From positions 62,001 to 126,000 of the forward strand of contig DASSCU010000063.1 of NCBI GenBank assembly GCA_035697485.1: DNA of 64,000 bases, in the 5' to 3' direction. Positions 1 to 64,000 of the stretch are shown piece after piece. Each line of letters opens with the position of its first letter. Position 1 is the first letter of the stretch. The position numbers were made by a program, and so were the translations under genes. The notes below the pieces were generated by a model, which was not told where the DNA came from, did not search any database, and was given only the letters and a program-made list of their open reading frames with translations. Source of the DNA: Actinomycetota bacterium (lineage in GTDB: Bacteria > Actinomycetota > UBA4738 > HRBIN12).

Positions 1-370
1 CCCCGTCGAGCCCGGCGCGATCGATGCCCTCGGCGAGGGCCGCGGCGGCGCCGGGCGAGGTTCGGACGATCAGTCCGGCGTCGCTGGCGACGAACGACAA
101 CGCGAACTCGTCGAGCAGGTGCCGCAGCAGCGCCATCGGCCCGTAGGAACCGGCGTCGCCCGGCACCACGTAGCGCGTGCCCTGGGCATCGTGCACGCGG
201 GCGAGGCCGAGCTCCTCGATGTCGCGGCTGATCGTGGACTGCGTCGCTTCGATACCCATGTACGCGAGCCGCTCGCGGATCTCCTGCTGGCTCGCGAGAC
301 GCTCCCTCGCGAGCAGACCCAGGATCGCCTGCTGCCGCTTCGATTTCGACGCGCCGTTGGCACGGGTCAC
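1..370 (-). CDS. argR: Arginine repressor ArgR (C-terminus beyond left edge)
   Basis: Arginine-responsive repressor of the upstream arg genes. The 123 visible residues cover the winged-helix DNA-binding domain (QAILGLLARERLASQQEI followed by TQSTISRDIEELGL, the classic ArgR recognition helix) and the start of the oligomerisation/arginine-binding domain. ArgR proteins are usually 150-170 residues, so about 30-45 residues lie outside the window. The GTG start (368-370) overlaps the argD stop in a GTGA tetranucleotide, so it is translationally coupled as the last seen gene of argCJBDR. The operon therefore carries its own repressor, and an ARG box lies at its head (4707-4720). Confidence 0.93.
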   Translation of the reverse strand, partial: MTRANGASKSKRQQAILGLLARERLASQQEIRERLAYMGIEATQSTISRDIEELGLARVHDAQGTRYVVPGDAGSYGPMALLRHLLDEFALSFVASDAGLIVRTSPGAAAALAEGIDRAGLDG

Positions 371-1545
371 GGCGACACCTCCTCGGGCTCGAGCACGCGT
401 GCCACGGCCGCGCCGAACGCGCGCGCGGCCTCGGCCACGTCGGCATCGCTCGCGATCAGCGGCGGCGACATGCGGACGACGTCGGGGCCGGCCGGGCTCG
501 AGAGCACGCCCTCGGCGATCATCGCGACCACGACCTCATTCGCGACCGGACGTGCGAGCTGGAAGCCCCAGAGGCATCCGCGCCCGCGGGCCTCGACGAC
601 GGCGCCCGGTGCGGCGGCGGCGACCGCCGCGGGAAGCTCCTCGCCGATCGCACGCGCCCGCTCGAGCAGCCCGTCGCGCTCGATCGCGTCGATCACCGCC
701 AGCGCACCCGCGCAGACGATCGGGCCGCCGCCGAACGTCGACGCGTGGTCACCCGGCTCGAACGAGATGCTCGCGCGCGCAAGCATCGCCCCGATCGGGA
801 GCCCGCCGCCGAGGGCCTTGGCGAGGGTGAGAACGTCGGCCTCGACCCCGGCATGCTGCAGGGCCGCCCACTCGCCGCAGCGCCCGAGACCCGACTGCAC
901 CTCGTCGGCGACGAGCAGCGTGACCCGCTCGTCGCACAGTGCCCGCACGCCTCGCAGGTACGCCTCGTCGAGCGGGCGCACGCCGCCCTCGCCCATCACG
1001 GGCTCGAGCAGCACCGCGCCGACGTCGCCGGTGATCGCGGCGTCGATCGCGTCGAGGTCGCCGGGCGGCACGAACCGGAACCAGTCCACGAGCGGCTCGA
1101 ACGCCGCCCGCTTCGGCGGCTGGCCGGTAGCGGCGAGCGTCGCCGTCGTGCGTCCGTGGAACGAGCCGTCGAGCGCGACGATCGCCGGCTTCCCGTTCGC
1201 GAGGCCGTGCTTGCGGGCGAGCTTGATCGCGGCCTCGTTGGCCTCGGCGCCGGAGTTGCAGAAGAACACGCGCGCATCGGCCACGGGCATCAGCGTGGCG
1301 AGCCGGTCGGCGAGCGCGGCCTGCGGCTCGGTCGCGTACAGGTTGCTGACCATGTCGAGCGTGTCGAGCTGGTCACGCACAGCCGCGACCCAGGCGGGGT
1401 GCGAATGTCCCAGGGCGTTCACCCCGAGGGCGCCGGCGAAGTCGAGGTAGTCGCGGCCGGTCTCGTCCCATACCCGTGTCCCGGCTCCGCGAACGAGCGT
1501 GAGCGGGTACCGCGCGTACGTCGGCATCACGTGCGGCTCGTTCAT
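367..1545 (-). CDS. argD: Acetylornithine aminotransferase ArgD
   Basis: PLP-dependent class III aminotransferase that converts N-acetylglutamate semialdehyde to N-acetylornithine in the cytoplasmic arginine pathway. The protein has 392 residues, normal for the family. It shows the phosphate-binding NSGAEANEAAIKLAR segment (about 97-111), GSFHGRT, the cofactor Asp in LLVADEVQSGLGR (about 210-222) and the Schiff-base lysine in TLAKALGGGLPIG (K243). The ATG at 1543-1545 overlaps the argB stop as ATGA, which fixes this start over longer in-frame options. It sits between argB and argR. Confidence 0.95.
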   Translation of the reverse strand: MNEPHVMPTYARYPLTLVRGAGTRVWDETGRDYLDFAGALGVNALGHSHPAWVAAVRDQLDTLDMVSNLYATEPQAALADRLATLMPVADARVFFCNSGAEANEAAIKLARKHGLANGKPAIVALDGSFHGRTTATLAATGQPPKRAAFEPLVDWFRFVPPGDLDAIDAAITGDVGAVLLEPVMGEGGVRPLDEAYLRGVRALCDERVTLLVADEVQSGLGRCGEWAALQHAGVEADVLTLAKALGGGLPIGAMLARASISFEPGDHASTFGGGPIVCAGALAVIDAIERDGLLERARAIGEELPAAVAAAAPGAVVEARGRGCLWGFQLARPVANEVVVAMIAEGVLSSPAGPDVVRMSPPLIASDADVAEAARAFGAAVARVLEPEEVSP

Positions 1546-2459
1546 GCCGGCGGTACCTCGGGGGCCCGCCCGATCGGGGCGTCGGGCGTGACCATCGTGC
1601 CGACGCCCTCCGGCGTGAACATCTCGAGCACGAGGGAGTGCTCGACCCGTCCGTCGACGAGGTGGACCCGGCCGACCCCCGCCGACAGCGCGGCGACGGC
1701 GCTCTCGAGCTTCGGGATCATGCCCCCGGCGACGACCCCGGGTTGCCCCAGCAGGTCGAGGCACTGCGAGGCCGAGAGCTCGCTCAGCAGGTCGCCGTTC
1801 GGCCCGATCAGCCCGGGGACATCGTTGATGAAGACCAGCTTCTCGGCGCCGAGTTCGATCGCGAGCTGGCTCGCCACCACGTCGGCGTTCACGTTGTAGG
1901 CCTGCCCGGTCGTCTCGTCGACCGCGATGCTCGCGACCACCGGCACGAAGCGCTGCTCGGTGAGCGTGCGCAGCACATCGGCGTTCACGTGCACCACCTC
2001 GCCCACGAACCCGAGGTCGGGGCCGGCCTGCTTCCTCGCCAGGAGCAACCCACCATCGACGCCCGAGAGCCCCACCGCCCGCACGCCGCCCGTCACGAGC
2101 GACGCGACGACCTCGGTGTTGAGCTTGCCGGCGAGCACCATCGTCGCGACGTCGAGCGTCTCCGCGTCGGTGACGCGCAGGCCGTCGACGAACGTGGTCT
2201 CGATGCCGAGCCGCTCGCTGAGGTTGGTGACTTGCGGCCCGCCGCCGTGCACCACGACGGCGGTGATGCCCGCGCTCTGCAGCAGGGCGATGTCCTCTGC
2301 GAACGAGGACGCGAGGCCGACCGTGTCCATCGCCGCGCCCCCGTACTTCACGACGATCACCTTCCCGTGGTGCTCTCGCATGAACGGCAGGGCCTCGAGC
2401 AAGGTGCGAGCCTTGGCGACGGTGCGCTGACGGATCTGCGGCGGAAGCTCGGTCGTCAT
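1542..2459 (-). CDS. argB: Acetylglutamate kinase ArgB
   Basis: Phosphorylates N-acetylglutamate, usually the committed and feedback-controlled step of arginine synthesis. The 305-residue protein of the amino-acid-kinase fold has IVVKYGGAAM (phosphate/ATP binding) and VVHGGGPQV, followed by substrate-contact regions and the C-terminal GVGTMV. About 33 residues precede the VVKYGG strand. An N-terminal helical extension of this kind is typical of the arginine-inhibited hexameric enzymes, so feedback inhibition is inferred. The start ATG (2457-2459) overlaps the argJ stop by the ATGA arrangement. Confidence 0.95.
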   Translation of the reverse strand: MTTELPPQIRQRTVAKARTLLEALPFMREHHGKVIVVKYGGAAMDTVGLASSFAEDIALLQSAGITAVVVHGGGPQVTNLSERLGIETTFVDGLRVTDAETLDVATMVLAGKLNTEVVASLVTGGVRAVGLSGVDGGLLLARKQAGPDLGFVGEVVHVNADVLRTLTEQRFVPVVASIAVDETTGQAYNVNADVVASQLAIELGAEKLVFINDVPGLIGPNGDLLSELSASQCLDLLGQPGVVAGGMIPKLESAVAALSAGVGRVHLVDGRVEHSLVLEMFTPEGVGTMVTPDAPIGRAPEVPPA

Positions 2460-3655
2460 GTCGTGTACTCCCCGTTGATGCGCACGTACTCGTAGCTCAG
2501 GTCGCAGCCGTAGGCGCGGCTCCTGCCCGGCCCCTCGCCCAGACGCACGCGCACGGCGATCTCGGCTTCCTTCATCGCGGCGCGGGCCTCGTCGGCGATG
2601 GGTGATGCGGGCTCGAAGTACGACGGCGGGATCACGCCGCCGACCGCCAGCGCCACGCCGCCGATCGACACGTCGAGCAGGCCGGGGTCGACCGACACAC
2701 CGGCGGCGCCGGCGGCCTGGAGGAAGCGTCCAGGGTTCGGGTCGGCGCCGAACACCGCCGTCTTGACGAGTGGCGAGTCGGCCACGGCCTTCGCGACCCG
2801 GCGAGCGTCGTCGTCGTTCGCGGCGCCCTCGACGTCGACGATCATCACGTGGGTCACGCCCTCGCCGTCGGCGATCAGCTGGGAGACGAGGGACTCGCCC
2901 ACGGCGTCGATCGCGCCGACGAGGTCGTCCCAGGCGGAGGAACCGGGCACCACGACGTCGTCGCCGGGCTCCGCGCCGCTCGCGAGCAGCAGCACCGTGT
3001 CGTTCGTCGAGGTGCACCCGTCGACCGTGAGCGCGTTGAACCGTGGTGCGAGCCGCTCGGTCGCGATCGCTCGCAGATCGTCGGCGGCCACGAGCGCGTC
3101 GGTCGTCACGAAGGCGAGCATGGTGGCGAGATTCGGCGCGATCATGCCGACCCCCTTGGCGCACCCGCCCACCCGGACCGCCCCCGCGTCGGCCGAGGCC
3201 TGCTTGTCCACGGTATCGGTCGTCATGATCGCGTGGGCGAACTGCTCGCCGCCGTCCGGTGAAAGCGCCCCGACCAGCGCCGGCGTCGCCGCGCGCATCT
3301 GCTCGACGTGCAGCGGCTCGCCGATCACACCCGTCGAGCTCGGCAGCACCTCGTCGGGCTGGGCATCGAGGAGCGACGCGACCTCGGCGCTCGTCGCGAG
3401 GGCATCGTCGATCCCTCGAGCGCCCGTGGCAGCGTTGGCCTGGCCGCTGTTCACGAGCACCGCTCTGATGCGGCCGCGCGCGAGGCGGTCTCTCCCGACC
3501 TCGATCGGCGCGGCCGCCACGCCGTTCGTGGTGAACAGCGCCGCGGCCGTCGTGCCGGGGTCGCCCACGAGCAGTCCCAGATCGGGCAGCCCGCTCGGCT
3601 TGACGCCGGCCGTGACACCCGCGGCGCGGAACCCCAGCGGATACGTGACGCTCAC
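2456..3655 (-). CDS. argJ: Bifunctional ornithine acetyltransferase / N-acetylglutamate synthase ArgJ
   Basis: Recycles the acetyl group from N-acetylornithine to glutamate, and bifunctional forms also make N-acetylglutamate from acetyl-CoA. The 399 residues include the self-cleavage site NLATMLAF, where Thr178 becomes the catalytic N-terminal nucleophile of the beta chain. KGVGMIAPN precedes it and TSTNDT lies downstream; the C-terminus YVRINGEYTT is typical. The GTG start at 3653-3655 overlaps the argC stop (GTGA). With ArgJ present, the pathway is the cyclic one and needs no ArgE here. Confidence 0.95.
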   Translation of the reverse strand: MSVTYPLGFRAAGVTAGVKPSGLPDLGLLVGDPGTTAAALFTTNGVAAAPIEVGRDRLARGRIRAVLVNSGQANAATGARGIDDALATSAEVASLLDAQPDEVLPSSTGVIGEPLHVEQMRAATPALVGALSPDGGEQFAHAIMTTDTVDKQASADAGAVRVGGCAKGVGMIAPNLATMLAFVTTDALVAADDLRAIATERLAPRFNALTVDGCTSTNDTVLLLASGAEPGDDVVVPGSSAWDDLVGAIDAVGESLVSQLIADGEGVTHVMIVDVEGAANDDDARRVAKAVADSPLVKTAVFGADPNPGRFLQAAGAAGVSVDPGLLDVSIGGVALAVGGVIPPSYFEPASPIADEARAAMKEAEIAVRVRLGEGPGRSRAYGCDLSYEYVRINGEYTT

Positions 3656-4704
3656 GGGTACACCGCCAGGGTCGGCAGACCCTCCGCCTCGTCGAGGCCC
3701 AGCGCGAGGTTCAGGTTCTGGATCGCCTGGCCGGCCGCGCCCTTCACGAGGTTGTCCACGGCACCGACGATCGCGGCCGTGCCGGTGCGGGCGTCGGCGA
3801 CGGCCTGCAGCTCGATCACGTTCGTGCCGCGCACGCGCTTGGAATCGGCCATGGCCCCGGGCGCGAGCACCCGCACGAACGGACGCCCGGCATACGCGAC
3901 CGTGAGCGCCTCGGTGAGCGTCTCGGTCGTCGTTCCTTCGGTGAGCGTCGCGTAACTCGTCGTGAGCACGCCCCGCACCGCCGGCACGAGGTGCGGAACG
4001 AACAGCACGGGCGGAGCGACGCCGGTCGCGAGCTCCAGCCCCCGCTCGATCTCGGGCGTGTGCTGGTGCGTCGGCACGCGGTAGGGCCGGATGCTCTCCT
4101 CGGTCGACGTGTAGATCGTGGAGTCGTTCGCCGCCTTGCCCGCGCCCGACAGGCCTGTCTTCCCGTCGACGCGGATCGCGCCGGGCTCGATCAGTCCCTC
4201 ACCCAGCAGTGGTGCGAGGCCGAGGATCGCCGCGGTCGCGTAGCAACCCGGGTTCGCGATGAGCTCCGCACCCTCGACCTGCTCGCCGAACAGCTCGGGC
4301 ACGCCGTACACCGCCTTCTCGAGCAGCGCGGGCGCGGGATGCTCGAAGCCGTACCACTCCGGGTACGCCTCGGCGGGGAGCCGAAAGTCCCCCGCGAGGT
4401 CGATCACGCGGAGCCCGGCCTCGAGCAGCGCCGGCACGAGTGAGGCGCTCGTGCCGTTCGGCAGGGCCGAGAACACGACGTCGGCCGCCCCGGCGATCGC
4501 GTCGGGCTCGATCGGCTCCATGGCGTTCCCGGCGATCGGCAGCGATACCAGGTGAGGATGGACCTCGGCGAGCGTCTTCCCGGCGGAGTCCTTGGCCGCC
4601 AGGAACGTGACCTCGGCACGCCGGTGCCCCGCGAGCAGGCGCACGAGCTCCCCGCCGGCGTAGCCGGACGCGCCGAGCACAGCAACACGGATCTTCTCCG
4701 TCAT
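3652..4704 (-). CDS. argC: N-acetyl-gamma-glutamyl-phosphate reductase ArgC
   Basis: NADPH-dependent reduction of N-acetylglutamyl phosphate to the semialdehyde. The 350-residue protein has the N-terminal dinucleotide fold GASGYAGGELVRLL (11-24), SALPNGTS, and the catalytic cysteine in NPGCYATA (C154); PTHQHTPEIE supplies the conserved His region. First gene of the argCJBDR operon. The ATG at 4702-4704 lies only 2 bases downstream of the ARG-box palindrome, with no room for a Shine-Dalgarno site. The mRNA is therefore probably leaderless and repression acts directly on the promoter. Confidence 0.95.
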   Translation of the reverse strand: MTEKIRVAVLGASGYAGGELVRLLAGHRRAEVTFLAAKDSAGKTLAEVHPHLVSLPIAGNAMEPIEPDAIAGAADVVFSALPNGTSASLVPALLEAGLRVIDLAGDFRLPAEAYPEWYGFEHPAPALLEKAVYGVPELFGEQVEGAELIANPGCYATAAILGLAPLLGEGLIEPGAIRVDGKTGLSGAGKAANDSTIYTSTEESIRPYRVPTHQHTPEIERGLELATGVAPPVLFVPHLVPAVRGVLTTSYATLTEGTTTETLTEALTVAYAGRPFVRVLAPGAMADSKRVRGTNVIELQAVADARTGTAAIVGAVDNLVKGAAGQAIQNLNLALGLDEAEGLPTLAVYP

Positions 4705-4706
4705 GA

Positions 4707-4720
4707 TGCATAAGTATGCA
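4707..4720 (-). promoter_or_regulatory. ARG box (ArgR operator) overlapping the argC promoter
   Basis: The perfect inverted repeat TGCATA-CT-TATGCA (minus strand) matches the consensus half-sites of bacterial ARG boxes. It lies immediately before argC. A plausible -10 (CATACT) is embedded in it, with a weak -35 (TGGTCA) 17 bases upstream. Binding of arginine-loaded ArgR would occlude RNA polymerase. Only one clear copy was seen, whereas many ArgR targets carry two. Confidence 0.8.
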
Positions 4721-4973
4721 CAAGATGGGTAACCATGACCACAGACACGCGAAGCGGGCCGGTTCACGGATCACCTACACGGACACGGCTCGGACCTGAC
4801 CACCCCAGCGACGCCGACCGCGCCGCGCTGATCGGAAGGCTCCTAGCTCCGCGTCGCAGCGACCATCTGTTCCGCTTGCGGGTCACCCATGTGACCCCTC
4901 GGGGCCGTGCGACCCTGTGAGAAAGGGACGGACGACCCATAGCGCCAGGGGTGACCGCCGATACCGTCCGCCC

Positions 4974-5288
4974 GTGATCTACCTCGTGCGCCGGGCGTAC
5001 CTCGTCGACCCGCCGGTCCCAGCGACCAGGGAGATCGAATGGCTTCTCGAGCGCACCCTGGCGCGGTTGCCTGATATCGAGGGGGCGAGCGTGTTCGCCG
5101 AGCTCGCTGACGACACCCTCAAGGGGATCGTCGTCGAAGTCGCCATCGAGGCCAGCGACGAGGCGACGGCGTCGAAACAGGGCCGAACCGCGATCCGATC
5201 GGCGCTGCGGCGGGTGGGGGTCTCACCATCGGACCTGAGGCTCGCCGATGGCCTCACCGCGGAGGCGCCCCCCTCGACCGACGCGTGA
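4974..5288 (+). CDS. Small hypothetical protein, 104 residues
   Basis: I do not recognise the family. It starts VIYLVRRAYLVDPP and continues with an amphipathic helix (REIEWLLERTLARL), a beta-rich middle (GIVVEVAIEASDEA) and a basic helix (GRTAIRSALRRVGV). It has no signal peptide or membrane segment and is likely cytoplasmic. The GTG start at 4974 is chosen because TACCGT sits exactly at -12 to -7 (4962-4967), the spacing of leaderless starts elsewhere in this window. A GTG at 4917 in the same frame would add 19 unconvincing residues. The 4705-4973 stretch before it holds only the argC control region and no convincing gene. Confidence 0.55.
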   Translation: MIYLVRRAYLVDPPVPATREIEWLLERTLARLPDIEGASVFAELADDTLKGIVVEVAIEASDEATASKQGRTAIRSALRRVGVSPSDLRLADGLTAEAPPSTDA

Positions 5289-5500
5289 GGAATCGGCCTC
5301 ACCGGGAGCGGCACCGGGACAACTTGACAGGAACTGAGGTGGCCGGGAGCCCGGACTCAGGCGTGAGGCGTTGCAGCCCGCCGCTGCGGAGATTTGCACC
5401 ACCCTCGTCGTTGACCCAGGGGATTCGACCGACGCTGGGCCCGGTGTTGGGATGAAATGACCGCCCGCAGTGGATGCCCGCTGAACGGGGGTCGAAACGA
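5289..5500 (+). other. Non-coding stretch with nothing convincing
   Basis: Codon bias drops here and no frame gives a plausible protein. On the minus strand a TCGAATCCC string resembles a tRNA T-loop, but no acceptor or anticodon arm can be folded around it. The region adjoins a possibly broken lipoprotein gene and may be decayed sequence. Confidence 0.4.
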
Positions 5501-5752
5501 ATGACCGACACCGCTTCACCGTCGATCACGGCGGGCAAGGGGTCGGTCGTCGTGCGGCACATTCCCTATCAGGCGATCGGGCGGATCGCGGTCGTGATGG
5601 TGGTCGTCGCGTCCGCGGCGTGTACGGATGACGGTTCGGACGACTCGGGTAGGGAGAGTCAGATCCCGCCGAACCAGTCTTCTGTATCGGCCGCGGCATC
5701 AGATGAAGCGAGTGTCGACGAGCTTGTTCAGGTCAACGGGCGAGGTCGTTAG
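5501..5752 (+). CDS. Short putative lipoprotein, possibly truncated by an in-frame TAG
   Basis: Encodes 83 residues. A basic N-region of about 35 residues is followed by a hydrophobic stretch (IGRIAVVMVVVASAAC) ending in a cysteine that could be a lipobox, then a Ser/Asp-rich linker typical of exported lipoproteins. The protein ends soon after DELVQVNGRGR. The frame stays open for another 76 codons after this TAG (5753-5980), so the gene may be a nonsense-mutated remnant of a longer exported protein. The lipobox residues SAAC are not canonical. No clear Shine-Dalgarno site was seen. Confidence 0.4.
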   Translation: MTDTASPSITAGKGSVVVRHIPYQAIGRIAVVMVVVASAACTDDGSDDSGRESQIPPNQSSVSAAASDEASVDELVQVNGRGR

Positions 5753-5980
5753 CCTCGACGAACGTGGTCACGAGAAAGGACGTTCGACCGCCCCTTCAAG
5801 ATGCTCGCCGACCACGTGCAGAGGGAGGTGCTGACCAAGGTGGAGCTGGACGCGGCCTTCAGCGCCGAACCCTTGCGGGTGACAGCGCGCGTAGCCCATC
5901 GGTATCACTTGACCCAACGAGAGCGTCGCAGTCGGCGGGAAGTCGGGAGACGGCCGATCACTCCGGCCGGTCCAGCCTGA
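5753..5980 (+). pseudogene. Open extension of the lipoprotein frame after the TAG
   Basis: In the same frame as the 5501-5752 gene, 76 codons follow the amber stop before a TGA. They contain a helix-like segment (FKMLADHVQREVLTKVELD) and then a basic tail. The first ATG in frame is at 5801. This could be the 3' part of an interrupted gene, or simply chance openness in GC-rich DNA. It overlaps the 3' end of the minus-strand gene at 5958 by 23 bases, which weakens the case. No family recognised. Confidence 0.25.
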
Positions 5981-6293
5981 TCGTCGAGAGCATCGCCTCG
6001 GTCTGCTCGATCGCACCGACGAGCCACGCAGCGTCGTGCGCCCCGCGAAAGTCCTCCCGAGGGAAGACGAACTGGTTCAGCGCCTCGTCGGACCCGACCT
6101 GCAACCCTCGCACGGCGAGGTACTCGCCGAGCGCGAACTCCCAGCTGAAGATCGCCGTGCCGTCGTCGAAGGCCTGCACGGTGTACGTCATGAACGCGTT
6201 GGGATGGGCCTCGTAGAGCCGTGCGCCGCCGCCGAATGCCCGCTTCTCACCGAGGCGGAAGCCGAGCTTGGCCAGCGCCTCCTCGAAGTCCAT
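5958..6293 (-). CDS. Hypothetical protein, 111 residues
   Basis: Family not recognised. Starting at ATG 6291-6293 it reads MDFEEALAKLGFRLGEKRAF and has a mixed alpha/beta pattern with an aromatic-rich middle (FMTYTVQAFDDGTAIFSWEF) and the motif FVFPREDFRGAHDAAW. There is no signal peptide or membrane segment. An upstream in-frame ATG at 6344 would add CxxC-like residues (CPSCAEGC) but runs into the 3' end of rmuC. I prefer the internal start, though the longer form cannot be excluded. It lies 22 bases downstream of rmuC on the same strand. Confidence 0.6.
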   Translation of the reverse strand: MDFEEALAKLGFRLGEKRAFGGGARLYEAHPNAFMTYTVQAFDDGTAIFSWEFALGEYLAVRGLQVGSDEALNQFVFPREDFRGAHDAAWLVGAIEQTEAMLSTIRLDRPE

Positions 6294-6315
6294 GCGCGGA
6301 AGCTTCGCACACCCC

Positions 6316-7338
6316 TCAGCGCACGACGGACAACGGACCGCCATCGTCGCCGAGCGGCGCGTCGGCGTCGGGCTCGATCGTCGAGGCTCGGGCGCGCGCG
6401 ATCGAGCCGCGCGCCTTGCCGAGCTGCGAGCGGAACTCGTCGGCGCCGTTCGTGATCATCGTGCCGGCGCGCGCGAATCGGTTCTCGACCACGGCCTCGA
6501 GCGAGTCGAGCACGGCGCCCACCTCGGCGAGGCTCGCCTGCACGTCGGCGGCGTCGCCGAAGCGCTGCACGAGGGCGTAGAGGAACAGCACGATCGGCAG
6601 GGCCGTCGAGTACGGCACGATCACGACTCCGTGCACGTAGGCGTCGGCGTGCGCGCGACGCAGCCCCTCGTAGGCTGCGTCGGGCACGGCGGCCACGGCG
6701 ACCGGCGCCGTCACGGCAGGATCGAGATACTGCGAGACCTCGCGGGCCCGCGAGGCGACGGCCTTCTCGACCGCCCGCGCACACGCGTCCCGCTCCACCC
6801 CTTCGGGCGCCGCCTCGAGGGCCTCGAGCTCGGCGAGTGCCGTCCACTTCGAGTCGATGGGCAGCCGCCGGCCGTCGGACAGCAGCAGCCCGAACTCCAC
6901 GACCTTCCCTCCGACCCGGAAGTCGGTGACGAGCATCGTGGGTGGGAGCGCCGACAGATGGTCGCGGAGGACGTGCTCGCCGGCGCGTCCTTTCGATGCG
7001 CCGCCGGCCAGGACCGTCGAGAGCCGACGGATCACCTCTCGCTGGTCCGCGTCGGCCTCGCGCCGTTCCTGCTCACGGACGGTGAGCTCCTGCAGCGCGC
7101 GACGCGCGCCCTCGACGCCGGCACGCAGCTGCTCGGCGGCGAGGTCGCGTGCGGCGGCGGTGTCGGCGAGGCGCCGCAGCTCGGCGGCCTGTACCTCGAG
7201 GCGGGCCTCCATGCGCGCCGTGGCCGGGTCGGCCGCCGCCACTCCGTCCTCGGTCGGGCGGCGCCTGCCCGCCAGAGCCACGCCGGCGACGAGTCCGCAC
7301 ACGACCGCCAGCAGCACGAAACCGATCTGCTCGCTCAC
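6316..7338 (-). CDS. rmuC: RmuC-family DNA recombination protein
   Basis: RmuC proteins are predicted nuclease-fold proteins that limit recombination at inverted repeats. The 340 residues comprise an N-terminal membrane anchor (about 3-24), a coiled coil (about 40-100) and the RmuC domain. Domain motifs include GRAGEHVLRDHL, VGGKVVEFGLLL and the core LPIDSKWTALAELEAL; a helical C-terminus follows. The GTG start (7336-7338) is fixed by a strong AGGAGG 6-8 bases upstream. It diverges from the PAP2 gene at 7410. Family membership is clear; the cellular role is by homology. Confidence 0.85.
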   Translation of the reverse strand: MSEQIGFVLLAVVCGLVAGVALAGRRRPTEDGVAAADPATARMEARLEVQAAELRRLADTAAARDLAAEQLRAGVEGARRALQELTVREQERREADADQREVIRRLSTVLAGGASKGRAGEHVLRDHLSALPPTMLVTDFRVGGKVVEFGLLLSDGRRLPIDSKWTALAELEALEAAPEGVERDACARAVEKAVASRAREVSQYLDPAVTAPVAVAAVPDAAYEGLRRAHADAYVHGVVIVPYSTALPIVLFLYALVQRFGDAADVQASLAEVGAVLDSLEAVVENRFARAGTMITNGADEFRSQLGKARGSIARARASTIEPDADAPLGDDGGPLSVVR

Positions 7339-7396
7339 GGGTTCCTCCTGAAGTCGGGGAAGTCGATGTCCGACCGTAACGACCCCCTCCGACATC

Positions 7397-7402
7397 TAGA
7401 GT
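7397..7402 (+). promoter_or_regulatory. -10 element TAGAGT, leaderless start
   Basis: TAGAGT followed by 7 bases and then the GTG start of the PAP2 gene, with no ribosome-binding site between. This matches the TANNNT leaderless pattern recurring in the window. Confidence 0.5.
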
Positions 7403-7409
7403 CAGTCGC

Positions 7410-8135
7410 GTGCGCGAGGGCCTCGACATGCATGAGCGGCCGCGCCGGGACGGCGACCTGGTCCGAGATCCTCGCCGGACCTTGGCGATCGGCGTCGCGA
7501 TGCTCTGCGGGGTCGGGCTGCTCGCGATCGTGGTCGCGTCCGACGTGGCCGAGCCGCCGTTCCTGCGGGGGGTCGACGACGCGTGGCGACGCACGTCGCT
7601 CGGCTGGCCCGGCTGGATCGAGTCGCTCGGCGAAGCGTTCGAGCGTCTCGGCGCCGGGGTGGTCATGGTGCCGTTCCGCATCGCGATCGCGGTCTGGCTC
7701 GCGATCCGTCGCCGTCGCTGGGACCTCGGGGCATGGTTGCTCGGCTGGGTCCTCGCCGACGTGATCACCGCGGTGCTCAAACCGGGACTCGCCCGGGAAC
7801 GTCCGACCGCGATCGACCCCGAGGACCCGTTCACGTCGTTCCCGAGCGCACACGCGAAGACGGCCGCCCAGGTCGCGGTCGGCCTCGTGCTCGTGACCTC
7901 GAGCCCGTGGCGCTCCCGGCGGCCATGGGGCGTGCTCGCCGTCGTCTGGATCGTGCTGATGGCCCTCTCGCGCACGGTGGTGGACCACCACTGGCTCTCC
8001 GACGTGATCGCGGGATCGCTGCTCGGCGCGGGCGCTGCGCTCCTGTCGGCAGCGACGTTGCAGCTGATCCGAGACGACCGCGCCCGAGACCGGGACACCC
8101 AGCTCACCGGCCGTTCCGACGAGCGAGACACCTGA
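7410..8135 (+). CDS. PAP2-family membrane phosphatase
   Basis: Integral membrane phosphatase of 241 residues, likely acting on lipid phosphates or undecaprenyl pyrophosphate at the outer face of the membrane. It has the three PAP2 signatures: KPGLARERP (C1), FPSAHAKT (C2) and SRTVVDHHWLSDV (C3) with the catalytic His. About five or six transmembrane segments are visible. The N-terminal 25 residues are charged and cytosolic. The GTG start is chosen because a TAGAGT -10 lies 7 bases before it. A second PAP2 protein is encoded at 49999-50592. Confidence 0.85.
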   Translation: MREGLDMHERPRRDGDLVRDPRRTLAIGVAMLCGVGLLAIVVASDVAEPPFLRGVDDAWRRTSLGWPGWIESLGEAFERLGAGVVMVPFRIAIAVWLAIRRRRWDLGAWLLGWVLADVITAVLKPGLARERPTAIDPEDPFTSFPSAHAKTAAQVAVGLVLVTSSPWRSRRPWGVLAVVWIVLMALSRTVVDHHWLSDVIAGSLLGAGAALLSAATLQLIRDDRARDRDTQLTGRSDERDT

Positions 8136-8152
8136 CCCTCGCCTGCGCCACG

Positions 8153-9385
8153 ATGTGCGCCGTGTTCGGCCACCTGCGAGCCACCTACGACCGGCATCGG
8201 CAGACGACGAAGCGCGTCGCCCTCGCGCTGCTCGCGACGGCGCTCGGCCTGCTCGTGGTCGGCGGTGCGATCCGGATGCTGCGCGCCGCCGACCAGGAAC
8301 CCCGGCCGACGGCCGCGACCGGCAGCCCGTCCGCCGAGTGGCGCGCGACGATCACCGGCCCGGTCAGCGGCCTCGCGATCGACGGCGGGCAGCTCTTCGT
8401 GGCGGGTGATCAGCTCACCGCGTTCCCGGTCTCTTGCCCCGTCGACGCCGACCGGTGCGCCCCGAGCTGGCGCGGCGTGGTGCCGGACGGACCGCTCTCG
8501 GTGCCGACGGTCCGCGACGAGCGAGTCTTCGTGGGGTCCTCGGAAGGTCAGCTCTACGCGTTCCCCTCGACCTGTGACGGCGAAGGCTGTTCCCCGGAGT
8601 GGGTCGGCGTCGCGGGCGACGGCACCGTCTCCCAGCCGGCGGCGAACTTCGACCTCGTCTACGTCACGTCCGACGAGCTCTACGCCTTCCCCGTGGGATG
8701 CGCGAGCGAGGACCTCGCATGTCCTGCCGCGTGGAGCGCCGACGTGCCGGGGCGGCCCGCGTCGGGGCCGCCGGCGCTCGGCGGCGGTCTCGTGATCGTG
8801 GCGTCCTCGTCGACGCGCGGCGGCGTTGCCGCCTATCCCGCGGTCTGTGGCGAGGATTGCCGGCCGGTGTGGACAGGCCGCACCGACGGCCCCGCGACGT
8901 CGGTCGCGATCGGCGACGGTGTCGCGTACGCGGTGGCGCGCGGGCAACTGATGGCGTTCTCCCTGTCGTGCACGGGACGATGCGACCCGGAGTGGCGGGC
9001 GCCGTTCGTGCCGGGTGCGCCGTTCGCGACCGGGGCGACGAGCCCTCCGGCGGTCGCGGGCGACCGAGTGCTCGTCGGCGACGATCGTGGACGTCTCTGG
9101 GTGTTCGCACCGACCTGCGACGACCCTCGATGTGAGCCGATCGGCGTCTACGACCTGACGTCGGCACCGCTGTTCACGCCGGTGGTCGAGGGCAACCGCG
9201 CAGTCGTGACCTCGCAGGCCGGCACGATCTTCAGGGTGAACCTCGCCTGTTCAGCCGAGGGGGTCGGGTGCCGTCCCACCCGCGCGCGCTCGCTCGCCGA
9301 TCCTGCGCTGGCCCCCGCCGTGATCGCGCCCGACGCCACGCTCGCGGGGACGGGCCACGGGTCCCTGGAAGCCTTCGCGTGGTAG
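8153..9385 (+). CDS. Membrane-anchored PQQ-like beta-propeller with a Cys pair in each repeat
   Basis: 410 residues: a short cytosolic N-terminus, one transmembrane anchor (about 22-43), a Pro/Thr linker and an extracellular propeller. Seven repeats are visible, each built on a motif such as LYAFPSTCDGEGCSPEWVG or VAAYPAVCGEDCRPVWTG. Each pairs an aromatic-rich strand with a C-x(3-7)-C unit and usually a final W. PQQ-like (BamB-type) repeats form propellers; here each blade could be locked by a disulfide. No catalytic residues were recognised, so ligand and function are unknown. It begins 17 bases after the PAP2 gene and may be cotranscribed with it. Confidence 0.75.
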   Translation: MCAVFGHLRATYDRHRQTTKRVALALLATALGLLVVGGAIRMLRAADQEPRPTAATGSPSAEWRATITGPVSGLAIDGGQLFVAGDQLTAFPVSCPVDADRCAPSWRGVVPDGPLSVPTVRDERVFVGSSEGQLYAFPSTCDGEGCSPEWVGVAGDGTVSQPAANFDLVYVTSDELYAFPVGCASEDLACPAAWSADVPGRPASGPPALGGGLVIVASSSTRGGVAAYPAVCGEDCRPVWTGRTDGPATSVAIGDGVAYAVARGQLMAFSLSCTGRCDPEWRAPFVPGAPFATGATSPPAVAGDRVLVGDDRGRLWVFAPTCDDPRCEPIGVYDLTSAPLFTPVVEGNRAVVTSQAGTIFRVNLACSAEGVGCRPTRARSLADPALAPAVIAPDATLAGTGHGSLEAFAW

Positions 9386-9395
9386 ACGTACCCGC

Positions 9396-10754
9396 ATGAG
9401 CGCGCGCGGCATCGACCCCGCCAAGGTCGCGGAGCTGAAGGCACGCGAGGACTCCCGGTTCATCGAGACCCATCCGCGCTGCATCGAGACCTGGCACCGC
9501 GCCGAACGGGTGATGCCCAACGGCGTGCCGATGTCATGGCTCCGCACTTCCTACGATCACCCGCCGCTCTGGGTCGACGATGCCAAGGGGGCTCGGTTCC
9601 GAGACGTCGACGGCAACGAGTACGCCGACTTCAACATCGCCGACATGTCGATGTTCGGCGGCTACGGCCCCGAGCCGGTCGTCGAGGCGGTCTCCCGCCG
9701 CATCGCGGCCGGGTCGCAGTTCCTGCTGCCGAACGAGGACTCGATCTGGGTCGCGGAAGAGCTCGGACGACGGTACGGGCTCCCGCGATGGCAGTTCACG
9801 TTGAGCGCCACCCACGCGAACCTCGAGACCATCCGGGTGGCCAGGGTGATGACCGGGCGCGAGAAGGTGCTGTTCTTCGGCGGGAAGTACCACGGGCACT
9901 TCGACGAGGGCCTCGTCGCCGTCGAGGACGGCAGGCTCGTGCCCGAGGAAGCCGGGCTGCCGCGCGACGTCACGGACAAGGTCGTGATGGTGCCGTTCAA
10001 CGACGCGCGGGCGCTGCGTTCCGCGCTCCAGACGCGCGAGATCGCGATCGTGACGACCGAGCCGGCGCTCACGAACGCGATCGGCCTACTCGTGCCCGAG
10101 CCCGGGTTCCACGAAGCGGTGCGCGCCGCGACCCGCGAGACCGGCACCCTGCTCTGCTACGACGAGACCCACACGCAGGTCGTCGGCCCAGGCGGACTCA
10201 CCGCGATGTGGTCGCTGCAGCCCGACATCGTCTCGATCGGGAAGTCGATCGCCGGCGGCGTGCCGCTCGGGGCGTACGGCATGACCGACGAGGTCGCCGA
10301 GACGCTGCGCCGCCCTGCCGGCCGCGACGACGAGAAGCGGGTGGTGGCGACGGGCGGCACGCTGTTCGGCAACCCGCTGTCGATGGCGGCCGCGAAGGCC
10401 ACGATGGGCGAGGTCCTCACGCCCGAGGCGTACGCGCACACGCAGGCGCTCGGCGCCCGCCTCGCCGACGGCATCGAGGCAGCGGTGTCGAGCGCCGGAC
10501 TCCCCTGGACGACCCACCGCTTCTGGCCGCGCTCGGGCTATACGTTCACGCCGACGATGCCGCGCGATGCCGACGAGGCCTACGAGGCCCTCGACGTGCC
10601 GCTGCGGCGCCTGATCCGCGTGTACCTCGCGAACCGCGGCGTCTGGGAGGCGATCGTCGGCGCCGGCCCGACCTGCGCCGTGCCGGCCACCGAGGGTGAC
10701 GTCGACGCCTACGTCGGCGCGTTCGCGTCGCTCATCGGGGAGCTGACGACGTGA
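9396..10754 (+). CDS. Class III aminotransferase (glutamate-1-semialdehyde aminotransferase-like)
   Basis: PLP enzyme of 452 residues. Recognisable parts are the N-terminal RVMPNGVPMSWLR, which resembles the glutamate-1-semialdehyde 2,1-aminomutase branch, the GKYHGHFDEGL segment, the cofactor-binding Asp in LLCYDETHTQV and the Schiff-base lysine in VSIGKSIAGGVPLGAYG. It differs from true HemL in the phosphate-binding region (SATHANLETIR), so it is more likely a transaminase for an amine or beta-amino acid. It overlaps by GTGA with a C45 hydrolase, which suggests a shared pathway of unknown substrate. Confidence 0.82.
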   Translation: MSARGIDPAKVAELKAREDSRFIETHPRCIETWHRAERVMPNGVPMSWLRTSYDHPPLWVDDAKGARFRDVDGNEYADFNIADMSMFGGYGPEPVVEAVSRRIAAGSQFLLPNEDSIWVAEELGRRYGLPRWQFTLSATHANLETIRVARVMTGREKVLFFGGKYHGHFDEGLVAVEDGRLVPEEAGLPRDVTDKVVMVPFNDARALRSALQTREIAIVTTEPALTNAIGLLVPEPGFHEAVRAATRETGTLLCYDETHTQVVGPGGLTAMWSLQPDIVSIGKSIAGGVPLGAYGMTDEVAETLRRPAGRDDEKRVVATGGTLFGNPLSMAAAKATMGEVLTPEAYAHTQALGARLADGIEAAVSSAGLPWTTHRFWPRSGYTFTPTMPRDADEAYEALDVPLRRLIRVYLANRGVWEAIVGAGPTCAVPATEGDVDAYVGAFASLIGELTT

Positions 10755-11836
10755 CCCCTCCGCCACGCATCGACGTCATCCGGGTCTCCGCACCGAACCA
10801 CCTCGAGGTGGGTCGCCAGCTCGGGGAGACCGCCCGCGACCGTATCCATGCCGAGGCGGTACACGTCTTCGACGACCTGCCCGCGGGGCGCACGGTCGAG
10901 GAGCAGCGCGCCCTGGCGAGGGAGTACCTCGCGTTCACCGAGCCGCGGCTCCCCTGGCTCGTCGAGGAGCTGGAAGGCATCGCGGAAGCCGCGGGCATCG
11001 ACCCGCTCGACCTCTTCGCGGCCTCGATCGAGGAGCTCTGGTACGAACCGCGCCGGAAGGCGACGCAGGGCCGGTGCAGCGACGTCGTGGCCGGACCGAG
11101 CGCGACCGCCGACGGCCACCTGCTCGTCGGCCACACGAACGACCTGCGCCCCGCCGCCGAGGAGCACATCGTCGCGATCGAGAAGCAGGTCGCGGGCGAC
11201 CCGACGATCTTCCAGCTCGGCGGCGTGCCGTGGCTCTCCGTCGGCTGGAACTCGGCCGGGCTCTCACTCACCGGCAACGAGCTCTCGCCCAACGACGAGC
11301 AGCTCGGCATCTCACGCTCCCATCAGGTGCTCGAGATGATGCGGGCCCGCACCCTCGACGAGATGGTGTCGATGTCGCTGCGACACGACCGCGCGTCGAG
11401 CTACAACAACGTGCTCACGAGCGCCGACGACGGCGTCGCCAACGTCGAGGGAAGCGCCACCGACGCCGAGGTCACGGGCCTCGATGACGCGGGGCACCTC
11501 GTGCACACGAACCACTACGTCTGCAACCGGATGCTCCCGTTCGAAGGCGACCCCGCCTACGCGGAGCACTCCGCGATCCGGTACGGACGGGCACGCGAAC
11601 TGATCGCCGCTCGGCCACCGGGCTCGGTCACGGCCGCGACGATGCGCGAGATCCTGAGCGACCACGAGACGAAGCCGGATTCGATCTGTCGCCACCCGGA
11701 GTTCGGTCGACCGAACGAGAAGACGGTCTTCTGGTGCGTCGCCGACGTCACCGTCGGTCGCATCATCTTCGGCCGCGGGAACCCGTGCGACTCCGATGCG
11801 CAGGAGTACATCTTCGCCGAGTATCCCTGCCGCTGA
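10751..11836 (+). CDS. C45-family Ntn hydrolase (isopenicillin-N acyltransferase-like)
   Basis: 361 residues resembling acyl-CoA:6-aminopenicillanate acyltransferase and related amidohydrolases. These self-process to expose a catalytic cysteine; the likely nucleophile is C109 in QGRCSDVVAG. Other family motifs present are VGHTNDL, GWNSAGLSLTGNEL, SSYNNVLTSADDGV and THY/TNHYVCNRM. It has no secretion signal. The GTG start overlaps the aminotransferase stop, implying coupled translation. Members hydrolyse or exchange amide bonds, so with the aminotransferase it may degrade or modify an N-acyl amine; the substrate is not predictable. Confidence 0.78.
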   Translation: MTPPPRIDVIRVSAPNHLEVGRQLGETARDRIHAEAVHVFDDLPAGRTVEEQRALAREYLAFTEPRLPWLVEELEGIAEAAGIDPLDLFAASIEELWYEPRRKATQGRCSDVVAGPSATADGHLLVGHTNDLRPAAEEHIVAIEKQVAGDPTIFQLGGVPWLSVGWNSAGLSLTGNELSPNDEQLGISRSHQVLEMMRARTLDEMVSMSLRHDRASSYNNVLTSADDGVANVEGSATDAEVTGLDDAGHLVHTNHYVCNRMLPFEGDPAYAEHSAIRYGRARELIAARPPGSVTAATMREILSDHETKPDSICRHPEFGRPNEKTVFWCVADVTVGRIIFGRGNPCDSDAQEYIFAEYPCR

Positions 11837-11998
11837 AGCTGTCTTGGGCTTCCGACCGGTCCCCGGCAGAGCGGGCTTGGTCGGCATCGATGACGGCCCG
11901 CGCGGGGTTCACGATGGTTCGGAGTGGGTACGGTGCGTGGCCCCGATCGAACAGGGCCGGACGCGCCGGGTGCTCACGGACGCCGTCTGAGCGAGCGA

Positions 11999-12667
11999 TC
12001 AGCGTTCCAGGGCGGCCGTGATCGCCGCGGCCGTGGGCACATCGCCGCTCCCCCGCGCCATCTCGAGCACGCTCGTGCCCTCGTCGTTCGTGGCTTCCGG
12101 GTCGGCACCCGAGGCGAGGAGCAGGGTGACGCTCGTGACGTCGCCGCCTCGTGCCGCCGCGTGCAACGGCGTCCACCCACCCGACTGCCTCGCGTTCGGA
12201 TCGGCGCCCGCTTCCAGCAACACGCCGACGACCTCGGCGTGGCTGCCGCTCGCCGCGGAATGTAAGGGAGTGCCGATCATCCAGCCGGTGCCGCGGGCGT
12301 CGACGTCGGCCGCGTGGTTGACGAGCAGCCGTGCAGCGTCCGGGCGGCCGAAGAACGCGGCGAAGTGCAATGCCGTGAAGCCGTCGGCGCTGCGCCCGTC
12401 GATCGAGGCCGGGTCGTAGGCGAGCAGCTCGGTGAGCCGGTCGAGGTCGCCGGCGGCGGCCGACTCGAACAGGTCCATCTCCGTTACCCGCGACTGCAGC
12501 ACTTCGATCATCCTCCGGTCGAGCCGGTAGCGCGCCCGCATCAGAGCAGAGACGCCCTCGGCGTCACGCGCCGACGCGAGCGACGGGTCGTCGTCCACCA
12601 TCGCCCGCACCCGCGCGACGTCGCCCGCCTCGATCGCCGCGAACAACCCATCGGATGTGCTTGCCAT
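11999..12667 (-). CDS. Ankyrin-repeat protein
   Basis: 222 residues made almost wholly of ankyrin repeats (about five to six). The best matches are DGFTALHFAAFFGRPDAARLL, GTPLHSAASGSHAEVVGVLL and GWTPLHAAARGGDVTSVTLLL. The N-terminal repeats (GLFAAIEAGDVARVRAMVDD, DLFESAAAGDLDRLTELL) are degenerate. It lacks a signal peptide and is likely a cytoplasmic protein-binding module with no enzymatic domain. It diverges from a MarR regulator gene; the shared 58-base intergenic region carries its TAGGCT -10. Confidence 0.85.
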   Translation of the reverse strand: MASTSDGLFAAIEAGDVARVRAMVDDDPSLASARDAEGVSALMRARYRLDRRMIEVLQSRVTEMDLFESAAAGDLDRLTELLAYDPASIDGRSADGFTALHFAAFFGRPDAARLLVNHAADVDARGTGWMIGTPLHSAASGSHAEVVGVLLEAGADPNARQSGGWTPLHAAARGGDVTSVTLLLASGADPEATNDEGTSVLEMARGSGDVPTAAAITAALER

Positions 12668-12695
12668 CGGAGGCCCCCTCGGTTTCTATTTGCGT

Positions 12696-12701
12696 AGCCT
12701 A
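12696..12701 (-). promoter_or_regulatory. -10 element TAGGCT for the ankyrin gene
   Basis: TAGGCT on the minus strand lies 28 bases before the ATG, followed by a GGGGG-rich stretch that can serve as ribosome-binding site. It sits in the divergent ankyrin/MarR spacer, so the MarR protein could control both directions. Confidence 0.45.
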
Positions 12702-12725
12702 ACTAAATATGCCAGCGTACGCGCG

Positions 12726-13181
12726 GTGACCACGCCAGGACGCACTTCCCCAGCGCGAGACGTGGATGCGGTGGCCGATCGGTTGCACTCGGCCGCGATC
12801 CACCTGTTGCGCCGCTTGCGCGTGGAGGACGAGGCACTGGGCATCTCCGCCCCGCGCCTGTCCGCGCTCTCGGTGCTCGTCTTCGCGGGACCGCAGCGCA
12901 TCGGCGAGCTCGCGCACCTGGAGCAGGTCGAGCCGCCGACGATGACCCGACTCGTCGACGGCCTCGAGCGCGACGGTTACGTCTCCCGCTCCCCCGACCC
13001 CGACGACGCCCGCGCGGTCAGGGTCGAGGCGACCGAGCGCGGTCGCGACGCGATGCTGGAGGGTCGCAGGCGACGCGTGGAGGCGTTCAGCACCCTGCTG
13101 GCGGGCCTTCCGCAGCGGGAGCTCGCGCAGCTCGCCCGCGGCGTCGCGGCGCTGGAGCACGCGCTGGCCGTCGAGCGCTAG
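12726..13181 (+). CDS. MarR-family transcriptional regulator
   Basis: 151-residue winged-helix regulator. The helix-turn-helix is GPQRIGELAHLEQVEPPTMTRLVDGLERDGYV and the wing SRSPDPDDARAVRVEATERG; flanking helices form the usual dimer interface. MarR proteins respond to small phenolic or other ligands; the ligand here is unknown. GTG at 12726 is chosen because the sequence before it (12668-12725) is AT-rich promoter-like spacer shared with the ankyrin gene. Its stop TAG overlaps the convergent carbonic anhydrase stop in a CTAG. Confidence 0.85.
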   Translation: MTTPGRTSPARDVDAVADRLHSAAIHLLRRLRVEDEALGISAPRLSALSVLVFAGPQRIGELAHLEQVEPPTMTRLVDGLERDGYVSRSPDPDDARAVRVEATERGRDAMLEGRRRRVEAFSTLLAGLPQRELAQLARGVAALEHALAVER

Positions 13182-13675
13182 CCCGGCGAGACCTCGCGCA
13201 GCCGCCCCGTGGTCACGTCGTACAGGAAGCCGTTCACGGATCCGAAGGTCAGCCGCCGGTCGTTCTCGATCGCCCGCACGTCGTCGATCAGGGCGCCGTG
13301 GGCGTCGTCGAACGGCAGGAAGCCGAGGTCGCCGACGTCCTCCCCGGTGACCTGGGTCACGCGCGCACGCAACGCCGCGTCGCTCGCGCCCAGCAGACCG
13401 CAGTCCGTGTGATGGATCACGACCGCCTGCCGCGTGCCGAGCACCGCCGAGGACAGCACCAACGACCGCACCACGTCGTCGGTGACCCGCCCACCGGCGT
13501 TGCGGATCACGTGGGCCTCACCGAGCGAGAGCCCGAGCGCGTCCTCGGGGCGCAGGCGGGCATCCATGCACGCCAGCACGGCGACCCGCCGCGTCGGCGG
13601 GGCCTGCCGGTCGCCGACGGGAAAGCCCGCCGCGTAGACCGCGTTGGCCTCGAGCGCCTCGTCGCGGAAGCTCAC
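13178..13675 (-). CDS. Beta-class carbonic anhydrase
   Basis: Interconverts CO2 and bicarbonate. The 165 residues include the zinc ligands and catalytic dyad in ACMDARLRPED (C36, D38, R40) and the HHTDCG motif (H89, C92); the GGR at about 61-63 is also conserved. This is the small single-domain form found in actinomycetes. The GTG start overlaps the amidohydrolase stop (GTGA), so it is the last gene of a cupin-amidohydrolase-carbonic anhydrase unit. A carbonic anhydrase there could trap CO2 from a hydrolytic or decarboxylating step, which is inference. Confidence 0.9.
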   Translation of the reverse strand: MSFRDEALEANAVYAAGFPVGDRQAPPTRRVAVLACMDARLRPEDALGLSLGEAHVIRNAGGRVTDDVVRSLVLSSAVLGTRQAVVIHHTDCGLLGASDAALRARVTQVTGEDVGDLGFLPFDDAHGALIDDVRAIENDRRLTFGSVNGFLYDVTTGRLREVSPG

Positions 13676-14865
13676 CGGACCGCCCTCCCGGCAACCACCT
13701 CGCCGCCTTTCCAGACGGCGCGCGGCCGCTGCAGCGCGGCGATGTCGTCGACGGGGTTCGCGTCGTAGAGCACGAGATCGGCGAGGGCACCCTCGCGCAC
13801 GTGTCCGACGTCGGGCACTCGGAGCAGCTCAGCGCCGCTCGAGGTGCCCGCGACCATCGCGTCGAGCGGGCGCATGCCCCATGCGACCAAGCGCGCGAGC
13901 TCGACCGGCGCGTTCCCGTGCGGATTGAACGGGGTGCCCGCGTCGGTGCTGCAGACATGGCGCACCTTCATCCGCAGCGCGAGCGTCTGCGCCCGCTCGG
14001 CATCGTCGAGCACCGAATGGATCTTCTCGAGGGCATAGTCGGGCACCTCGGCCGGGTGCTCCACCATGCCGAACGCCGCCGACAACGTCGGCCCCCGGAA
14101 CGTGCCGCGTTCGGCCATCAGCGCGGCGGTCGCCCTCGTGAGCTGCACGCAGTGCTCGACGGAGTCGACCCCGGCCCGGACCGCGCCCGTCACGCCCTCC
14201 GCGCCGATCGCGTGTGCCGCCACACCCCTGCCCCACGAGTGTGCCTCGTCGACCGCGGCGCCGATCTCCTCGGGCGTGAACGCGGTGAACGTGGCGCCGA
14301 TCCCGGGGGTCAGCACTCCGCCGGTCGCCACGACCTTGATCGCCCTCGCCCCCGACTTGATCTCCTCGCGCACAGCCCTGCGGACCGCATCGGCGCCGTC
14401 GACCTCGCGCGCGAAGGCCACGTTGTGCCCGTGACCCCCGGTGATCGTGAGGGCCCGACCCGCCGCCACCAACCGAGGCCCCGGGACCACGCCCCGGTCG
14501 ATCGCCCAGGCCAGCTCGCACGTGCCGAGTCCGCCCAGGTCGCGCACGGTGGTCACGCCGCCCCCGAGGTGCTTCCCGGCGTTCGCCGTCGCCTTGATCG
14601 TCGCGAGGGCCAGGCCCATCTCGGCGGCTTCCGCAGCGAAGTCTGCGCCCCCGTCGAAGTTGAGGTGCACGTGGCAGTCGACGAGGCCAGGGGTAAGCGT
14701 GCGGCCGGTCCCGTCGACGGCGCGGGCGGCGCGGGTGGTACGGGGCGCCCGAACGTGCGACCCCGTCCAGACGATGCGTTCTCCCTCGATCAACACGCCC
14801 TGCCGGCGTCGGACCCGCAGCCCGTCGAAGAGCGTGACGTCGGCGACGTAGGTGGCGCGCGCCAT
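13672..14865 (-). CDS. Metal-dependent amidohydrolase (prolidase/imidazolonepropionase-like)
   Basis: 397-residue TIM-barrel hydrolase of the amidohydrolase superfamily. Metal-site motifs appear in order: DCHVHLN (HxH), the likely carboxylated lysine in AIKVVATGG, AAHAIG, VEHC and the aspartate in CSTDAGTP. The N- and C-terminal beta-sandwich segments (VLIEGERIVWTG, GALADLVLYDANP) are present. The closest known group hydrolyses Xaa-Pro or N-acyl amino acids; substrate not assignable. Its ATG overlaps the cupin stop by one base (TGATG) and its stop overlaps the carbonic anhydrase start. Confidence 0.85.
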   Translation of the reverse strand: MARATYVADVTLFDGLRVRRRQGVLIEGERIVWTGSHVRAPRTTRAARAVDGTGRTLTPGLVDCHVHLNFDGGADFAAEAAEMGLALATIKATANAGKHLGGGVTTVRDLGGLGTCELAWAIDRGVVPGPRLVAAGRALTITGGHGHNVAFAREVDGADAVRRAVREEIKSGARAIKVVATGGVLTPGIGATFTAFTPEEIGAAVDEAHSWGRGVAAHAIGAEGVTGAVRAGVDSVEHCVQLTRATAALMAERGTFRGPTLSAAFGMVEHPAEVPDYALEKIHSVLDDAERAQTLALRMKVRHVCSTDAGTPFNPHGNAPVELARLVAWGMRPLDAMVAGTSSGAELLRVPDVGHVREGALADLVLYDANPVDDIAALQRPRAVWKGGEVVAGRAVR

Positions 14866-15239
14866 CAGCCCACCCAGGGCGGGACGATCTCGGTGCCGTC
14901 GTCGGCCCGCACCAGCTTCGTGCCGGCGAGCATCGTCACCACGATCGTCGCGCCGGCGTCGCCGGCCTCCAGGTAGTGCACGGCACCGACCGGCACGACG
15001 ACCGAGTCGCCCGCTGACAGCTCGAACGACGCGTCGTCGATGTGGAACGTTCCGCCACCGGCTTCCACCGCGAAGACGTCGAGGTGATCGTGGTGGTGAG
15101 CCGGCAGGCCGCCACCAGGAGGCACGGAGATGCGGAACAACGCCGCCTCATCGGCACCACGGCTCGGTGCAGCGAGGCTGGTCACGGTGTTGCCGCCCAG
15201 CTCGAAGGTGGGGTGATCGTCGGCGCGTTCGACCGGCAC
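14865..15239 (-). CDS. Small cupin-domain protein
   Basis: 124 residues forming a single cupin barrel. Motif 1 is seen as GLPAHHHDHLDVFAVEAGGG with three candidate metal-binding histidines and the downstream acid, and motif 2 as GDSVVVPVGAVHYLEAG. It likely binds a divalent metal and may be a small dioxygenase, isomerase or sensor. GTG start at 15237-15239 with AGGAGG about 7 bases upstream. First gene of the unit with the amidohydrolase and carbonic anhydrase. Confidence 0.82.
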   Translation of the reverse strand: MPVERADDHPTFELGGNTVTSLAAPSRGADEAALFRISVPPGGGLPAHHHDHLDVFAVEAGGGTFHIDDASFELSAGDSVVVPVGAVHYLEAGDAGATIVVTMLAGTKLVRADDGTEIVPPWVG

Positions 15240-15339
15240 GGAAGGTCCTCCTCAGGCGTCGTCGACTCGGGCGGGCATCTTCCCACCCGGGCCCGCGAGC
15301 CCACCAACCCGCCGGTCCGACGTTCGGGTCACGCCGTCT

Positions 15340-15609
15340 TCAGGTCGCCTCTGCCTCGGCCTCCATGCGCTCCAGCCGGTCGTAGTAGTCGGGGAACTCC
15401 TTCAGGTGCGCCCACGCGATCTTGGCCGTGACCAGCGGGTCGTCATCGGTGACGTCGGTCACAGGATCGCGGCGCCCGTGTTCCAGTTCCACCTCCATGC
15501 CCCGTCGGAACTGCTCGACGTCGAAGGGCGCGGTGCTCAGATCGAGGCCGATCTCGGCCGCCGAAGCGAGGGCCTGCTCCTCGGTGAACCCATGCCGCTG
15601 TCCGTCCAT
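15340..15609 (-). CDS. DUF5661-type small conserved protein
   Basis: 89 residues resembling the DUF5661 family: a helical N-terminus with EEQALASAAEIG, the central FDVEQFRRGMEVELEHG, then TDDDPLVTAKIAWAHLKEFPDYY. The function of the family is unknown. ATG start with GGGAGG about 6 bases upstream. It is single, minus-strand, and diverges from tldD. No signal peptide or metal site. Confidence 0.75.
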   Translation of the reverse strand: MDGQRHGFTEEQALASAAEIGLDLSTAPFDVEQFRRGMEVELEHGRRDPVTDVTDDDPLVTAKIAWAHLKEFPDYYDRLERMEAEAEAT

Positions 15610-15732
15610 GCCACACCTCCCGTGTCATCTCCATCGTGACCGGGTATCCGTGGGTCGCACCGGGTACGATGCCCCGCGTCGTCCGGGTCCTCGGCCCGGG
15701 GCCGATACGTTCCGGACCGGAGGGAGGCTCGC

Positions 15733-17175
15733 GTGCTCGACGTCGCGAAGATGGCCGTCGACGCCGCACGATCGGCGGGCGCCGATCTCGCCGATGCGCG
15801 CGCCGGGACCGACGAGAGCGAGTCGCTCACCGTCCGCAACCAGGAGATGGAGGGCATCGACCGCTCGACATCGACGGGGGTCGGGATCCGGGTGCTGGTG
15901 GGCGGGCGCTGGGGCTTCGCCGCCACCGCCCGGCTCGATGACGCCGAGATCGCTCGCACCGCGCGGCTCGCCGTCGAGATGGCCAAAGCCGCGCAGCGCC
16001 TGCCCGGCGACGCGGTCTCGCTGACGCCGGTGGACCCGGCCACGGCCTCGTGGCGCACGCCCGTGAAGGAGGACCCCTTCACCGTGCCGCTCGAGGAGAA
16101 GGTCGCCCTGCTGATGGAGGCCTCGCGCGTGATGCAGGGTGTGCCCGGACTCTCCTTCGCCGAGGCCGGCCTCGACTTCTTCCGCCGCTCGACCTGGTTC
16201 GCTTCGAGCGACGGCGCCGCGATCGAGCAGGTGATCACGAACTCGGGCGGCGGCATCGAGGCCGTCGCGGTCGCCGACGGTGACATGCAGCGGCGCAGCT
16301 ATCCGAACTCGTTCCGCGGACACGTGAAGGCGGCCGGCTACGAGCACATCCGCACGTTGGGCCTGATCGAGGAGGCCGAACGTATCGGTGCCGAGGCCGT
16401 GGCGCTGCTCTCCGCGCCCGAGTGCCCGAGCGAGGTCACGACCCTGGTGCTCGACTCGGGTCAGATGGAGCTGCAGATCCACGAATCGATCGGCCACCCG
16501 ATCGAGCTCGACCGCGTGCTCGGCATGGAGGAGGCCTACGCCGGGTCGTCGTGGCTCTCACCGGACGACCGGGGGAAGGTGCGGTACGCGAGCGACCTGG
16601 TGTCGATCACGGCCGACGCCACGCTGCCGGGAGGGCTCGGCACCTTCGGCTTCGACGACGAAGGCGTGCCGGCCCAGCGCGTGCCGATCATCGTCGACGG
16701 CATCTTCGAGAACTTCCTGTCGAGCCGCGAGACCGCAGGCGTCGTGGGCCAGACCTCGAACGCCACGAGCCGGGCCGACGGGTGGAGCCACCTGCCGCTG
16801 ATCCGCATGACGAACATCTCGATCGAGCCCCGTGAGGGAACCCTCTCCGAGATCATCGGCGACACGGATCGAGGCATCTTCATGACGACGAACAGCTCGT
16901 GGTCGATCGACGACAAGCGCATCAACTTCCAGTTCGGATGCGAGCAGGCGTGGCGCATCGAGCACGGCGCCCTCGCCACCCCGTACAAGAACCCGAACTA
17001 CACGGGCATCACCCCGGAGTTCTGGGGGTCGTGCGACGCGATCGGTGGCGCCGAGGACTGGGTCGTGTGGGGCACGCCGAACTGCGGGAAGGGGCAGCCC
17101 GGACAGGTGGGCCGGGTCGGGCACGGGGCCTCCCCGGCGCGGTTCCACAACGTGCAGGTGGGGGTGCGCGGGTGA
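15733..17175 (+). CDS. tldD: TldD-type zinc metalloprotease subunit
   Basis: 480 residues. TldD pairs with TldE to form a cytosolic protease that degrades unfolded or modified peptides and matures some peptide natural products. The zinc motif HESIGH (H250-E251, H255) is intact, and the conserved cysteine region WGTPNCGKGQPGQ near the C-terminus supplies another ligand. The flanking N-terminal domain has the family motif QEMEGIDRS. The GTG start follows a GGAGGG ribosome-binding site. The end overlaps tldE by GTGA, as expected for an obligate complex. No RiPP precursor or gyrase-toxin gene was seen near it. Confidence 0.92.
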   Translation: MLDVAKMAVDAARSAGADLADARAGTDESESLTVRNQEMEGIDRSTSTGVGIRVLVGGRWGFAATARLDDAEIARTARLAVEMAKAAQRLPGDAVSLTPVDPATASWRTPVKEDPFTVPLEEKVALLMEASRVMQGVPGLSFAEAGLDFFRRSTWFASSDGAAIEQVITNSGGGIEAVAVADGDMQRRSYPNSFRGHVKAAGYEHIRTLGLIEEAERIGAEAVALLSAPECPSEVTTLVLDSGQMELQIHESIGHPIELDRVLGMEEAYAGSSWLSPDDRGKVRYASDLVSITADATLPGGLGTFGFDDEGVPAQRVPIIVDGIFENFLSSRETAGVVGQTSNATSRADGWSHLPLIRMTNISIEPREGTLSEIIGDTDRGIFMTTNSSWSIDDKRINFQFGCEQAWRIEHGALATPYKNPNYTGITPEFWGSCDAIGGAEDWVVWGTPNCGKGQPGQVGRVGHGASPARFHNVQVGVRG

Positions 17176-18530
17176 GCGGTGCCGGGGGCGTGCTCGGCCC
17201 CGACTCGTTCCGTCGGATCGCCGGCGGCGCCCTGGAGCTGCGGGGCGCCGACGGGGTCGAGGTGCTGCTGATGCACGAATCGGGCGGGCTCACCCGGTTC
17301 GCGAACTCGGAGATCCACCAGAGCATCGCGCGCGAGGACACCGGGCTGCGTGTGCGCGTCGTGAAGAGCGGCCACGTCGGGGTGGCTGCCTCCAACGAGG
17401 CCACACCCGAGGGCGCATTAGCCGCCGCCCGCAGCGCGCTCGAGATGGCGGAGGTCGTCGCGGCCGACCCTCAGTGGCCGGGGCTCGCACCGCCCGCGCC
17501 CGCCCCAGACGTGGATCGGTTCTTCGAGGACACCGCCTCGGCCTCACCCGCGATGCGGGCGGACGCAGTCGCGCAGCTGATCGGAGCGTGCGCCCCCGAC
17601 TGCAGGGCGGCCGGCGCCTACGAGACGATCGCCGTCGAGCTGGGGCTCGCGAACAGCGAGGGCCAGTTCTGCTGGGCGCCGTCGACGCTGGCCTCGCTCA
17701 CAACGGTCGTCTCCGGGCCTGACGGCGGCAGCGGGTTCGCCGAGGTCTTCGCGGGTTCGACCGGCCCGATCGACGCCGGCGCGATCGGTCGCACAGCCAA
17801 CGAGAAGGCGGTCGGGTCCGCCTCTCCGCGGGCGCTCGACGCCGGGACGTACACCGTGGTGCTCGAGCCCGCCGCCACGGCGACGCTCGTGGGCTTCCTC
17901 GCATGGGTGGGTTTCGCCGGGCGCGCCTACATCGAGGGACGCTCCTGCTTCGACGGCAAGGAAGGCCGGCAGGTCGCGGCGCCGTCGGTGTCGATCTGGG
18001 ACGACGGCACCGACCCCCGCACGCTCGGGGTGCCGTTCGACTTCGAAGGCACCCCGAAACAGCGGGTCGATTTGGTCGGCGACGGCGTCTTCCGCGGCGT
18101 CGTGTACGACCGGCGCACCGGCAAGGAAGCTGGCCGCCCGTCGACCGGCCACGGCCTGCCGTCGCCGAACCCCGAGGGACCCTTCCCGCTGCACCTGTTC
18201 ATGGGCACCGGCGACGCGACGGTCGAGGAGATGGTCCGCTCCACGGAGCGAGGACTCCTCGTGACCAGGTTCCACTACTCGAACATCGTGAACCCGATGG
18301 AATCGTCGATCACGGGCATGACGCGCGACGGGACGTTCCTGATCGAGCACGGTGAGGTCGTCGGGCCCGTGCGCAACCTGCGGTTCACGCAGTCGATCCT
18401 CGGGGCGCTCTCGAGCGTCTCGATGGTCGGGCGCGAGGCGCACCTCGCGAGCGAGTTCTTCTTCAGCGCTTCACGCGTACCTGCACTGAAGGTCGACGAG
18501 TTCCACTTCTCGGGGGTCAGCGACCACTGA
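17172..18530 (+). CDS. tldE: TldE/PmbA-type protease partner subunit
   Basis: 452-residue non-catalytic partner of TldD, lacking the HExxxH motif as usual. Recognisable segments are TRFANSEIHQSI near the N-terminus, GTYTVVLEPAATATLVGFLA in the middle, FDFEGTPKQRVDLVGDGVF, STGHGLPSPNP and FSGVSDH-type C-terminus. The GTG start overlaps the tldD stop. Its 3' end overlaps the convergent hypothetical gene at 18517 by 14 bases. Confidence 0.9.
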   Translation: MSGAGGVLGPDSFRRIAGGALELRGADGVEVLLMHESGGLTRFANSEIHQSIAREDTGLRVRVVKSGHVGVAASNEATPEGALAAARSALEMAEVVAADPQWPGLAPPAPAPDVDRFFEDTASASPAMRADAVAQLIGACAPDCRAAGAYETIAVELGLANSEGQFCWAPSTLASLTTVVSGPDGGSGFAEVFAGSTGPIDAGAIGRTANEKAVGSASPRALDAGTYTVVLEPAATATLVGFLAWVGFAGRAYIEGRSCFDGKEGRQVAAPSVSIWDDGTDPRTLGVPFDFEGTPKQRVDLVGDGVFRGVVYDRRTGKEAGRPSTGHGLPSPNPEGPFPLHLFMGTGDATVEEMVRSTERGLLVTRFHYSNIVNPMESSITGMTRDGTFLIEHGEVVGPVRNLRFTQSILGALSSVSMVGREAHLASEFFFSASRVPALKVDEFHFSGVSDH

Positions 18531-19122
18531 GATCGGGACGGTCCGGGGTCGCCTCCGCCTCGCGCAAGCGCTTGGCCTTCCGGAGCGTGCGCACGATCAC
18601 CCAGACGCTGCCGGCGGCAACGGCGAGCAGCACAACGATGCCGATCGCTGCGGCCACCCAGAGCCAGCCCCCCGCGCAACCGAGGTCGGCTTCCTCGATG
18701 AACTCCTGTCGCGTGCGGTAGACGCCCTCGTCGTCGATCACCCGGTCGGGCGACAGGCTCGCCGTGCGGAACTCCACCTCGGTGTCGGGCATCGAGCCCG
18801 CGTACTCCACGGTGGCGACGTAGGCGTCGTCCGGATCGAGCACGCCCTCGAGCGGATCGCGCTCGCGCATCGACGGCGGCACGACACCGACCACGAAGAC
18901 GGGGACGACCGCGCTCCCGCCTCCCTCGATCCGCCACCGCACGGGTCCGTCGAGATCGGCGACCTGCACGGCCTCGATGCGCTCGTCTGCGCACTGCGGC
19001 GCCAGGATCACGGCCTCGCCTTCGCGGTTCGCCCGCACGCCCACCGTGGCATGCCTCATCGAACACGACGGCACGAGCACCGCGAGCATGAGCGAGACGA
19101 CGAGAGCCCTGATGCCGTGCAC
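18517..19122 (-). CDS. Putative lipoprotein with C-terminal membrane segment
   Basis: 201 residues, family unknown. It has an N-terminal signal (HGIRALVVSLMLAVLVPSC) with a lipobox-like LVPSC, so the mature chain may be lipidated at C20. An exported beta-rich region of about 130 residues follows, then a transmembrane helix (about 154-176) and a basic cytosolic tail (RTLRKAKRLREAEA). A lipid anchor plus a C-terminal helix is unusual; the domain would be tethered at both ends. It diverges from the CBS gene. Confidence 0.65.
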   Translation of the reverse strand: MHGIRALVVSLMLAVLVPSCSMRHATVGVRANREGEAVILAPQCADERIEAVQVADLDGPVRWRIEGGGSAVVPVFVVGVVPPSMRERDPLEGVLDPDDAYVATVEYAGSMPDTEVEFRTASLSPDRVIDDEGVYRTRQEFIEEADLGCAGGWLWVAAAIGIVVLLAVAAGSVWVIVRTLRKAKRLREAEATPDRPDLSGR

Positions 19123-19158
19123 GGAACGGTTCTACGACGGCCGAGCCTGTCGACGCGG

Positions 19159-19164
19159 TAGGCT
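19159..19164 (+). promoter_or_regulatory. -10 element TAGGCT for the CBS-domain gene
   Basis: TAGGCT lies 47 bases before the ATG, followed by a leader ending in CGAGGAGGC, a good ribosome-binding site. This is the leadered version of the same -10 used at leaderless genes here. Confidence 0.5.
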
Positions 19165-19211
19165 GACCGCCTCCAAAGGTTCCGAGCCCTTCCTCGAGGA
19201 GGCAGGCAACG

Positions 19212-19679
19212 ATGCAGGTCGCCGACGTGATGCATACCGACGTGAAGACGGCCGACGCCGAAGACACGTTCGCCGACGTCGCCAAGACGATGCGCACGAA
19301 CGGCATCTCGTCGGTGGTGGTGCTCGACGGGAAGAAGCTCGCCGGCATCGTGACCGAGCGCGACATCGTGAACCTGGTGGCCGCAGGCGGTGATCCCCAC
19401 TCGGTGAAGGTGGCGCACGGCATGACCCGGCGCGACCTCGAGACCGTGGCCCCCAAGATGGACCTCGCCGACGCCGCCGAGCACATGGTGGCGCGGAACA
19501 TCCGTCACCTGCCGGTGGTCGACCGGGGGCGAGTGGTCGGCATCGTGTCGATCCGCGACCTCACGCGGTGGGCCGCCGAGGAGCTCGCGAGCGGCGCTGA
19601 GATGCCCGACATCGCACGGAGCCACAAGGCGCTGAAGGCCGCGAGCGAGCTGCAGAAACAGCGCCGCAAGGGCGCGTAG
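19212..19679 (+). CDS. Tandem CBS-domain protein
   Basis: 155 residues. Two CBS motifs are clear: VADVMHTDVKTADAEDTF through GIVTERDIVNLVA (about 1-60), and MTRRDLETVAPKMDLADAAE through GIVSIRDLTRWAA (about 71-125), followed by a basic tail. Such pairs bind adenosine nucleotides and act as energy sensors, often of IMPDH or channel partners. No fused effector domain is present. Good Shine-Dalgarno (GAGGAGG) 9 bases upstream. Confidence 0.88.
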   Translation: MQVADVMHTDVKTADAEDTFADVAKTMRTNGISSVVVLDGKKLAGIVTERDIVNLVAAGGDPHSVKVAHGMTRRDLETVAPKMDLADAAEHMVARNIRHLPVVDRGRVVGIVSIRDLTRWAAEELASGAEMPDIARSHKALKAASELQKQRRKGA

Positions 19680-19761
19680 GGCCCGGCCCGGGTCGGCGCC
19701 AACGGCAGCGCCTGCCTTGCTCGCGTTCCGGTGACTTGGGCAAGGGCTTCCGTGTTCCGTC

Positions 19762-19786
19762 GCAGGGGGTGCTGCGGACACCCTGC
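19762..19786. terminator. Possible bidirectional terminator hairpin
   Basis: The sequence GCAGGGGGTG, a 7-base loop and CACCCTGC can form an 8-bp stem with a 2-base bulge. It lies between the convergent CBS and NDH-2 genes. There is no T-tract, so intrinsic termination is uncertain. Confidence 0.35.
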
Positions 19787-19860
19787 CGAGTGGCGACGAG
19801 GCTCCCTGCCGAGTCGGCTCGGGTCGCCGCTCTCGACACCCGGCCCCAAACCCCCCGGGG

Positions 19861-21153
19861 CTATCCCTCCGACGCTCTCTCGAACGCCTCCGTCGGGTCG
19901 TGCAGCGACCCCAGCGCCGCCACGTCGCGTGGGAAGAACAGCGACAGCGTCCAATCGAGCACGACGCGCACCTTCCGGTTCAGCGTGGGCAGCTGCAGCA
20001 GGTGGTACGAGCGGGTCACGAACCACGCCGGGAACCCGCGCAGATGCACACCCATGACGACGGCGACCCCCCGGTACCGCCCGAGTGAGCACAACGCCCC
20101 CAACGCCTTGAACCGGAAGGGCTCCACGTCGCGGCCCTCGATCGTCGCGAGCACGTTCGCCGCGAGCCGCCTGCCCTGCCGCGTCGCGTACTGCGCCGAC
20201 GGCGGGCAGAACCCGCCGGTCACGAGGTCCGGCACGGCCGCGGCATCGCCCGCCGCCCAGATCACGCCCTCGAACCCCTGCACGCGCATCGCGGCGTCGA
20301 CCCGCAGCCTGCCGTGATCGTCGACGGGTAGGTCGGAGAGTGCCGCGAGCGGTTCGGGCTTGACGCCTGCGGTCCACACGAGCGTCTCCGCCGGGAACGT
20401 CTCCCCGTCACTCAGCCGCACCACCCCGCCCTCGACCGAGTCCAGACGCGTGTCCGTCTTGATCTCGATGCCCCGCTCGGCCAGTTCCCGCGCGGCCCAC
20501 GTCCCGAGATCGCCGCCGATCTCGGGAAGGATCTCATCGAGTGCCTCGACCAGCACCCAGCGCGGCTCATCGGGTCCGATCTCCGGCATGTGCTTCAGGG
20601 CCCATCGGCAGAGGTCCTCGAGCTCCCCCAGGGCCTCGACCCCGGCGTACCCTGCCCCCACGAACACGAACGTGAGGGCGGCCCGGCGCCGCGGGTCGCG
20701 CGGCGGACGCTGCGATGCGGCCTCGAGCCTCGACAACACGTGGTTGCGCAGCAGGATCGCCTCGCCGAGCGTCTTGAACCCGATGCCGTGGGCCGCGAGT
20801 CCGGGCACGGGCAGCGTGCGCGAGCGCGACCCCGGTGCCAGCACGAGCTGGTCGTACGGCAACTCGAACCGGTCACCGTCGACGCCCCGCAGGTGCAGCA
20901 GCCGGTGCCCGACGTCGACCCGCTCGACGTCGCCGACGACCACCCGGGCGTGTCGGAGCGCCGAACGCAGCGGTACGACCACGTGACGGGGCTCGAGCGT
21001 TCCCCCCGCGGCTTCCGGTAGCAGCGACTGGTAGAGGAAGACGTTCTCCGTCGAGACCACGGTGAGGGAATGCCCTCCCGAGCGCAGCCGCTGCTGCAGC
21101 CCCCGCGCCGCGTTCAGTCCGGCGGCGCCTCCCCCCACGATCACGACGTGCAT
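19861..21153 (-). CDS. ndh: Type II NADH dehydrogenase (FAD-dependent pyridine nucleotide-disulfide oxidoreductase)
   Basis: 430 residues. NDH-2 enzymes pass electrons from NADH to quinone at the membrane without pumping protons. The FAD-binding GGGAAGLNAARGL (about 7-19), the NADH-binding VFVGAGYAGVEALGEL (about 165-180) and the second FAD motif VIWAAGDAAAVPD are in place. The C-terminal segment (RSYHLLQLPTLNRKVRVVLDW) is amphipathic, consistent with membrane association. A related sulfide:quinone or rubredoxin-type reductase is the alternative. Ends convergent with the CBS gene. Confidence 0.82.
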   Translation of the reverse strand: MHVVIVGGGAAGLNAARGLQQRLRSGGHSLTVVSTENVFLYQSLLPEAAGGTLEPRHVVVPLRSALRHARVVVGDVERVDVGHRLLHLRGVDGDRFELPYDQLVLAPGSRSRTLPVPGLAAHGIGFKTLGEAILLRNHVLSRLEAASQRPPRDPRRRAALTFVFVGAGYAGVEALGELEDLCRWALKHMPEIGPDEPRWVLVEALDEILPEIGGDLGTWAARELAERGIEIKTDTRLDSVEGGVVRLSDGETFPAETLVWTAGVKPEPLAALSDLPVDDHGRLRVDAAMRVQGFEGVIWAAGDAAAVPDLVTGGFCPPSAQYATRQGRRLAANVLATIEGRDVEPFRFKALGALCSLGRYRGVAVVMGVHLRGFPAWFVTRSYHLLQLPTLNRKVRVVLDWTLSLFFPRDVAALGSLHDPTEAFERASEG

Positions 21154-21162
21154 GGCCCGACG

Positions 21163-21843
21163 TTACGACCAGGAGACGAGCAACGCGGGAACCTCGCCGA
21201 GATCGTCGATCGACGCGTCGGCCTGCGAGAGCTGCGCTTGGGTGGGCTCGTCGGGCGCCTCCCCGCGGAGCACCCACACCGCCCGCATGCCCGCGGCCTT
21301 CGCCGGACACACGTCGTAGTCGAGACGGTCGCCCAGCATCACCGAGCGCGCCGGCGACACGCCTGCGGTGTAGAGCACGTGCGAGAAGAGCCGAGGGTCG
21401 GGCTTCTGCAGGCCGAGGTCGTCGCTCACGCCCCAGACCTCGAAGAACCGCGTCAGGCCGTCGCGCTCCATCGCCCGTCGCACCGACGACGGTTGGTTCG
21501 CGATCACCCCGAGCCGGAAGCGTCCCTCGAGCGCCTCGAGGCACGGCACGACGTCGGGGTAGAGCGCGGTGGGCGGATATGCCCAGTAGCGCGCGGCGCG
21601 CGCCTCGACGGCGGTGAGGTCGTCGATGGAGCCCAGGAACCGCGTCGTGAGCCGACGTCGGAAGGACTCCGACTGCTCTGCCCGGGCTGCCGCGTACTCG
21701 AGGTCGAACTCCTCGTCGGTGAATTCGGCGCCGGACTCGCGCAGGGCACTCCGCCACGAGCGCGCGTACACCGTGTCGTCGTACATCACTCCACCGATGT
21801 CGAAGAACACCATCTCGAGCGCCGGATCGGTCACGGTGGGCAT
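21163..21843 (-). CDS. HAD-superfamily hydrolase
   Basis: 226 residues of the haloacid-dehalogenase fold, likely a cytoplasmic phosphatase. Motif I is MVFFDIGGVMYDD, where the nucleophile Asp is followed by Ile-Gly, the DxG variant seen in several YjjG-like members. Motif II is GVIANQPSS, motif III LGLQKPDP, and motif IV MLGDRLDYDV. A four-helix cap domain occupies about residues 25-95. Substrate unknown. Nine bases separate it from the ndh gene downstream, so they may share a transcript. Confidence 0.82.
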   Translation of the reverse strand: MPTVTDPALEMVFFDIGGVMYDDTVYARSWRSALRESGAEFTDEEFDLEYAAARAEQSESFRRRLTTRFLGSIDDLTAVEARAARYWAYPPTALYPDVVPCLEALEGRFRLGVIANQPSSVRRAMERDGLTRFFEVWGVSDDLGLQKPDPRLFSHVLYTAGVSPARSVMLGDRLDYDVCPAKAAGMRAVWVLRGEAPDEPTQAQLSQADASIDDLGEVPALLVSWS

Positions 21844-21873
21844 CGTAGACGCACCCGCGGGCCGGACGAGGGC

Positions 21874-22704
21874 TCAGCGGCCCGCGCGCCGCTTCAGCTC
21901 GTCGACGAGCTCGACCGGCGTCGTGTTGCACCCGAGCCGGAATCCGTATCGGGCCCCGTGGCAATCGCTCGACCCCGTCGGCACCAGGTCGAGACGTTCG
22001 GCCATCGCTCGGTAGGAGGCGCGGGTGGCCTCGTCGTGGTCGGGATGGTCGACCTCCAGTCCGACCATGCCACCCTCGGCCATCTCCTCGATCAGTTCAT
22101 CGGGCACGGAACCGTTGCCCTTCCACATCGCGGGGTGGGCGAGCACGCAGACGCCCCCCGCATCGCCGATCAGCCGCAGGGCCTGGACCGGGTGCAACGC
22201 ATGCTTCGGCACGTACGCGAGGCCACCGTCGGCGATGTACCGATCGAAGGCTTCCTTCTCGGTCTCGACGATGCCCGCTTCGACCATGGCCTGTGCGACG
22301 TGGGGGCGAGCGATCAGGTCGTCGCCCGCGATCTGCCGCACGTCGTCGAACGAGATCTCGTAGCCCGCCTCCTGCAACTTCTCGATCATCATCTCGCCGC
22401 GCCGGAACCGGGTGTCGGTGAGCCGCTTCAGCTCCTCTTGCAGAGGTTCGTGGGCGGGATCGACCCAGTAGCCGAGCACGTGCAGGCTGGCCCCGTCGTA
22501 CTCGGCCGAGAACTCGATGCCGGGCACGATCTCGAGACCGGTGCCGTGGGCCGCGGCCGCCGCCTCGTCGAGGCCGGCGAACGTGTCGTGGTCGGTGACG
22601 CCGAGGCCGGCCATGCCGCGCTCGAGCGCGAGCCTCACGTTGTGGGTGGGCGTCTCCGTGCCGTCGCTGAAGGTGGAGTGGGTGTGGAGGTCGTATCCGC
22701 TCAT
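21874..22704 (-). CDS. PHP-domain phosphoesterase (RNase AM / YciV-like)
   Basis: 276 residues. The PHP metal motifs are DLHTHSTFSDGTETP at the N-terminus, GVTDHDTF, GIEFSAEY, LAHPAM and SSDCHGARYG near the C-terminus. This is the trinuclear-metal family that includes 3',5'-nucleoside bisphosphate phosphatases and 5'-to-3' exoribonucleases. The central insertion (about 80-165) is the usual helical domain. Cytoplasmic. ATG start; upstream neighbour is the FMN oxidase gene. Confidence 0.88.
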   Translation of the reverse strand: MSGYDLHTHSTFSDGTETPTHNVRLALERGMAGLGVTDHDTFAGLDEAAAAAHGTGLEIVPGIEFSAEYDGASLHVLGYWVDPAHEPLQEELKRLTDTRFRRGEMMIEKLQEAGYEISFDDVRQIAGDDLIARPHVAQAMVEAGIVETEKEAFDRYIADGGLAYVPKHALHPVQALRLIGDAGGVCVLAHPAMWKGNGSVPDELIEEMAEGGMVGLEVDHPDHDEATRASYRAMAERLDLVPTGSSDCHGARYGFRLGCNTTPVELVDELKRRAGR

Positions 22705-22743
22705 CCCCAGATGGTCCCAGACAGCGCTCGCGGGACCGACCGA

Positions 22744-23769
22744 CTACGGTGCAGGCGTCACGAGCGCCCGGCCGATCTCGTCGACCGAGCGGCACCCGGT
22801 CAGCGCCATCGCGTTCTCGAACTCTGCACGGAGGATCTCGAGCACACCCGCGACCCCCGCTTCCCCATCGGCTGCGAGACCCCAGATCGTCGGGCGTGCA
22901 ACGAGCACCGCGCTCGCGCCCAGCGCCAAGGCGGTGAGCACATCGGTACCGCGCCGAACGCCACCGTCCATCAGCACCGGCACCCGTCCCGCGACCTGCG
23001 CCGCCACCTCGGGCAGGGCGTCGAGCCCCGCCGGCGACCGGTCGAGCTGGCGCCCTCCGTGGTTCGAGACGACGATCGCGTCGGCGCCCGCCTGCACGGC
23101 GAGCTCGGCGTCCTCCGCGGTGAGGAGACCTTTGACGATCACGGGCACCCCGGGTGCTCGATCCTTGATCCAGCCGAGGTCGTCCCACGTGATCGACGCG
23201 TCGAACAGGTAGTCGCTCGCTCCGATGCCGATCGGCATCACGAACCCGCTGCGCGTGTCGCGGTGCCGCAGCCCGTTGACGACGAAATCGACGGTCCAGC
23301 AGATCGCCTCGTATCCCGCCGAGACCACGCGCCGGAGCATCGCCTCGGTGAATCCACGATCCTCCGCCACGTAGAGCTGCCACCACTTCGGGCCGTCGCT
23401 CGCGGCCGCGACATCCTCGAGGTAGGACTCGGCGGTCGAGGACACGACCATCACGGTGCCGACGGCGGCCGCCGCCCGAGCGGTGGCGAGCTCCCCGTCG
23501 GGATGCGCGAGTCGCTGGTAGGCCCACGGCGCCACACCGACCGGGAACCGCAACGTCGAGCCGAGGATGCCGGTCGAGGTGTCGGGAGACCCCGCGCCCC
23601 GAAGGAACCGGGGGCGCAGCATCCACCGGTCGAAGGCGCGTCGGTTCTCCGCGAGCGTCCGCTCGTCGCCGGCCCCGCCTTCGTAGTAATCCCAGACGTC
23701 CGCGGCGATCGCGGCGCGCGCGACCGGCAGGTAGTCCTCGACCGTGACGTACCGGGGGGTTTCGCTCAT
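22744..23769 (-). CDS. FMN-dependent alpha-hydroxy-acid oxidase/dehydrogenase
   Basis: 341-residue TIM-barrel flavoenzyme of the lactate/glycolate oxidase family, converting an L-2-hydroxy acid to the keto acid. The N-terminal DVWDYYEGGAGDERTLAENR, the FMN-phosphate region DGGVRRGTDVLTALALGA and the catalytic base in VSNHGGRQLD are intact. WQLYV supplies the conserved tyrosine. Oxidase versus dehydrogenase cannot be told from sequence. It lies between PHP and IclR genes, 50 bases downstream of the latter. Confidence 0.88.
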   Translation of the reverse strand: MSETPRYVTVEDYLPVARAAIAADVWDYYEGGAGDERTLAENRRAFDRWMLRPRFLRGAGSPDTSTGILGSTLRFPVGVAPWAYQRLAHPDGELATARAAAAVGTVMVVSSTAESYLEDVAAASDGPKWWQLYVAEDRGFTEAMLRRVVSAGYEAICWTVDFVVNGLRHRDTRSGFVMPIGIGASDYLFDASITWDDLGWIKDRAPGVPVIVKGLLTAEDAELAVQAGADAIVVSNHGGRQLDRSPAGLDALPEVAAQVAGRVPVLMDGGVRRGTDVLTALALGASAVLVARPTIWGLAADGEAGVAGVLEILRAEFENAMALTGCRSVDEIGRALVTPAP

Positions 23770-23819
23770 CGGCGGGAGCCTATCGTCGGCGCCCCATGTC
23801 CGGACACCACACTATCGAC

Positions 23820-24632
23820 CTATCGACGGGCAGCCCCGCTCCTCGCGCCGACGCGACCGGCGCCCATGTCGCGGGAGAGACCCCGCGATGTCTCGCGCAC
23901 CGCCGCGACGACCGCGGCGGCGTGCCGCCCCTCGGGCAGGAGCCGTTCGACCGGGCCCACGACGCCGATCGCCCCGACGGAGTGGCCACGGTCGTCGAAG
24001 ACCGGTGCAGCGATCTCGGCCTCTCCGACGATCGCCTCGCCGTCCTCGAGTGCGGTGCCTTCCTCGGCCACCGAGGCGAGCATCGCTTCGAGCACGGTGG
24101 GGTCGGTGACCGTGCGACCGGTGAGCGGCACAAGCTCCGACCCGAGCAGCGCCCGGCGCGATGCCTCCGGCAGATACGCCACGATGGCCTTGCCCAGAGC
24201 GCACGCGTGCCACGGGATCGAGGCGCCTACCTCGAGGATCTGCACCGAGTTGTCGGGGCGGAACACGTGATGCACGATCAGCACGTTCGACCCGTGCAAC
24301 ACCCCCACGCGCACCGCGTCGCCGACCCGCGATGCGAGCGAGTCGGCCCACAGCAGCGACCGTGCCCGCAGCTCGTGGTTGTCGAGGAACGCGTTCCCCA
24401 GCTGCAGCATCGCCGGCCCGAGCCGGTACTTGTCGGTCTCAGGATCCTGCTCCACGAGCTCCTGCGCCTCGAGCGTGCGCAACAGGCCGTAGGCCGTGCC
24501 CTTCGCGAGCCCGAGACGCTCGGCCACCTCGGTGACGCCCATGCGCGACGTGCCCGTGCCGAGCACCTTGAGGATGCGGGCGGCGCGCTCGACCGACTGG
24601 ATCGTGCCTCTGCGCGGTGCCGAACCGGTCAA
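23820..24632 (-). CDS. IclR-family regulator, likely of the glycerol/dihydroxyacetone genes
   Basis: 270 residues: an N-terminal winged helix (SVERAARILKVLG, then GVTEVAERLGLAKGTAYGLLRTLEAQELV, about 11-65) and the C-terminal IclR effector domain (about 80-255) with GSNVLIVHHV, PWHACALGKAIVAYL and GAIGVVGPVERL. The chosen start is TTG at 24630-24632, which overlaps the dhaL stop in TTGA; no ATG or GTG lies before the helix-turn-helix. Coupling to a DhaL protein and divergence from glpF suggest control of this island, like GylR of actinomycete glycerol operons. Ligand unproven. Confidence 0.85.
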   Translation of the reverse strand: MTGSAPRRGTIQSVERAARILKVLGTGTSRMGVTEVAERLGLAKGTAYGLLRTLEAQELVEQDPETDKYRLGPAMLQLGNAFLDNHELRARSLLWADSLASRVGDAVRVGVLHGSNVLIVHHVFRPDNSVQILEVGASIPWHACALGKAIVAYLPEASRRALLGSELVPLTGRTVTDPTVLEAMLASVAEEGTALEDGEAIVGEAEIAAPVFDDRGHSVGAIGVVGPVERLLPEGRHAAAVVAAVRETSRGLSRDMGAGRVGARSGAARR

Positions 24633-25318
24633 CGACCACCGTCCAACGATCGTGCGAGGGCAGCGAACAGGTACGAGGTCGAGGTTGCCCCCGGATCCTG
24701 GTGCCCCACGCTCCTCGGTCCGAGGTACGAGGCCCGGCCCTTGCGCGCCTGCATCGGCACCGTCGCACGCATGCCCTCGCGCGCGGCCTCGGCCGCTTTG
24801 CGGGACGCCGTGCCCCCGTCGCCGCCGGCGCGCAGCTCCCGCTCGAACGCCGCGAGCGCCGGCGCGTAGGCGTCGACGATCGTCTTGTCGCCTTCCTCCG
24901 CCGCCCCCAGCCCCTGGATGCCGTCGAGGCCCGAGCGCAGCGCCTTCAGCAGGTCCTCGGCATCGAACGACTCGACGTCGCCGAACGCCTCCCCGGCCCG
25001 GCGCAGACACGTGCCGAACAACGGTCCGGCCGCGCCTCCCACGCGATAGATCAGGGTGCCCCCGACCCGGATCAACAGCTCACCCGCGGGAAGGTCGGAG
25101 GTCGCGTCGAGGTCGGTCACGGCGGCCGAGAATCCGCGATCCATGTTGATGCCGTGGTCGGCGTCGCCGATCGCCGCGTCGAGCTGGGTCAGGAAGTCCC
25201 GGTTGGCGGCGATCTCGTCGGCACATCCGCGAACCCAGCGCCGGATGGTAGTGGCGTCGTACACGTCGAACACCCTCTCACGCCCGTCGTCGGCCCGTTC
25301 TGTCACCGCCGCCACCAT
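24629..25318 (-). CDS. DhaL-like dihydroxyacetone kinase ADP-binding subunit (paralogue coupled to IclR)
   Basis: 229 residues with the DhaL signature AAIGDADHGINMDRG, where the aspartates chelate two Mg ions at the nucleotide, the VGGAAGPLFGTCLRR loop, DKTIVDAYAPA, and the C-terminal RASYLGPRSVGHQDPGATS. All metal ligands look intact. It is a diverged second copy of the DhaL at 27344. It is translated with the IclR regulator (TTGA overlap), not with dhaK. In E. coli DhaL also acts as coactivator of the DhaR regulator, so this copy may be a sensor for its IclR neighbour. ATG with GGAGG 6 bases upstream. Confidence 0.85.
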   Translation of the reverse strand: MVAAVTERADDGRERVFDVYDATTIRRWVRGCADEIAANRDFLTQLDAAIGDADHGINMDRGFSAAVTDLDATSDLPAGELLIRVGGTLIYRVGGAAGPLFGTCLRRAGEAFGDVESFDAEDLLKALRSGLDGIQGLGAAEEGDKTIVDAYAPALAAFERELRAGGDGGTASRKAAEAAREGMRATVPMQARKGRASYLGPRSVGHQDPGATSTSYLFAALARSLDGGR

Positions 25319-25357
25319 CGAACCGCCTCCAGGCCGTGTCAACTTCCACTTTCGAGT

Positions 25358-25374
25358 GTTCGACGATACCGAAC
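25358..25374. promoter_or_regulatory. Inverted repeat in the dhaL/glpF divergent spacer (candidate IclR operator)
   Basis: GTTCG, 7 bases, CGAAC: a perfect 5-7-5 palindrome 40 bases upstream of the dhaL-IclR start. The rest of the spacer to 25499 is AT-richer than its surroundings and has two TGTTGCGA direct repeats. Palindromes of this kind are plausible IclR targets; binding is inferred. Confidence 0.45.
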
Positions 25375-25499
25375 GATGTTCTCTATGGTCGATGTTGCGA
25401 CGGTATGACGGGACTATTGACAACTTGTTGCGAACAGAGTTGGCTCGCCTCGACATGGTCCCGACGGTGGGGCCCGGTACGGAGGGGGTGGTCGCTCAG

Positions 25500-26231
25500 A
25501 TGTTCCTCGGAGAGGTGGTCGGCACGGCGGTGCTGATCTTGCTCGGCGACGGGGTCGTCGCCGGGGTGCTGCTGAACAAGTCGAAGGCGCAGAACGGCGG
25601 ATGGATCGTCGTCACCTGGGCATGGGGGATGGCGGTCTTCATGGGCGTGCTGGCGAGCGTTGCGGTGAGCGGCGGCGTCGCGCACCTGAACCCCGCCGTC
25701 ACGATCGGCCTCGCCTCGATCGACCTGGTCGAGTGGAGCGACGTGCCGACGCTGATCGCAGGTCAGTTCCTCGGCGCGGCGATCGGGGCCTTGCTCGTGT
25801 ACCTCTCATACCTCGTGCACTGGGCCGACACCGACGACCCGGGTCTGAAGCTCGCGGTGTTCTCGACCGGGCCGGCGATCCGCAACACGGCCGCGAACCT
25901 GATCACCGAGATCGTCGGCACGTTCATGCTGGTGTTCGGGATCCTCGCGATCGTGCCGCAGGTCTTCGCCGCGGACCTCGCCACGGGAGGGTGGCTCGAG
26001 ACCGGCGCCTTGCCCGTCGGCCTGCTGGTCCTCGTCATCGGCCTGTCGCTCGGCGGACCGACCGGGTACGCGATCAACCCCGCCCGCGACCTCGGCCCGC
26101 GCATCATGCACGCGATCCTGCCGATCGCCGGCAAGGGCAGTTCCGACTGGGCCTACTCATGGATCCCGGTCGTCGGGCCGATCGTCGGCGGCGTGCTCGG
26201 CGCGCTGGCGGCCGACGCGGTCTTCGGTTGA
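25500..26231 (+). CDS. glpF: Glycerol facilitator (MIP-family aquaglyceroporin)
   Basis: 243-residue channel for passive glycerol entry. Six membrane helices and two half-helices carry the NPA motifs HLNPAVT (after helix 2) and [10 protein letters not shown]. The Asp after the second NPA (NPARD) marks glycerol-type channels over strict water channels. The start ATG 25500 follows GGAGGGGG by about 11 bases and begins just before the first helix; an ATG at 25455 is possible. First gene of the plus-strand glycerol/dihydroxyacetone unit. Confidence 0.92.
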
Positions 26232-26298
26232 GAGACGGTCGGGCGGGGGGGTCCGTGAGCCCTCCCGCCGCCCCTCCGCGACGGGAAGCGAGGCACGC

Positions 26299-27300
26299 AT
26301 GAAGAAGTTGATCAACGACCCGGCGAACGTCGTCCGGGAAGAGCTCCAGGGCATCGAGGCGGCCCACCCCGACCTCGTGAAGGTGTCGTACGACCCGTAC
26401 TTCATCACCCGGGCCGACGCCCCCGTGCAGGGCAAGGTCGCCCTCATCTCGGGGGGAGGGTCCGGACACGAGCCGATGCACGGTGGATTCGTCGGCGCGG
26501 GCATGCTCGACGCCGCCTGCCCCGGCGAGGTGTTCACCTCTCCCACCCCCGACCAGATGGAAGCGGCCACCAAGGCCGTCGACGGCGGGGCCGGCGTCGT
26601 CCACATCGTGAAGAACTACACCGGCGACGTCATGAACTTCGAGATGGCGGCGGAGCTCTGTCGCGCCGAGGGCACCGAGGTCGAATCCGTCGTGGTCGAC
26701 GACGACGTGGCGGTACAGGACTCCCTGTACACCGCGGGTCGTCGGGGAGTGGGCACGACCGTACTGATGGAGAAGATCGCCGGTGCGGCCGCGGAACAGA
26801 AGCGGCCCCTGAAGGAGGTCGCCGACATCTGCCGAGAGGTGAACGCCAACGGCCGCTCGATGGGCATGGCGCTCACGTCGTGCACCGTGCCGGCGGCGGG
26901 CAGTCCAACCTTCGAGCTGGGCGACGACGAGATCGAGATGGGCGTCGGCATCCACGGCGAGCCCGGGCGCGAGCGCATGAAGATGAAGCAGGCGTCGGAG
27001 ATCGTCGACATGATGGCGACCGCGATCGTCGACGACCTTCCGTTCGGCAAGGGCGACCAGGTGCTGGCGTTCGTGAACGGCATGGGCGGCACACCCATGC
27101 TCGAGCTGTACGTGGTCTACAACGAGCTCAACAAGTTCCTCTCGGGCCGCGGCATCACGATCTCGCGGAACCTGATCGGCTCGTACATCACCTCGCTCGA
27201 GATGGCCGGGTGCTCGATCACGCTGCTGAAGCTGAGCGACGACTTCACGCAGCTGTGGGACGCTCCCGTGAAGACGGCCGGTCTGCGGTGGGGGGTCTGA
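26299..27300 (+). CDS. dhaK: Dihydroxyacetone kinase substrate-binding subunit DhaK
   Basis: 333 residues. DhaK binds dihydroxyacetone covalently as a hemiaminal on a histidine, H219 in GVGIHGEPG; other active-site motifs are [13 protein letters not shown] (52-63) and [10 protein letters not shown]. Phosphate comes from DhaL-bound ADP/ATP recharged by DhaM. The length is that of the PTS-dependent single-domain form, not the fused ATP-dependent kinase. It lies 67 bases after glpF and is followed by dhaL. Confidence 0.95.
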
Positions 27301-27343
27301 ACCCCTCGCCCCCGGCGGGCGGAACGGAGGGATCGGCGCCGAG

Positions 27344-27994
27344 ATGAGCGAGGGCACGGGCATCTCCTACGACGCCGTCGTGGCGTGGCTGAAGGCCTTC
27401 GCGGCGACGATCGCCGAGAACAGGGCCTACCTGACCGAACTGGACTCCGCGATCGGCGACGCCGACCACGGCATCAACATGGATCGCGGGTTCCAGGCGG
27501 TGTTGGCGAAGCTCGACTCGTCCCCGCCCGGCGACGTCGGCGCCCTCTTCAAGGTCGTCGGCATGACCCTCGTCTCGACCGTCGGCGGGGCCGGCGGGCC
27601 CCTCTACGGCACGTTGTTCCTGCAGCTCGGCATCGCGACGGCCGGCAAGGATCCGATCACGGCCGACGACTGGGCGGCCGCCCTCGCCGCCGCGGTCTCG
27701 GGCGTGCAGGCACGTGGGAAGGCGGAGCCCGGCGACAAGACGATGGTCGATGCGCTGATCCCCGGCCGTGACGCGTTCGCCGCCGCGATCGCAGAGGGAG
27801 CGGACCTGCCCGCGGCGCTCCGTCGTTCGGCCGATGCCGCCGAGCAGGGCATGACCGACACGATCCCGCTCGTCGCCCGCAAGGGACGGGCGAGCTACCT
27901 CGGTGAGCGCAGCGCCGGGCATCAGGATCCCGGCGCGACCTCGAGCTACCTGTTGCTGCGAAGCGTCGCCGACACTTGGGTCGGCGACGCCTGA
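27344..27994 (+). CDS. dhaL: Dihydroxyacetone kinase ADP-binding subunit DhaL
   Basis: 216 residues, the catalytic partner of the adjacent DhaK. It carries a tightly bound nucleotide that is re-phosphorylated by DhaM. Motifs: SAIGDADHGINMDRG (Mg ligands), VGGAGGPLYGTLFLQ, GDKTMVDAL and RASYLGERSAGHQDPGATSS. It is clearly homologous to the DhaL-like protein at 24629-25318 but more standard in length. Start ATG 43 bases after dhaK, and 18 bases before glpK. Confidence 0.94.
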   Translation: MSEGTGISYDAVVAWLKAFAATIAENRAYLTELDSAIGDADHGINMDRGFQAVLAKLDSSPPGDVGALFKVVGMTLVSTVGGAGGPLYGTLFLQLGIATAGKDPITADDWAAALAAAVSGVQARGKAEPGDKTMVDALIPGRDAFAAAIAEGADLPAALRRSADAAEQGMTDTIPLVARKGRASYLGERSAGHQDPGATSSYLLLRSVADTWVGDA

Positions 27995-28012
27995 CAACGG
28001 AGGAGGCCCCAG

Positions 28013-29509
28013 ATGGCTGAGTACGTCGGAGCCCTCGACCAGGGCACGACCAGCACGCGCTTCATGATCTTCGACCACGGCGGCCAGGTCGTGGGGGTCG
28101 ACCAGAAGGAACACGAGCAGATCTTCCCCAAGCCTGGCTGGGTCGAGCATGACCCCGCCGAGATCTGGACCCGCAGCCAGGAGGTCATCGCCGGCGCCCT
28201 CGCGAAGGCGAGTCTGTCGGCGGGCGACATCGCTGCGATCGGCATCACGAACCAGCGTGAGACGACGGTGGTGTGGGACCGCTCCACGGGACAGGCGATC
28301 CACAACGCGCTCGTGTGGCAGGACACACGCACCGACCAGATCTGCAACGAGCTCATCGCCGACGGCGGCCAGGACCGCTTCCGCGAGAAGACGGGGCTCC
28401 CGATCGCCACGTACTTCTCCGGCCCGAAGGTCCGATGGATCCTCGAGAACGTCGAAGGGGCGCGGGCTCGAGCCGATGCCGGCGAACTGGCGTTCGGCAA
28501 CATCGACACCTGGTGCATCTGGAACCTCACGGGCGGCGTCGACGGTGGCCAGCACGTCACCGACGTGACCAACGCCAGCCGCACCATGCTGATGAACCTC
28601 GAGACGCTGGATTGGGACGACGATCTCCTGAACTCGATCGGCGTGCCTCGCTCGATGCTGCCCGAGATCCGCTCTTCGAGCCAGGTCTACGGTGAGGCGG
28701 TCGGCGCGGCGGCGGGCGTCGCAGTTGCCGGCGATCTCGGCGACCAGCAGGCGGCCCTGTTCGGCCAGACCTGCTTCGATGTCGGAGAGGCCAAGAACAC
28801 GTACGGCACCGGGTCGTTCCTGCTGCTGAACACGGGGACGGAGGCGGTGCAATCGAAGAACGGGCTGATCACGGGCGTGGGCTACAAGATCGGAGACCAG
28901 CCTGCCGCATACATGCTCGAAGGCTCGATCGCGATCACGGGTGCCCTGGTGCAGTGGCTGCGCGACAACCTGAAGATGATCGACGCCTCACCCGACGTCG
29001 AGGCGCTCGCGCGGACCGTCGACGACAACGGAGGCGTCTACTTCGTGCCCGCGTTCTCGGGTCTCTTCGCCCCCTACTGGCGCAGCGAGGCTCGAGGCGT
29101 GATCGCGGGACTCACCCGCTTCGTCAACGCCGGGCACATCGCGCGTGCCACGCTCGAGGCCACCGCGTGGCAGAGCCGCGAGGTGGTCGACGCCATGAAC
29201 GCCGATTCCGGCGTCGAGCTCACCTCGCTGAAGGTCGACGGAGGCATGGTGTACAACGACCTGCTGATGCAGACACAGGCCGATGTGCTCGGCGTGCCGG
29301 TGATCCGCCCGACCGTGGCCGAGACCACATCACTCGGCGCCGCCTACGCGGCCGGCCTCGCGACGGGGTTCTGGAGCACGATCGACGATCTGCGCGGCAA
29401 CTGGGGCAAGGACAAGGAATGGACACCCGTCATGGACGCGGCCGAGCGTGAGAAGGAGTACGCGATGTGGAAGAAGGCCGTGACCCGCACCTTCGACTGG
29501 GTCGAGTGA
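28013..29509 (+). CDS. glpK: Glycerol kinase
   Basis: 498-residue FGGY kinase making sn-glycerol-3-phosphate from glycerol and ATP. The N-terminal [15 protein letters not shown], the substrate motif [27 protein letters not shown] and [11 protein letters not shown] (C-terminal signature) are present, at the family's usual length. AGGAGG precedes the ATG by 7 bases. It lies between dhaL and a short repeat protein, in the same likely operon as glpF and glpA. Confidence 0.96.
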
Positions 29510-29523
29510 GCCGGGAGGTCGCG

Positions 29524-29757
29524 ATGAGCGAGAAGGAACACGACGAGCACGAGGGCACGTTCGCCGAAGGGCAGGCCGAGCACGACCCCGACACCGACAC
29601 CCACGGCGACTTCGCCGAGGGCCAGGAGCAGGAACATCACGAGCCCGAGGAGGTCGAGAAGGGCACGTTCGGCGAGGGCCAGGCCGACGAGGACGAGCGC
29701 CCCGACACCCCGGAGCGCGGCGACTTCGCGGCTGGCCAGGAACGGGAGGACGACTGA
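29524..29757 (+). CDS. Small acidic protein with four GxFAEGQ repeats
   Basis: 77 residues of unknown function, strongly acidic and low in hydrophobics, so probably disordered. Four copies of a seven-residue motif are regularly spaced: GTFAEGQ, GDFAEGQ, GTFGEGQ and GDFAAGQ, separated by Glu/Asp/His-rich linkers. The start ATG 29524 follows GGGAGG, 14 bases after the glpK stop. It sits between glpK and glpA, so it may bind or organise glycerol enzymes; that is inference only. Confidence 0.75.
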   Translation: MSEKEHDEHEGTFAEGQAEHDPDTDTHGDFAEGQEQEHHEPEEVEKGTFGEGQADEDERPDTPERGDFAAGQEREDD

Positions 29758-29778
29758 TCCCGATCCTCCTGATCGTGG

Positions 29779-29784
29779 CATGAT
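29779..29784 (+). promoter_or_regulatory. -10 element CATGAT, possible internal leaderless promoter for glpA
   Basis: CATGAT followed by exactly 6 bases and the glpA ATG, with no ribosome-binding site. This could give glpA and the membrane subunits their own transcript inside the larger operon. Confidence 0.35.
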
Positions 29785-29790
29785 CCGCCG

Positions 29791-30975
29791 ATGAACGGGG
29801 GTGCGGGCTCGACTCCACACATCTTGATCGTGGGCGGCGGCGGCACCGGTGGCGCCCTCGCCCACGATCTGGCCCTCCGAGGCGCGCGCGTGACCCTCGT
29901 CGAGCGCGGCGAGTTCACGTCAGGCACGACCGGGCGCCACCACGGCCTGCTGCACAGCGGGGCGCGCTACGCCGTGAACGATCAGGAGTCCGCGGTGGAG
30001 TGCATCGAGGAGAACATGCTGCTCCGCCGCATCGCGCCCGGGTCCTTCGAGGAGAACGACGGGCTGTTCGTGGGCGTGACCGACGAGGACATGACGTACC
30101 TGCCCGGCTTCCTCGCGGGGTGCGAGGAGACCGGCATCCCGACCCAGGTGCTGCAGCCGGACGAGGCACTTCGCCTGGAACCTCTGCTGAACCCGGCGCT
30201 GAAGGTCGCGGTGCGCGTACCCGACGCCACGATGGACGCGATGCGCATGCCGCTCCGGTTCTTCGCCACGGCGAAGGCGAACGGGGCCGACCTGTTGAGT
30301 TGGGTCGACGTGATCGACCTCGAGCTCGCGGCGGGGGTCGTCTCGGGGGCGCGGGTGCGCGACCTCGTCACCGGCCGTGAGACCCGCATCGGCGCCGACC
30401 TCGTCGTGAACGCGACCGGTCCATGGTCGGAGCAGGTCGCGCGCATGGCTGGGGTCGACGTGCCGATCCGCCCCTCGCCCGGCGTGATGCTCGCCGTGCG
30501 AGGGCGGCTCTGCAACATGGTGATCAACCGGCTCCACAGCTCGGGAGACGGGGACATCGTGGTGCCCCAACGCGCTCTGTCCGTCATCGGGACGAGCTCG
30601 TGGGTGGTCGAGGATCCCGACGATCTCGGCGTCCCCTCCGACCACGTCCAACGCATGATCGACGAGGGGTCGGTGCTCGTGCCGGCGGTGCGTGAGGCGC
30701 CCTATCGCTCTGCCTGGTCCGCCGCTCGTCCGCTGATCGGTTCCCGTGACGATGCAGATTCGGGACGTGAGCTCTCCCGCACCTTCAAGACGATCGACCA
30801 CGCGGTCGACGACGGCGTCGAAGGCTTCGTCACGATCACCGGCGGGAAGGGCACGACGCTGCGGGGCATGGCCGAGGTCTGCGCCGATGTGGTGAGCCGC
30901 AAGCTCGGCATCGAGACCGCGTGCCGCACGCGAGACACGGTGCTCCTCCCCCACACGGCGGCGTTCGCGGCATGA
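29791..30975 (+). CDS. glpA: Glycerol-3-phosphate dehydrogenase flavoprotein subunit (GlpA type, short form)
   Basis: 394-residue FAD enzyme of the DAO fold, oxidising sn-glycerol-3-phosphate to dihydroxyacetone phosphate. It matches E. coli GlpA closely over the catalytic region: GGGGTGGALAHDLALRG (FAD), TTGRHHGLLHSGARYAV, VNATGPWSEQ, and ITGGKGTTLRGMAE. It is about 150 residues shorter than typical GlpA (about 540) and lacks the C-terminal BFD-type [2Fe-2S] domain. No glpB or glpC follows; the overlapping downstream genes are succinate-dehydrogenase-like electron carriers. L-2-hydroxyglutarate dehydrogenase is a weaker alternative. Confidence 0.9.
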   Translation: MNGGAGSTPHILIVGGGGTGGALAHDLALRGARVTLVERGEFTSGTTGRHHGLLHSGARYAVNDQESAVECIEENMLLRRIAPGSFEENDGLFVGVTDEDMTYLPGFLAGCEETGIPTQVLQPDEALRLEPLLNPALKVAVRVPDATMDAMRMPLRFFATAKANGADLLSWVDVIDLELAAGVVSGARVRDLVTGRETRIGADLVVNATGPWSEQVARMAGVDVPIRPSPGVMLAVRGRLCNMVINRLHSSGDGDIVVPQRALSVIGTSSWVVEDPDDLGVPSDHVQRMIDEGSVLVPAVREAPYRSAWSAARPLIGSRDDADSGRELSRTFKTIDHAVDDGVEGFVTITGGKGTTLRGMAEVCADVVSRKLGIETACRTRDTVLLPHTAAFAA

Positions 30976-31730
30976 CGGACGACGCTGTCACGACTCGACG
31001 GCTCCGCGTGCACCGATTCAAGCGCGGCGACCACCAGCCCCACATCGAGGAGCACGACGTGCCGGTGGACGAGCGCACGACGGTGCTCGAGGCTCTGCGA
31101 TGGATCCAGCTCCACCAGGACCTGACGCTCGGGCTGCGGCATTCGTGCTTCCATGCGTCGTGCGGCACGTGCGGGGTCCGCGTGAACGGCAAGGAGCGGC
31201 TCGCGTGTGTGACGAAGCTCTCCGACATCTCGGGCACGGTCACCGTGGACCCGCTCGCGAACCTGCCGGTGCTCCACGACGTGGTCGTCGACATGGGGCC
31301 GTTCGTGGCGCGCTACCCAGAGCCGCATCCGATCGTGCGGGGGAGCGAGTTCCTGTCCGAGTCCCGCACGGCCGACGGTATCGACGAGCACGAGCGCTAC
31401 GAGGACTGCATCGAGTGCGGGCTCTGTCTCTCGGCGTGCCCCGTCGCCGCGACCGATGACACGTACCTGGGCCCCGCCGCCCTGGCGTACGCGCAGCGGC
31501 TGCTCGAGGAGGCGCGCGGCGCGGATCGTGACGCGATCCTCGACTGGGCCGACCAGGACACGGGCGCGTGGCGATGCCATGCCGCGTTCGAGTGCACGGA
31601 AGCCTGCCCGAGCGACGTGCGACCCGCCCAGCGGATCATGGCCCTGCGCAAGGAGCTGCGTCACCGCAGGAAGGATCGCGATCTCGAGGTGCCCGAGCGC
31701 CCGTCGAGCGCGAGCGAGGCCTCGGCATGA
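30972..31730 (+). CDS. SdhB/FrdB-type iron-sulfur subunit paired with GlpA
   Basis: 252 residues with the full three-cluster layout of succinate dehydrogenase subunit B. The [2Fe-2S] motif is CFHASCGTCG with a later C in ERLAC. The [4Fe-4S] motif is CIECGLCLSACP, and the third cluster is set by CHAAFECTEACP together with the preceding CP. Its ATG overlaps the glpA stop (ATGA), so it is made stoichiometrically with GlpA. No SdhA gene is present; GlpA takes that position. I infer that it carries electrons from GlpA flavin to the membrane subunits. Confidence 0.88.
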   Translation: MTDDAVTTRRLRVHRFKRGDHQPHIEEHDVPVDERTTVLEALRWIQLHQDLTLGLRHSCFHASCGTCGVRVNGKERLACVTKLSDISGTVTVDPLANLPVLHDVVVDMGPFVARYPEPHPIVRGSEFLSESRTADGIDEHERYEDCIECGLCLSACPVAATDDTYLGPAALAYAQRLLEEARGADRDAILDWADQDTGAWRCHAAFECTEACPSDVRPAQRIMALRKELRHRRKDRDLEVPERPSSASEASA

Positions 31731-32191
31731 ACGGGTCGCATACCCCCGCGCCCGAGCGCGATCCCGGCGTGGAGGAGATCCTGCGCAGCCGTCGCGAGGC
31801 GGGCCCGGTGCCGCGGAAGCTGCCGGGGCCCGTCGCCTGGTTCGACGTGCGTCGCCGCAGCACCGGCCATCTCGCGTTCTCGATGAATCGCATCACCGGC
31901 CTCGGGATCGTGTTCTACCTTTACCTGCACCTGGCCGTGCTGACGCTGCTGCTCGGAGGCGAGGACTCCTGGAACGACTTCCTCGAGATCGCGACGACGC
32001 CGTTGTTCCTCGGGCTCGACGTGCTGCTGGTCTTCGGCCTGCTCGTGCACGGCCTGAACGGCACGCGACTGGCGCTGGTCGGGAGCGGCTTCGTGACGAG
32101 CCACCAGAAGGCACTGTTCTGGTCGCTCATGGCGTTCGGCACGATCCTGCTCGTCTACACGGCGCTCCACGTCTTCGGGGCCGGCGGCTGA
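31727..32191 (+). CDS. SdhC-like cytochrome b membrane anchor
   Basis: 154 residues. A polar N-terminus of about 45 residues precedes three membrane helices. Family signatures are SMNRITGLGIVFYLYLH at the first helix and the haem-ligand motif LLVHGLNGTRL in the second, as in cytochrome b556 subunits of succinate:quinone reductases. ATG overlaps the iron-sulfur subunit stop (ATGA). It should anchor the GlpA complex and form part of the quinone site. Confidence 0.85.
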   Translation: MNGSHTPAPERDPGVEEILRSRREAGPVPRKLPGPVAWFDVRRRSTGHLAFSMNRITGLGIVFYLYLHLAVLTLLLGGEDSWNDFLEIATTPLFLGLDVLLVFGLLVHGLNGTRLALVGSGFVTSHQKALFWSLMAFGTILLVYTALHVFGAGG

Positions 32192-32562
32192 TGGCGACGG
32201 CCACCCCACAACGGTCGACGAGGTCTCGCAGCTGGCGATGGACAGCGATCACCGGGATCTCGCTGCTGGTGCTCGTGACGATCCACATGGTGGCGCACCA
32301 CTTCGTCGTCGAGGAGGTCGGCGGCCTGCGCACGTACCAGCACGTGCTCGACTACGTCAGCACGCCGATCATCTTCGTGATCGAAGGGGTGTTCCTGGTC
32401 GTCGTGACCGCCCACGCGATGCTCGGCCTGCGCTCGGTGCTGCTGGACTTCGGGCTGTCGGACCACCGGCGGCGGTTGCTGGAACGCGGTCTCGTCATCC
32501 TCGGGGTCCTGACGGTCGCGTACGGGTTCGCGCTGATCGGCGTGCTGGCCTCGAGGGCCTGA
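32191..32562 (+). CDS. SdhD-like cytochrome b membrane anchor
   Basis: 123 residues with three membrane helices. It shows IHMVAHHFV at the end of the first helix and the haem-binding pattern TAHAMLGLRSVLLD in the second, analogous to the partner subunit. A candidate axial histidine in each anchor would allow two haems. Its ATG overlaps the previous stop (TGATG). Six bases separate it from the downstream dhaM fusion, so the redox complex and the phosphorelay are on one transcript. Confidence 0.83.
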   Translation: MATATPQRSTRSRSWRWTAITGISLLVLVTIHMVAHHFVVEEVGGLRTYQHVLDYVSTPIIFVIEGVFLVVVTAHAMLGLRSVLLDFGLSDHRRRLLERGLVILGVLTVAYGFALIGVLASRA

Positions 32563-32568
32563 CGGGTC

Positions 32569-35118
32569 GTGGTCGGCGTCGTCATCGTCTCCCACAGCGC
32601 CCGCATCGCCAAGGGCGTGGCCGAGCTCGCGCGTGAGATGGGCGGATCCGAGGTGAGGCTCGAGACGGCCGGCGGACTCGAGGCCGTCGAAGGGCCCGAT
32701 GGTCCCGAGCATCCGATCGGCACGGATGCGGTCCTCGTGATGCAGGCGATCGAGCGGGCATGGTCCGACGACGGCGTGCTCGTCCTGATGGACCTGGGCA
32801 GCGCGGTGCTCTCGGCCGAGATGGCCGTCGATCTGATCGGCGACGAGCGGCGTGACCGGATCCTGCTCTGCGAGGCCCCGCTCGTCGAGGGTGCCGTCGC
32901 GGCGGCGGTCACCGCCAAGCTGGGCATGCCGCTCGAGGCGGTCGCCGCGGAAGCCCGTTCGGGGTTGGCAGGCAAGATCGCCCACCTCGCAACCGATGCA
33001 GAGGAGGGCGCGAGACCAACCGTGGCCGGCGAGCCGTCCGGAGAGCCCGGCGCGGCGTCGGCCGAGGCCGGTGCGACCGCGGTAGCCGTGTTCCCCGTCG
33101 ACCTCCCCCACGGGCTCCATGCTCGGCCTGCCGCCCGTTTCGTGCAGACCGCCGCCGGATACGAAGCCTCCGTGAGCGTGCGCAACGTCACGACCGGTGT
33201 CGGCCCTGCCGACGCGAGCAGCCTGAACGCCGTGGCGACGCTCGGCGTGCGTGCGGGCCACGAGGTCGAGGTGCGAGCCGAGGGGCCCGGTGCGAGGGAC
33301 GCGATCGCCGAGATCCGGGCGCTCGCCGCTCGCCGGTTCGACGAGCCGCTCGATGCCACGGCGGTGGAGACGGCGGCGCTGCCCGAGCCCGTCACCGAGC
33401 CGGATCGAGGAACCGCCGGGGCTTTCGACGAGGGCGTGGTGACGGGCTTCGCCGCCTCGCCCGGCGTCGCCGTGGGCGAGCTGCGTCGATTCCACACGCC
33501 CCCCCTCGACGTGCCCGAGACCGCGGGGACCGACCCTGCCGAGGAGCACGCCACGCTCGACGCCGCCCTGCGCGCGACCGCCGATGCGATCGTGGCGCAG
33601 CGCGACGCGGTCGCGCTGCGCGCCGGCGAGGACGAGGCCAGCATCTTCGACGCGCACCTGCTGTTCCTGCGCGACGAAGCCCTGCTCGGGCCGGCCCGCC
33701 GGGCGATCGCCGAGCGAGGCCGCACCGCGGCCGTCGCATGGCGCGACGCGGTCGACGCCGTGGCCGCCGAGTGGGACGTGCTCGACGACGAGTACATGCG
33801 TGCGCGGGCGATCGACCTGCGCAGCGTCGGCGCGCAGGTGCTGGCCCGCGTCCTCGGCGTGCCCGTGCCGGCGCCCCGGCTCGACGAACCCGGCATCCTC
33901 GTCGCCGCCGACCTGACGCCCGCCGACACGGCCGGGCTCGATCCGGCGATGACGCTCGGCATCGTCACCGTCCACGGCGGTCCGACCTCGCACGCCGCCG
34001 TGCTGGCGCGCGCGCTCGGCATCCCGGCGGTCGTGGGCGTCGGACCCCGCGTGCTCTCGCTCGCCGAGGGTTCGTCGCTGGCGGTCGATGGCGCCAGCGG
34101 CGAGGTCGTCGTCGATCCTCCGCCCGACGTCGTCGCGCGGTTCGAGTCCGAGCGACGGGAGCGGGCCGAGCGCCTGGCTGGGTTGTTGGCGAGCGCGGGT
34201 GAGCCCGCCACGACCATCGACGGTACGACGGTCGAGGTGGCGGCGAACGTCGGCGGACCGGCGGAGGTGGCCGCCGCCGTCGCCGCGGGCGCCGACGGCA
34301 TCGGGCTGTTCCGCACCGAGTTCCTCTTCATGGACCGCGCCGCCCTGCCGGACGAGGACGAGCAGGAGGCCGCCTACCGCGCAGCCGGCGAGGCGCTCGA
34401 CGGACGGCCGCTCCTCGTCCGCACGCTCGACGCGGGCGCCGACAAGCCGGTCGCCGCCTTGGGACAGGCGCGCGAGGAGAACCCGTTCCTGGGGGTGCGC
34501 GGCATCAGGCTCGGCCTCGCTCGCCCCGAGCTGCTGCTCGCACAGCTCCGGGCGCTGCTCCGCGTCGCCGTCGATCACCCGGTCCGCGTGATGTTCCCCA
34601 TGATCGCGACGACCGGCGAGCTCGAGGAAGCTCGCGCCGCACTCGATCGAGCGCGTCGGGAGACGGCCCTCGACCCGGCGATCGAGGTCGGCATCATGGT
34701 GGAGGTGCCGTCCGCCGCCCTCACGGCCGCCAGCCTGGCGGCGGACGCCGACTTCTTCTCGATCGGTACCAACGACCTGACCCAGTACACCCTCGCGGCC
34801 GATCGAGGCAACGAGCACGTGGCCGCGCTCAACGACCCTCTGCATCCGGCCGTGCTACGCCTGATCGCGGCCACGGCCGACGGTGCCGAGACGCACGGCC
34901 GATGGGTAGGCGTCTGCGGCGAGCTCGCCGGTGACGAGCTCGCGACCGCGCTCCTGCTCGGGCTCGGGGTGCGGGAGCTCTCGATGGCAGCCCCGGCGAT
35001 CGCGAGCGTCAAGGACGCCGTCCGCTCGACGACCGTCGCCGACGCCCGGGCGATCGCCGCCCGGGCCCTCGCGTGCACGACGGCGGCCGAGGTCCGCGAT
35101 CTGCTCGGCTCGGCGTAG
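32569..35118 (+). CDS. dhaM: DhaM-HPr-Enzyme I fusion (PEP-dependent phosphoryl donor for dihydroxyacetone kinase)
   Basis: 849 residues. Domains in order: DhaM EIIA-like (about 1-130) with the phospho-His in VIVSHSARIAKG (H9), HPr (about 155-245) with LPHGLHARPAA, and full-length Enzyme I (about 270-849) with GGPTSHAAVLAR (His about 475), the PEP-binding GIGLFRTEFLF, SIGTNDLTQYTLAADR and VCGELAGDE. E. coli DhaM has only a truncated Enzyme I part; here it looks complete, so one chain could take phosphate from PEP to DhaL. No sugar-specific PTS permease is nearby. GTG start 6 bases after the anchor gene. Confidence 0.93.
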   Translation: MVGVVIVSHSARIAKGVAELAREMGGSEVRLETAGGLEAVEGPDGPEHPIGTDAVLVMQAIERAWSDDGVLVLMDLGSAVLSAEMAVDLIGDERRDRILLCEAPLVEGAVAAAVTAKLGMPLEAVAAEARSGLAGKIAHLATDAEEGARPTVAGEPSGEPGAASAEAGATAVAVFPVDLPHGLHARPAARFVQTAAGYEASVSVRNVTTGVGPADASSLNAVATLGVRAGHEVEVRAEGPGARDAIAEIRALAARRFDEPLDATAVETAALPEPVTEPDRGTAGAFDEGVVTGFAASPGVAVGELRRFHTPPLDVPETAGTDPAEEHATLDAALRATADAIVAQRDAVALRAGEDEASIFDAHLLFLRDEALLGPARRAIAERGRTAAVAWRDAVDAVAAEWDVLDDEYMRARAIDLRSVGAQVLARVLGVPVPAPRLDEPGILVAADLTPADTAGLDPAMTLGIVTVHGGPTSHAAVLARALGIPAVVGVGPRVLSLAEGSSLAVDGASGEVVVDPPPDVVARFESERRERAERLAGLLASAGEPATTIDGTTVEVAANVGGPAEVAAAVAAGADGIGLFRTEFLFMDRAALPDEDEQEAAYRAAGEALDGRPLLVRTLDAGADKPVAALGQAREENPFLGVRGIRLGLARPELLLAQLRALLRVAVDHPVRVMFPMIATTGELEEARAALDRARRETALDPAIEVGIMVEVPSAALTAASLAADADFFSIGTNDLTQYTLAADRGNEHVAALNDPLHPAVLRLIAATADGAETHGRWVGVCGELAGDELATALLLGLGVRELSMAAPAIASVKDAVRSTTVADARAIAARALACTTAAEVRDLLGSA

Positions 35119-35134
35119 CGTCGGGTCGAGCCGG

Positions 35135-35140
35135 TACGAT
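35135..35140 (+). promoter_or_regulatory. -10 element TACGAT for pgsA
   Basis: TACGAT 14 bases before the pgsA ATG, in the 36-base gap after dhaM. It suggests that pgsA can be transcribed apart from the glycerol operon. Confidence 0.4.
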
Positions 35141-35154
35141 TCGCTCACGAGGCC

Positions 35155-35766
35155 ATGAGGAACCCCGACGAACGAGCCGCCGCCTTCCTCGCGTTCATCA
35201 CGTACCTGCGCATCGCGCTGACTCCGGTGGTGATGGGCATGGTGCTCGTGCACGACCCGGCCCCGTGGGTCGAACCCACCGCCGCGCTGCTGTTCGCCGT
35301 CGCCGCCGCCACCGACTTCGTCGACGGGCGGCTCGCCCGCCGGTGGAAGCAGACCACCACGTTCGGCAGCTTCCTCGACACCGCCGCCGACAAGCTGCTC
35401 GTCTCAGGGGTGGTGCTCGCGCTCGTCGCCGTGGACCACGTCTCCGCCTGGATCGCGTTCGTGATCGTGGGCCGCGAGTTGCTGATCATGGGGCTGCGGG
35501 GTGCGGTCTCCGCCTCCGACGGCATCGTGTTGACCCCATCGATGTGGGGGAAGTGGAAAGCGACGATCCAGTTCGTCGCGATCACCTTCGCGATCTGGCG
35601 GCCCGACATCCGCATCGGCGACTGGTACCTCGACCAATGGCTCATGGCGGTCGCGGCCGTGGTCACGATCGTCTCGGCGGTGCAGTACCTGGTGCGGTTC
35701 CATTCGGTGCTGTCGGGCCGCACCTCGACGGCACCAGGGCGCGACTCGGCCGCGTCGGGTCGCTGA
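35155..35766 (+). CDS. pgsA: CDP-alcohol phosphatidyltransferase (phosphatidylglycerophosphate synthase type)
   Basis: 203-residue membrane enzyme joining CDP-diacylglycerol to an alcohol, most likely glycerol-3-phosphate. The CDP-OH-P motif DFVDGRLARRWKQTTTFGSF followed by LDTAADK gives the required D-x2-DG-x2-AR-x8-G-x3-D-x3-D. About five or six membrane helices. Following the glycerol-3-phosphate genes, it fits PgsA, but a phosphatidylinositol-phosphate synthase-like role cannot be excluded. The C-terminus is a short Ser/Thr-rich tail. Confidence 0.88.
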   Translation: MRNPDERAAAFLAFITYLRIALTPVVMGMVLVHDPAPWVEPTAALLFAVAAATDFVDGRLARRWKQTTTFGSFLDTAADKLLVSGVVLALVAVDHVSAWIAFVIVGRELLIMGLRGAVSASDGIVLTPSMWGKWKATIQFVAITFAIWRPDIRIGDWYLDQWLMAVAAVVTIVSAVQYLVRFHSVLSGRTSTAPGRDSAASGR

Positions 35767-35771
35767 GACCC

Positions 35772-36767
35772 GTGCCGGGACCGGTCTTCGTCACGGGTGC
35801 GTCGGGGTTCCTGGGCGGCGCCCTCGTCCGACGGATGCTCGCCGAAGGGCGGCAGGTGCGTGTGCTCGCGCGCTCGGAGGAGACGGCGGCGATGCTCGCA
35901 GCGCTCGGGGCCATGGTCGTGCGGGGCGACCTCTTCGACCACGAGGCTCTGCTGCGGGGGATGCGTGGGTGCGGCACCGTCTTCCATGTCGCGGGTGCGA
36001 ACGCGATGTGCGCACGCGACCCGGGCCCGATGCTCCGCGTGAACGTCGAGGGCGCCGCCGCGGTGGTGCGCGCGGCGGCGGCGGCGCGGGCATCACGGGT
36101 CGTGCATACCTCGTCGGCGACCACGATCGGCGAACGGACCGGGCGGATCGGCCGCGAGGACACCCCGCATCGCGGCACCTTCCTCTCGAACTACGAACGC
36201 TCGAAGGTCCTGGGGGAACGTCGCGTGCTCTCGCTCGGGGAGAGGCTCGGGGTGCCGGTCGTGTCGGTGAACCCGTCGTCGGTGCAGGGACCGGGCCGGA
36301 CGGGAGGCTCAGCGTTGCTGCTGCTCGACATCGTGAACGGTCGCCTGCCCGTGCTCGTGAACACCTGGCTCTCGGTGGTCGACATCGACGACTGCACCGA
36401 CGCCCACCTGCTCGCCGAGCGCGACGGGGTGCCCGGGAAGCGCTACCTCGTGAGCGGCGCGTCGTTCGACGTGCGCACGGCCGTGACGCTACTCCGGCAG
36501 GCCTCCGGCCATCCGCGCAGGGTCTGGTTCGCCCCTCGCGCACTGGCTTCGATGGGTGGCGCCGTCGCCGGCGCGATGGCGCGCGTGTTGCGGCGCGACG
36601 GCCGCATCTGTCACGAGACGGTACGCACACTGCTGCACGGGCACCGCTTCGACGCGTCGCTCGCCGAGCGGGAACTCGGCCTGCGGTACACGCCGATCGA
36701 GGTCACGATCCGGCGCACGCTCGCCTGGTACTCGGATCGAGGCCTCGCGCCGCCACCGATAGGATGA
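35772..36767 (+). CDS. NAD-dependent epimerase/dehydratase (extended SDR)
   Basis: 331 residues. The Rossmann motif [19 protein letters not shown] (about 8-26), a catalytic serine in HTSSATT and the YxxxK in [10 protein letters not shown] mark an extended short-chain dehydrogenase. The C-terminal substrate domain resembles dihydroflavonol reductase/3-beta-HSD-like members. Substrate unknown. GTG start 5 bases after the pgsA stop, so probably cotranscribed. Its last codons contain the TAGGAT -10 of glpX. Confidence 0.85.
36760..36765 (+). promoter_or_regulatory. -10 element TAGGAT for glpX
   Basis: TAGGAT overlaps the stop codon of the SDR gene and lies 48 bases before the glpX GTG. A GAGGAGG ribosome-binding site follows in the leader. 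Confidence 0.4.
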
Positions 36768-36813
36768 AGTCGCACGCGTCCACACGGCAGCCGCGGAGAA
36801 CGAGGAGGAACCC

Positions 36814-37806
36814 GTGAATGAGGCCCGTCCGGACCGGAACCTGGCGATGGAGCTCGCACGTGTCACCGAGGCAGCGGCGCTGGCGGCCGGGCGCTGGATC
36901 GGACACGGCGACAAGATCGCGGCCGACGCGGCCGCCGTCGACGCGATGCGTCTGATGATCGACACCGTCTCGATGAACGGCACCGTGGTGATCGGCGAGG
37001 GCGAGAAGGACGAGGCCCCGATGCTCTTCAACGGCGAGGACGTCGGCAACGGTGACGGCCCCGGCGTCGACGTGGCGGTCGATCCGATCGACGGTACCCG
37101 TCTCACCGCGGTCGGCCAGCCCAACGCGGTGGCCGTGATCGCGCTGGCGGAACGGGGCACGATGTTCTTCCCGGGCGCCGCGGTCTACATGGAGAAGATC
37201 GCCGCCGGGGCCGAGGCGGCGGGGGTGATCGACGTGACGGCCCCGCCCGAGGAGAACGTGCGTCTCGTGGCGAAGGCCAAGGGCGTCAAGCCTGAGGACG
37301 TGAGCGTGACGATCCTCGACCGGCCACGCCACTCGGATATGATCGATGCCGTGCGCAGCGTCGGCGCGCGCGTCTTCCTGATCAGCGACGGCGACGTGGC
37401 CGGAGCGATCGCAGCGGCGGCGCCGCGCACGGGGATCGATCTGCTGCTCGGCATCGGCGGCACACCCGAGGGCGTGATCGCGGCAGCGGCGCTGAAGTGC
37501 CTCGGCGGAGCGATCCAAGGCCGCCTGTACCCTCGCGACGACGCCGAGCGCCAGGCGCTGATCGACGGCGGGTTCGATCTCGAGGCGGTCCTCACGGCTG
37601 ACGACCTGGTGAGCGGTGACGACGTGTTCTTCGCCGCGACGGGCATCACCGACGGTTCGCTGCTGCGCGGCGTCCGATACTGGCCCGATGGCGCGACCAC
37701 CCACTCGATGGTGATGCGCTCACGTTCGGGCACCGTCAGGTGGGTCGAGGCGGAACACCGTTTCGAGAAACTCGAACGGTTCTCCCCCATCGCCTACCGC
37801 CCCTGA
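36814..37806 (+). CDS. glpX: Class II fructose-1,6-bisphosphatase GlpX
   Basis: 330 residues. Hydrolyses fructose-1,6-bisphosphate in gluconeogenesis; GlpX is the only FBPase in many actinomycetes. Metal and phosphate motifs [12 protein letters not shown] (about 63-74), [10 protein letters not shown] and [12 protein letters not shown] are intact. GTG start with GAGGAGG 6 bases upstream. It fits with the upstream glycerol genes because carbon from glycerol must pass FBPase to reach hexoses. Confidence 0.94.
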
Positions 37807-37893
37807 GAACCAGCGCTCGTCGCGCACGCCTGGTGGAACCCTCTCGGTTGCGCGTATCCTGAGCCCGGTCCCGACGATCTGGGGGGGGAAGGG

Positions 37894-38160
37894 ATGGCCG
37901 AGAAGACGATCCTCGTTTGCGACGCGTGCGGCAAGCCCGCCGCGGAAACCATCACGATCAAGGTCTCACGCGGCAACTTCGTGAAGGACCTCTGTTCGAA
38001 CCATGTGAACGAACTGGTCACGGGAGCCCGCAAGCCGCGACCGGGACGTCGCAAGGGTGTGGTGGCCGGTCGCGCCTCCGCATCGAGCGCGAAGAAGCCC
38101 ACGAGTCGAACGGCCACCGGGAAGCGCCGCGGCCGCCCTCCGAAGCAGAAGGCCGGCTAG
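37894..38160 (+). CDS. Small zinc-ribbon / AT-hook protein
   Basis: 88 residues. The N-terminal half has CDACG (C9, C12) and CSNH (C34, H37), a plausible zinc site around a short beta segment. The C-terminal half is basic and disordered, with RPGRRKG and an AT-hook core KRRGRPPKQK. It resembles a DNA-binding nucleoid-type protein, but I do not recognise a named family. ATG after GGGGGGAAGGG. A TATCCT element at 37855-37860 is a possible -10. Stop overlaps the convergent HARE-HTH stop in CTAG. Confidence 0.75.
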   Translation: MAEKTILVCDACGKPAAETITIKVSRGNFVKDLCSNHVNELVTGARKPRPGRRKGVVAGRASASSAKKPTSRTATGKRRGRPPKQKAG

Positions 38161-38426
38161 TCTCCTTCACCGCCCTCGCTCGGCGATCGAGCGAGCTCGT
38201 ACACGCCCGTGCCGGCGGCCTGCAGCACACCCTGCTGCACACCGCGACGGAGCGCGGCGAGCAGCTCCCGGCGAACGTTGGGCGTCCTGAACGGGTCGAG
38301 CAACCCCGCCCGCAGGGCGCGGTCCTGGATCACCGTCCAATGGAGCGGTTCCGAAGCATCTCGGAGCACGGAGACCGCCGATGCCAGCGTGTCGTCAGAC
38401 GAGCCGTCGTCCATGGATCCCGTCAT
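38157..38426 (-). CDS. HARE-HTH-like winged-helix protein
   Basis: 89 residues. The core LASAVSVLRDASEPLHWTVIQDRALRAGLL, then VRRELLAALRRGVQQGVL and GTGVYEL, follows the HARE-HTH pattern, a winged helix found in bacterial and eukaryotic DNA- or chromatin-binding proteins. No other domain is attached. Its ATG overlaps the stop of the upstream oxidoreductase (ATGA), so the two are cotranslated. Function uncertain. Confidence 0.6.
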   Translation of the reverse strand: MTGSMDDGSSDDTLASAVSVLRDASEPLHWTVIQDRALRAGLLDPFRTPNVRRELLAALRRGVQQGVLQAAGTGVYELARSPSEGGEGD

Positions 38427-39430
38427 CCCAGGTCACGGAACGGTGCGATGACCTGCTCGGCGAGCAGGTCGACCATCTCCGGCTCGTGCACCGAGAACGG
38501 CAAGATCCACGGCGCGACAACGATCTCCTCCACCCCGACGGCCCCGAACTCGCGGATCCGCTCGATCGCCTGCTCCGGCGTGCCCGAGAGGGTGTCGGCC
38601 CGCCATGACGACTCGGTCTCGTCGCGCATGGCATCTCCCGGCATGGCCGCTCTGCCGCGTTCGAACACCGCCCGGAAGGCCTCCTCGGTCTCACCCAACA
38701 ACGAGTAGAGTCCCACGGAGAACCGGAAGGTCGCCGGATCGCGGTCCTCCCGCTCACATGCCGCGCGGGCAGCCGTGGCACGTTCGCCGTACGTCTCGGG
38801 GGACCACCGCCACACGGCGTTCCATCCGTCGGCGTAGCGGGCGGCGAGACGCAACAGGCGTGGCCCCCCCTTGCCGCCCACCCAGACGGGGATGCGCGAC
38901 TGCGTGGACGCCGGTCGTAGGTGCGCATCACGCAGCGAGACCGTGCGGCCCTCGAACGTGGCCGGGCCACCGGAGAACAGCGCGTGCAGCACCTGCAACG
39001 ACTCCTCGAGCGCGTCGAAGCGTTCGCCGACGGAGCCGTATCGATAGCCGAACGCGGTGAATTCTCGCTCGAGCCAGCCGGCCCCGAGGCCGAGCTCGAG
39101 CCGCCCGTGAGAGATGGCGTCGATCGTCGTCGCCATCTTCGCGAGGATCGACGGGTGACGGAACGGGGCACCCAGCACGAGGGTTCCCATGCGGATCCGT
39201 TCGGTCACGGTCGCCAGTCCGGCGATCGCGGTCAGGGGCTCGACCGCCGCGATCGGCGTCGGATCGGCGCCGTATCGATCGAACGAGTAGTAGAAGTGGT
39301 CGGAGACCCAGATCGAATCGAACCCGAGGCGTTCGGCGCGCGCCGCCCAGTCGCACATCGCCTCGAACGTGATCGGAGCTCCTCCTGGGAGCGAGAAGCC
39401 GTAGTGCGGGAGGCTGAGGCCGAATCGCAT
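38423..39430 (-). CDS. LLM-class flavin-dependent oxidoreductase
   Basis: 335-residue luciferase-like TIM barrel, probably using F420 or FMN. N-terminal RFGLSLPHYGFSLPGG, the conserved GFDSIWVSDHF, TLVLGAPFRHPSILAKMA and LGLGAGWLEREFTAFGY are typical of F420-dependent members. The substrate cannot be assigned. ATG start. Cotranslated with the downstream HARE-HTH protein. Confidence 0.86.
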   Translation of the reverse strand: MRFGLSLPHYGFSLPGGAPITFEAMCDWAARAERLGFDSIWVSDHFYYSFDRYGADPTPIAAVEPLTAIAGLATVTERIRMGTLVLGAPFRHPSILAKMATTIDAISHGRLELGLGAGWLEREFTAFGYRYGSVGERFDALEESLQVLHALFSGGPATFEGRTVSLRDAHLRPASTQSRIPVWVGGKGGPRLLRLAARYADGWNAVWRWSPETYGERATAARAACEREDRDPATFRFSVGLYSLLGETEEAFRAVFERGRAAMPGDAMRDETESSWRADTLSGTPEQAIERIREFGAVGVEEIVVAPWILPFSVHEPEMVDLLAEQVIAPFRDLG

Positions 39431-39471
39431 GCGAGGAGGATACGGCTCGCGAGTCGGCGACCGGCGCCTGG

Positions 39472-40272
39472 CTAGGGACCAGGGCTCGTGACGGTCGCGC
39501 GCGTCTGCATCAAGCCGCTCATCACGATGTCGCCGTCGACGTCGCGGACGACCACCGAGTCGTACCCCACGAGCTCGTCGAACTCCCGCATCACGATGCC
39601 GGCGCCACTGTCGTCGAGGTCGCCCTTCTCGATGCGACCGACCATCAGCACGCCGTCGTCACCGCGGAGCCGAACCGTGAACGGCAGCTGCTCCCTGGCC
39701 TCCTGCGGCACGCCGTTCACGAGCACGATGGACATGTCGATGATCGATGGCGAGACGAGCGTGAGGGCGCTCCCCCCTCCGCCACCGGTGGCCGACGGAC
39801 TCAGCGTGCCGAGGAACACCTCGTCCTCCGGATCTCCGAACTCGGCGGAGTTCAACAGGTCCCGGAACCGCTCCACGGCGCTCTGGGAGCGAAGCGTCTC
39901 GAGCTGCACGAGCCGATCGGAATCCGCGGCCCGGTTGGCCATCACCGCGCCCCAGCCCGTGCCGAGCACCGCGAGCATCCCGGTCAGGGCTGCGATGAGC
40001 GTGAGCCGGCTGCGACGGGGCGTCGATGGCCGGCGGTCGCGCTGCTCGACGGCCTGGTGCACGGCAGCGATGGTCCGTTCCTCGAGCTCCACGGGCGGCG
40101 CGAGCGAGGCGACCCCGAACGCGAGGGTGGCGGTGGCTCGCTGCAGCTCGCCCGCTTCCTTCCGGCAGGCGGCGCACCAGGCGAGATGGCGGTCGACGGG
40201 CGCGACGTCGCGCGGGGACAAGGCCCCCAGGGCATGCTCCGCCAATCGATCGCGCACCGTCGCGCAGTTCAC
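39472..40272 (-). CDS. Anti-sigma factor with zinc-finger domain
   Basis: 266 residues. A cytosolic N-terminal anti-sigma zinc finger (VNCATVRDRLAEHALG and HLAWCAACRKEA, H-x3-C-x2-C) should bind the coupled sigma factor. A membrane helix (about 101-123) and an extracellular region of about 140 residues resembling the RskA C-terminal domain (LVNGVPQ, VRLRGDDGVLMVG) follow. Regulated proteolysis is the usual release route. GTG overlaps the sigma stop (GTGA), confirming the pair. Confidence 0.87.
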   Translation of the reverse strand: MNCATVRDRLAEHALGALSPRDVAPVDRHLAWCAACRKEAGELQRATATLAFGVASLAPPVELEERTIAAVHQAVEQRDRRPSTPRRSRLTLIAALTGMLAVLGTGWGAVMANRAADSDRLVQLETLRSQSAVERFRDLLNSAEFGDPEDEVFLGTLSPSATGGGGGSALTLVSPSIIDMSIVLVNGVPQEAREQLPFTVRLRGDDGVLMVGRIEKGDLDDSGAGIVMREFDELVGYDSVVVRDVDGDIVMSGLMQTRATVTSPGP

Positions 40273-40841
40273 AGCAGTTCCTTGCCCTCGTTCGCCTTCC
40301 GTACCTTGATCATCGCCGAGCGCAGCCGGGTCTTGACCGTTCCGAGCGGGATGCCGTCGGATTCCGCGATCTCGCGTGCGGTCATCCCCCGGAAATACGC
40401 GCGCGCCACCAGGCGACGCTCGGCCTCGGTGAGCGAGGATAGCGCCCGCAGCGCCGCGTCCCGTTCGATCAGCACGGCTTCCTCGTCGAGCCCAGGAGCA
40501 TCGGGCACCTCGTCGACGAGCACGAGGGTGGGCCGGGAGACGCCGGTCTCGCGACGGAGCCGATCGACCGCGAGGTTGTGCGCGATCGTCATCAGCCACG
40601 TCGAGAGGCGCCCCCGCGAGGGGTCGAACCGCGCTGCCTTGCGCCACGCGGTGAGGAAGACGTCCTGCGTGAGCTCCTCCGCCGACTCCCGCGTACCAAG
40701 CAGCCGGTAGCCGAGCGAGTAGATCGGTCGACCGTACCGCGCGTAGAGCGCGCGGATCGCGTCGTCGTTGCCGGCGAGGAGCCCTTCCATCAGTTGCTGT
40801 TCCTCTTTCGGGAGGAGCGGTCCGTCGTTGCGAGCCTGCAC
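40269..40841 (-). CDS. ECF-type RNA polymerase sigma factor
   Basis: 190 residues. Region 2 is ALYARYGRPIYSLGYRLLG through ELTQDVFLTAWRKAARFDP; region 4 has TAREIAESDGIPLGTVKTRLRSAM as the -35-binding helix-turn-helix. GTG at 40839-40841 is chosen because GGAAGG lies 9 bases upstream; upstream in-frame codons lack coding character. It resembles SigK-like ECF factors with an RskA-type partner. Targets unknown. Confidence 0.88.
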   Translation of the reverse strand: MQARNDGPLLPKEEQQLMEGLLAGNDDAIRALYARYGRPIYSLGYRLLGTRESAEELTQDVFLTAWRKAARFDPSRGRLSTWLMTIAHNLAVDRLRRETGVSRPTLVLVDEVPDAPGLDEEAVLIERDAALRALSSLTEAERRLVARAYFRGMTAREIAESDGIPLGTVKTRLRSAMIKVRKANEGKELL

Positions 40842-40961
40842 CCGGTGTTCCTTCCGGTATACGGAGCCTCGGACGATCGCGGCTTGCCGCCGGCACGACC
40901 CGCGGTCGCGGACATCCATCGTACTCCGACGCTCCTTGCTGTATCGGGTTCGCCGGCAGGC

Positions 40962-40967
40962 TAGGCT
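40962..40967 (+). promoter_or_regulatory. -10 element TAGGCT for the NfeD operon
   Basis: TAGGCT 38 bases before the ATG, followed by AAGGAG. It lies in the divergent spacer shared with the ECF sigma gene. Confidence 0.5.
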
Positions 40968-41005
40968 CGGTTCCGCGGGCCGACGAAGGAGAACCGAACC
41001 GCAAC

Positions 41006-42400
41006 ATGTGGCGAATCCATGGCACGGAGATGACGACGACACGGTTGGGTCACGCGGCTCGGCTCACCACGGCGCTGACCCTCTCGGTCCTCGGCCTGAT
41101 CGGCCTCGCCGGGCCCTCCGACGCTCAATCGCCCGACCAGGGTTCGGTCCTGCGATTGCACCTCGACGGTGTGGTCGATCCCTTCGTGGCCGACTACCTC
41201 GCGAACGGGATCCAGGAGGCGGCCGACACCGGCGCACCCGCGGTGCTGATCGAGATCGACACGCCGGGCGGTCTCGTGTCGTCGACCCGGGAGATCACAC
41301 AGGCGACCCTGAACGCCGACGTGCCCGTGGTGTGCTACGTCGCTCCGTCGGGCGCTCGGGCGGCGTCGGCGGGGTCGTTCGTTCTGCTGTCGTGCGACAT
41401 CGCCGCGATGGCGCCCGGCACGAACGTGGGTGCCGCGACCCCGGTGGGCATCGACGGCGCGGTCGGCTCCGACAAGGCCGTGAACGACGCCGCCGCCTCG
41501 ATGCGCGCGATCGCTGAGGAGTACGACCGCAACGCCGACGTGGCCGAATCGTTCGTGACCGACGCGGTCAGCATCAGCGCCGAACAGGCACTCGCCGACG
41601 GGGTCATCGACCTCATCGCGCCGACCACCGAGGCGCTCCTCGACGAGATCGACGGCGAGACGGTCACGCTCGGCGACGGCCAGGAGGTCACGCTCGAGAC
41701 CGCGGGCACGCCGGTCGTCGATCGCTCGATGGGGGGCTTCGTCGGGTTCCTGCACACGTTGCTGGATCCGACCCTCGCGTTCGTCTTCTTCTGGCTCGGT
41801 CTCGCGTTGATCGTGCTCGAGCTGCTCGTGCCCGGCCACATCTTCTCGGGCACGATCGGCACCGCGATGCTGATCCTCGCGATCGTGTCGTTCGGCGTGC
41901 TGCCGGTGCAGCTGGTCGGCATCATCCTGCTCGTCGCCGCCGCCGTGCTGATGGTCGTCGAGCTGAACGCACCCGGGTTCGGCCTGTGGGGCATCGCCGG
42001 CACGATCTGCCTGCTGCTCGGCGGGTGGTTCCTGTACGACCGCGCCGGCGGCGTCTCGGTGTCGCCCGCCGTGCTCGTTGGCACCGCGGTCTTCGTCGGC
42101 GCGTTCTTCGCGATCGTGCTGCGCAAGGTGCTCTCGATCCGCCGCATGCCCGCCGCCCAGGGGGCCGAGACCGTCGTCGGGCGCACCGGCGTCGCGATCG
42201 GGGCCGGGCTCACCCCCCACGGCATCGTCCGGGTCGCGTCCGAGGAATGGCGCGCCATCTCGGCCGACGGGTCCACGATCCCTGCCGGCTCGCCGGTCAG
42301 GGTCACCAGCCTCGACGGTCTCGTGCTCACCGTCGACCGCGACACCTCCGAGCACGATGCGGCAGCCACCATGGCGGCCGAGGAAGGGAGGAACCACTGA
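41006..42400 (+). CDS. NfeD-family membrane-bound serine protease (ClpP-like plus NfeD OB domain)
   Basis: 464 residues. A signal peptide (cleavage after about residue 40) leads to a ClpP-class protease domain, with VLIEIDTPGGLVSSTREI and the catalytic Ser in GARAASAGSF; the Lys is likely in SDKAVNDAA. Four or five membrane helices (about 255-375) and a C-terminal NfeD OB-fold (VVGRTGVAIGAGL...GSPVRVTSLDGLVLTV) follow. Partners of slipins in membrane quality control. ATG 41006 is 12-14 bases after AAGGAG; ATG 41030 is an alternative. Stop overlaps the slipin start. Confidence 0.88.
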   Translation: MWRIHGTEMTTTRLGHAARLTTALTLSVLGLIGLAGPSDAQSPDQGSVLRLHLDGVVDPFVADYLANGIQEAADTGAPAVLIEIDTPGGLVSSTREITQATLNADVPVVCYVAPSGARAASAGSFVLLSCDIAAMAPGTNVGAATPVGIDGAVGSDKAVNDAAASMRAIAEEYDRNADVAESFVTDAVSISAEQALADGVIDLIAPTTEALLDEIDGETVTLGDGQEVTLETAGTPVVDRSMGGFVGFLHTLLDPTLAFVFFWLGLALIVLELLVPGHIFSGTIGTAMLILAIVSFGVLPVQLVGIILLVAAAVLMVVELNAPGFGLWGIAGTICLLLGGWFLYDRAGGVSVSPAVLVGTAVFVGAFFAIVLRKVLSIRRMPAAQGAETVVGRTGVAIGAGLTPHGIVRVASEEWRAISADGSTIPAGSPVRVTSLDGLVLTVDRDTSEHDAAATMAAEEGRNH

Positions 42401-43344
42401 TGAACATCAGTCCCGCCTTGATCGGGATGATCCTGGTGGTGCTGTTGGTCGTGCTGTTCCTGGCCAAGGCGATCAAGATCGTGCCGGAGTACCAGCGCCT
42501 GGTCGTCTTCCGGCTGGGTCGCCTGCTGGGACAGAAGGGACCGGGACTCGTGATCCTGATCCCCTTCGTCGACAAGGGCATCACGGTGGATCTCCGCGAG
42601 TTCTACCTGGAGATCCCGCGGCAGGATTCCATCACCAAGGACAACGCCCCGATCGCGGTCGACTTCGTCATGTTCTACAAGGTGATGGACGCGCAGACCT
42701 CGGTGGTGCAGGTGGGGAACTTCGCCGGCGCCGCGCTGAACATCGCGTCGACCACGCTGCGCGCGGTGATCGGCGACATCCCCCTCGACGACATGCTCGC
42801 CAAGCGCGACGAGATCAACACGCTGCTGCGCATCAAGCTCGACGAAGTGACGGAGCGCTGGGGCGTGAAGGTCACGAACGTCGAGATCCGCGAGATCATC
42901 CCGCCCGCTTCGGTCCAGGAGGCGATGACCCGCCAGATGTCGGCCGAGCGCACGCGGCGCGCGGTCGTCACCGAGGCCGACGGCGCCAAAGCCGCGGCGA
43001 TCACGGTCGCCGAGGGCAACAAGGAAGCCGCCATCCTGAACGCCGAGGGATCGAAGCAGTCCGCGATCCTCACGGCCGAGGGTGAGCGCCAGGCGGCGAT
43101 CCTGCGTGCCGAGGGCTTCGCGCTCGCGCTGAAGACGATCAACGAGCAGGCGATGGGCGCCGACGCCAAGACGATGAAGCTGCAGTACCTCGAAGCGCTG
43201 CGGTCCCTCGGGATGTCGCCGTCGTCGAAGGTCATCGTCCCGATGGAGCTCTCGAGCCTCGTCTCCGGCTTCACGGCCGTGGCGGAGGCCGCGTCGGCGA
43301 ACGGCCCGTCGCCCGGACCGGAGGTCGCCGCTCCGGCGTCCTGA
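42400..43344 (+). CDS. Slipin (stomatin/SPFH-family membrane scaffold)
   Basis: 314 residues. One N-terminal membrane helix (about 7-25), the SPFH domain (IVPEYQRLVVFRLGRLLGQ ... TTLRAVIGDIPLDDMLAKRDEIN) and an Ala/Glu-rich coiled coil of repeats such as AAILNAEGSKQSAILTAEG (about 190-250). Oligomerises at the membrane and is a substrate or partner of the NfeD protease. ATG overlaps the NfeD stop (TGATG), the classic two-gene operon. Confidence 0.92.
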   Translation: MNISPALIGMILVVLLVVLFLAKAIKIVPEYQRLVVFRLGRLLGQKGPGLVILIPFVDKGITVDLREFYLEIPRQDSITKDNAPIAVDFVMFYKVMDAQTSVVQVGNFAGAALNIASTTLRAVIGDIPLDDMLAKRDEINTLLRIKLDEVTERWGVKVTNVEIREIIPPASVQEAMTRQMSAERTRRAVVTEADGAKAAAITVAEGNKEAAILNAEGSKQSAILTAEGERQAAILRAEGFALALKTINEQAMGADAKTMKLQYLEALRSLGMSPSSKVIVPMELSSLVSGFTAVAEAASANGPSPGPEVAAPAS

Positions 43345-43372
43345 CCGATCGCTCCGACGCCGTCCCTTCCGT

Positions 43373-43400
43373 GAGGGCGTCCGCTCCGGCGGGCGCCCTC
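43373..43400 (+). terminator. Possible terminator hairpin after the slipin gene
   Basis: GAGGGCG, a 14-base loop and CGCCCTC give a 7-bp perfect stem 28 bases after the stop. There is no T-tract; in high-GC actinomycetes such hairpins may still terminate. Confidence 0.35.
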
Positions 43401-43447
43401 GTGCGCCGGGAACCCGGAGCCACGGGCTGGTGTATGACGGTCGAGAC

Positions 43448-44044
43448 GTGAGCGATCAGCGCCCCATGCAGGGCCGACCATCGGAGGACGCCGAGCTCGC
43501 CGTCCGAGCCCGCGACGGCGACGTCGGCGCGTTCGAAGAGCTGGTGACGCGGTACCAAGCCATCGCCTTCCGCGTCGCCTGGCTGGTCGTGCGCGACCGT
43601 GGCGAGGCGGAGGATGCCGTGCAGGACGCGTTCGTGAAGGCGTACTACGCGCTGCCGAGGTTCCGGCCCGGCGCGCCGTTCCGGCCGTGGGTCCTGCGGA
43701 TCGTGGCGAACGAAGCGCGCAACCGCGGGCGGTCCGCGCGGCGCCGGGAAGGCCTCGCGGTGCGGGCGGCGGCGATCGGATCGGAGGTCGCGGCCCCCTC
43801 GCCCGAAGCCGCGGCGCTCGGGCGGGCCGACGCCGAGGGCCTGCTCGCCGCGATCGACCGGCTTCCCGAGCGAGACCGGATGGTGGTTGCCTACCGGTAC
43901 CTGTTCGAGATGTCCGAGGCCGAGACGGCCGAGGCGCTCGACGTCGCCCCCGGCACGGTGAAGTCCAGGCTCTCGAGGGCGCTCGTGCGGCTGCGCACGG
44001 AGCTGGCGGCGACGACCCCATTCGCGGAGGCGGAGAGACCGTGA
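43448..44044 (+). CDS. ECF-type RNA polymerase sigma factor
   Basis: 198 residues. Region 2 is AFEELVTRYQAIAFRVAWLV through EDAVQDAFVKAYYALPRF; the linker is Ala/Arg-rich; region 4 is MSEAETAEALDVAPGTVKSRLSRAL. GTG at 43448 is preferred because TATGAC lies 9 bases upstream as a leaderless -10; a GTG at 43430 is the alternative. Coupled by GTGA to the next gene, its likely anti-sigma. Confidence 0.87.
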   Translation: MSDQRPMQGRPSEDAELAVRARDGDVGAFEELVTRYQAIAFRVAWLVVRDRGEAEDAVQDAFVKAYYALPRFRPGAPFRPWVLRIVANEARNRGRSARRREGLAVRAAAIGSEVAAPSPEAAALGRADAEGLLAAIDRLPERDRMVVAYRYLFEMSEAETAEALDVAPGTVKSRLSRALVRLRTELAATTPFAEAERP

Positions 44045-44859
44045 GCGACCGGATGCGCGCGCCGACCGACAAGCAGCTGGAGGCCGCGCTCGCCGAGCTG
44101 GCCACCCGCGTCGACTGGCCTCGGACGCCGGACGTCGCGGCGGCGGTCGGGACCACGATCCGCGCGTTCGAGGCCTCGCCGTCGCTCGTCGCGCCCCGGC
44201 TCTCACTCCCGAGTCGCCGGCGCACGCTGCTCGTGATCGCCGCGGCGCTGCTCGCGCTCGCCGGCGCCGCCCTGGCCGCGAGGGTCGTGTTCGAGCTCGG
44301 CGCCGTGGTGGTCGAGGTGCTGCCCGGCAGGCCGACGGCGCTCCCTACGAACGTCGCGACATCCGCCGACCTCGGGCGCGAGGTGTCGCCGGAGGAGGCC
44401 GAGGCGATCGCGGGGTTCCCCGCCGCGTTGCCGCCGGCGCTCGGCCCCCCCGACCGGACATGGGTCGACGAGACCGAGATCGCCTTCGACTCCGATCGCG
44501 TCGTCCGGCGCATCACGAGCGCGTGGTCACCCACCTCCGACCTGCCGGTGCTCCCGGGCACGGGAGTGGGAGCCGTGCTGATGCAGTTCGAGGGTTCATG
44601 GGAAGTCGCATCGAAGCAGCTGTTCGCCGAGACGAACCGCTTCGGCGAGGCGATCGTCGAGGGCCGGCCGGCCTTCTGGACGACCGGCGAGCACGAGCTG
44701 GTCATGATCACCGACGACGAGCCGATCGAGGTGCTCGTGACGGGGAACGTGCTGATCTGGCAGGACGCCGGGTTCACGTTCCGCCTCGAGACCGCGCTCG
44801 GGAAGCACCGGGCGGTCCGTATCGCCGGATCCGTCGAGCCCGTCGTCGACGTGGGCTGA
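44041..44859 (+). CDS. Putative membrane-anchored anti-sigma factor
   Basis: 272 residues. The cytosolic N-terminus of about 55 residues (LEAALAELATRVDWPRTPDVAAAV) lacks a zinc-finger Cys motif. A membrane helix (about 62-81) and an extracellular domain of about 185 residues follow, with GFPAALPPALGPPDRTW and LMQFEGSWEVASKQLF. It has no catalytic motif. The anti-sigma role is inferred from the GTGA overlap with the sigma gene and the topology; sequence alone would leave it hypothetical. Confidence 0.65.
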   Translation: MSDRMRAPTDKQLEAALAELATRVDWPRTPDVAAAVGTTIRAFEASPSLVAPRLSLPSRRRTLLVIAAALLALAGAALAARVVFELGAVVVEVLPGRPTALPTNVATSADLGREVSPEEAEAIAGFPAALPPALGPPDRTWVDETEIAFDSDRVVRRITSAWSPTSDLPVLPGTGVGAVLMQFEGSWEVASKQLFAETNRFGEAIVEGRPAFWTTGEHELVMITDDEPIEVLVTGNVLIWQDAGFTFRLETALGKHRAVRIAGSVEPVVDVG

Positions 44860-44925
44860 GACGGAACCCCGCGTCCGCCGACGGTGTAGTGAGGGCGGGA
44901 TCGAGAGAGGGGACGGGAGGCCGTG

Positions 44926-45462
44926 ATGACGCGCACACGAAGGATCGCGACGATCGTCGTGCTGGGCACGATCGGAGCGCTCGCCGGCACGACGATCGCG
45001 GCCGCCGGTGGCGGCGGCCACTGCGCTCCGACCGAGGGATCGGCCGAACAGGTGGCGTTGGAGGGTGCCTGCTTCACGCCGTCGACGCTTCGGGTCGACG
45101 TCGGCGAGACGATCACGTTCGTCAACCGCGACCCCTTCGCACACAACGTGAGCGGCACGGGGTGGGGCCACTACGAGGACATGGGGCAGGGCGATCGGTT
45201 CACGACCTCGTTCAAGGTCGACGGCATCTACCCGTTCGCCTGCACGCTGCATCCCGGCATGAACGGGGTGGTCGTGGTCGGCGAGGATACCGGCGTGCAG
45301 GCGCTCGCCGACACCGGACCGCCCACCGCCTCGTCGGGGTCCGAGTCGGACAGCGGAGCATGGCTCGCCGCGGGAGCCGTCGGCCTGGTGCTCGGGGCGG
45401 CAGCGGGCGTGGGCCTGGCCGGCCTCCGCAGGCGCGACGCCGCGAGCCCGACGGCCGCCTAG
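44926..45462 (+). CDS. Exported cupredoxin with LADTG cell-wall sorting motif
   Basis: 178 residues. A signal peptide (about 1-27) leads to a plastocyanin/amicyanin-like domain with copper ligands H in FAHNVSG and C, H, M in FACTLHPGMNG. The C-terminus has LADTG, a Ser-rich spacer, a membrane helix (about 148-167) and LRRRD, the layout of sortase class E (LAxTG) substrates. The spacer is longer than usual. It may be an electron carrier fixed to the wall. ATG 44926 has GGGAGG 5 bases upstream. Stop overlaps pilT in CTAG. Confidence 0.82.
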   Translation: MTRTRRIATIVVLGTIGALAGTTIAAAGGGGHCAPTEGSAEQVALEGACFTPSTLRVDVGETITFVNRDPFAHNVSGTGWGHYEDMGQGDRFTTSFKVDGIYPFACTLHPGMNGVVVVGEDTGVQALADTGPPTASSGSESDSGAWLAAGAVGLVLGAAAGVGLAGLRRRDAASPTAA

Positions 45463-46580
45463 ACAGGGAGCGGCATGCCGGCCTGCTGCATCGCCAGCTC
45501 GAAGTCGTGGCGGTTCGAGACGGCCTGGAAGGCGTCCTCGACCGTGACCTTGCCCTCCTGCACGAGCTGCAGCAGGCACTGATCGAACGTGATCATGCCG
45601 TAGAAGGACCCGTCCTGGATCACGTCCTTGATCTCGTGAGTCTTGTCGGGGTCGGCGATGCGCTCGGCAACGCGTCCCGTGTTGATCAGGATCTCGAGAC
45701 TGGGCAGACGACCGCCGTCGACGGTCGGCACGAGCCGCTGACAGATGATGCCGCGCAGCGTGCCGGCCAGGGCGAGTCGCACCTGCTTCTGCTGGTAGGG
45801 CGGGAAGAAGTCGATCACGCGGTTCACGGTCTCCGTCGCGTCGACCGTGTGCAGCGTCGACATCACGAGATGCCCGGTCTCGGCGGCGGCGATCGCCGCC
45901 CGCACCGTCTCGGTGTCGCGCATCTCGCCGATCAGGATCACGTCGGGGTCCTGCCGCATGGCCGCACGCAGGGCGACGAGGAAGTCCTGGGTGTCGTTGC
46001 CCACCTCCCGCTGGTTGATCGATGCCATCTCGTCCTTGTGCAACACCTCGATCGGGTCCTCGATCGTGACGATGTGCACGGGCTTGGACTTGTTGATGTA
46101 GTCGATCATCGCGGCGAGGGTCGTCGTCTTCCCCGACCCGGTCGGTCCTGTCACGAGGACCAGTCCTCGCTGCTCGTCGGCGATCTTGCGCACGGCATCG
46201 GGCAGGCCGATCTCCTCGAACGCCGGTCCGCCGAACCGCAGCTTCCGCAGCACCATGCTGACCGAGCCACGCTGACGGAACACGTTCACTCGGAAGCGTC
46301 CGACGTTGTGGATCGAGTAGGCGAAGTCCACCTCACCCGTGTCGAGGAACCGCTGCTTCCGATCGGGAGGGATGATGCCGTCGGCGATCGCCTGGCACTC
46401 GATGCCGGTGAGCGGATCGCGATCGAGCCGCCGAAGTCCCTTCGGAAGCCTGATCATCGGGGGCGAGCCGACCTTCACGTGCAAGTCCGAACCTTCCCCG
46501 TCGACGAGCTGTTCGAGCCAGGCGTTGAACTCCGGCACGATGGGCGTGCCGTCCGACGACGACGTGGCCAACTGCTCCAT
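45459..46580 (-). CDS. pilT: PilT/twitching-type retraction ATPase
   Basis: 373 residues. N-terminal PAS-like domain (LVDGEGSDLHVKVGSPPMIR) and RecA-like ATPase: Walker A VTGPTGSGKTTTLAAM, Asp box THEDPIE-like TIEDPIEVLH, Walker B VILIGEMRD and His box HLVMSTLHTVDATETVNR. These ATPases power retraction of type IV pili. ATG with GGAGG 8 bases upstream. No other pilus gene is present in the window; the rest must lie elsewhere, or this ATPase has another role. Confidence 0.92.
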   Translation of the reverse strand: MEQLATSSSDGTPIVPEFNAWLEQLVDGEGSDLHVKVGSPPMIRLPKGLRRLDRDPLTGIECQAIADGIIPPDRKQRFLDTGEVDFAYSIHNVGRFRVNVFRQRGSVSMVLRKLRFGGPAFEEIGLPDAVRKIADEQRGLVLVTGPTGSGKTTTLAAMIDYINKSKPVHIVTIEDPIEVLHKDEMASINQREVGNDTQDFLVALRAAMRQDPDVILIGEMRDTETVRAAIAAAETGHLVMSTLHTVDATETVNRVIDFFPPYQQKQVRLALAGTLRGIICQRLVPTVDGGRLPSLEILINTGRVAERIADPDKTHEIKDVIQDGSFYGMITFDQCLLQLVQEGKVTVEDAFQAVSNRHDFELAMQQAGMPLPV

Positions 46581-46728
46581 ACCCTGTTCCTCCGACGTTG
46601 TTCGCAGGACGATGCCGGGCCAACCGCCGTCGCCCGGGTGTGCTCCCTCTGCATCGGACGAGACGGGGCTCGACTTCAGTCTGAGTACGCGGTTCGCCAC
46701 GGGCGATACGTACGTAGGTCGCGAAGGC

Positions 46729-47409
46729 TCAGTCGGGCACCGCCGAGAGGCGGCAGACCGCGGAACGATCGGCGAGGGGCTCGAACGTGTCCAGGCGCAT
46801 CGGCGGCCGGGAGCTCGCAAGCATGCCCTCGAGGAGCCCACGGTGCAGTTGGCACACGAGGTCGCGGTGCTCGTCGAGGAGATCGCGGAAGGGACAGTCG
46901 CGCAGCGTGATGTCCACCCTGTCACGCCCGCGCCGTCGGAACCGCGGGTCGAACCCTGCCTCGGAGAGCGCCTCCTGCAGCACCGCGAGGTTCGGACCGC
47001 TCGAGGTGCGACCGCCCGGCCTCGGCGCCGCTCGTCCCACGAGGTACGCACCCCATTCCCGCGCGGATGCGACCGCGCGCGACCGCTGTCGGGCACCCGT
47101 GACGTGCCCGGCCACGATCTCCGCAAACAGGCGGTAGTCTCGACCCTCGCGTTCCTCACGATCGACGACGGAGTAGACCGTCTGGGGTCGGCCCACCGAG
47201 GCGACGCCCCGCTGCGCCTCACTCGTGATCAGGCCGGCTTCCTCGAGGCGCCGCAGGTGCGGGCGCAGCGTGTTGACGTGCAGCCCGAGTCGGATCGAAA
47301 GCTCCCGCACCGAGACCGGGCGGCCCGACAAGCGCAGGTAGCGGTACAACCGGTACCGCGTGTCGTCGGCCAGCGCCTTGTGGACCTCGATCGGAGACGG
47401 CTCGGCCAC
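46729..47409 (-). CDS. SufR-like iron-sulfur-sensing transcriptional regulator
   Basis: 226 residues. Winged helix (KALADDTRYRLYRYLRLSG ... LSIRLGLHVNTLRPHLRRLEEAGLI) and a C-terminal domain with three cysteines, C172 in LRDCPF, C186 in HRDLVCQLH and C219 in SAVCRL. The CPF-x(11)-C pattern matches actinomycete SufR proteins, which bind a [4Fe-4S] cluster and repress Fe-S assembly genes. It diverges from mrp, an Fe-S carrier, across a 28-bp dyad. No sufBCD operon is in the window. GTG start after a G-rich site. Confidence 0.75.
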   Translation of the reverse strand: MAEPSPIEVHKALADDTRYRLYRYLRLSGRPVSVRELSIRLGLHVNTLRPHLRRLEEAGLITSEAQRGVASVGRPQTVYSVVDREEREGRDYRLFAEIVAGHVTGARQRSRAVASAREWGAYLVGRAAPRPGGRTSSGPNLAVLQEALSEAGFDPRFRRRGRDRVDITLRDCPFRDLLDEHRDLVCQLHRGLLEGMLASSRPPMRLDTFEPLADRSAVCRLSAVPD

Positions 47410-47432
47410 TCGGACCCCCCGCGCGTATCATG

Positions 47433-47460
47433 GATTTCCACGGCCAACACCGTGTGAATC
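47433..47460. promoter_or_regulatory. 28-bp imperfect dyad, candidate SufR operator
   Basis: Two 11-base arms, GATTTCCACGG (47433-47443) and CCGTGTGAATC (47450-47460), are complementary at 9 of 11 positions across the spacer CCAACA. It lies midway between the divergent regulator and mrp starts and overlaps likely promoters of both (GATAC on the minus side). Autorepression plus mrp control is inferred. Confidence 0.6.
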
Positions 47461-47484
47461 AAGCTTAGAGGGAAAGGGACGACC

Positions 47485-48585
47485 GTGGTCACCGAGGAGC
47501 AGGTGCGACAGGCGCTGCGAGGCGTAATGGACCCCGAGATCGGGCGCCCGATCGAGGACATCGGAATGCTTGAGTCGATCGCGATCGACGGCGCCCGGGT
47601 CGAGGTGCACGTGCTCCTCACGATCGAGGGGTGCCCGCTCAAGGACCGCATCACGAACGACGTGACCGCCGTCGTCGAGCCGCTCGAGGGGGTCGAGCGA
47701 GTCGACGTGCGACTCACCCCGATGAGCCAGCAGCAGCGCGAGGGGCTCGTCTCGACGCTCCGCGGCGGTGCCCCCGCCCCGCAGCAGAAGATCCAGTTCC
47801 CGCCGTCGACCTCGGTGATCGCGGTCGCCTCGGGCAAGGGCGGGGTCGGCAAGTCGTCGATCACCGTGAACCTCGCCGCGGCGATGGCGACCGAGGGGAA
47901 GAAGGTCGGCGTGCTCGACGCCGACGTCTGGGGTTTCAGCGTGCCGCGCATGCTGGGCGTCTCGGGGAAGCCCGTGGGCTTCGAGAACATGATCCTGCCG
48001 CTCGAAGGCTACGGCGTGAAAGTGATCTCGATGGGCTTCTTCGTACCCGACGATACGCCGGTGATCTGGCGCGGCCCGATGCTGCACAAAGCGATCGAGC
48101 AGTTCCTCGGCGATGTCTACTGGGGCGACCTCGACTTCCTGCTGTGCGACCTGCCCCCGGGCACGGGCGACGTGTCGATCTCGCTCGCCTCGTTCCTGCC
48201 GGGAGCCTCGATGCTCGTCGTCACCACCCCGCAGGAGGCCGCGCGCACCGTGGCCGAGCGGGCCGGCCGCATGGCCGAGCGCACGAACCTGCGTCCGATC
48301 GGCGTCGTCGAGAACATGAGCTGGTTCGTCTGCCCGCACTGCGGCGAGCGTGAGGCGATCTTCGGCGAGGGGGGCGGGCGGGAGGCGGCCGAGCATCTGA
48401 ACGTGCCGCTGATGGCGCAGGTGCCCCTGATGCCCGCGATGCGCGAGGGCGGCGACACGGGTTCGCCGATCGTGATCACGGAGCCCGACGCGCCGGCGAG
48501 CGTGGCCCTGAGAGAGGCCGCGTCGGCGGTTGCGCGCGCGACGAAGTCGAACGTGGGCAAGCCCCTGACGCTGATGACCAGCTAG
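47485..48585 (+). CDS. mrp: Mrp/ApbC-family iron-sulfur cluster carrier ATPase
   Basis: 366 residues. N-terminal MIP18/DUF59 domain (about 1-90, VMDPEIGRPIEDIGML), then a deviant Walker A VASGKGGVGKSS (about 113-124), DADVWGFSVPRML, DLPPGTGDVSIS, and the CxxC Fe-S ligand in WFVCPHCG. Transfers [4Fe-4S] clusters to apo-proteins. GTG start following AGGGAAAGGGACG. Divergent from the SufR-like gene; stop shared as CTAG with the ACT gene. Confidence 0.94.
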   Translation: MVTEEQVRQALRGVMDPEIGRPIEDIGMLESIAIDGARVEVHVLLTIEGCPLKDRITNDVTAVVEPLEGVERVDVRLTPMSQQQREGLVSTLRGGAPAPQQKIQFPPSTSVIAVASGKGGVGKSSITVNLAAAMATEGKKVGVLDADVWGFSVPRMLGVSGKPVGFENMILPLEGYGVKVISMGFFVPDDTPVIWRGPMLHKAIEQFLGDVYWGDLDFLLCDLPPGTGDVSISLASFLPGASMLVVTTPQEAARTVAERAGRMAERTNLRPIGVVENMSWFVCPHCGEREAIFGEGGGREAAEHLNVPLMAQVPLMPAMREGGDTGSPIVITEPDAPASVALREAASAVARATKSNVGKPLTLMTS

Positions 48586-49004
48586 TCCCCTATGGACTCG
48601 TCGTCGAGGTCGCCGACAACTTCGTGCCCGGCCTTCCGCAGTGCCGCCACCGCCTCGGCGAAGCGGCGCACGAGCACGTAGTCGGTGTCGTAGGTCGCGA
48701 TCGTGAACACCGAGACCCCGGCGGCGGCGAGCGGTTCCGTCAGGGAATGCAGCACGCCGACGAGCGAGAGGTCGAACGTATCGTCGATGTGAAGGCACCG
48801 CCAGCCGTCTTCCCCGGGGACCTCGGCGGGCACCCGTTCGGTGCGGCAAACGATCGAGAGCTCGTTCGATGTGCGGGTGACCGACGTGAAGGGTCCCGCG
48901 ACCCACGACGGCACCGGATCGCCCGCCGGGAACCGGCAGACGGTGTACGCGCCCGGCATCGCCACGATGCGCAGCGCCGACGCGTCGGGACGAACGGCGC
49001 TCAC
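48582..49004 (-). CDS. ACT-domain amino-acid-binding protein (CASTOR/ACT_7-like)
   Basis: 140 residues with two ACT-like halves: PGAYTVCRFPAGDPVP...SVTRTSNELSIVC and LSLVGVLHSLTEPLAAAGVSVFTIATYDTDYVLV. The second is a clear ACT_7 motif. Such proteins bind amino acids but have no known enzymatic role. GTG overlaps the lgt stop (GTGA), so it is coupled to lgt. The biological link to lipoprotein modification is unclear. Confidence 0.8.
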   Translation of the reverse strand: MSAVRPDASALRIVAMPGAYTVCRFPAGDPVPSWVAGPFTSVTRTSNELSIVCRTERVPAEVPGEDGWRCLHIDDTFDLSLVGVLHSLTEPLAAAGVSVFTIATYDTDYVLVRRFAEAVAALRKAGHEVVGDLDDESIGD

Positions 49005-49987
49005 GCGACCACCTCGGTCGGCGGACCGGCCGAGACCGTTCGCTCGTCGGAGGTCGGCTCGTCCGGGCGCGCCGGTCCCCCGCTGCTCGGCGCGTTCGGA
49101 TCTGGATGGCGCGCGAACCACACCAGCACCGCGGCGCAGACCGTGGCGACCGTGAGCGCGGTCCACTGGCTGCCCGTGAGACCGGCGAAGCGCTTGTCGA
49201 TGCGGAACGAGTCCTCCACGAGGCGCGAGACGCCGTACCACAGGCCGAACGTCAGGGTGAGGATGCCCTCGCGCCGCGGCCGGCGCATCAGCACGACGAA
49301 CAACAGCAGGAACAGCGCGGTCGCGCTCAGCAGGTCGTAGAGGGCGGTCTGATGAACCCCGACGCCGTCGGCGACGACCCGTCCGGCATCGTCGAGCAAC
49401 CGGGCGCCGTCGCCCGAGACCGTCTCGAGGTGTCCTCCCTGCAGCGATGCCTGGCAGAACCCTTCCCGGCACGAGAACGGCGGCGCGATCGCGCCGCCCC
49501 GGTAGGTCCACGCGAGGAGCCAGCTGGTCGGCCTGCCGAGATGATCGGCGATGATCAGGTCGCCGATGCGACCGATCGCGATGCCGAGCGCGAGCGACGG
49601 TGCGACGGGGTCGGCGACCTGGAAGAACCGGTAGCCCTCGCGGCGGACCCGCGGGACGTTCACGATCACCGCGCCGGCGATGCCGCCGAGCAGCGAGATG
49701 CCGCCTTCCCAGATCTTGAGCATGCCGACGACCGAGTCGAACTCCGAGAAGTGCCCGATCACGTAGAAGAGCCGGGCCCCGACGATCGCGCCGATCAGCG
49801 ACCAGAACACGACCCCCTGCACGTCGTCGTGCGCGACCCCCCAGCGCGGCGCGATGCGCCCGAGCAGCCAGGCGCCGACCACGAAGCCGATCGCGATGAA
49901 CAGGCCGTGGGGGGAGATCGCGAACGCGTCCCCGAAACGGAAACGGTCGAGAACCGGCCAGCCGATCTGCGCGAGGGGATGCACCAC
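49001..49987 (-). CDS. lgt: Prolipoprotein diacylglyceryl transferase Lgt
   Basis: 328 residues, about seven membrane helices. Transfers diacylglyceryl from phosphatidylglycerol to the lipobox Cys. Signatures HGLFIAIGFVVG, GGISLLGGIAGA, GIAIGRIGDLI (Lgt signature region) and HQTALYDLL are present; the C-terminal 45 residues are a disordered Pro/Ser tail. GTG at 49985-49987 (or the next GTG) follows TAGACT by 8 bases, a leaderless start inside the end of the PAP2 gene. Several lipoprotein substrates are encoded in this window. Confidence 0.9.
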   Translation of the reverse strand: MVHPLAQIGWPVLDRFRFGDAFAISPHGLFIAIGFVVGAWLLGRIAPRWGVAHDDVQGVVFWSLIGAIVGARLFYVIGHFSEFDSVVGMLKIWEGGISLLGGIAGAVIVNVPRVRREGYRFFQVADPVAPSLALGIAIGRIGDLIIADHLGRPTSWLLAWTYRGGAIAPPFSCREGFCQASLQGGHLETVSGDGARLLDDAGRVVADGVGVHQTALYDLLSATALFLLLFVVLMRRPRREGILTLTFGLWYGVSRLVEDSFRIDKRFAGLTGSQWTALTVATVCAAVLVWFARHPDPNAPSSGGPARPDEPTSDERTVSAGPPTEVVA

Positions 49988-49995
49988 CGCGCGGC

Positions 49996-50001
49996 AGTCT
50001 A
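49996..50001 (-). promoter_or_regulatory. -10 element TAGACT for lgt
   Basis: TAGACT on the minus strand includes the TAG stop codon of the upstream PAP2 gene and lies 8 bases before the lgt GTG. Confidence 0.45.
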
Positions 50002-50592
50002 GCCGCGCCGTCCCCGAGGCCACATCGCTGCGACGGCGTGTCCCACCAGGAGGCCGCTCGCCACGTCGCTCGGGTAGTGCACGCCCAGGTACACGCGGGA
50101 AGCGGCGACCGTCGCACCCAGCGCCGTCATGCCGGCTCGCGCGAACCGAGCCGAGCCGAGCTCGCGCCCCGCGACGCTCGTGAACGCGGTGAGCACCGCC
50201 GGATGGCTGCTCGGCCACGACGTGCCCGTCGGTGGCGCGATCATCGCGCGGGTGCCGCCGGGATCGGCATCGTAGGGCCGTGGCCGGTCGACCAGCTTCT
50301 TCACCCCCTGCCCGAGCAGCCACGTGGCGCCGGCCGCGGCGAACGCCCGCCCGGCCTCGCGTGGACGGCCCAGCGCGGCCAGCGTGCCCGCAGCGGCTCC
50401 GACCCCGTAGAGGGAGCCGAGCTCGGTGATCCCGGCGAACAGGCGGTCGGCGACCGGACCGTGTCCCCGGTTCACGGCTGCGAAGAGATCCGCGTCGGCG
50501 GCGCGTCCCTCGTCGGTCGCGAGGGCGACGTAGCCGAGAGCGGCGGCGGAGGCCGCGTACGCCGCCCCCTTCACGACCGAGCGCAACGTCAC
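49999..50592 (-). CDS. PAP2-family membrane phosphatase
   Basis: 197 residues, about five membrane segments. PAP2 signatures KKLVDRPRP, SWPSSHPAVLTA and SRVYLGVHYPSDV are complete, with the catalytic His residues. Likely dephosphorylates undecaprenyl or phosphatidylglycerol phosphate. GTG at 50590-50592 overlaps the SRPBCC stop (GTGA). Part of the coupled run from 52617 to 49999. Confidence 0.87.
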   Translation of the reverse strand: MTLRSVVKGAAYAASAAALGYVALATDEGRAADADLFAAVNRGHGPVADRLFAGITELGSLYGVGAAAGTLAALGRPREAGRAFAAAGATWLLGQGVKKLVDRPRPYDADPGGTRAMIAPPTGTSWPSSHPAVLTAFTSVAGRELGSARFARAGMTALGATVAASRVYLGVHYPSDVASGLLVGHAVAAMWPRGRRG

Positions 50593-51038
50593 GCCCGGGC
50601 TCGCTCCTCGATCTCTCGCTTCTGCGCGAGCACCCCGTGGCGCAGCGCGTAGCCGGCACCGCCCATCGCGTTCAGGCCCGCCGCGCCGAACCCGCCGAGG
50701 GGGCCGCGGAACCGATACGTCACCTCGTGCCGTAGCACGCTGCGATCGAACGGCAGGGAGGCCACCGAGGTCGTGACGGTCGCGTCGATCAGCCCCTCGA
50801 GGCGCACGCTCGACCGCCATGGGGGTTCCCACTCCAGCACAGTGGCGCGCACCGTGGCCTGCACGCCCATGAGGGACATCACGACGTCGTACCGAGCATC
50901 CCGTGCCATCCCTCCTTCGGGAACATCTACGCGGACGATGTGCTTGTCCCACTGAGGGAGGTTCCGCGGGTCGCTGGCGATCTCCCACACCGTCTCGGCG
51001 GGCGCGTCGACCTCGACGGAGAACTCGACCGTCGTCAT
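50589..51038 (-). CDS. SRPBCC (START-like) family protein
   Basis: 149 residues with a helix-grip fold: TTVEFSVEVDAPAETVWEIASDPRNLPQWD at the N-terminus, a beta-sheet core, and a long C-terminal helix (about 125-148). Such polyketide-cyclase/dehydrase-like proteins bind hydrophobic ligands. No catalytic assignment possible. ATG overlaps the previous stop (ATGA). Confidence 0.82.
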   Translation of the reverse strand: MTTVEFSVEVDAPAETVWEIASDPRNLPQWDKHIVRVDVPEGGMARDARYDVVMSLMGVQATVRATVLEWEPPWRSSVRLEGLIDATVTTSVASLPFDRSVLRHEVTYRFRGPLGGFGAAGLNAMGGAGYALRHGVLAQKREIEERARA

Positions 51039-51982
51039 GCCGCCGCCGCGCTCCCGCTCGACCAACCCTTCCACCACACGAGGCGGTTCGGGTTGATGCG
51101 CACGAGTGCGCCGGCGCCCGGATGGAGCGCGGTCGCGATCGTGCGCGCGGACTTCGCGCCCGAGCCGAGTGCGTCGAGCACGTAGAGCGCAGCCGTGCCC
51201 TGCACCATCGCGCCGGCCATGTCACGCGCACGCCACTCGCTCGCCTCGTCGATCGTGAGGGCCACCGGCGCGTCGGGTCCGGCGCCGGCGAGCGCGAGCG
51301 ACTCAGCGGGGAGCGCCGCGTAGAGGGCGGAAGGCTCGGCGAGCCACCGCACCGGGAGCACGACGGGCCCGCGGGTGCCCGAGACGGTCAGCGCGCCCTC
51401 GCCGCTGCGACCGAGCGTCGTCGCCACGTCGGGCGGCAGCACGGCGAGCGGATCGGTGCCCTGCTTCACCTTGCGGAACGTGGCGTGCCCCATCGCCTCG
51501 CCGCCCCATCGACCCCGGCCCTCCTGCACGCCGTCCTCGTCCAGCAGGGCCGTTCGTTCGAGATCGATGCCCACGAAGACGCGGCCCGGCGGGGTCCATG
51601 CGAGCGGCACCTGCCGGGCGTCGAACGCGTATCCGGCGAAGAATCGAGCGTTCTTCTTGCTGAACCGCGCGGTGGCGCGCGCGATCGAGGTGGCGCCGGT
51701 GACCGCCGCCGCCCAGGAGTTGCGGTCGAGCGCGTCGTAGGTCTTGACCGTGCCGGTGAAGGTGACGGCGAGATCGCCGAGACGCACGAGGCCGGCGACG
51801 CCGGAGTCGACCTTCCACGCGCGCGTCTTCACCGAGCCACGCGAGGTCGTGAGCCATACACGCCCGCCCGAGTACGCGAAGACGAGCGGCGTGCAATGGG
51901 GGCCCCGCGGCGTGGAGGTGGCCACGGCGCAGAACCGCGCGTCTTCCAGCACCTGCTGCACCGCCGTCGACAGGAAGCTCAC
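51035..51982 (-). CDS. Pyridoxamine 5'-phosphate oxidase-like flavin-binding protein
   Basis: 315 residues. The N-terminal split-barrel half has VLEDARFCAVATSTPRGPHCTPLVFAYSGGRVWLTTSRGSVKTRA-type PPOX features, with TSTPRG as the cofactor-side loop. A second, less clear split-barrel lies at about 175-300. It probably binds FMN, F420 or haem; enzymatic role unknown. GTG at 51980-51982 overlaps the CPBP stop; AGGAGGG lies upstream. Confidence 0.7.
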   Translation of the reverse strand: MSFLSTAVQQVLEDARFCAVATSTPRGPHCTPLVFAYSGGRVWLTTSRGSVKTRAWKVDSGVAGLVRLGDLAVTFTGTVKTYDALDRNSWAAAVTGATSIARATARFSKKNARFFAGYAFDARQVPLAWTPPGRVFVGIDLERTALLDEDGVQEGRGRWGGEAMGHATFRKVKQGTDPLAVLPPDVATTLGRSGEGALTVSGTRGPVVLPVRWLAEPSALYAALPAESLALAGAGPDAPVALTIDEASEWRARDMAGAMVQGTAALYVLDALGSGAKSARTIATALHPGAGALVRINPNRLVWWKGWSSGSAAAA

Positions 51983-52617
51983 CTCGCCGACCCTCCTTCG
52001 ATCGCCGGCCGCCCCGCCCCCGGTGGGAACGCGAGCATCAGTCCGGTCCACAGGATATGGCTCGCAAGGCTCGCGAGCACACCCCCCGACCACCATGCGA
52101 GGGCTCCCCAGACGGCGCCTCCGACGATCGCCCCGGCCACGATCGGCAGACTGCGGCTCGCGACGTTGGCGACGATGTACGCGAGCCACGCGATCACTGC
52201 CGCCGCGCTCGCCGTGGTGACCTGACCGAGGCGCCCCTGGAACAACCCACGCCAGAACAACTCCTCAGCCGGCACCATGATCGCGAGGCTCAGCACGAGG
52301 GACCGAGCGAGCGTGACCTCGCCCGCCTGTCCGTACTGATCGAGCACGTCGCGGCGGAACGGCGCCCAGCGCGACGCGATCCATACGAAGACGCGCGTGC
52401 CGAGGTAGAGCGCGAGTCCGGCGCCGATCCCGACGGCCGCCGCGGCCGCGACCGAGGGGTCCACCGCGGCGACCGGTGGATGCACGAGCACGGCGGCGAC
52501 GCCCATCGAGCCGAGCACGATCGGCATGAGCTTCCACACGTCGAAGCGACCGGTGGACACGAGCCACCAACCGACGATCTCGGCGACGGTCCCAACGAGC
52601 ATGACGGCGACCTGCAT
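51979..52617 (-). CDS. CPBP-family intramembrane metalloprotease
   Basis: 212 residues with about six membrane helices. The ABI/CPBP active-site motif is PAEELFWRGLFQGRLG (EExxxR), followed by the second histidine site in ASHILWTG. A prenyl-endopeptidase-like or bacteriocin-immunity-type protease; substrate unknown. ATG start 3 bases after the stop of the upstream membrane protein. Confidence 0.83.
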   Translation of the reverse strand: MQVAVMLVGTVAEIVGWWLVSTGRFDVWKLMPIVLGSMGVAAVLVHPPVAAVDPSVAAAAAVGIGAGLALYLGTRVFVWIASRWAPFRRDVLDQYGQAGEVTLARSLVLSLAIMVPAEELFWRGLFQGRLGQVTTASAAAVIAWLAYIVANVASRSLPIVAGAIVGGAVWGALAWWSGGVLASLASHILWTGLMLAFPPGAGRPAIEGGSAR

Positions 52618-52620
52618 CGC

Positions 52621-53397
52621 CTAGCCCAGGAACCGGGTCTTCACGGCGACCTCGGCCGTGAAGGCTGTGACGACCGCGAGGTAGTAGAAGCCGGTGGCCG
52701 ACTGCACGGCGGACGCCCGTTCCCCCTTGAGCGCTGCCCGGGTCAGCAGCGCGATCAGGAACGTCGCGAGGACCATGCCCAGCGCGATCCACGGGGCGAG
52801 CGCCCCCGCGGTGAGCAGTGGGTTCAGCGACGTGGAGCTCTCGACGCCGCCGAAACCACTGGTGACGACCGCGACAGCCTCGACCACCACGGCGATCAGC
52901 ATCGCGGTCGTGAGCCGGTCGATCGGGCCGCGGCTCAAACCACGGTCGGTGAGGTACCAGTGGCCCAACAGCAAGCCGACGGTGATCGAGCCGAGGAACG
53001 CGGCACCGGCGAGCAGCTGGAACAGGGCGACCGAGAACGACTGACGTCCGGTGCCCGCCATCGCCACAAGGGCGGCGATCGAGATCCCGACGCTCGCGAC
53101 GCCGATGATCCGCGCAGGCAGATGCTGCTTCGCGAGCATCAGCACGAACGAGATCCCGACCGCGGCCGCGCTCGCGAGCGTCAGCGTCTCGGCCCATCGA
53201 CCGGGATCGTCTCCCGGGATCGACGCGGCGCGGGTCGAGAGCCAGGCTCCGGCGGCGAGCGCGAGCAGGATCGCGGTCGTGAGCGTGAAGAACCCCCGCT
53301 TGACCTCGTTCCACAGAGGGCTGAGCCAGAGGAACGAGAGCGAGCCGGCCACCGCCTCGGCCAGCACGAGCGCCATGTAGCCGGCCGCGCCGGTCAC
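52621..53397 (-). CDS. Polytopic membrane protein of unknown function
   Basis: 258 residues with about eight hydrophobic segments, such as MALVLAEAVAGSLSFLWL, FFTLTTAILLALAAGAWL and LLAGAAFLGSITVGLLLG. Notable polar loop residues are SGFGGVESSTSLN and HWYLTDRG. I recognise no family. GTG at 53395-53397 is used, with ATG at 53374-53376 as the alternative; TAGGCT lies upstream at 53424-53429. First gene of a minus-strand run to 49001. It could be a transporter or a membrane redox subunit but shows no diagnostic motif. Confidence 0.65.
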   Translation of the reverse strand: MTGAAGYMALVLAEAVAGSLSFLWLSPLWNEVKRGFFTLTTAILLALAAGAWLSTRAASIPGDDPGRWAETLTLASAAAVGISFVLMLAKQHLPARIIGVASVGISIAALVAMAGTGRQSFSVALFQLLAGAAFLGSITVGLLLGHWYLTDRGLSRGPIDRLTTAMLIAVVVEAVAVVTSGFGGVESSTSLNPLLTAGALAPWIALGMVLATFLIALLTRAALKGERASAVQSATGFYYLAVVTAFTAEVAVKTRFLG

Positions 53398-53423
53398 CGT
53401 GTGCCCCGTCGCATACGGCCCGA

Positions 53424-53429
53424 AGCCTA
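53424..53429 (-). promoter_or_regulatory. -10 element TAGGCT for the membrane-protein cluster
   Basis: Minus-strand TAGGCT 26 bases before the GTG. It lies only 12 bases from a plus-strand TAGGCT, so two divergent promoters are packed face to face. Confidence 0.45.
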
Positions 53430-53441
53430 CCCGCGGCCCGG

Positions 53442-53447
53442 TAGGCT
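53442..53447 (+). promoter_or_regulatory. -10 element TAGGCT, leaderless methyltransferase start
   Basis: TAGGCT followed by 7 bases and the ATG, with no ribosome-binding site. A textbook leaderless arrangement for actinomycetes. Confidence 0.55.
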
Positions 53448-53454
53448 GGCGGGC

Positions 53455-54249
53455 ATGAACGACTGGCGCACCTACGACGATGTAGCCGAGACCTACGAGC
53501 GCGTGCATGCCTCGCGCTTCGTCGAGGTCGCACGCGACCTCGTCGAGATGGTGGGCATCGCCGACGGGGCCGACGTGCTCGACGTCGGCACCGGCACCGG
53601 GGTCGCCGCACAGGTCGCGGCCGATGCGGGGGGGCGGGCGGTCGGGGTCGACGAGTCGATCGGCATGCTCCGCGTCGCCTGCCGCGAACGACCGAAGGTG
53701 CCGGTCGCGGCCGCCCAGGTGATCGATCTGCCGTTCGGGCCGGGCCGGTTCGACGCGGCGATCGGCTCGTTCGTGCTCGCCCACTTCAACAAAGTCGAGA
53801 CGGCCCTGTTCGATATCGCGCGGGTGCTGCGCGTGGGGGGCCGGGTCGGGTTCACCTCGTGGACCGATGGGGTCGACGCGTACCAGCAGGCCTGGCGCGA
53901 GATGGTCGAGTCGGTCGTGCCGAGGGAGATGCTTGGTCCCGCGTACGCGGAGGCCGCTCCATGGCACGAGCGCTTCCGCTCGCGCACGAACGTGGAGGAG
54001 ACGCTGATCGACGCGGGGTTCCGCAGCGTGCGGACCGAGGTCGTGAAGTACCACTGGACCTACGCGCTCGACGACTACCTCGACGGCCTGCAGGTCTGGG
54101 CGACCGGACGCTTCGTGCGGAACATGCTCGGAGAGTCGGGATGGGCGTCGCTGCGGGAACGTACGAGAGCCATGTTCGCGGAGCGGTTCCCCGATCCGTT
54201 GAACGACTTCCGAGAGGTCATCATCGCGACGGCGACGAAGCCAGCTTGA
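53455..54249 (+). CDS. Class I SAM-dependent methyltransferase
   Basis: 264 residues. SAM motif I VLDVGTGTGVAAQVAADAGG (about 42-61), motif II VGVDESIGML, motif III AQVIDLPFGPGRFDAAIGSFVLAH and VLRVGGRVGFTSW match UbiE/Methyltransf_11-type enzymes. The C-terminal half (helical, AYAEAAPWHERFRSRTNV) is the acceptor-binding cap. Substrate unknown, small molecule likely. Leaderless ATG start. Confidence 0.85.
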   Translation: MNDWRTYDDVAETYERVHASRFVEVARDLVEMVGIADGADVLDVGTGTGVAAQVAADAGGRAVGVDESIGMLRVACRERPKVPVAAAQVIDLPFGPGRFDAAIGSFVLAHFNKVETALFDIARVLRVGGRVGFTSWTDGVDAYQQAWREMVESVVPREMLGPAYAEAAPWHERFRSRTNVEETLIDAGFRSVRTEVVKYHWTYALDDYLDGLQVWATGRFVRNMLGESGWASLRERTRAMFAERFPDPLNDFREVIIATATKPA

Positions 54250-54253
54250 CGGC

Positions 54254-55111
54254 TCAGCCGAGGTCCGTCCTCGCGAACGACAGGGAGCCCGGAGAGCCAT
54301 CGGGCATCAGGGCCTCGTCGTAGAGGGCCGCGAGCTGGCGGCCGAGCCGCTCCGCGTGGCCCAGGTCGTCGCCCGGCACGTTCGCGAGGAGCATCCCGCA
54401 CCCCCCGACCCCCGGGTTCAGCGTCGAGTCACCACGGAAGAACGCCGTGTCGATGTCCAGTGACCACGAGTCGAGGCCTTCGATGGAGGCACGCGACCTG
54501 GCTGCGTCGCGGTCGGCCGCGTCGTCGTAGCCGTGCCAGAGCACGGTCGGGAAGCCGGCGCGTGCCAGCTCCTGGAAGAGATCGAGCGAATCCATGTCGT
54601 CGACGGAGCGCTGGCCTTCGTCGAACGGGTCGATCATCACGAGCGTCGAGGCGGCGCTCCCGGGCCCGAGCTGCCGCGCCGCATCGTTGATCGTCGCGAT
54701 GCCGTCGGCGTGTTCGATACGCACGAGGTCGGTCAGGTCGAGCTCACGCGCCGATCGGGTGAGATCCGCGACGCTTCCCGAGTCGAGGTCGCAGAGCAGG
54801 TAGGTCGCCGAATCTCCGAGCACCTCCATCGCGAGACGCGCCGAGCCCGGATAGCGGGGCTCCTCGTCCTCGGCCGGCGGCAGGGTGCGGACGAGCCAGA
54901 GGTACCTCGAGGCCTCGATCGCCGGCGCCCGAGGCGCCTCACGCAGCAGCGTGAAGATGCCGTACTCGCGCTCCCACTCGCGATCGAGCGTATAAGTGCC
55001 CGACCCGGCGTGCGTCTCCCAGTAGCGGGCGGGACGCAGGCGATCGAGCAGGTCGCCGAGGACGAGATGCTTCCAGACGTCACCGATCGCGCCGAAGTGG
55101 GGGTTCGCCAT
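54254..55111 (-). CDS. RlmJ-like SAM methyltransferase
   Basis: 285 residues resembling the RlmJ/YhiR family (23S rRNA m6A2030 methyltransferase). The N-terminus NPHFGAIGDVWKHLVLGDLL parallels the family's HAGNHADVLKH region, and ETHAGSGTYTL is the SAM loop. YLLCDLDSG and the catalytic-loop equivalent MIDPFDEG replace the usual DPPY with DPFD, which casts doubt on rRNA m6A activity. It may be a diverged paralogue. ATG start; ends 4 bases from the convergent methyltransferase gene. Confidence 0.6.
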   Translation of the reverse strand: MANPHFGAIGDVWKHLVLGDLLDRLRPARYWETHAGSGTYTLDREWEREYGIFTLLREAPRAPAIEASRYLWLVRTLPPAEDEEPRYPGSARLAMEVLGDSATYLLCDLDSGSVADLTRSARELDLTDLVRIEHADGIATINDAARQLGPGSAASTLVMIDPFDEGQRSVDDMDSLDLFQELARAGFPTVLWHGYDDAADRDAARSRASIEGLDSWSLDIDTAFFRGDSTLNPGVGGCGMLLANVPGDDLGHAERLGRQLAALYDEALMPDGSPGSLSFARTDLG

Positions 55112-55152
55112 TCGAACGGGAGCCTACGGCAGGTGGCGATCGCGTGGTGGGC

Positions 55153-55158
55153 TAGGCT
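55153..55158 (+). promoter_or_regulatory. -10 element TAGGCT, near-leaderless nitroreductase start
   Basis: TAGGCT followed by 9 bases and the ATG, without a ribosome-binding site. Confidence 0.5.
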
Positions 55159-55167
55159 CTCGCCACC

Positions 55168-55767
55168 ATGGAGTTCACGGAGGTCGTCCGGCGTCGGCGC
55201 ATGGTGCGGCGGTTCGACCAACGCCCCGTCCCACGCGAGCTGATGGACCGGGTGCTTGAGGCCGGCCGACGAGGACCGTCCGCTGGGTTCGCCCAAGGGG
55301 TGGAGTTCCTCGTACTCGATCAGCCCGACGACATCGCGATCTTCTGGGAGGTCACGCGAGATCCGGAGTTCGGCTGGGACCTCGACGACGTCGGGGTCGG
55401 GCCGACGGTGATCGTGCTCCCGATCCCGGACCCCGGTCGCTACCTCGAGCGGTACTCCCAGCCGGACAAGATCGCGTTCGGCATGGACACCGCCGACAAC
55501 TGGCCGGTGAAGTTCTGGGAGATCGATGCCGCGATGGCGTCGATGCTGATGTTGCTGGCAGCCGTCGACGAGCGCCTCGGCGGCTGGTTCTTCGGCATCA
55601 CCCATGGCGAGCGCGACCTGCTGGACCGCTTCGGAGTGCCGGAGGGTCTGCGTCCGATCGGCATCCTGGGGTTCGGGTTGCGAGCCGACGACGAGGGGCC
55701 GAGCGGCTCGGGCGCGAAACGACTGCGACGCCCGTTCGAAGAACAGGTCCACCGCGGGCGTTGGTAG
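55168..55767 (+). CDS. Nitroreductase-family FMN protein
   Basis: 199 residues of the nitroreductase fold. The FMN-phosphate motif RRRMVRRFDQRPVP near the N-terminus, AGRRGPSAGFAQGVEF, and the C-terminal GITHGERDLLDRFGVPEGLRPIGILGFG are typical. Could use F420 or FMN. Substrate unknown. Convergent with the copper lipoprotein gene, 7 bases away. Confidence 0.85.
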   Translation: MEFTEVVRRRRMVRRFDQRPVPRELMDRVLEAGRRGPSAGFAQGVEFLVLDQPDDIAIFWEVTRDPEFGWDLDDVGVGPTVIVLPIPDPGRYLERYSQPDKIAFGMDTADNWPVKFWEIDAAMASMLMLLAAVDERLGGWFFGITHGERDLLDRFGVPEGLRPIGILGFGLRADDEGPSGSGAKRLRRPFEEQVHRGRW

Positions 55768-55774
55768 GACGGGG

Positions 55775-56164
55775 TCAGCGGCGGGTGAGGAACCCGGTCA
55801 TCTGCGGGTGGATGCTGCATCGGAACGCCCAGACGCCGTCGTTGATCGCTGCGACGTCGACCCCGACGTCCTCCCCCGGACCGATCTCAGCGTTCAGGTC
55901 CGCCTCGGCGATCGTGAACGTGTGATCGGTGTCGTCGCTGTTCTCGATCGCCAACGTATCCGTGCCCGCCGGCAACTCGATGCAGTTCGGGTCGAAGGCG
56001 AAGTCGGCGATCTGGATCGTCGCGGTCTCGACCGGCGAGTCGCATCCCTGCTCCTGCGCCGCGGCGGGTGAACCCGTCTCCTCGACCGGTTCCGTCTCGT
56101 CGCCCGAGCACGCCACCACGGTGAACGTCGCGACCAGGACCGCCAGGATCGTCGCCTTCGTCAT
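55775..56164 (-). CDS. Cupredoxin-like lipoprotein
   Basis: 129 residues. Signal sequence KATILAVLVATFTVVAC with lipobox VVAC, a Glu/Pro/Ala linker, then a cupredoxin domain with likely copper ligands H in DTDHTFTI and C, H, M in FRCSIHPQMTG. A periplasm-side or outer-face electron carrier or copper-binding protein. Second cupredoxin in the window, anchored by lipid instead of the wall. ATG with GAGGGGGG upstream. Confidence 0.85.
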   Translation of the reverse strand: MTKATILAVLVATFTVVACSGDETEPVEETGSPAAAQEQGCDSPVETATIQIADFAFDPNCIELPAGTDTLAIENSDDTDHTFTIAEADLNAEIGPGEDVGVDVAAINDGVWAFRCSIHPQMTGFLTRR

Positions 56165-56232
56165 CAGCCCCCCTCGGTTCGACCAAGGATACCGCCGACC
56201 ACGCGCCGGGGCATCGTCCCGACTCGCGGCGT

Positions 56233-56916
56233 TCAGCGGCGCACGACGAACACGTACTCGCGACTCTCGTCGTCGAACGGCTCGCCTGCGAAGCCTCCGT
56301 GGAGCGACTCGAGGTGGAGGCCCGCGACATCGATCAACCCGAGCCATTCGTTCTTGGTCGCCCACCACAGCGAGCTGGTGTCACCGCCATCGAGCTCGAT
56401 GTCGATGCGGTTTTCCCCGACGGCGTACCGGTTCGTGTGAGGCACCGGCGCGTCCTGGTGCCGCCCGTCCAGCTCGCTCGCGATCCGATGATCGAACGCG
56501 AACGCGTTCCATGCGAACCGCCCCCCTGGACGGAGCGAGGCGGTGACCCGTTCGAACGTGCGGCGACGGTCCTGCCAGGTCGGAATGTGCAGGAGGGCTC
56601 GGAACGGGCAGTAGATCAGCGCCGCCAGCTCGTCGAGAGCGATGTCGCGCATGTCGCCCTCACGCAGGTCGAGCTCGGCGCCAGCCTCGGCCGCATCGTT
56701 GCGAGCCAACTCGAGCATCGCCGGCGAGGAGTCGATGCCGATGACGCGGCGACCGGTCGCTCGCGCGACCGGGATCGCGACCCGGCCATTACCGACCGCG
56801 AGCTCGACGAGCGGTCCATCGGTCTCGAGCGCCAGCCCGACGTAGAACGCGACATCGTCGGCCATGTGTGCCGACCACTCGTCGTAGCGATCCGCGAACG
56901 CCTCTGGCCAGCTCAT
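56233..56916 (-). CDS. Class I SAM-dependent methyltransferase
   Basis: 227 residues. Motif I LVELAVGNGRVAIPVARATG, motif II VIGIDSSPAMLELAR, then DLREGDMRDIAL and the post-motif RPGGRFAWNAF. The first motif has ELAVGNGR in place of the more common DxGxG. ATG at 56914-56916 chosen where homology starts. Substrate unknown. Confidence 0.82.
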   Translation of the reverse strand: MSWPEAFADRYDEWSAHMADDVAFYVGLALETDGPLVELAVGNGRVAIPVARATGRRVIGIDSSPAMLELARNDAAEAGAELDLREGDMRDIALDELAALIYCPFRALLHIPTWQDRRRTFERVTASLRPGGRFAWNAFAFDHRIASELDGRHQDAPVPHTNRYAVGENRIDIELDGGDTSSLWWATKNEWLGLIDVAGLHLESLHGGFAGEPFDDESREYVFVVRR

Positions 56917-57043
56917 CGAACGTCGACCGGCCCGCCTGACGCTCTCGCGCGGATGACGACCACCACGAGTCCGACGACGACGATCCACTCGTTCATGGCG
57001 CGGATCGTACGTCGGGGTTGATCGATCGTCGCGAGCGTCCGTG

Positions 57044-58000
57044 TCAGCGCGGGTCGGCAGGCAGGCGTTCCCACAGGTCCCACCCGCTGACGACCCGCAT
57101 GCCCACGCGCTCGTAGACGGCCGTCGCGCCGGTCACGTTCTCCGAGTCGACGCTCACCATCGCCCGTCGCACCCCGCGGGCCGCAAATAACGCGAACGAA
57201 CGACGAAGGAGTGTCGCGCCGATCCCACGCCCTCGATGGGAGGCGAGGACCGCGAGCCAGTCCACCCATCCACCGTCGTCGCCTGCGCTCGCGGCGAGCG
57301 CGCCAACCGCGGCCCCGCGGTCCCGCGCCACGAGCCAGAGCGTGGGATCGTAGCTCGGGCTCGCCGTCTCTTCCTCGATCCAACGATCGAACGATCCGGG
57401 ATGGTCGCCCGGGTCGTCGGCGAACGCGTCCTCGAGGACCGCGTGGATCGCCCGGAGATCGTCGCCCGGCTCGATCCCACCGATCTCGATCGCCTCCGAC
57501 GAGGGCCCCGGCTCGAGCGGTGGCGTGAGGTCGATCCGCATGTGCCAGTAGTGGCGGATCGGATACAGGTCTCGGACACGAAGCAACGCCGCCGCGGCTC
57601 GGTCCCCCGCGTTGATCGAATGGCGGAATCGCGGAGACGGGACCCCCGCCAAGCGCTCGTCGGCCCGCGCTTCGATCCGGTCCAACAGCGACGAACCGAT
57701 GCCGCGCCCTCGGTGCTCGGGATGGACGACCCCCCACGAGCCGACGACGTCGGGTTCCTCACTCCTGACCTGCCCGTATGCGACGATCGTTCCCGCGCCC
57801 TCCGTCACGACCCAGGCGTCGGCGGCGAGATCGAAGTCCGGCCGGCTCCACACCTGCCGGATGAAGTCGGCGTCGAGGACGGACTCCTCGGCAGCCTCGC
57901 GGAGGTCGGCGACGAGCACGCCGCCCACCGCGTCGAGATCGTCGGGTGTCGGCGGCCGGAACCCGTAGCCGGCGGGGAGGTTCATGCTTCCGTTCGCCAT
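57044..58000 (-). CDS. Tandem GNAT acetyltransferase
   Basis: 318 residues holding two GNAT domains. Each has an acetyl-CoA loop: VVHPEHRGRGIGSSLL (about 92-107) and VLASHRGRGIGATLL (about 250-264). The tandem layout and length resemble mycothiol synthase MshD, but the MshD-specific acceptor motifs are not evident. I therefore call it only an acetyltransferase. ATG start (58000); a PIG-L deacetylase is 33 bases upstream on the same strand. Confidence 0.82.
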   Translation of the reverse strand: MANGSMNLPAGYGFRPPTPDDLDAVGGVLVADLREAAEESVLDADFIRQVWSRPDFDLAADAWVVTEGAGTIVAYGQVRSEEPDVVGSWGVVHPEHRGRGIGSSLLDRIEARADERLAGVPSPRFRHSINAGDRAAAALLRVRDLYPIRHYWHMRIDLTPPLEPGPSSEAIEIGGIEPGDDLRAIHAVLEDAFADDPGDHPGSFDRWIEEETASPSYDPTLWLVARDRGAAVGALAASAGDDGGWVDWLAVLASHRGRGIGATLLRRSFALFAARGVRRAMVSVDSENVTGATAVYERVGMRVVSGWDLWERLPADPR

Positions 58001-58033
58001 CGCTCTGCCCTCCGTGCCACAGCGGTGCGCGTC

Positions 58034-58759
58034 TCACTCCGAGAGATCGAGCCGACGGAACTCCTCGGCCCGGCCGACACCGATCTTCGTCCCCGATGCC
58101 TCGGCCTCCTCGACCAGGAACCGCTCGAAGTACGCGATGCCTTCGGACAGCTGAGAGTCGTGCTTCGCGAGGGCGTCGATCTTCCGCTGCCACGTACCGG
58201 TGACATCCTCGGTGTGGTTCGGCTCGTTCGTCCAGCCGAGCCAGACGTCGGTGGCGTCCTGCACGCCGATGCCGTCGCCTAGGTGCTCGGGGAAGAAGTG
58301 CGGGTTCCCCGAGCCGGGGAACGCCGAGTCGAGCGCGATCCAGCCCGCGTTGCGGTGGTCAGAGTGGTTGTAGTAGCTGTTGCGGAAGAACACGGCGGTC
58401 GGGTCGACCGAGAGCACGGTCTCGGCTCGCACCTCGCGGATGCGCCGCACGACCTGCTCCCGCACGTCGTCGGTGTTCTGCAGGTCGCCGTCGTGCACGT
58501 CGAGGATACGGACGCTCGCGAGGCCGAGGACGTCGCCGGCGTCCTGCGTCTCGCGGGCACGGACGCGGGCCAGCTCTGCCCGATCCAGCTGCGGATCCTG
58601 CGAACCTCGATCGCCGTTCGTGAGCACCAGCAGGTGGACCTCGCGCCCGGCGTCGACCCAGTTCGCGAGCAGCCCCCCCGCAGCGATCTCGGCGTCGTCG
58701 GGGTGCGCGAAGATGCCGAGCGCCGGTCCCGTACGCGGATCGGGAGGGGCCGCTGCCAT
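58034..58759 (-). CDS. PIG-L (LmbE-type) zinc deacetylase
   Basis: 241 residues. Zinc motifs GIFAHPDDAEIAAGG and YYNHSDHRNAGW, with VLTNGDRGS between, mark the LmbE family that removes N-acetyl groups from GlcNAc-type substrates. Shorter than MshB or Mca (about 290), so a mycothiol role is not claimed. ATG start. Follows pepA by 12 bases on the same strand. Confidence 0.87.
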   Translation of the reverse strand: MAAAPPDPRTGPALGIFAHPDDAEIAAGGLLANWVDAGREVHLLVLTNGDRGSQDPQLDRAELARVRARETQDAGDVLGLASVRILDVHDGDLQNTDDVREQVVRRIREVRAETVLSVDPTAVFFRNSYYNHSDHRNAGWIALDSAFPGSGNPHFFPEHLGDGIGVQDATDVWLGWTNEPNHTEDVTGTWQRKIDALAKHDSQLSEGIAYFERFLVEEAEASGTKIGVGRAEEFRRLDLSE

Positions 58760-58771
58760 CGCGTCGGACCC

Positions 58772-60250
58772 CTATGCGGCCGCCCGGTCGAGCACGAACC
58801 GAACGAGCGCCCGCACGGGCGTGCCGGTGGCACCGCGAGGGCTGAGATCGGTGCCGCGATCGCTGAACGCCGGGCCCGCGATGTCGAGGTGGCACCAGGG
58901 GGTGTCGCCGACGAACTCGGCGAGGAACCACGCCGCGGTGATCGCGCCCCCCCAGCGGTCGCCGATGTTCTTGATGTCGGCGACGCTGGAGTCGATCAGC
59001 GGGCGGTAGTCCTGGTGCAGCGGCATCTGCCAGATCGGCTCGCCGGTCGCGTCTCCCGCGGCGATCAGGTCGCGGATCACGCCGTCGTCGTTCCCGAACG
59101 CCCCGGTGATGGCGGTGCCGAGCGCGACCACGCACGCGCCAGTGAGGGTCGCGGTGTCGACGATCAGCTGGGGCTTGCGCTCGGCCAGCAGGGCGAGCGC
59201 GTCGGCGAGCACGAGCCGGCCCTCCGCGTCGGTGTTCAGCACCTCGGAGGTCTTCCCGCCGCGGTGGGTGATCACGTCGCCGGGCTTCTGCGCCGAGCCG
59301 CTCGGCATGTTCTCGCTGCACGGGATCGCCGCGATCACGTTGATCTTCGGCTTCAGCCGGGCGATCGCCTTCATCGTGCCGAGGATCGACGCGGCGCCGC
59401 CCATGTCGTCCTTCATCGTCTCCATGCCCTTGGCGTCCTTGATCGACAAGCCGCCCGAGTCGAAGGCGATGCCTTTGCCCGTGAGGGCGATCGGTGTGGC
59501 GTTGCCGGCGCCCGTGTAGGTGAGTTCGATCAGGCGCGGAGGGTTCACGCTCCCCTTGCCCACGCCGAGGATGCCACCGAACCCGCCCTTCTCGAGCTGG
59601 GACTCGTTCCAGACCTTGCAGGTAAGGCCGACCGAGCGGGCCATGCGCTGCGCCTCGCGGGCGATCTCGGCGGGCGGCATGTCGCCCGCCGGGGTGTTCA
59701 CGAGGTCGCGCGCCCAGCAGACGGCGTCGACGACGATCGACCCGCGCTTCACGGCCGCGGCGAGTCCCCTCGCCTCCCACCTCGGGTTGCCAACGACCAC
59801 GACCCGCTTCAGGCCGGTCGGGTCCTCGCGCTTCGTGCGATAGCGGTCGAAACGGTAGTCGCCGAGCCCGAGGCCCTCCGCGGCCGCCTGGACGGCGTCG
59901 GCCGCCTGACGCGCTCCGAAGGCCTGGGGGAACGTCGTCGCGACGCTCGCGAAGCGTCGTGCGGTGCCGGCGGCGCGGCCGAGCGCGCGGCGCATGCCCT
60001 CGATCGTGAGCTCCTCCTTGGGTCCGACCCCGACGAGCAGGACGGCGCCGGCGGCGAACCGGTCGCGGTCGCGCCGCGTCACGAGCACCGCCTCACCCTT
60101 CTTCCCGGTGAGCTTCGAGTCGGCGTAGGCCCGCGCGAGCCCGGTCTCTCGGACCCCCGGTCCGGGCTTCGGTCCCTGGAACACCGGCACGATCAGGAGC
60201 CCGGCCTTCACATCGGCGGGGGACTCGCTCGAGTAGGCGTAGGTGGTCAC
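58772..60250 (-). CDS. pepA: Leucyl aminopeptidase (M17 family)
   Basis: 492 residues. N-terminal macro-like domain and C-terminal di-zinc catalytic domain with GKGIAFDSGGLSIKD, MKDDMGGAA, the signature NTDAEGRLVLADAL, and TLTGACVVALG. Cytosolic hexamer that removes N-terminal residues. GTG start at 60248-60250. First gene of a likely pepA-PIG-L-GNAT unit. Confidence 0.93.
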   Translation of the reverse strand: MTTYAYSSESPADVKAGLLIVPVFQGPKPGPGVRETGLARAYADSKLTGKKGEAVLVTRRDRDRFAAGAVLLVGVGPKEELTIEGMRRALGRAAGTARRFASVATTFPQAFGARQAADAVQAAAEGLGLGDYRFDRYRTKREDPTGLKRVVVVGNPRWEARGLAAAVKRGSIVVDAVCWARDLVNTPAGDMPPAEIAREAQRMARSVGLTCKVWNESQLEKGGFGGILGVGKGSVNPPRLIELTYTGAGNATPIALTGKGIAFDSGGLSIKDAKGMETMKDDMGGAASILGTMKAIARLKPKINVIAAIPCSENMPSGSAQKPGDVITHRGGKTSEVLNTDAEGRLVLADALALLAERKPQLIVDTATLTGACVVALGTAITGAFGNDDGVIRDLIAAGDATGEPIWQMPLHQDYRPLIDSSVADIKNIGDRWGGAITAAWFLAEFVGDTPWCHLDIAGPAFSDRGTDLSPRGATGTPVRALVRFVLDRAAA

Positions 60251-60335
60251 GTGGCGTTCCGCTCCTTCGTCGTGGGTCTCAACCGGGCGCCGCGATGGAC
60301 GCGCGCGTTGCCGGGCAGTCTATCGGCGCGGCTCG

Positions 60336-60341
60336 TAGGCT
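60336..60341 (+). promoter_or_regulatory. -10 element TAGGCT, leaderless cupin start
   Basis: TAGGCT followed by 8 bases and the ATG, without a ribosome-binding site. Confidence 0.5.
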
Positions 60342-60349
60342 GAGCGGCG

Positions 60350-60679
60350 ATGAAGCCGCGAGACATGCGAGACCTCGTCTGGTTCGACGACGAGGCGGCG
60401 CGCACCGAGGTCCTGTTCGAGACCGAGCACATCTGGAGCCAGCTGATCTGCCTGCAGGGTGCGCAGGGCATCGGCCCGATCGCCGACACCGGCTCCGACG
60501 CGATCGTGTCGGTGCTCGCCGGCGAGGTCGCGGTGCAGGTCGGCAAGGGGCGCACCCGCATGAGCCAATGGAACGCCGTGCTCGTGCCGGCCGGCACCGA
60601 GCTCACGATCCGTAACGCCTCGGAGGAACCGGCGGTCGTGCAGGTGACCGCGGCGCCTCCCCCGACGCCTTCGATCTGA
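60350..60679 (+). CDS. Small cupin-like protein
   Basis: 109 residues with a cupin barrel (DAIVSVLAGEVAVQVGKG, WNAVLVPAGTELTIRNAS) but lacking the usual metal-binding histidines. It is likely non-enzymatic or binds a ligand without metal. Leaderless ATG. Its last bases take part in a hairpin with the convergent permease gene. Confidence 0.7.
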   Translation: MKPRDMRDLVWFDDEAARTEVLFETEHIWSQLICLQGAQGIGPIADTGSDAIVSVLAGEVAVQVGKGRTRMSQWNAVLVPAGTELTIRNASEEPAVVQVTAAPPPTPSI

Positions 60680-60700
60680 CCGTCAGATCCGGCCGAAGGC
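60667..60700. terminator. Bidirectional hairpin containing both convergent stop codons
   Basis: Arms GCCTTC+GATCTGA (60667-60679) and TCAGATC (60683-60689) plus GAAGGC (60695-60700) give a 13-bp stem, with a 3-base loop and a 5-base bulge on the 3' arm. Both stops (TGA at 60677-60679, and the permease TGA as TCA at 60683-60685) are in the stem. No T-tract. Confidence 0.5.
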
Positions 60701-62278
60701 GCCGACCCTGAAGCGGTCGATCGCGACCGTGATCGCGGCCGTCACGGCCATCAGCACCACGCTCATCGCGGTGGCCTGGCCCACGGAAGCGGCCCCGGGC
60801 TGAGAGAGCAGGCGGACGATCGCGACCGGCATGGTGGGCGAGTCAAGCCGGGCGACGAACGCGGTCGCGCCGAACTCCCCCAGCGCTACGGCGAACGCGA
60901 AGGCGCCGGCGCCGAGGATCGCCCGGGAAGCGACCGGGAGCACCACGTCGAGAGCCGTCTGCCACGGCGAGGCGCCCAGCGCCGCTGCCTGTTCCCGCAG
61001 CTCGACGCCGGTCGCGCTGAGCACAGGCTCGACAAGGCGCACGACGAAGGGGACCGCGACCACCGCCTGCGCCGCGACGAGCAGGAAGACGCTGCCACGC
61101 AGGTCGAGCACGCCGGCGTCGAAGGCGACGACGTATCCGAACCCGATCGTGACCGCAGAGACGCCGAGAGGCACGGCGGACAGGCCGCGGAGCCACGAGC
61201 CCCGGCGCGAGTTCGCCACCACCCAGGCCGAGACCACGCCCACGACGATCGAGATCACCGCGGCCCCGACCGCGACCCGGAGCGACGTCGCCACCGCGTC
61301 GAGCGGCGAGATCGGCAGGGCGCTGCCCTCGCGCACGTCCCCGAGGTCGAGGTAGCGCCGGAGCGTGAGCCCGGTCGGTGTGCGCACCGATCGCCACAGC
61401 AGGCGCATCGGGGGCGCGACCACGGCGACCGCGAGGAGCGGGGCGACCACGGCGACGAAGAGACGCTCTCCCCGAGTGCGAGGTCGCCGAGCCGCATCGG
61501 TCGACGCCACCACCTGTTGGCGCACCCCGGTCCGCGTCTCGGTCACCGAGGTCGCCCACAGCAACCCCGAGACGATCGCCAGCTGCACGAGCGTCAGCGC
61601 CGCCGCCACCGGCAGGTTCAACAGCTGCGACGTCTGCCGGAAGATCTCCACCTCGATCGTCGCCCGTGCCGGCCCCGCGAGCAGCAGGGCCACGCCGAAC
61701 GACGTGAACGTGAACAGGAAGACCAGGGTCGCCGCCCCCACGATCGATGGACGCGCGAGCGGCAGCAGCACGTCGGTGAAGCGCCGCAGTCCGGTCGCAC
61801 CTATCTCGGCCGCGACGTCCTCGTAGGCGGGGTCGAGCTGCGACCAGAACCCGCCGACGACGCGCACCACCACCGCGAGGTTGAAGAAGACGTGCGCGGC
61901 GAACAGGGCGGCCAACGAGGGTCGAGGACCCGCGAACGCGGCGCCGACGACGACGGTCGGCAGCACGAAGGCCACGAGCGTCGCGACCCGCAGGGCCGAC
62001 CGCCCCGGGAACCGGAAGCGTGCGAGCAGGTACGCGGCCGGCAGGCCGGCCGCGAGCGTCATGGCCGTCGACACCACGGCCTGCCAGGTCGTGAACCAGA
62101 TCACGCCACGCAGGCGGGCATCGCCGAGCACGGTCCCCGGCGAGACGTCGCCGACCACCGACCCGACGATCGAGACGAGCGGGTAGACGAAGAAGAGGCC
62201 GAGGAACACCGCCGGCACGGCGGCGAGCGCGAGACGTCCGGCGGTGGCCCGGCTCAGCCGAGCATCAGGTCGGTCCAC
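60683..62278 (-). CDS. thiP: Thiamine-type ABC transporter permease (two fused permease halves)
   Basis: 531 residues and about twelve membrane helices; each half carries the permease EAA loop (EIGATGLRRFTDVLLPLARPS and ALGASPWQTALDVVLPVASR). Length and fusion match ThiP, the integral membrane subunit of thiamine/TPP uptake. The GTG 62276-62278 start overlaps the end of thiB by 25 bases; no nearer start fits. No ThiQ-type ATPase follows; the next gene is convergent, so the ATPase must be encoded elsewhere. Confidence 0.88.
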   Translation of the reverse strand: MDRPDARLSRATAGRLALAAVPAVFLGLFFVYPLVSIVGSVVGDVSPGTVLGDARLRGVIWFTTWQAVVSTAMTLAAGLPAAYLLARFRFPGRSALRVATLVAFVLPTVVVGAAFAGPRPSLAALFAAHVFFNLAVVVRVVGGFWSQLDPAYEDVAAEIGATGLRRFTDVLLPLARPSIVGAATLVFLFTFTSFGVALLLAGPARATIEVEIFRQTSQLLNLPVAAALTLVQLAIVSGLLWATSVTETRTGVRQQVVASTDAARRPRTRGERLFVAVVAPLLAVAVVAPPMRLLWRSVRTPTGLTLRRYLDLGDVREGSALPISPLDAVATSLRVAVGAAVISIVVGVVSAWVVANSRRGSWLRGLSAVPLGVSAVTIGFGYVVAFDAGVLDLRGSVFLLVAAQAVVAVPFVVRLVEPVLSATGVELREQAAALGASPWQTALDVVLPVASRAILGAGAFAFAVALGEFGATAFVARLDSPTMPVAIVRLLSQPGAASVGQATAMSVVLMAVTAAITVAIDRFRVGAFGRI

Positions 62279-63318
62279 GTCTGCACCCACGCCTCCCGCT
62301 CGGCCGAGACCTGCTCGGGCGGCAGGGCGAGCGGCGACTCGGGCTCCTCGCCCCACCGGACGAACTCCTCGGGGAGCTCGGCGTCGCCCACCACCGGGAA
62401 GACGAACATGCGCAGGGGCACATCTTCCTGGAAGGGCCTCGACAGCAGGAAGTCGATCACCGCTCCGGCTTCGCGAGGGTGTTCGGTGCCGGCGAGCACG
62501 CCGGCGAACTCCACCTGGCGGTAGCAGCTCTCGATGACCGCGGCGGTCGGCGCCCGATCGAGCGTTTCCTCGGCGAAGACCACCTCGGCGACCGGGCTCG
62601 TCGCGTACGACACCACGATCGGACGCTCGCCCTCCCCCCCGCCCGCTCCCGAGAACTCGCCGAAGTAGGCCTGCTCCCAGCCGTCGACGACGAGCACGTC
62701 GTTCGCGCGCAGGTCGCGCCAGAACGCCTGCCAGCCGTCGTCGCCGAACCGGACGATCGACGCGAGCATGAACGCGAGCCCGGGCGTGGAGGTCGCCGGG
62801 TTCTCGACCACGGTGAGTCCCCGGTACCGCCCTTCGGTGAGGTCGCCGAGGTCTCCGGGCGGCGGGAGGCCCCGCTCTCCGAACCAACCCAGGTCCACAT
62901 TGAGGCAGACGTCCCCGTGGTCGACCGGCGTGACGGCATGGGTCGGATCGAGCTCGTAGGCTTCCTCGACCCGCGAGAGCTCGGGCGACTCGTACGGCTC
63001 GAACACGCCTTCCTCGACTGCCTTCGGGAACAGGTTGTCGTCGACGCCGAACAGCACGTCGCCCTCGGGGTTGCCCGCGGTCAGGATGGCCCGGTTCACG
63101 AGCTGCCCGGCGTCGCCGGCAGGCACGATCTGCAGATCGATGCCGCTCTCTCGCTCGAACGCGCGCACGACGTCCCTGCTGACGTCGAAGGAGTCGTGCG
63201 TGAGCAGCGTGACGGTGACCGTCGGCTGCGGGCCGTCGGCGGTCTCCTCGCTGCCCGAGCAGGCGCCGGCGACGAGCGCGAGGAGCGCGAGCGCCGCCAC
63301 GGGGGCGCGTGCCTTCAT
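62254..63318 (-). CDS. thiB: Thiamine-binding ABC transporter lipoprotein
   Basis: 354 residues. Signal and lipobox VAALALLALVAGAC, then a periplasmic-type binding fold with VTLLTHDSFDVSRDVVRAFE, FGVDDNLFPKAVEEGVFEPY and GLAFMLASIV, which match ThiB proteins. Binds thiamine or its phosphates outside the cell and delivers them to ThiP. ATG overlaps the thiN stop (ATGA). Confidence 0.9.
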   Translation of the reverse strand: MKARAPVAALALLALVAGACSGSEETADGPQPTVTVTLLTHDSFDVSRDVVRAFERESGIDLQIVPAGDAGQLVNRAILTAGNPEGDVLFGVDDNLFPKAVEEGVFEPYESPELSRVEEAYELDPTHAVTPVDHGDVCLNVDLGWFGERGLPPPGDLGDLTEGRYRGLTVVENPATSTPGLAFMLASIVRFGDDGWQAFWRDLRANDVLVVDGWEQAYFGEFSGAGGGEGERPIVVSYATSPVAEVVFAEETLDRAPTAAVIESCYRQVEFAGVLAGTEHPREAGAVIDFLLSRPFQEDVPLRMFVFPVVGDAELPEEFVRWGEEPESPLALPPEQVSAEREAWVQTWTDLMLG

Positions 63319-63956
63319 GCGTCGTCCTCGACGCCCGGCCGGATCGCGAGCACGACGCCGTCGCGTACCTCGATCACGGCGCGCTCGGTGACGAAACGGT
63401 TGCTGACCCCGAGGCTCGAGCCGGGCTCCAGCACGGCGCCGTCGAGCGGCCATCGCACCCCGAAGGCACGCACGCCGTGAGCCGGCCCGCCGAGCGCGAA
63501 CAGGCTGATCAGCTCGCCGGGCACCCCCACGAGCTCCCGGCGGCCGCGCACGACGTGCAGGCGCGTGGCGCCGAAGATCGCGTCGACCTCGACCGCTGCG
63601 TGACGAGGGGAGGCCAGCAGCACGGCGTTCGCGAGCAGGTGGTCGAGCCGGCCACGATCGCCGCCGACGACGAGGAGACGCCCCGCGCCCGCGACGATCG
63701 CGTCGGTGATCGCGAGCTCGAGGTCGGTGGCGTCCTTGTCCTCGGGATGCCGCCGCACCTCGCCGCCGGCGTCCTCGAACGCCTCGAGGTCCACCGGATC
63801 CACCGAATCGAGGTCGCCGACGAGCAGGTCGACGGCGACGCCGAGCCGGTTCGCTTCGGCCAGGCCGACGTCGGCCGCGATCACGAGCGCGCCGTCGGGC
63901 ACCTCGACCGGAAGGCGCGCGGGACCGCCGCCGCAGAAGATGAATGCCGATCGCAC
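63315..63956 (-). CDS. thiN: Thiamine pyrophosphokinase
   Basis: 213 residues. Converts thiamine to thiamine diphosphate. Motifs DVGLAEANRLGV, LVGDLDSV, EDKDATDLELA (Mg/ATP site) and GGDRGRLDHLLANA are all present, and the C-terminal part (LEPGSSLGVSNRFV) is the dimer/substrate domain. GTG start (63954-63956) directly follows the riboswitch, whose terminal GGAGGGAG probably acts as ribosome-binding site. Coupled to thiB, so uptake and activation are coregulated. Confidence 0.9.
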   Translation of the reverse strand: MRSAFIFCGGGPARLPVEVPDGALVIAADVGLAEANRLGVAVDLLVGDLDSVDPVDLEAFEDAGGEVRRHPEDKDATDLELAITDAIVAGAGRLLVVGGDRGRLDHLLANAVLLASPRHAAVEVDAIFGATRLHVVRGRRELVGVPGELISLFALGGPAHGVRAFGVRWPLDGAVLEPGSSLGVSNRFVTERAVIEVRDGVVLAIRPGVEDDA

Positions 63957-63965
63957 CGCCCGGAA

Positions 63966-64000
63966 CTCCCTCCGCCGGCATTACCCGGTTCAGGTTCGTC
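63966..64000 (-). ncRNA. TPP riboswitch (THI element), 5' part beyond right edge
   Basis: The minus strand reads GAACCTGAACCGGGTAATGC followed by CGGCGGAGGGA, the highly conserved 3' half of the Thi box (P4/P5 and closing segment). It ends 9 bases before the thiN GTG. The GGAGGGAG at its end can be the Shine-Dalgarno site, so ligand binding would block translation initiation. The 5' half lies outside the window. Confidence 0.93.

Follow-up and report, generated by a model that had tools for sequence, protein, structure and literature searches.

The short glpA gene and the three succinate dehydrogenase-type genes that follow it in an actinobacterial glycerol operon very probably encode one membrane enzyme, a predicted glycerol-3-phosphate:menaquinone oxidoreductase built on the complex II chassis. 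In the proposed mechanism, the FAD of GlpA would oxidize glycerol-3-phosphate to dihydroxyacetone phosphate, and GlpA, instead of handing electrons to a BFD cluster of its own, GlpB and GlpC, would occupy the position on the SdhB-like subunit that SdhA has in complex II; we infer this docking geometry. Electrons would then pass through a [2Fe-2S], a [4Fe-4S] and a [3Fe-4S] cluster into an anchor of two subunits, in which two haems b would each be held by a pair of histidines, and from there to menaquinone; the haems, the electron acceptor and the direction in which electrons flow are all predicted. The enzyme would work together with GlpF, GlpK and DhaKLM in the catabolism of glycerol and dihydroxyacetone. 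The idea that GlpA takes the place of SdhA on this chassis came from a sequence-only reading of the locus, and it is strengthened by a separate sdhCDAB locus, distinct GlpA and SdhB clades, co-evolution of the two proteins, natural fusions and a contrast in predicted folds. Further support comes from the dihaem ligands, the lack of a GlpD, a sister operon in which glpABC fills the same slot, and the failure to detect SdhA in some genomes. The arrangement is real and conserved, and the enzyme is probably functional.

Operon layout and subunit features

In the window, by which we mean the whole 64-kb stretch of DNA analysed, the glycerol utilization genes lie on one strand in the order glpF-dhaK-dhaL-glpK-[small ORF]-glpA-sdhBCD-dhaM (Table 1). 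The boundaries of glpA, sdhB, sdhC and sdhD agree with those given by the sequence-only reading, as do their overlaps (ATGA at glpA/sdhB and at sdhB/sdhC, TGATG at sdhC/sdhD). The true start of glpF is probably downstream of 25056, with the MIP domain beginning near 25497. The small acidic ORF between glpK and glpA is kept in sister genomes, including one locus (L050) that carries glpABC in the slot, and is therefore not specific to the Sdh type. The last gene of the operon combines DhaM, HPr and enzyme I in one chain, which is nearly the whole phosphate relay for the dihydroxyacetone kinase. Upstream of glpF on the opposite strand, a second DhaL-like ORF (24629-25456, -) was recognized by eye, and adjoining it an ORF (23820-25010, -) that reads by eye as IclR-like with a helix-turn-helix.

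Table 1. Genes of the glycerol operon in the 64-kb window and the profile matches behind their assignment.
Gene and product	Coordinates	Strand	Evidence or feature
glpF, MIP family glycerol facilitator	25056..26231	+	PF00230, E 2.6e-38
dhaK, dihydroxyacetone kinase subunit	26299..27300	+	TIGR02363, 495 bits, above cut-off
dhaL, dihydroxyacetone kinase subunit	27344..27994	+	TIGR02365, 248 bits, above cut-off
glpK, glycerol kinase, source of glycerol-3-phosphate	28013..29509	+	TIGR01311, 734 bits, above cut-off
small ORF between glpK and glpA	29524-29757	+	very acidic; four GxFAEGQ-type repeats
short glpA, FAD flavoprotein without C-terminal BFD [2Fe-2S] domain, 394 aa	29791..30975	+	DAO PF01266; TIGR03377 positions 1-379/530
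sdhB-like iron-sulfur subunit, [2Fe-2S]/[4Fe-4S]/[3Fe-4S] motifs	30972..31730	+	TIGR00384 above cut-off
sdhC-like anchor, predicted haem ligands H68 and H108	31727..32191	+	PF01127
sdhD-like anchor, predicted haem ligands H32 and H75	32191..32562	+	PF01127
DhaM-HPr-EI fusion, GTG start	32569..35118	+	TIGR02364, PF00381, TIGR01417

The loss of the C-terminal BFD domain from GlpA, claimed in the sequence-only reading, is borne out by the profile searches: the protein scores 432 bits against TIGR03377 (cut-off 552.8) over the N-terminal part of the model, and Pfam detects DAO and no BFD. The CxC...Cx4C BFD motif was absent from every short GlpA in a motif scan. The claim that the catalytic core is retained also held, with the GlpD-type active-site positions conserved. 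The positions equivalent to R54, Y55, R317 and R332 of E. coli GlpD, which together with K354 we take to be active-site residues, are invariant in 83/83 short GlpAs, and that of K354 is kept in 82/83. Pfam found no DAO_C domain (PF16901, the C-terminal domain of GlpD/GlpO) in the window GlpA. In a quick tree, as was also used for SdhB, with SH-aLRT as the only support measure, the 83 short GlpAs cluster together and separate from the canonical GlpAs included (SH-aLRT 99). GlpB and GlpC were reported missing from the operon, and neither was found in the window operon in the gene list or with Pfam profiles; the canonical relatives L050, L051, L053 and L054 encode both.

The SdhB-like subunit was described as carrying intact cluster motifs, and we found all 11 cluster cysteines in place (TIGR00384, 189 bits against a cut-off of 88). 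The same 11 cysteines are kept in 76/76 GlpA-linked SdhBs. The third ligand position of the [2Fe-2S] site is always Cys in the GlpA type, giving a four-Cys site, in contrast to most of the SdhA-linked SdhBs compared, which have Asp at this position (21/28). The 76 GlpA-linked SdhBs and 32 SdhA-linked SdhBs fall on opposite sides of one branch (SH-aLRT 95).

Both anchors contain the haem motif that had been noticed, although its spacing, given as H-x(2-3)-G-x-R, should read H-x3-G-x-R (HGLNGTR in SdhC, HAMLGLR in SdhD). A second conserved His is located in the first helix of each anchor. In the Sdh2 complex of M. smegmatis (6LUM), the axial ligands of the two haems are SdhC H47/H87 and SdhD H65/H107 (PMC7447783). 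H68 and H108 of the window SdhC align to H47 and H87, and H32 and H75 of SdhD align to H65 and H107. The two histidines are conserved in 65/65 and 64/65 SdhC sequences, respectively, and those of SdhD in 61/61. With four His matching the 6LUM ligands, the anchors are predicted to bind haem b by bis-histidine ligation, as is characteristic of complex II.

Distribution, variant loci and exchange of the dehydrogenase cassette

A genome search for the glpA-sdhB-sdhC-sdhD order, suggested in the sequence-only reading, found the arrangement in dozens of genomes spread over several phyla, which is far beyond chance. In eight sister genomes from the same family, this GlpA is again part of the glycerol operon; it is followed by sdhBCD in seven of them, and in the eighth the contig ends inside glpA. 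The glpA-sdhBCD genes are also found in two genomes from other actinobacterial families (G052 and G106). From a scan of ~85,000 species genomes, the best 80 of 161 relatives were taken, and these belong to the Actinomycetota, Chloroflexota, Bacillota, Spirochaetota and Verrucomicrobiota, the Chloroflexota carriers among the best 80 being from Anaerolineae, Caldilineales, Thermoflexus and Ktedonobacter. Chloroflexota, Actinomycetota, Bacillota and Verrucomicrobiota have the cassette, and Spirochaetota its GlpA-SdhB core. After removal of copies and addition of the window loci to the best 80 of 161, sdhB lies downstream of the short glpA on the same strand at 78/79 evaluable loci, and both anchors are also present at 55/68. 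Most of the genomes are MAGs.

As the ~85,000-genome scan is biased to near relatives, the result was checked against 400 evenly sampled Chloroflexota genomes, of which 93 encode a GlpA. Among Chloroflexota GlpAs with 50% identity or more to the window GlpA, SdhB is the next gene in 18/21 evaluable cases; among those with 48% or less, GlpB is next in 8/8 checked cases. Plasmid-borne copies of the cassette were considered and dismissed: of 37 plasmid records, the 30 listed hold GlpAs from enterobacteria, vibrios, aeromonads or haloarchaea with 40-44% identity, and no sdhB lies beside the haloarchaeal plasmid GlpAs at two loci inspected.

In G010, a genome of the same family, the operon reads glpF-dhaK-dhaL-glpK-glpA-glpB-glpC-dhaM and encodes a full-length GlpA. 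Its DhaK is nested within the glpA-sdhBCD genomes in the DhaK tree; the dehydrogenase cassette has thus been exchanged between constant flanks. The window family sits among Chloroflexota in both the GlpA and the SdhB tree, which fits a transfer from that phylum. Two Chloroflexota loci (L263 and L136) carry glpABC and glpA-sdhBCD in tandem. A further locus, L092, may have the same tandem layout on its short contig.

Other loci differ in what accompanies GlpA and SdhB. In a Bacillota locus (L131), the two are followed by a protein with two CCG domains of the HdrB/GlpC type (L131:7170-8186), and a GlpA-SdhB-CCG enzyme is possible there. Three Spirochaetota loci (L138, L146, L153) encode GlpA-SdhB with no adjoining anchor gene. 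In fen Chloroflexi (L118-L129), the genes after GlpA-SdhB encode an ApbA/PanE-like protein and PlsY, and one fen genome (G310) has a second copy with both anchors (L257). A single anchor is present at L099 and L104. Given the anchors missing in Spirochaetota and some fen Chloroflexi, GlpA-SdhB can exist without SdhCD, and comparison of the variant loci indicates that GlpA-SdhB is the usual core while its outlet varies. At three loci (L238, L240, L242), a short GlpA belonging to this group stands without any neighbouring SdhB, and the gene beside it, transcribed convergently, encodes a LacI-family regulator. Two short GlpA-like proteins outside this group were also seen (L059, L062), one adjoining a PgsA-like gene and the other near HAD-like and sugar-isomerase-like genes.

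Pairing of GlpA with SdhB and alternative readings

Pairwise distances of GlpA and SdhB are strongly correlated (r 0.88; partial r 0.80 given GlpK), with 0/999 permutations reaching as high a value. The glpA of Actinotalea lenta continues in frame into sdhB, giving a single ORF (L116:7926-9959), whose product contains DAO, Fer2_3 and Fer4 domains. The in-frame fusion is present in 5/5 Cellulomonadaceae genomes that have this GlpA, from 101 genomes of the family sampled, and in one of the five the contig ends inside SdhB. The linkers vary in length and sequence and none contains a stop; the five fusions, all from one family, likely go back to one fusion event. The natural Actinotalea fusion was modelled with AlphaFold from 21 paired GlpA+SdhB rows, drawn from loci with both genes in one frame and with intergenic stop codons read as Gly. 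The model reached a pTM of 0.80 with a mean pLDDT of 77.7, compared to a pTM of 0.54 for a control, a GlpK-GlpA read-through joined likewise (17 rows), whose pLDDT of 80.8 was above that of the fusion; the larger part makes up a similar share of the chain in both (0.55 vs ~0.57). The pTM of the fusion, an indirect measure set against one control, suggests that the modelled GlpA and SdhB share a defined interface. Foldseek groups the GlpA part of the model with GlpD and GlpO.

The sdhBCD genes could instead provide spare succinate dehydrogenase subunits for an SdhA encoded elsewhere, with GlpA as a soluble or peripheral protein that just happens to be encoded in the same operon. SdhB and the anchors are clearly homologous to subunits of complex II, and an SdhA-type protein is encoded in the source genome and in 27/29 sampled genomes. 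However, the single SdhA of the source genome (3.4 Mb, 96% complete), located at C49, is accompanied by its own SdhB and by two Sdh_cyt-type anchors just upstream, a complete sdhCDAB set; an SdhA without its own sdhBCD, which the sequence-only reading had named, if shown to use these subunits, as a finding that would count against the GlpA pairing, is not what this genome holds. The C49 SdhB is 33% identical to the window SdhB. The SdhA-type proteins of the sampled genomes likewise nearly always occur with their own SdhB. No SdhA was found in G304 and G313; in G323, PF02910 gave no more than a weak match and there is no second SdhB, the three genomes being possibly incomplete. With SdhA provided with its own partners, the GlpA-linked SdhBs in a separate clade and GlpA fused to SdhB in five genomes, we reject this reading as very unlikely.

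A GlpA-SdhBCD complex might also be real and yet act mainly on another polyol phosphate, or work mostly in the opposite direction, with quinol as the electron donor for dihydroxyacetone phosphate reduction. Related short GlpA-like proteins are found outside glycerol operons (L062), so the substrate could vary. Against a different substrate, the operon includes glpF and a full-score glycerol kinase, and the GlpD-type active-site positions are invariant in nearly all 83 proteins; the reverse reaction would be uphill by about 0.1 V on textbook potentials. We regard both variants as very unlikely. Little probability is also left for a scheme in which GlpA uses SdhB just to hand electrons on to a soluble acceptor, with the anchors serving as a tether and no quinone being reduced via haem. 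The Spirochaetota and several fen Chloroflexi, with GlpA-SdhB in the absence of SdhCD, would suit such a scheme, but both anchors accompany the core at most evaluable loci and the four haem ligands are essentially invariant. The three lone short GlpAs and the anchor-less loci do count against the proposed GlpA-SdhBCD enzyme. Consistent with the proposed enzyme, PF16901 was not found anywhere in the source genome, which makes GlpA the only FAD glycerol-3-phosphate dehydrogenase detected there, and the presence of MenA points to menaquinone.

Relation to known systems and implications

A similar arrangement has been proposed for archaea. In Thermofilum pendens and relatives, glpA is followed by sdhB, sdhC and sdhD, and a GlpA-SdhBCD complex was drawn from synteny (Schmerling et al. 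2025, PMC11962113); the proposal consists of one figure panel and two sentences and rests on synteny. The statement in the sequence-only reading that no enzyme of this makeup had been described thus needs amendment, although the arrangement was not reported there for bacteria, in which glpA is said to consistently co-occur with glpB and glpC (PMC11962113). Beyond this paper, our literature search found no description of the GlpA-SdhBCD layout. The Thermofilum genes have the same order, and they too were interpreted as encoding a glycerol-3-phosphate dehydrogenase that relies on Sdh-type subunits for electron transfer and anchoring. The likeness seen is in gene order, and what is added here is the occurrence in several bacterial phyla, the fusions, the assignment of dihaem ligands and the slot exchange with glpABC. 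What appears to be new is how the genes are distributed in bacteria, together with the fusions and the variant partners, the layout itself having been proposed for archaea.

Compared to E. coli GlpABC, the predicted enzyme has a homologous GlpA FAD domain, would catalyze the same reaction and occupies the same operon slot in sister genomes; the BFD domain, GlpB and GlpC are gone and SdhB, SdhC and SdhD are present instead. With the dihaem succinate:menaquinone oxidoreductase Sdh2 of M. smegmatis (6LUM, PMC7447783) it shares a three-cluster SdhB, two anchors and the four haem-ligand histidines, but it has the DAO-fold GlpA in place of the SdhA flavoprotein. The GlpA-CoxG pair of Sulfolobus acidocaldarius is similar in that GlpA is truncated and a replacement partner provides membrane binding, although CoxG only tethers and contributes no Fe-S or haem subunits (PMC11962113).

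We consider it likely, from these comparisons of genes and genomes, that the loci represent a widespread bacterial class of haem-containing glycerol-3-phosphate:menaquinone oxidoreductases. The complex II Fe-S subunit would serve as a portable module, the GlpA-SdhB core, even fused, being combined with SdhCD, a CCG protein or no outlet, and the two haems could make glycerol-3-phosphate oxidation electrically coupled, in contrast to oxidation by GlpD. The gene arrangement contradicts the published statement that bacterial glpA pairs with glpBC (PMC11962113), and it would give a specific function to genes that are likely annotated as succinate dehydrogenase subunits. A natural single-chain GlpA-SdhB is on offer for structural work, and the predicted dihaem anchor raises the testable question of whether glycerol-3-phosphate oxidation via two haems costs or conserves membrane potential. 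The electron-transfer arm of complex II may serve another dehydrogenase, which would make the SdhA slot exchangeable.
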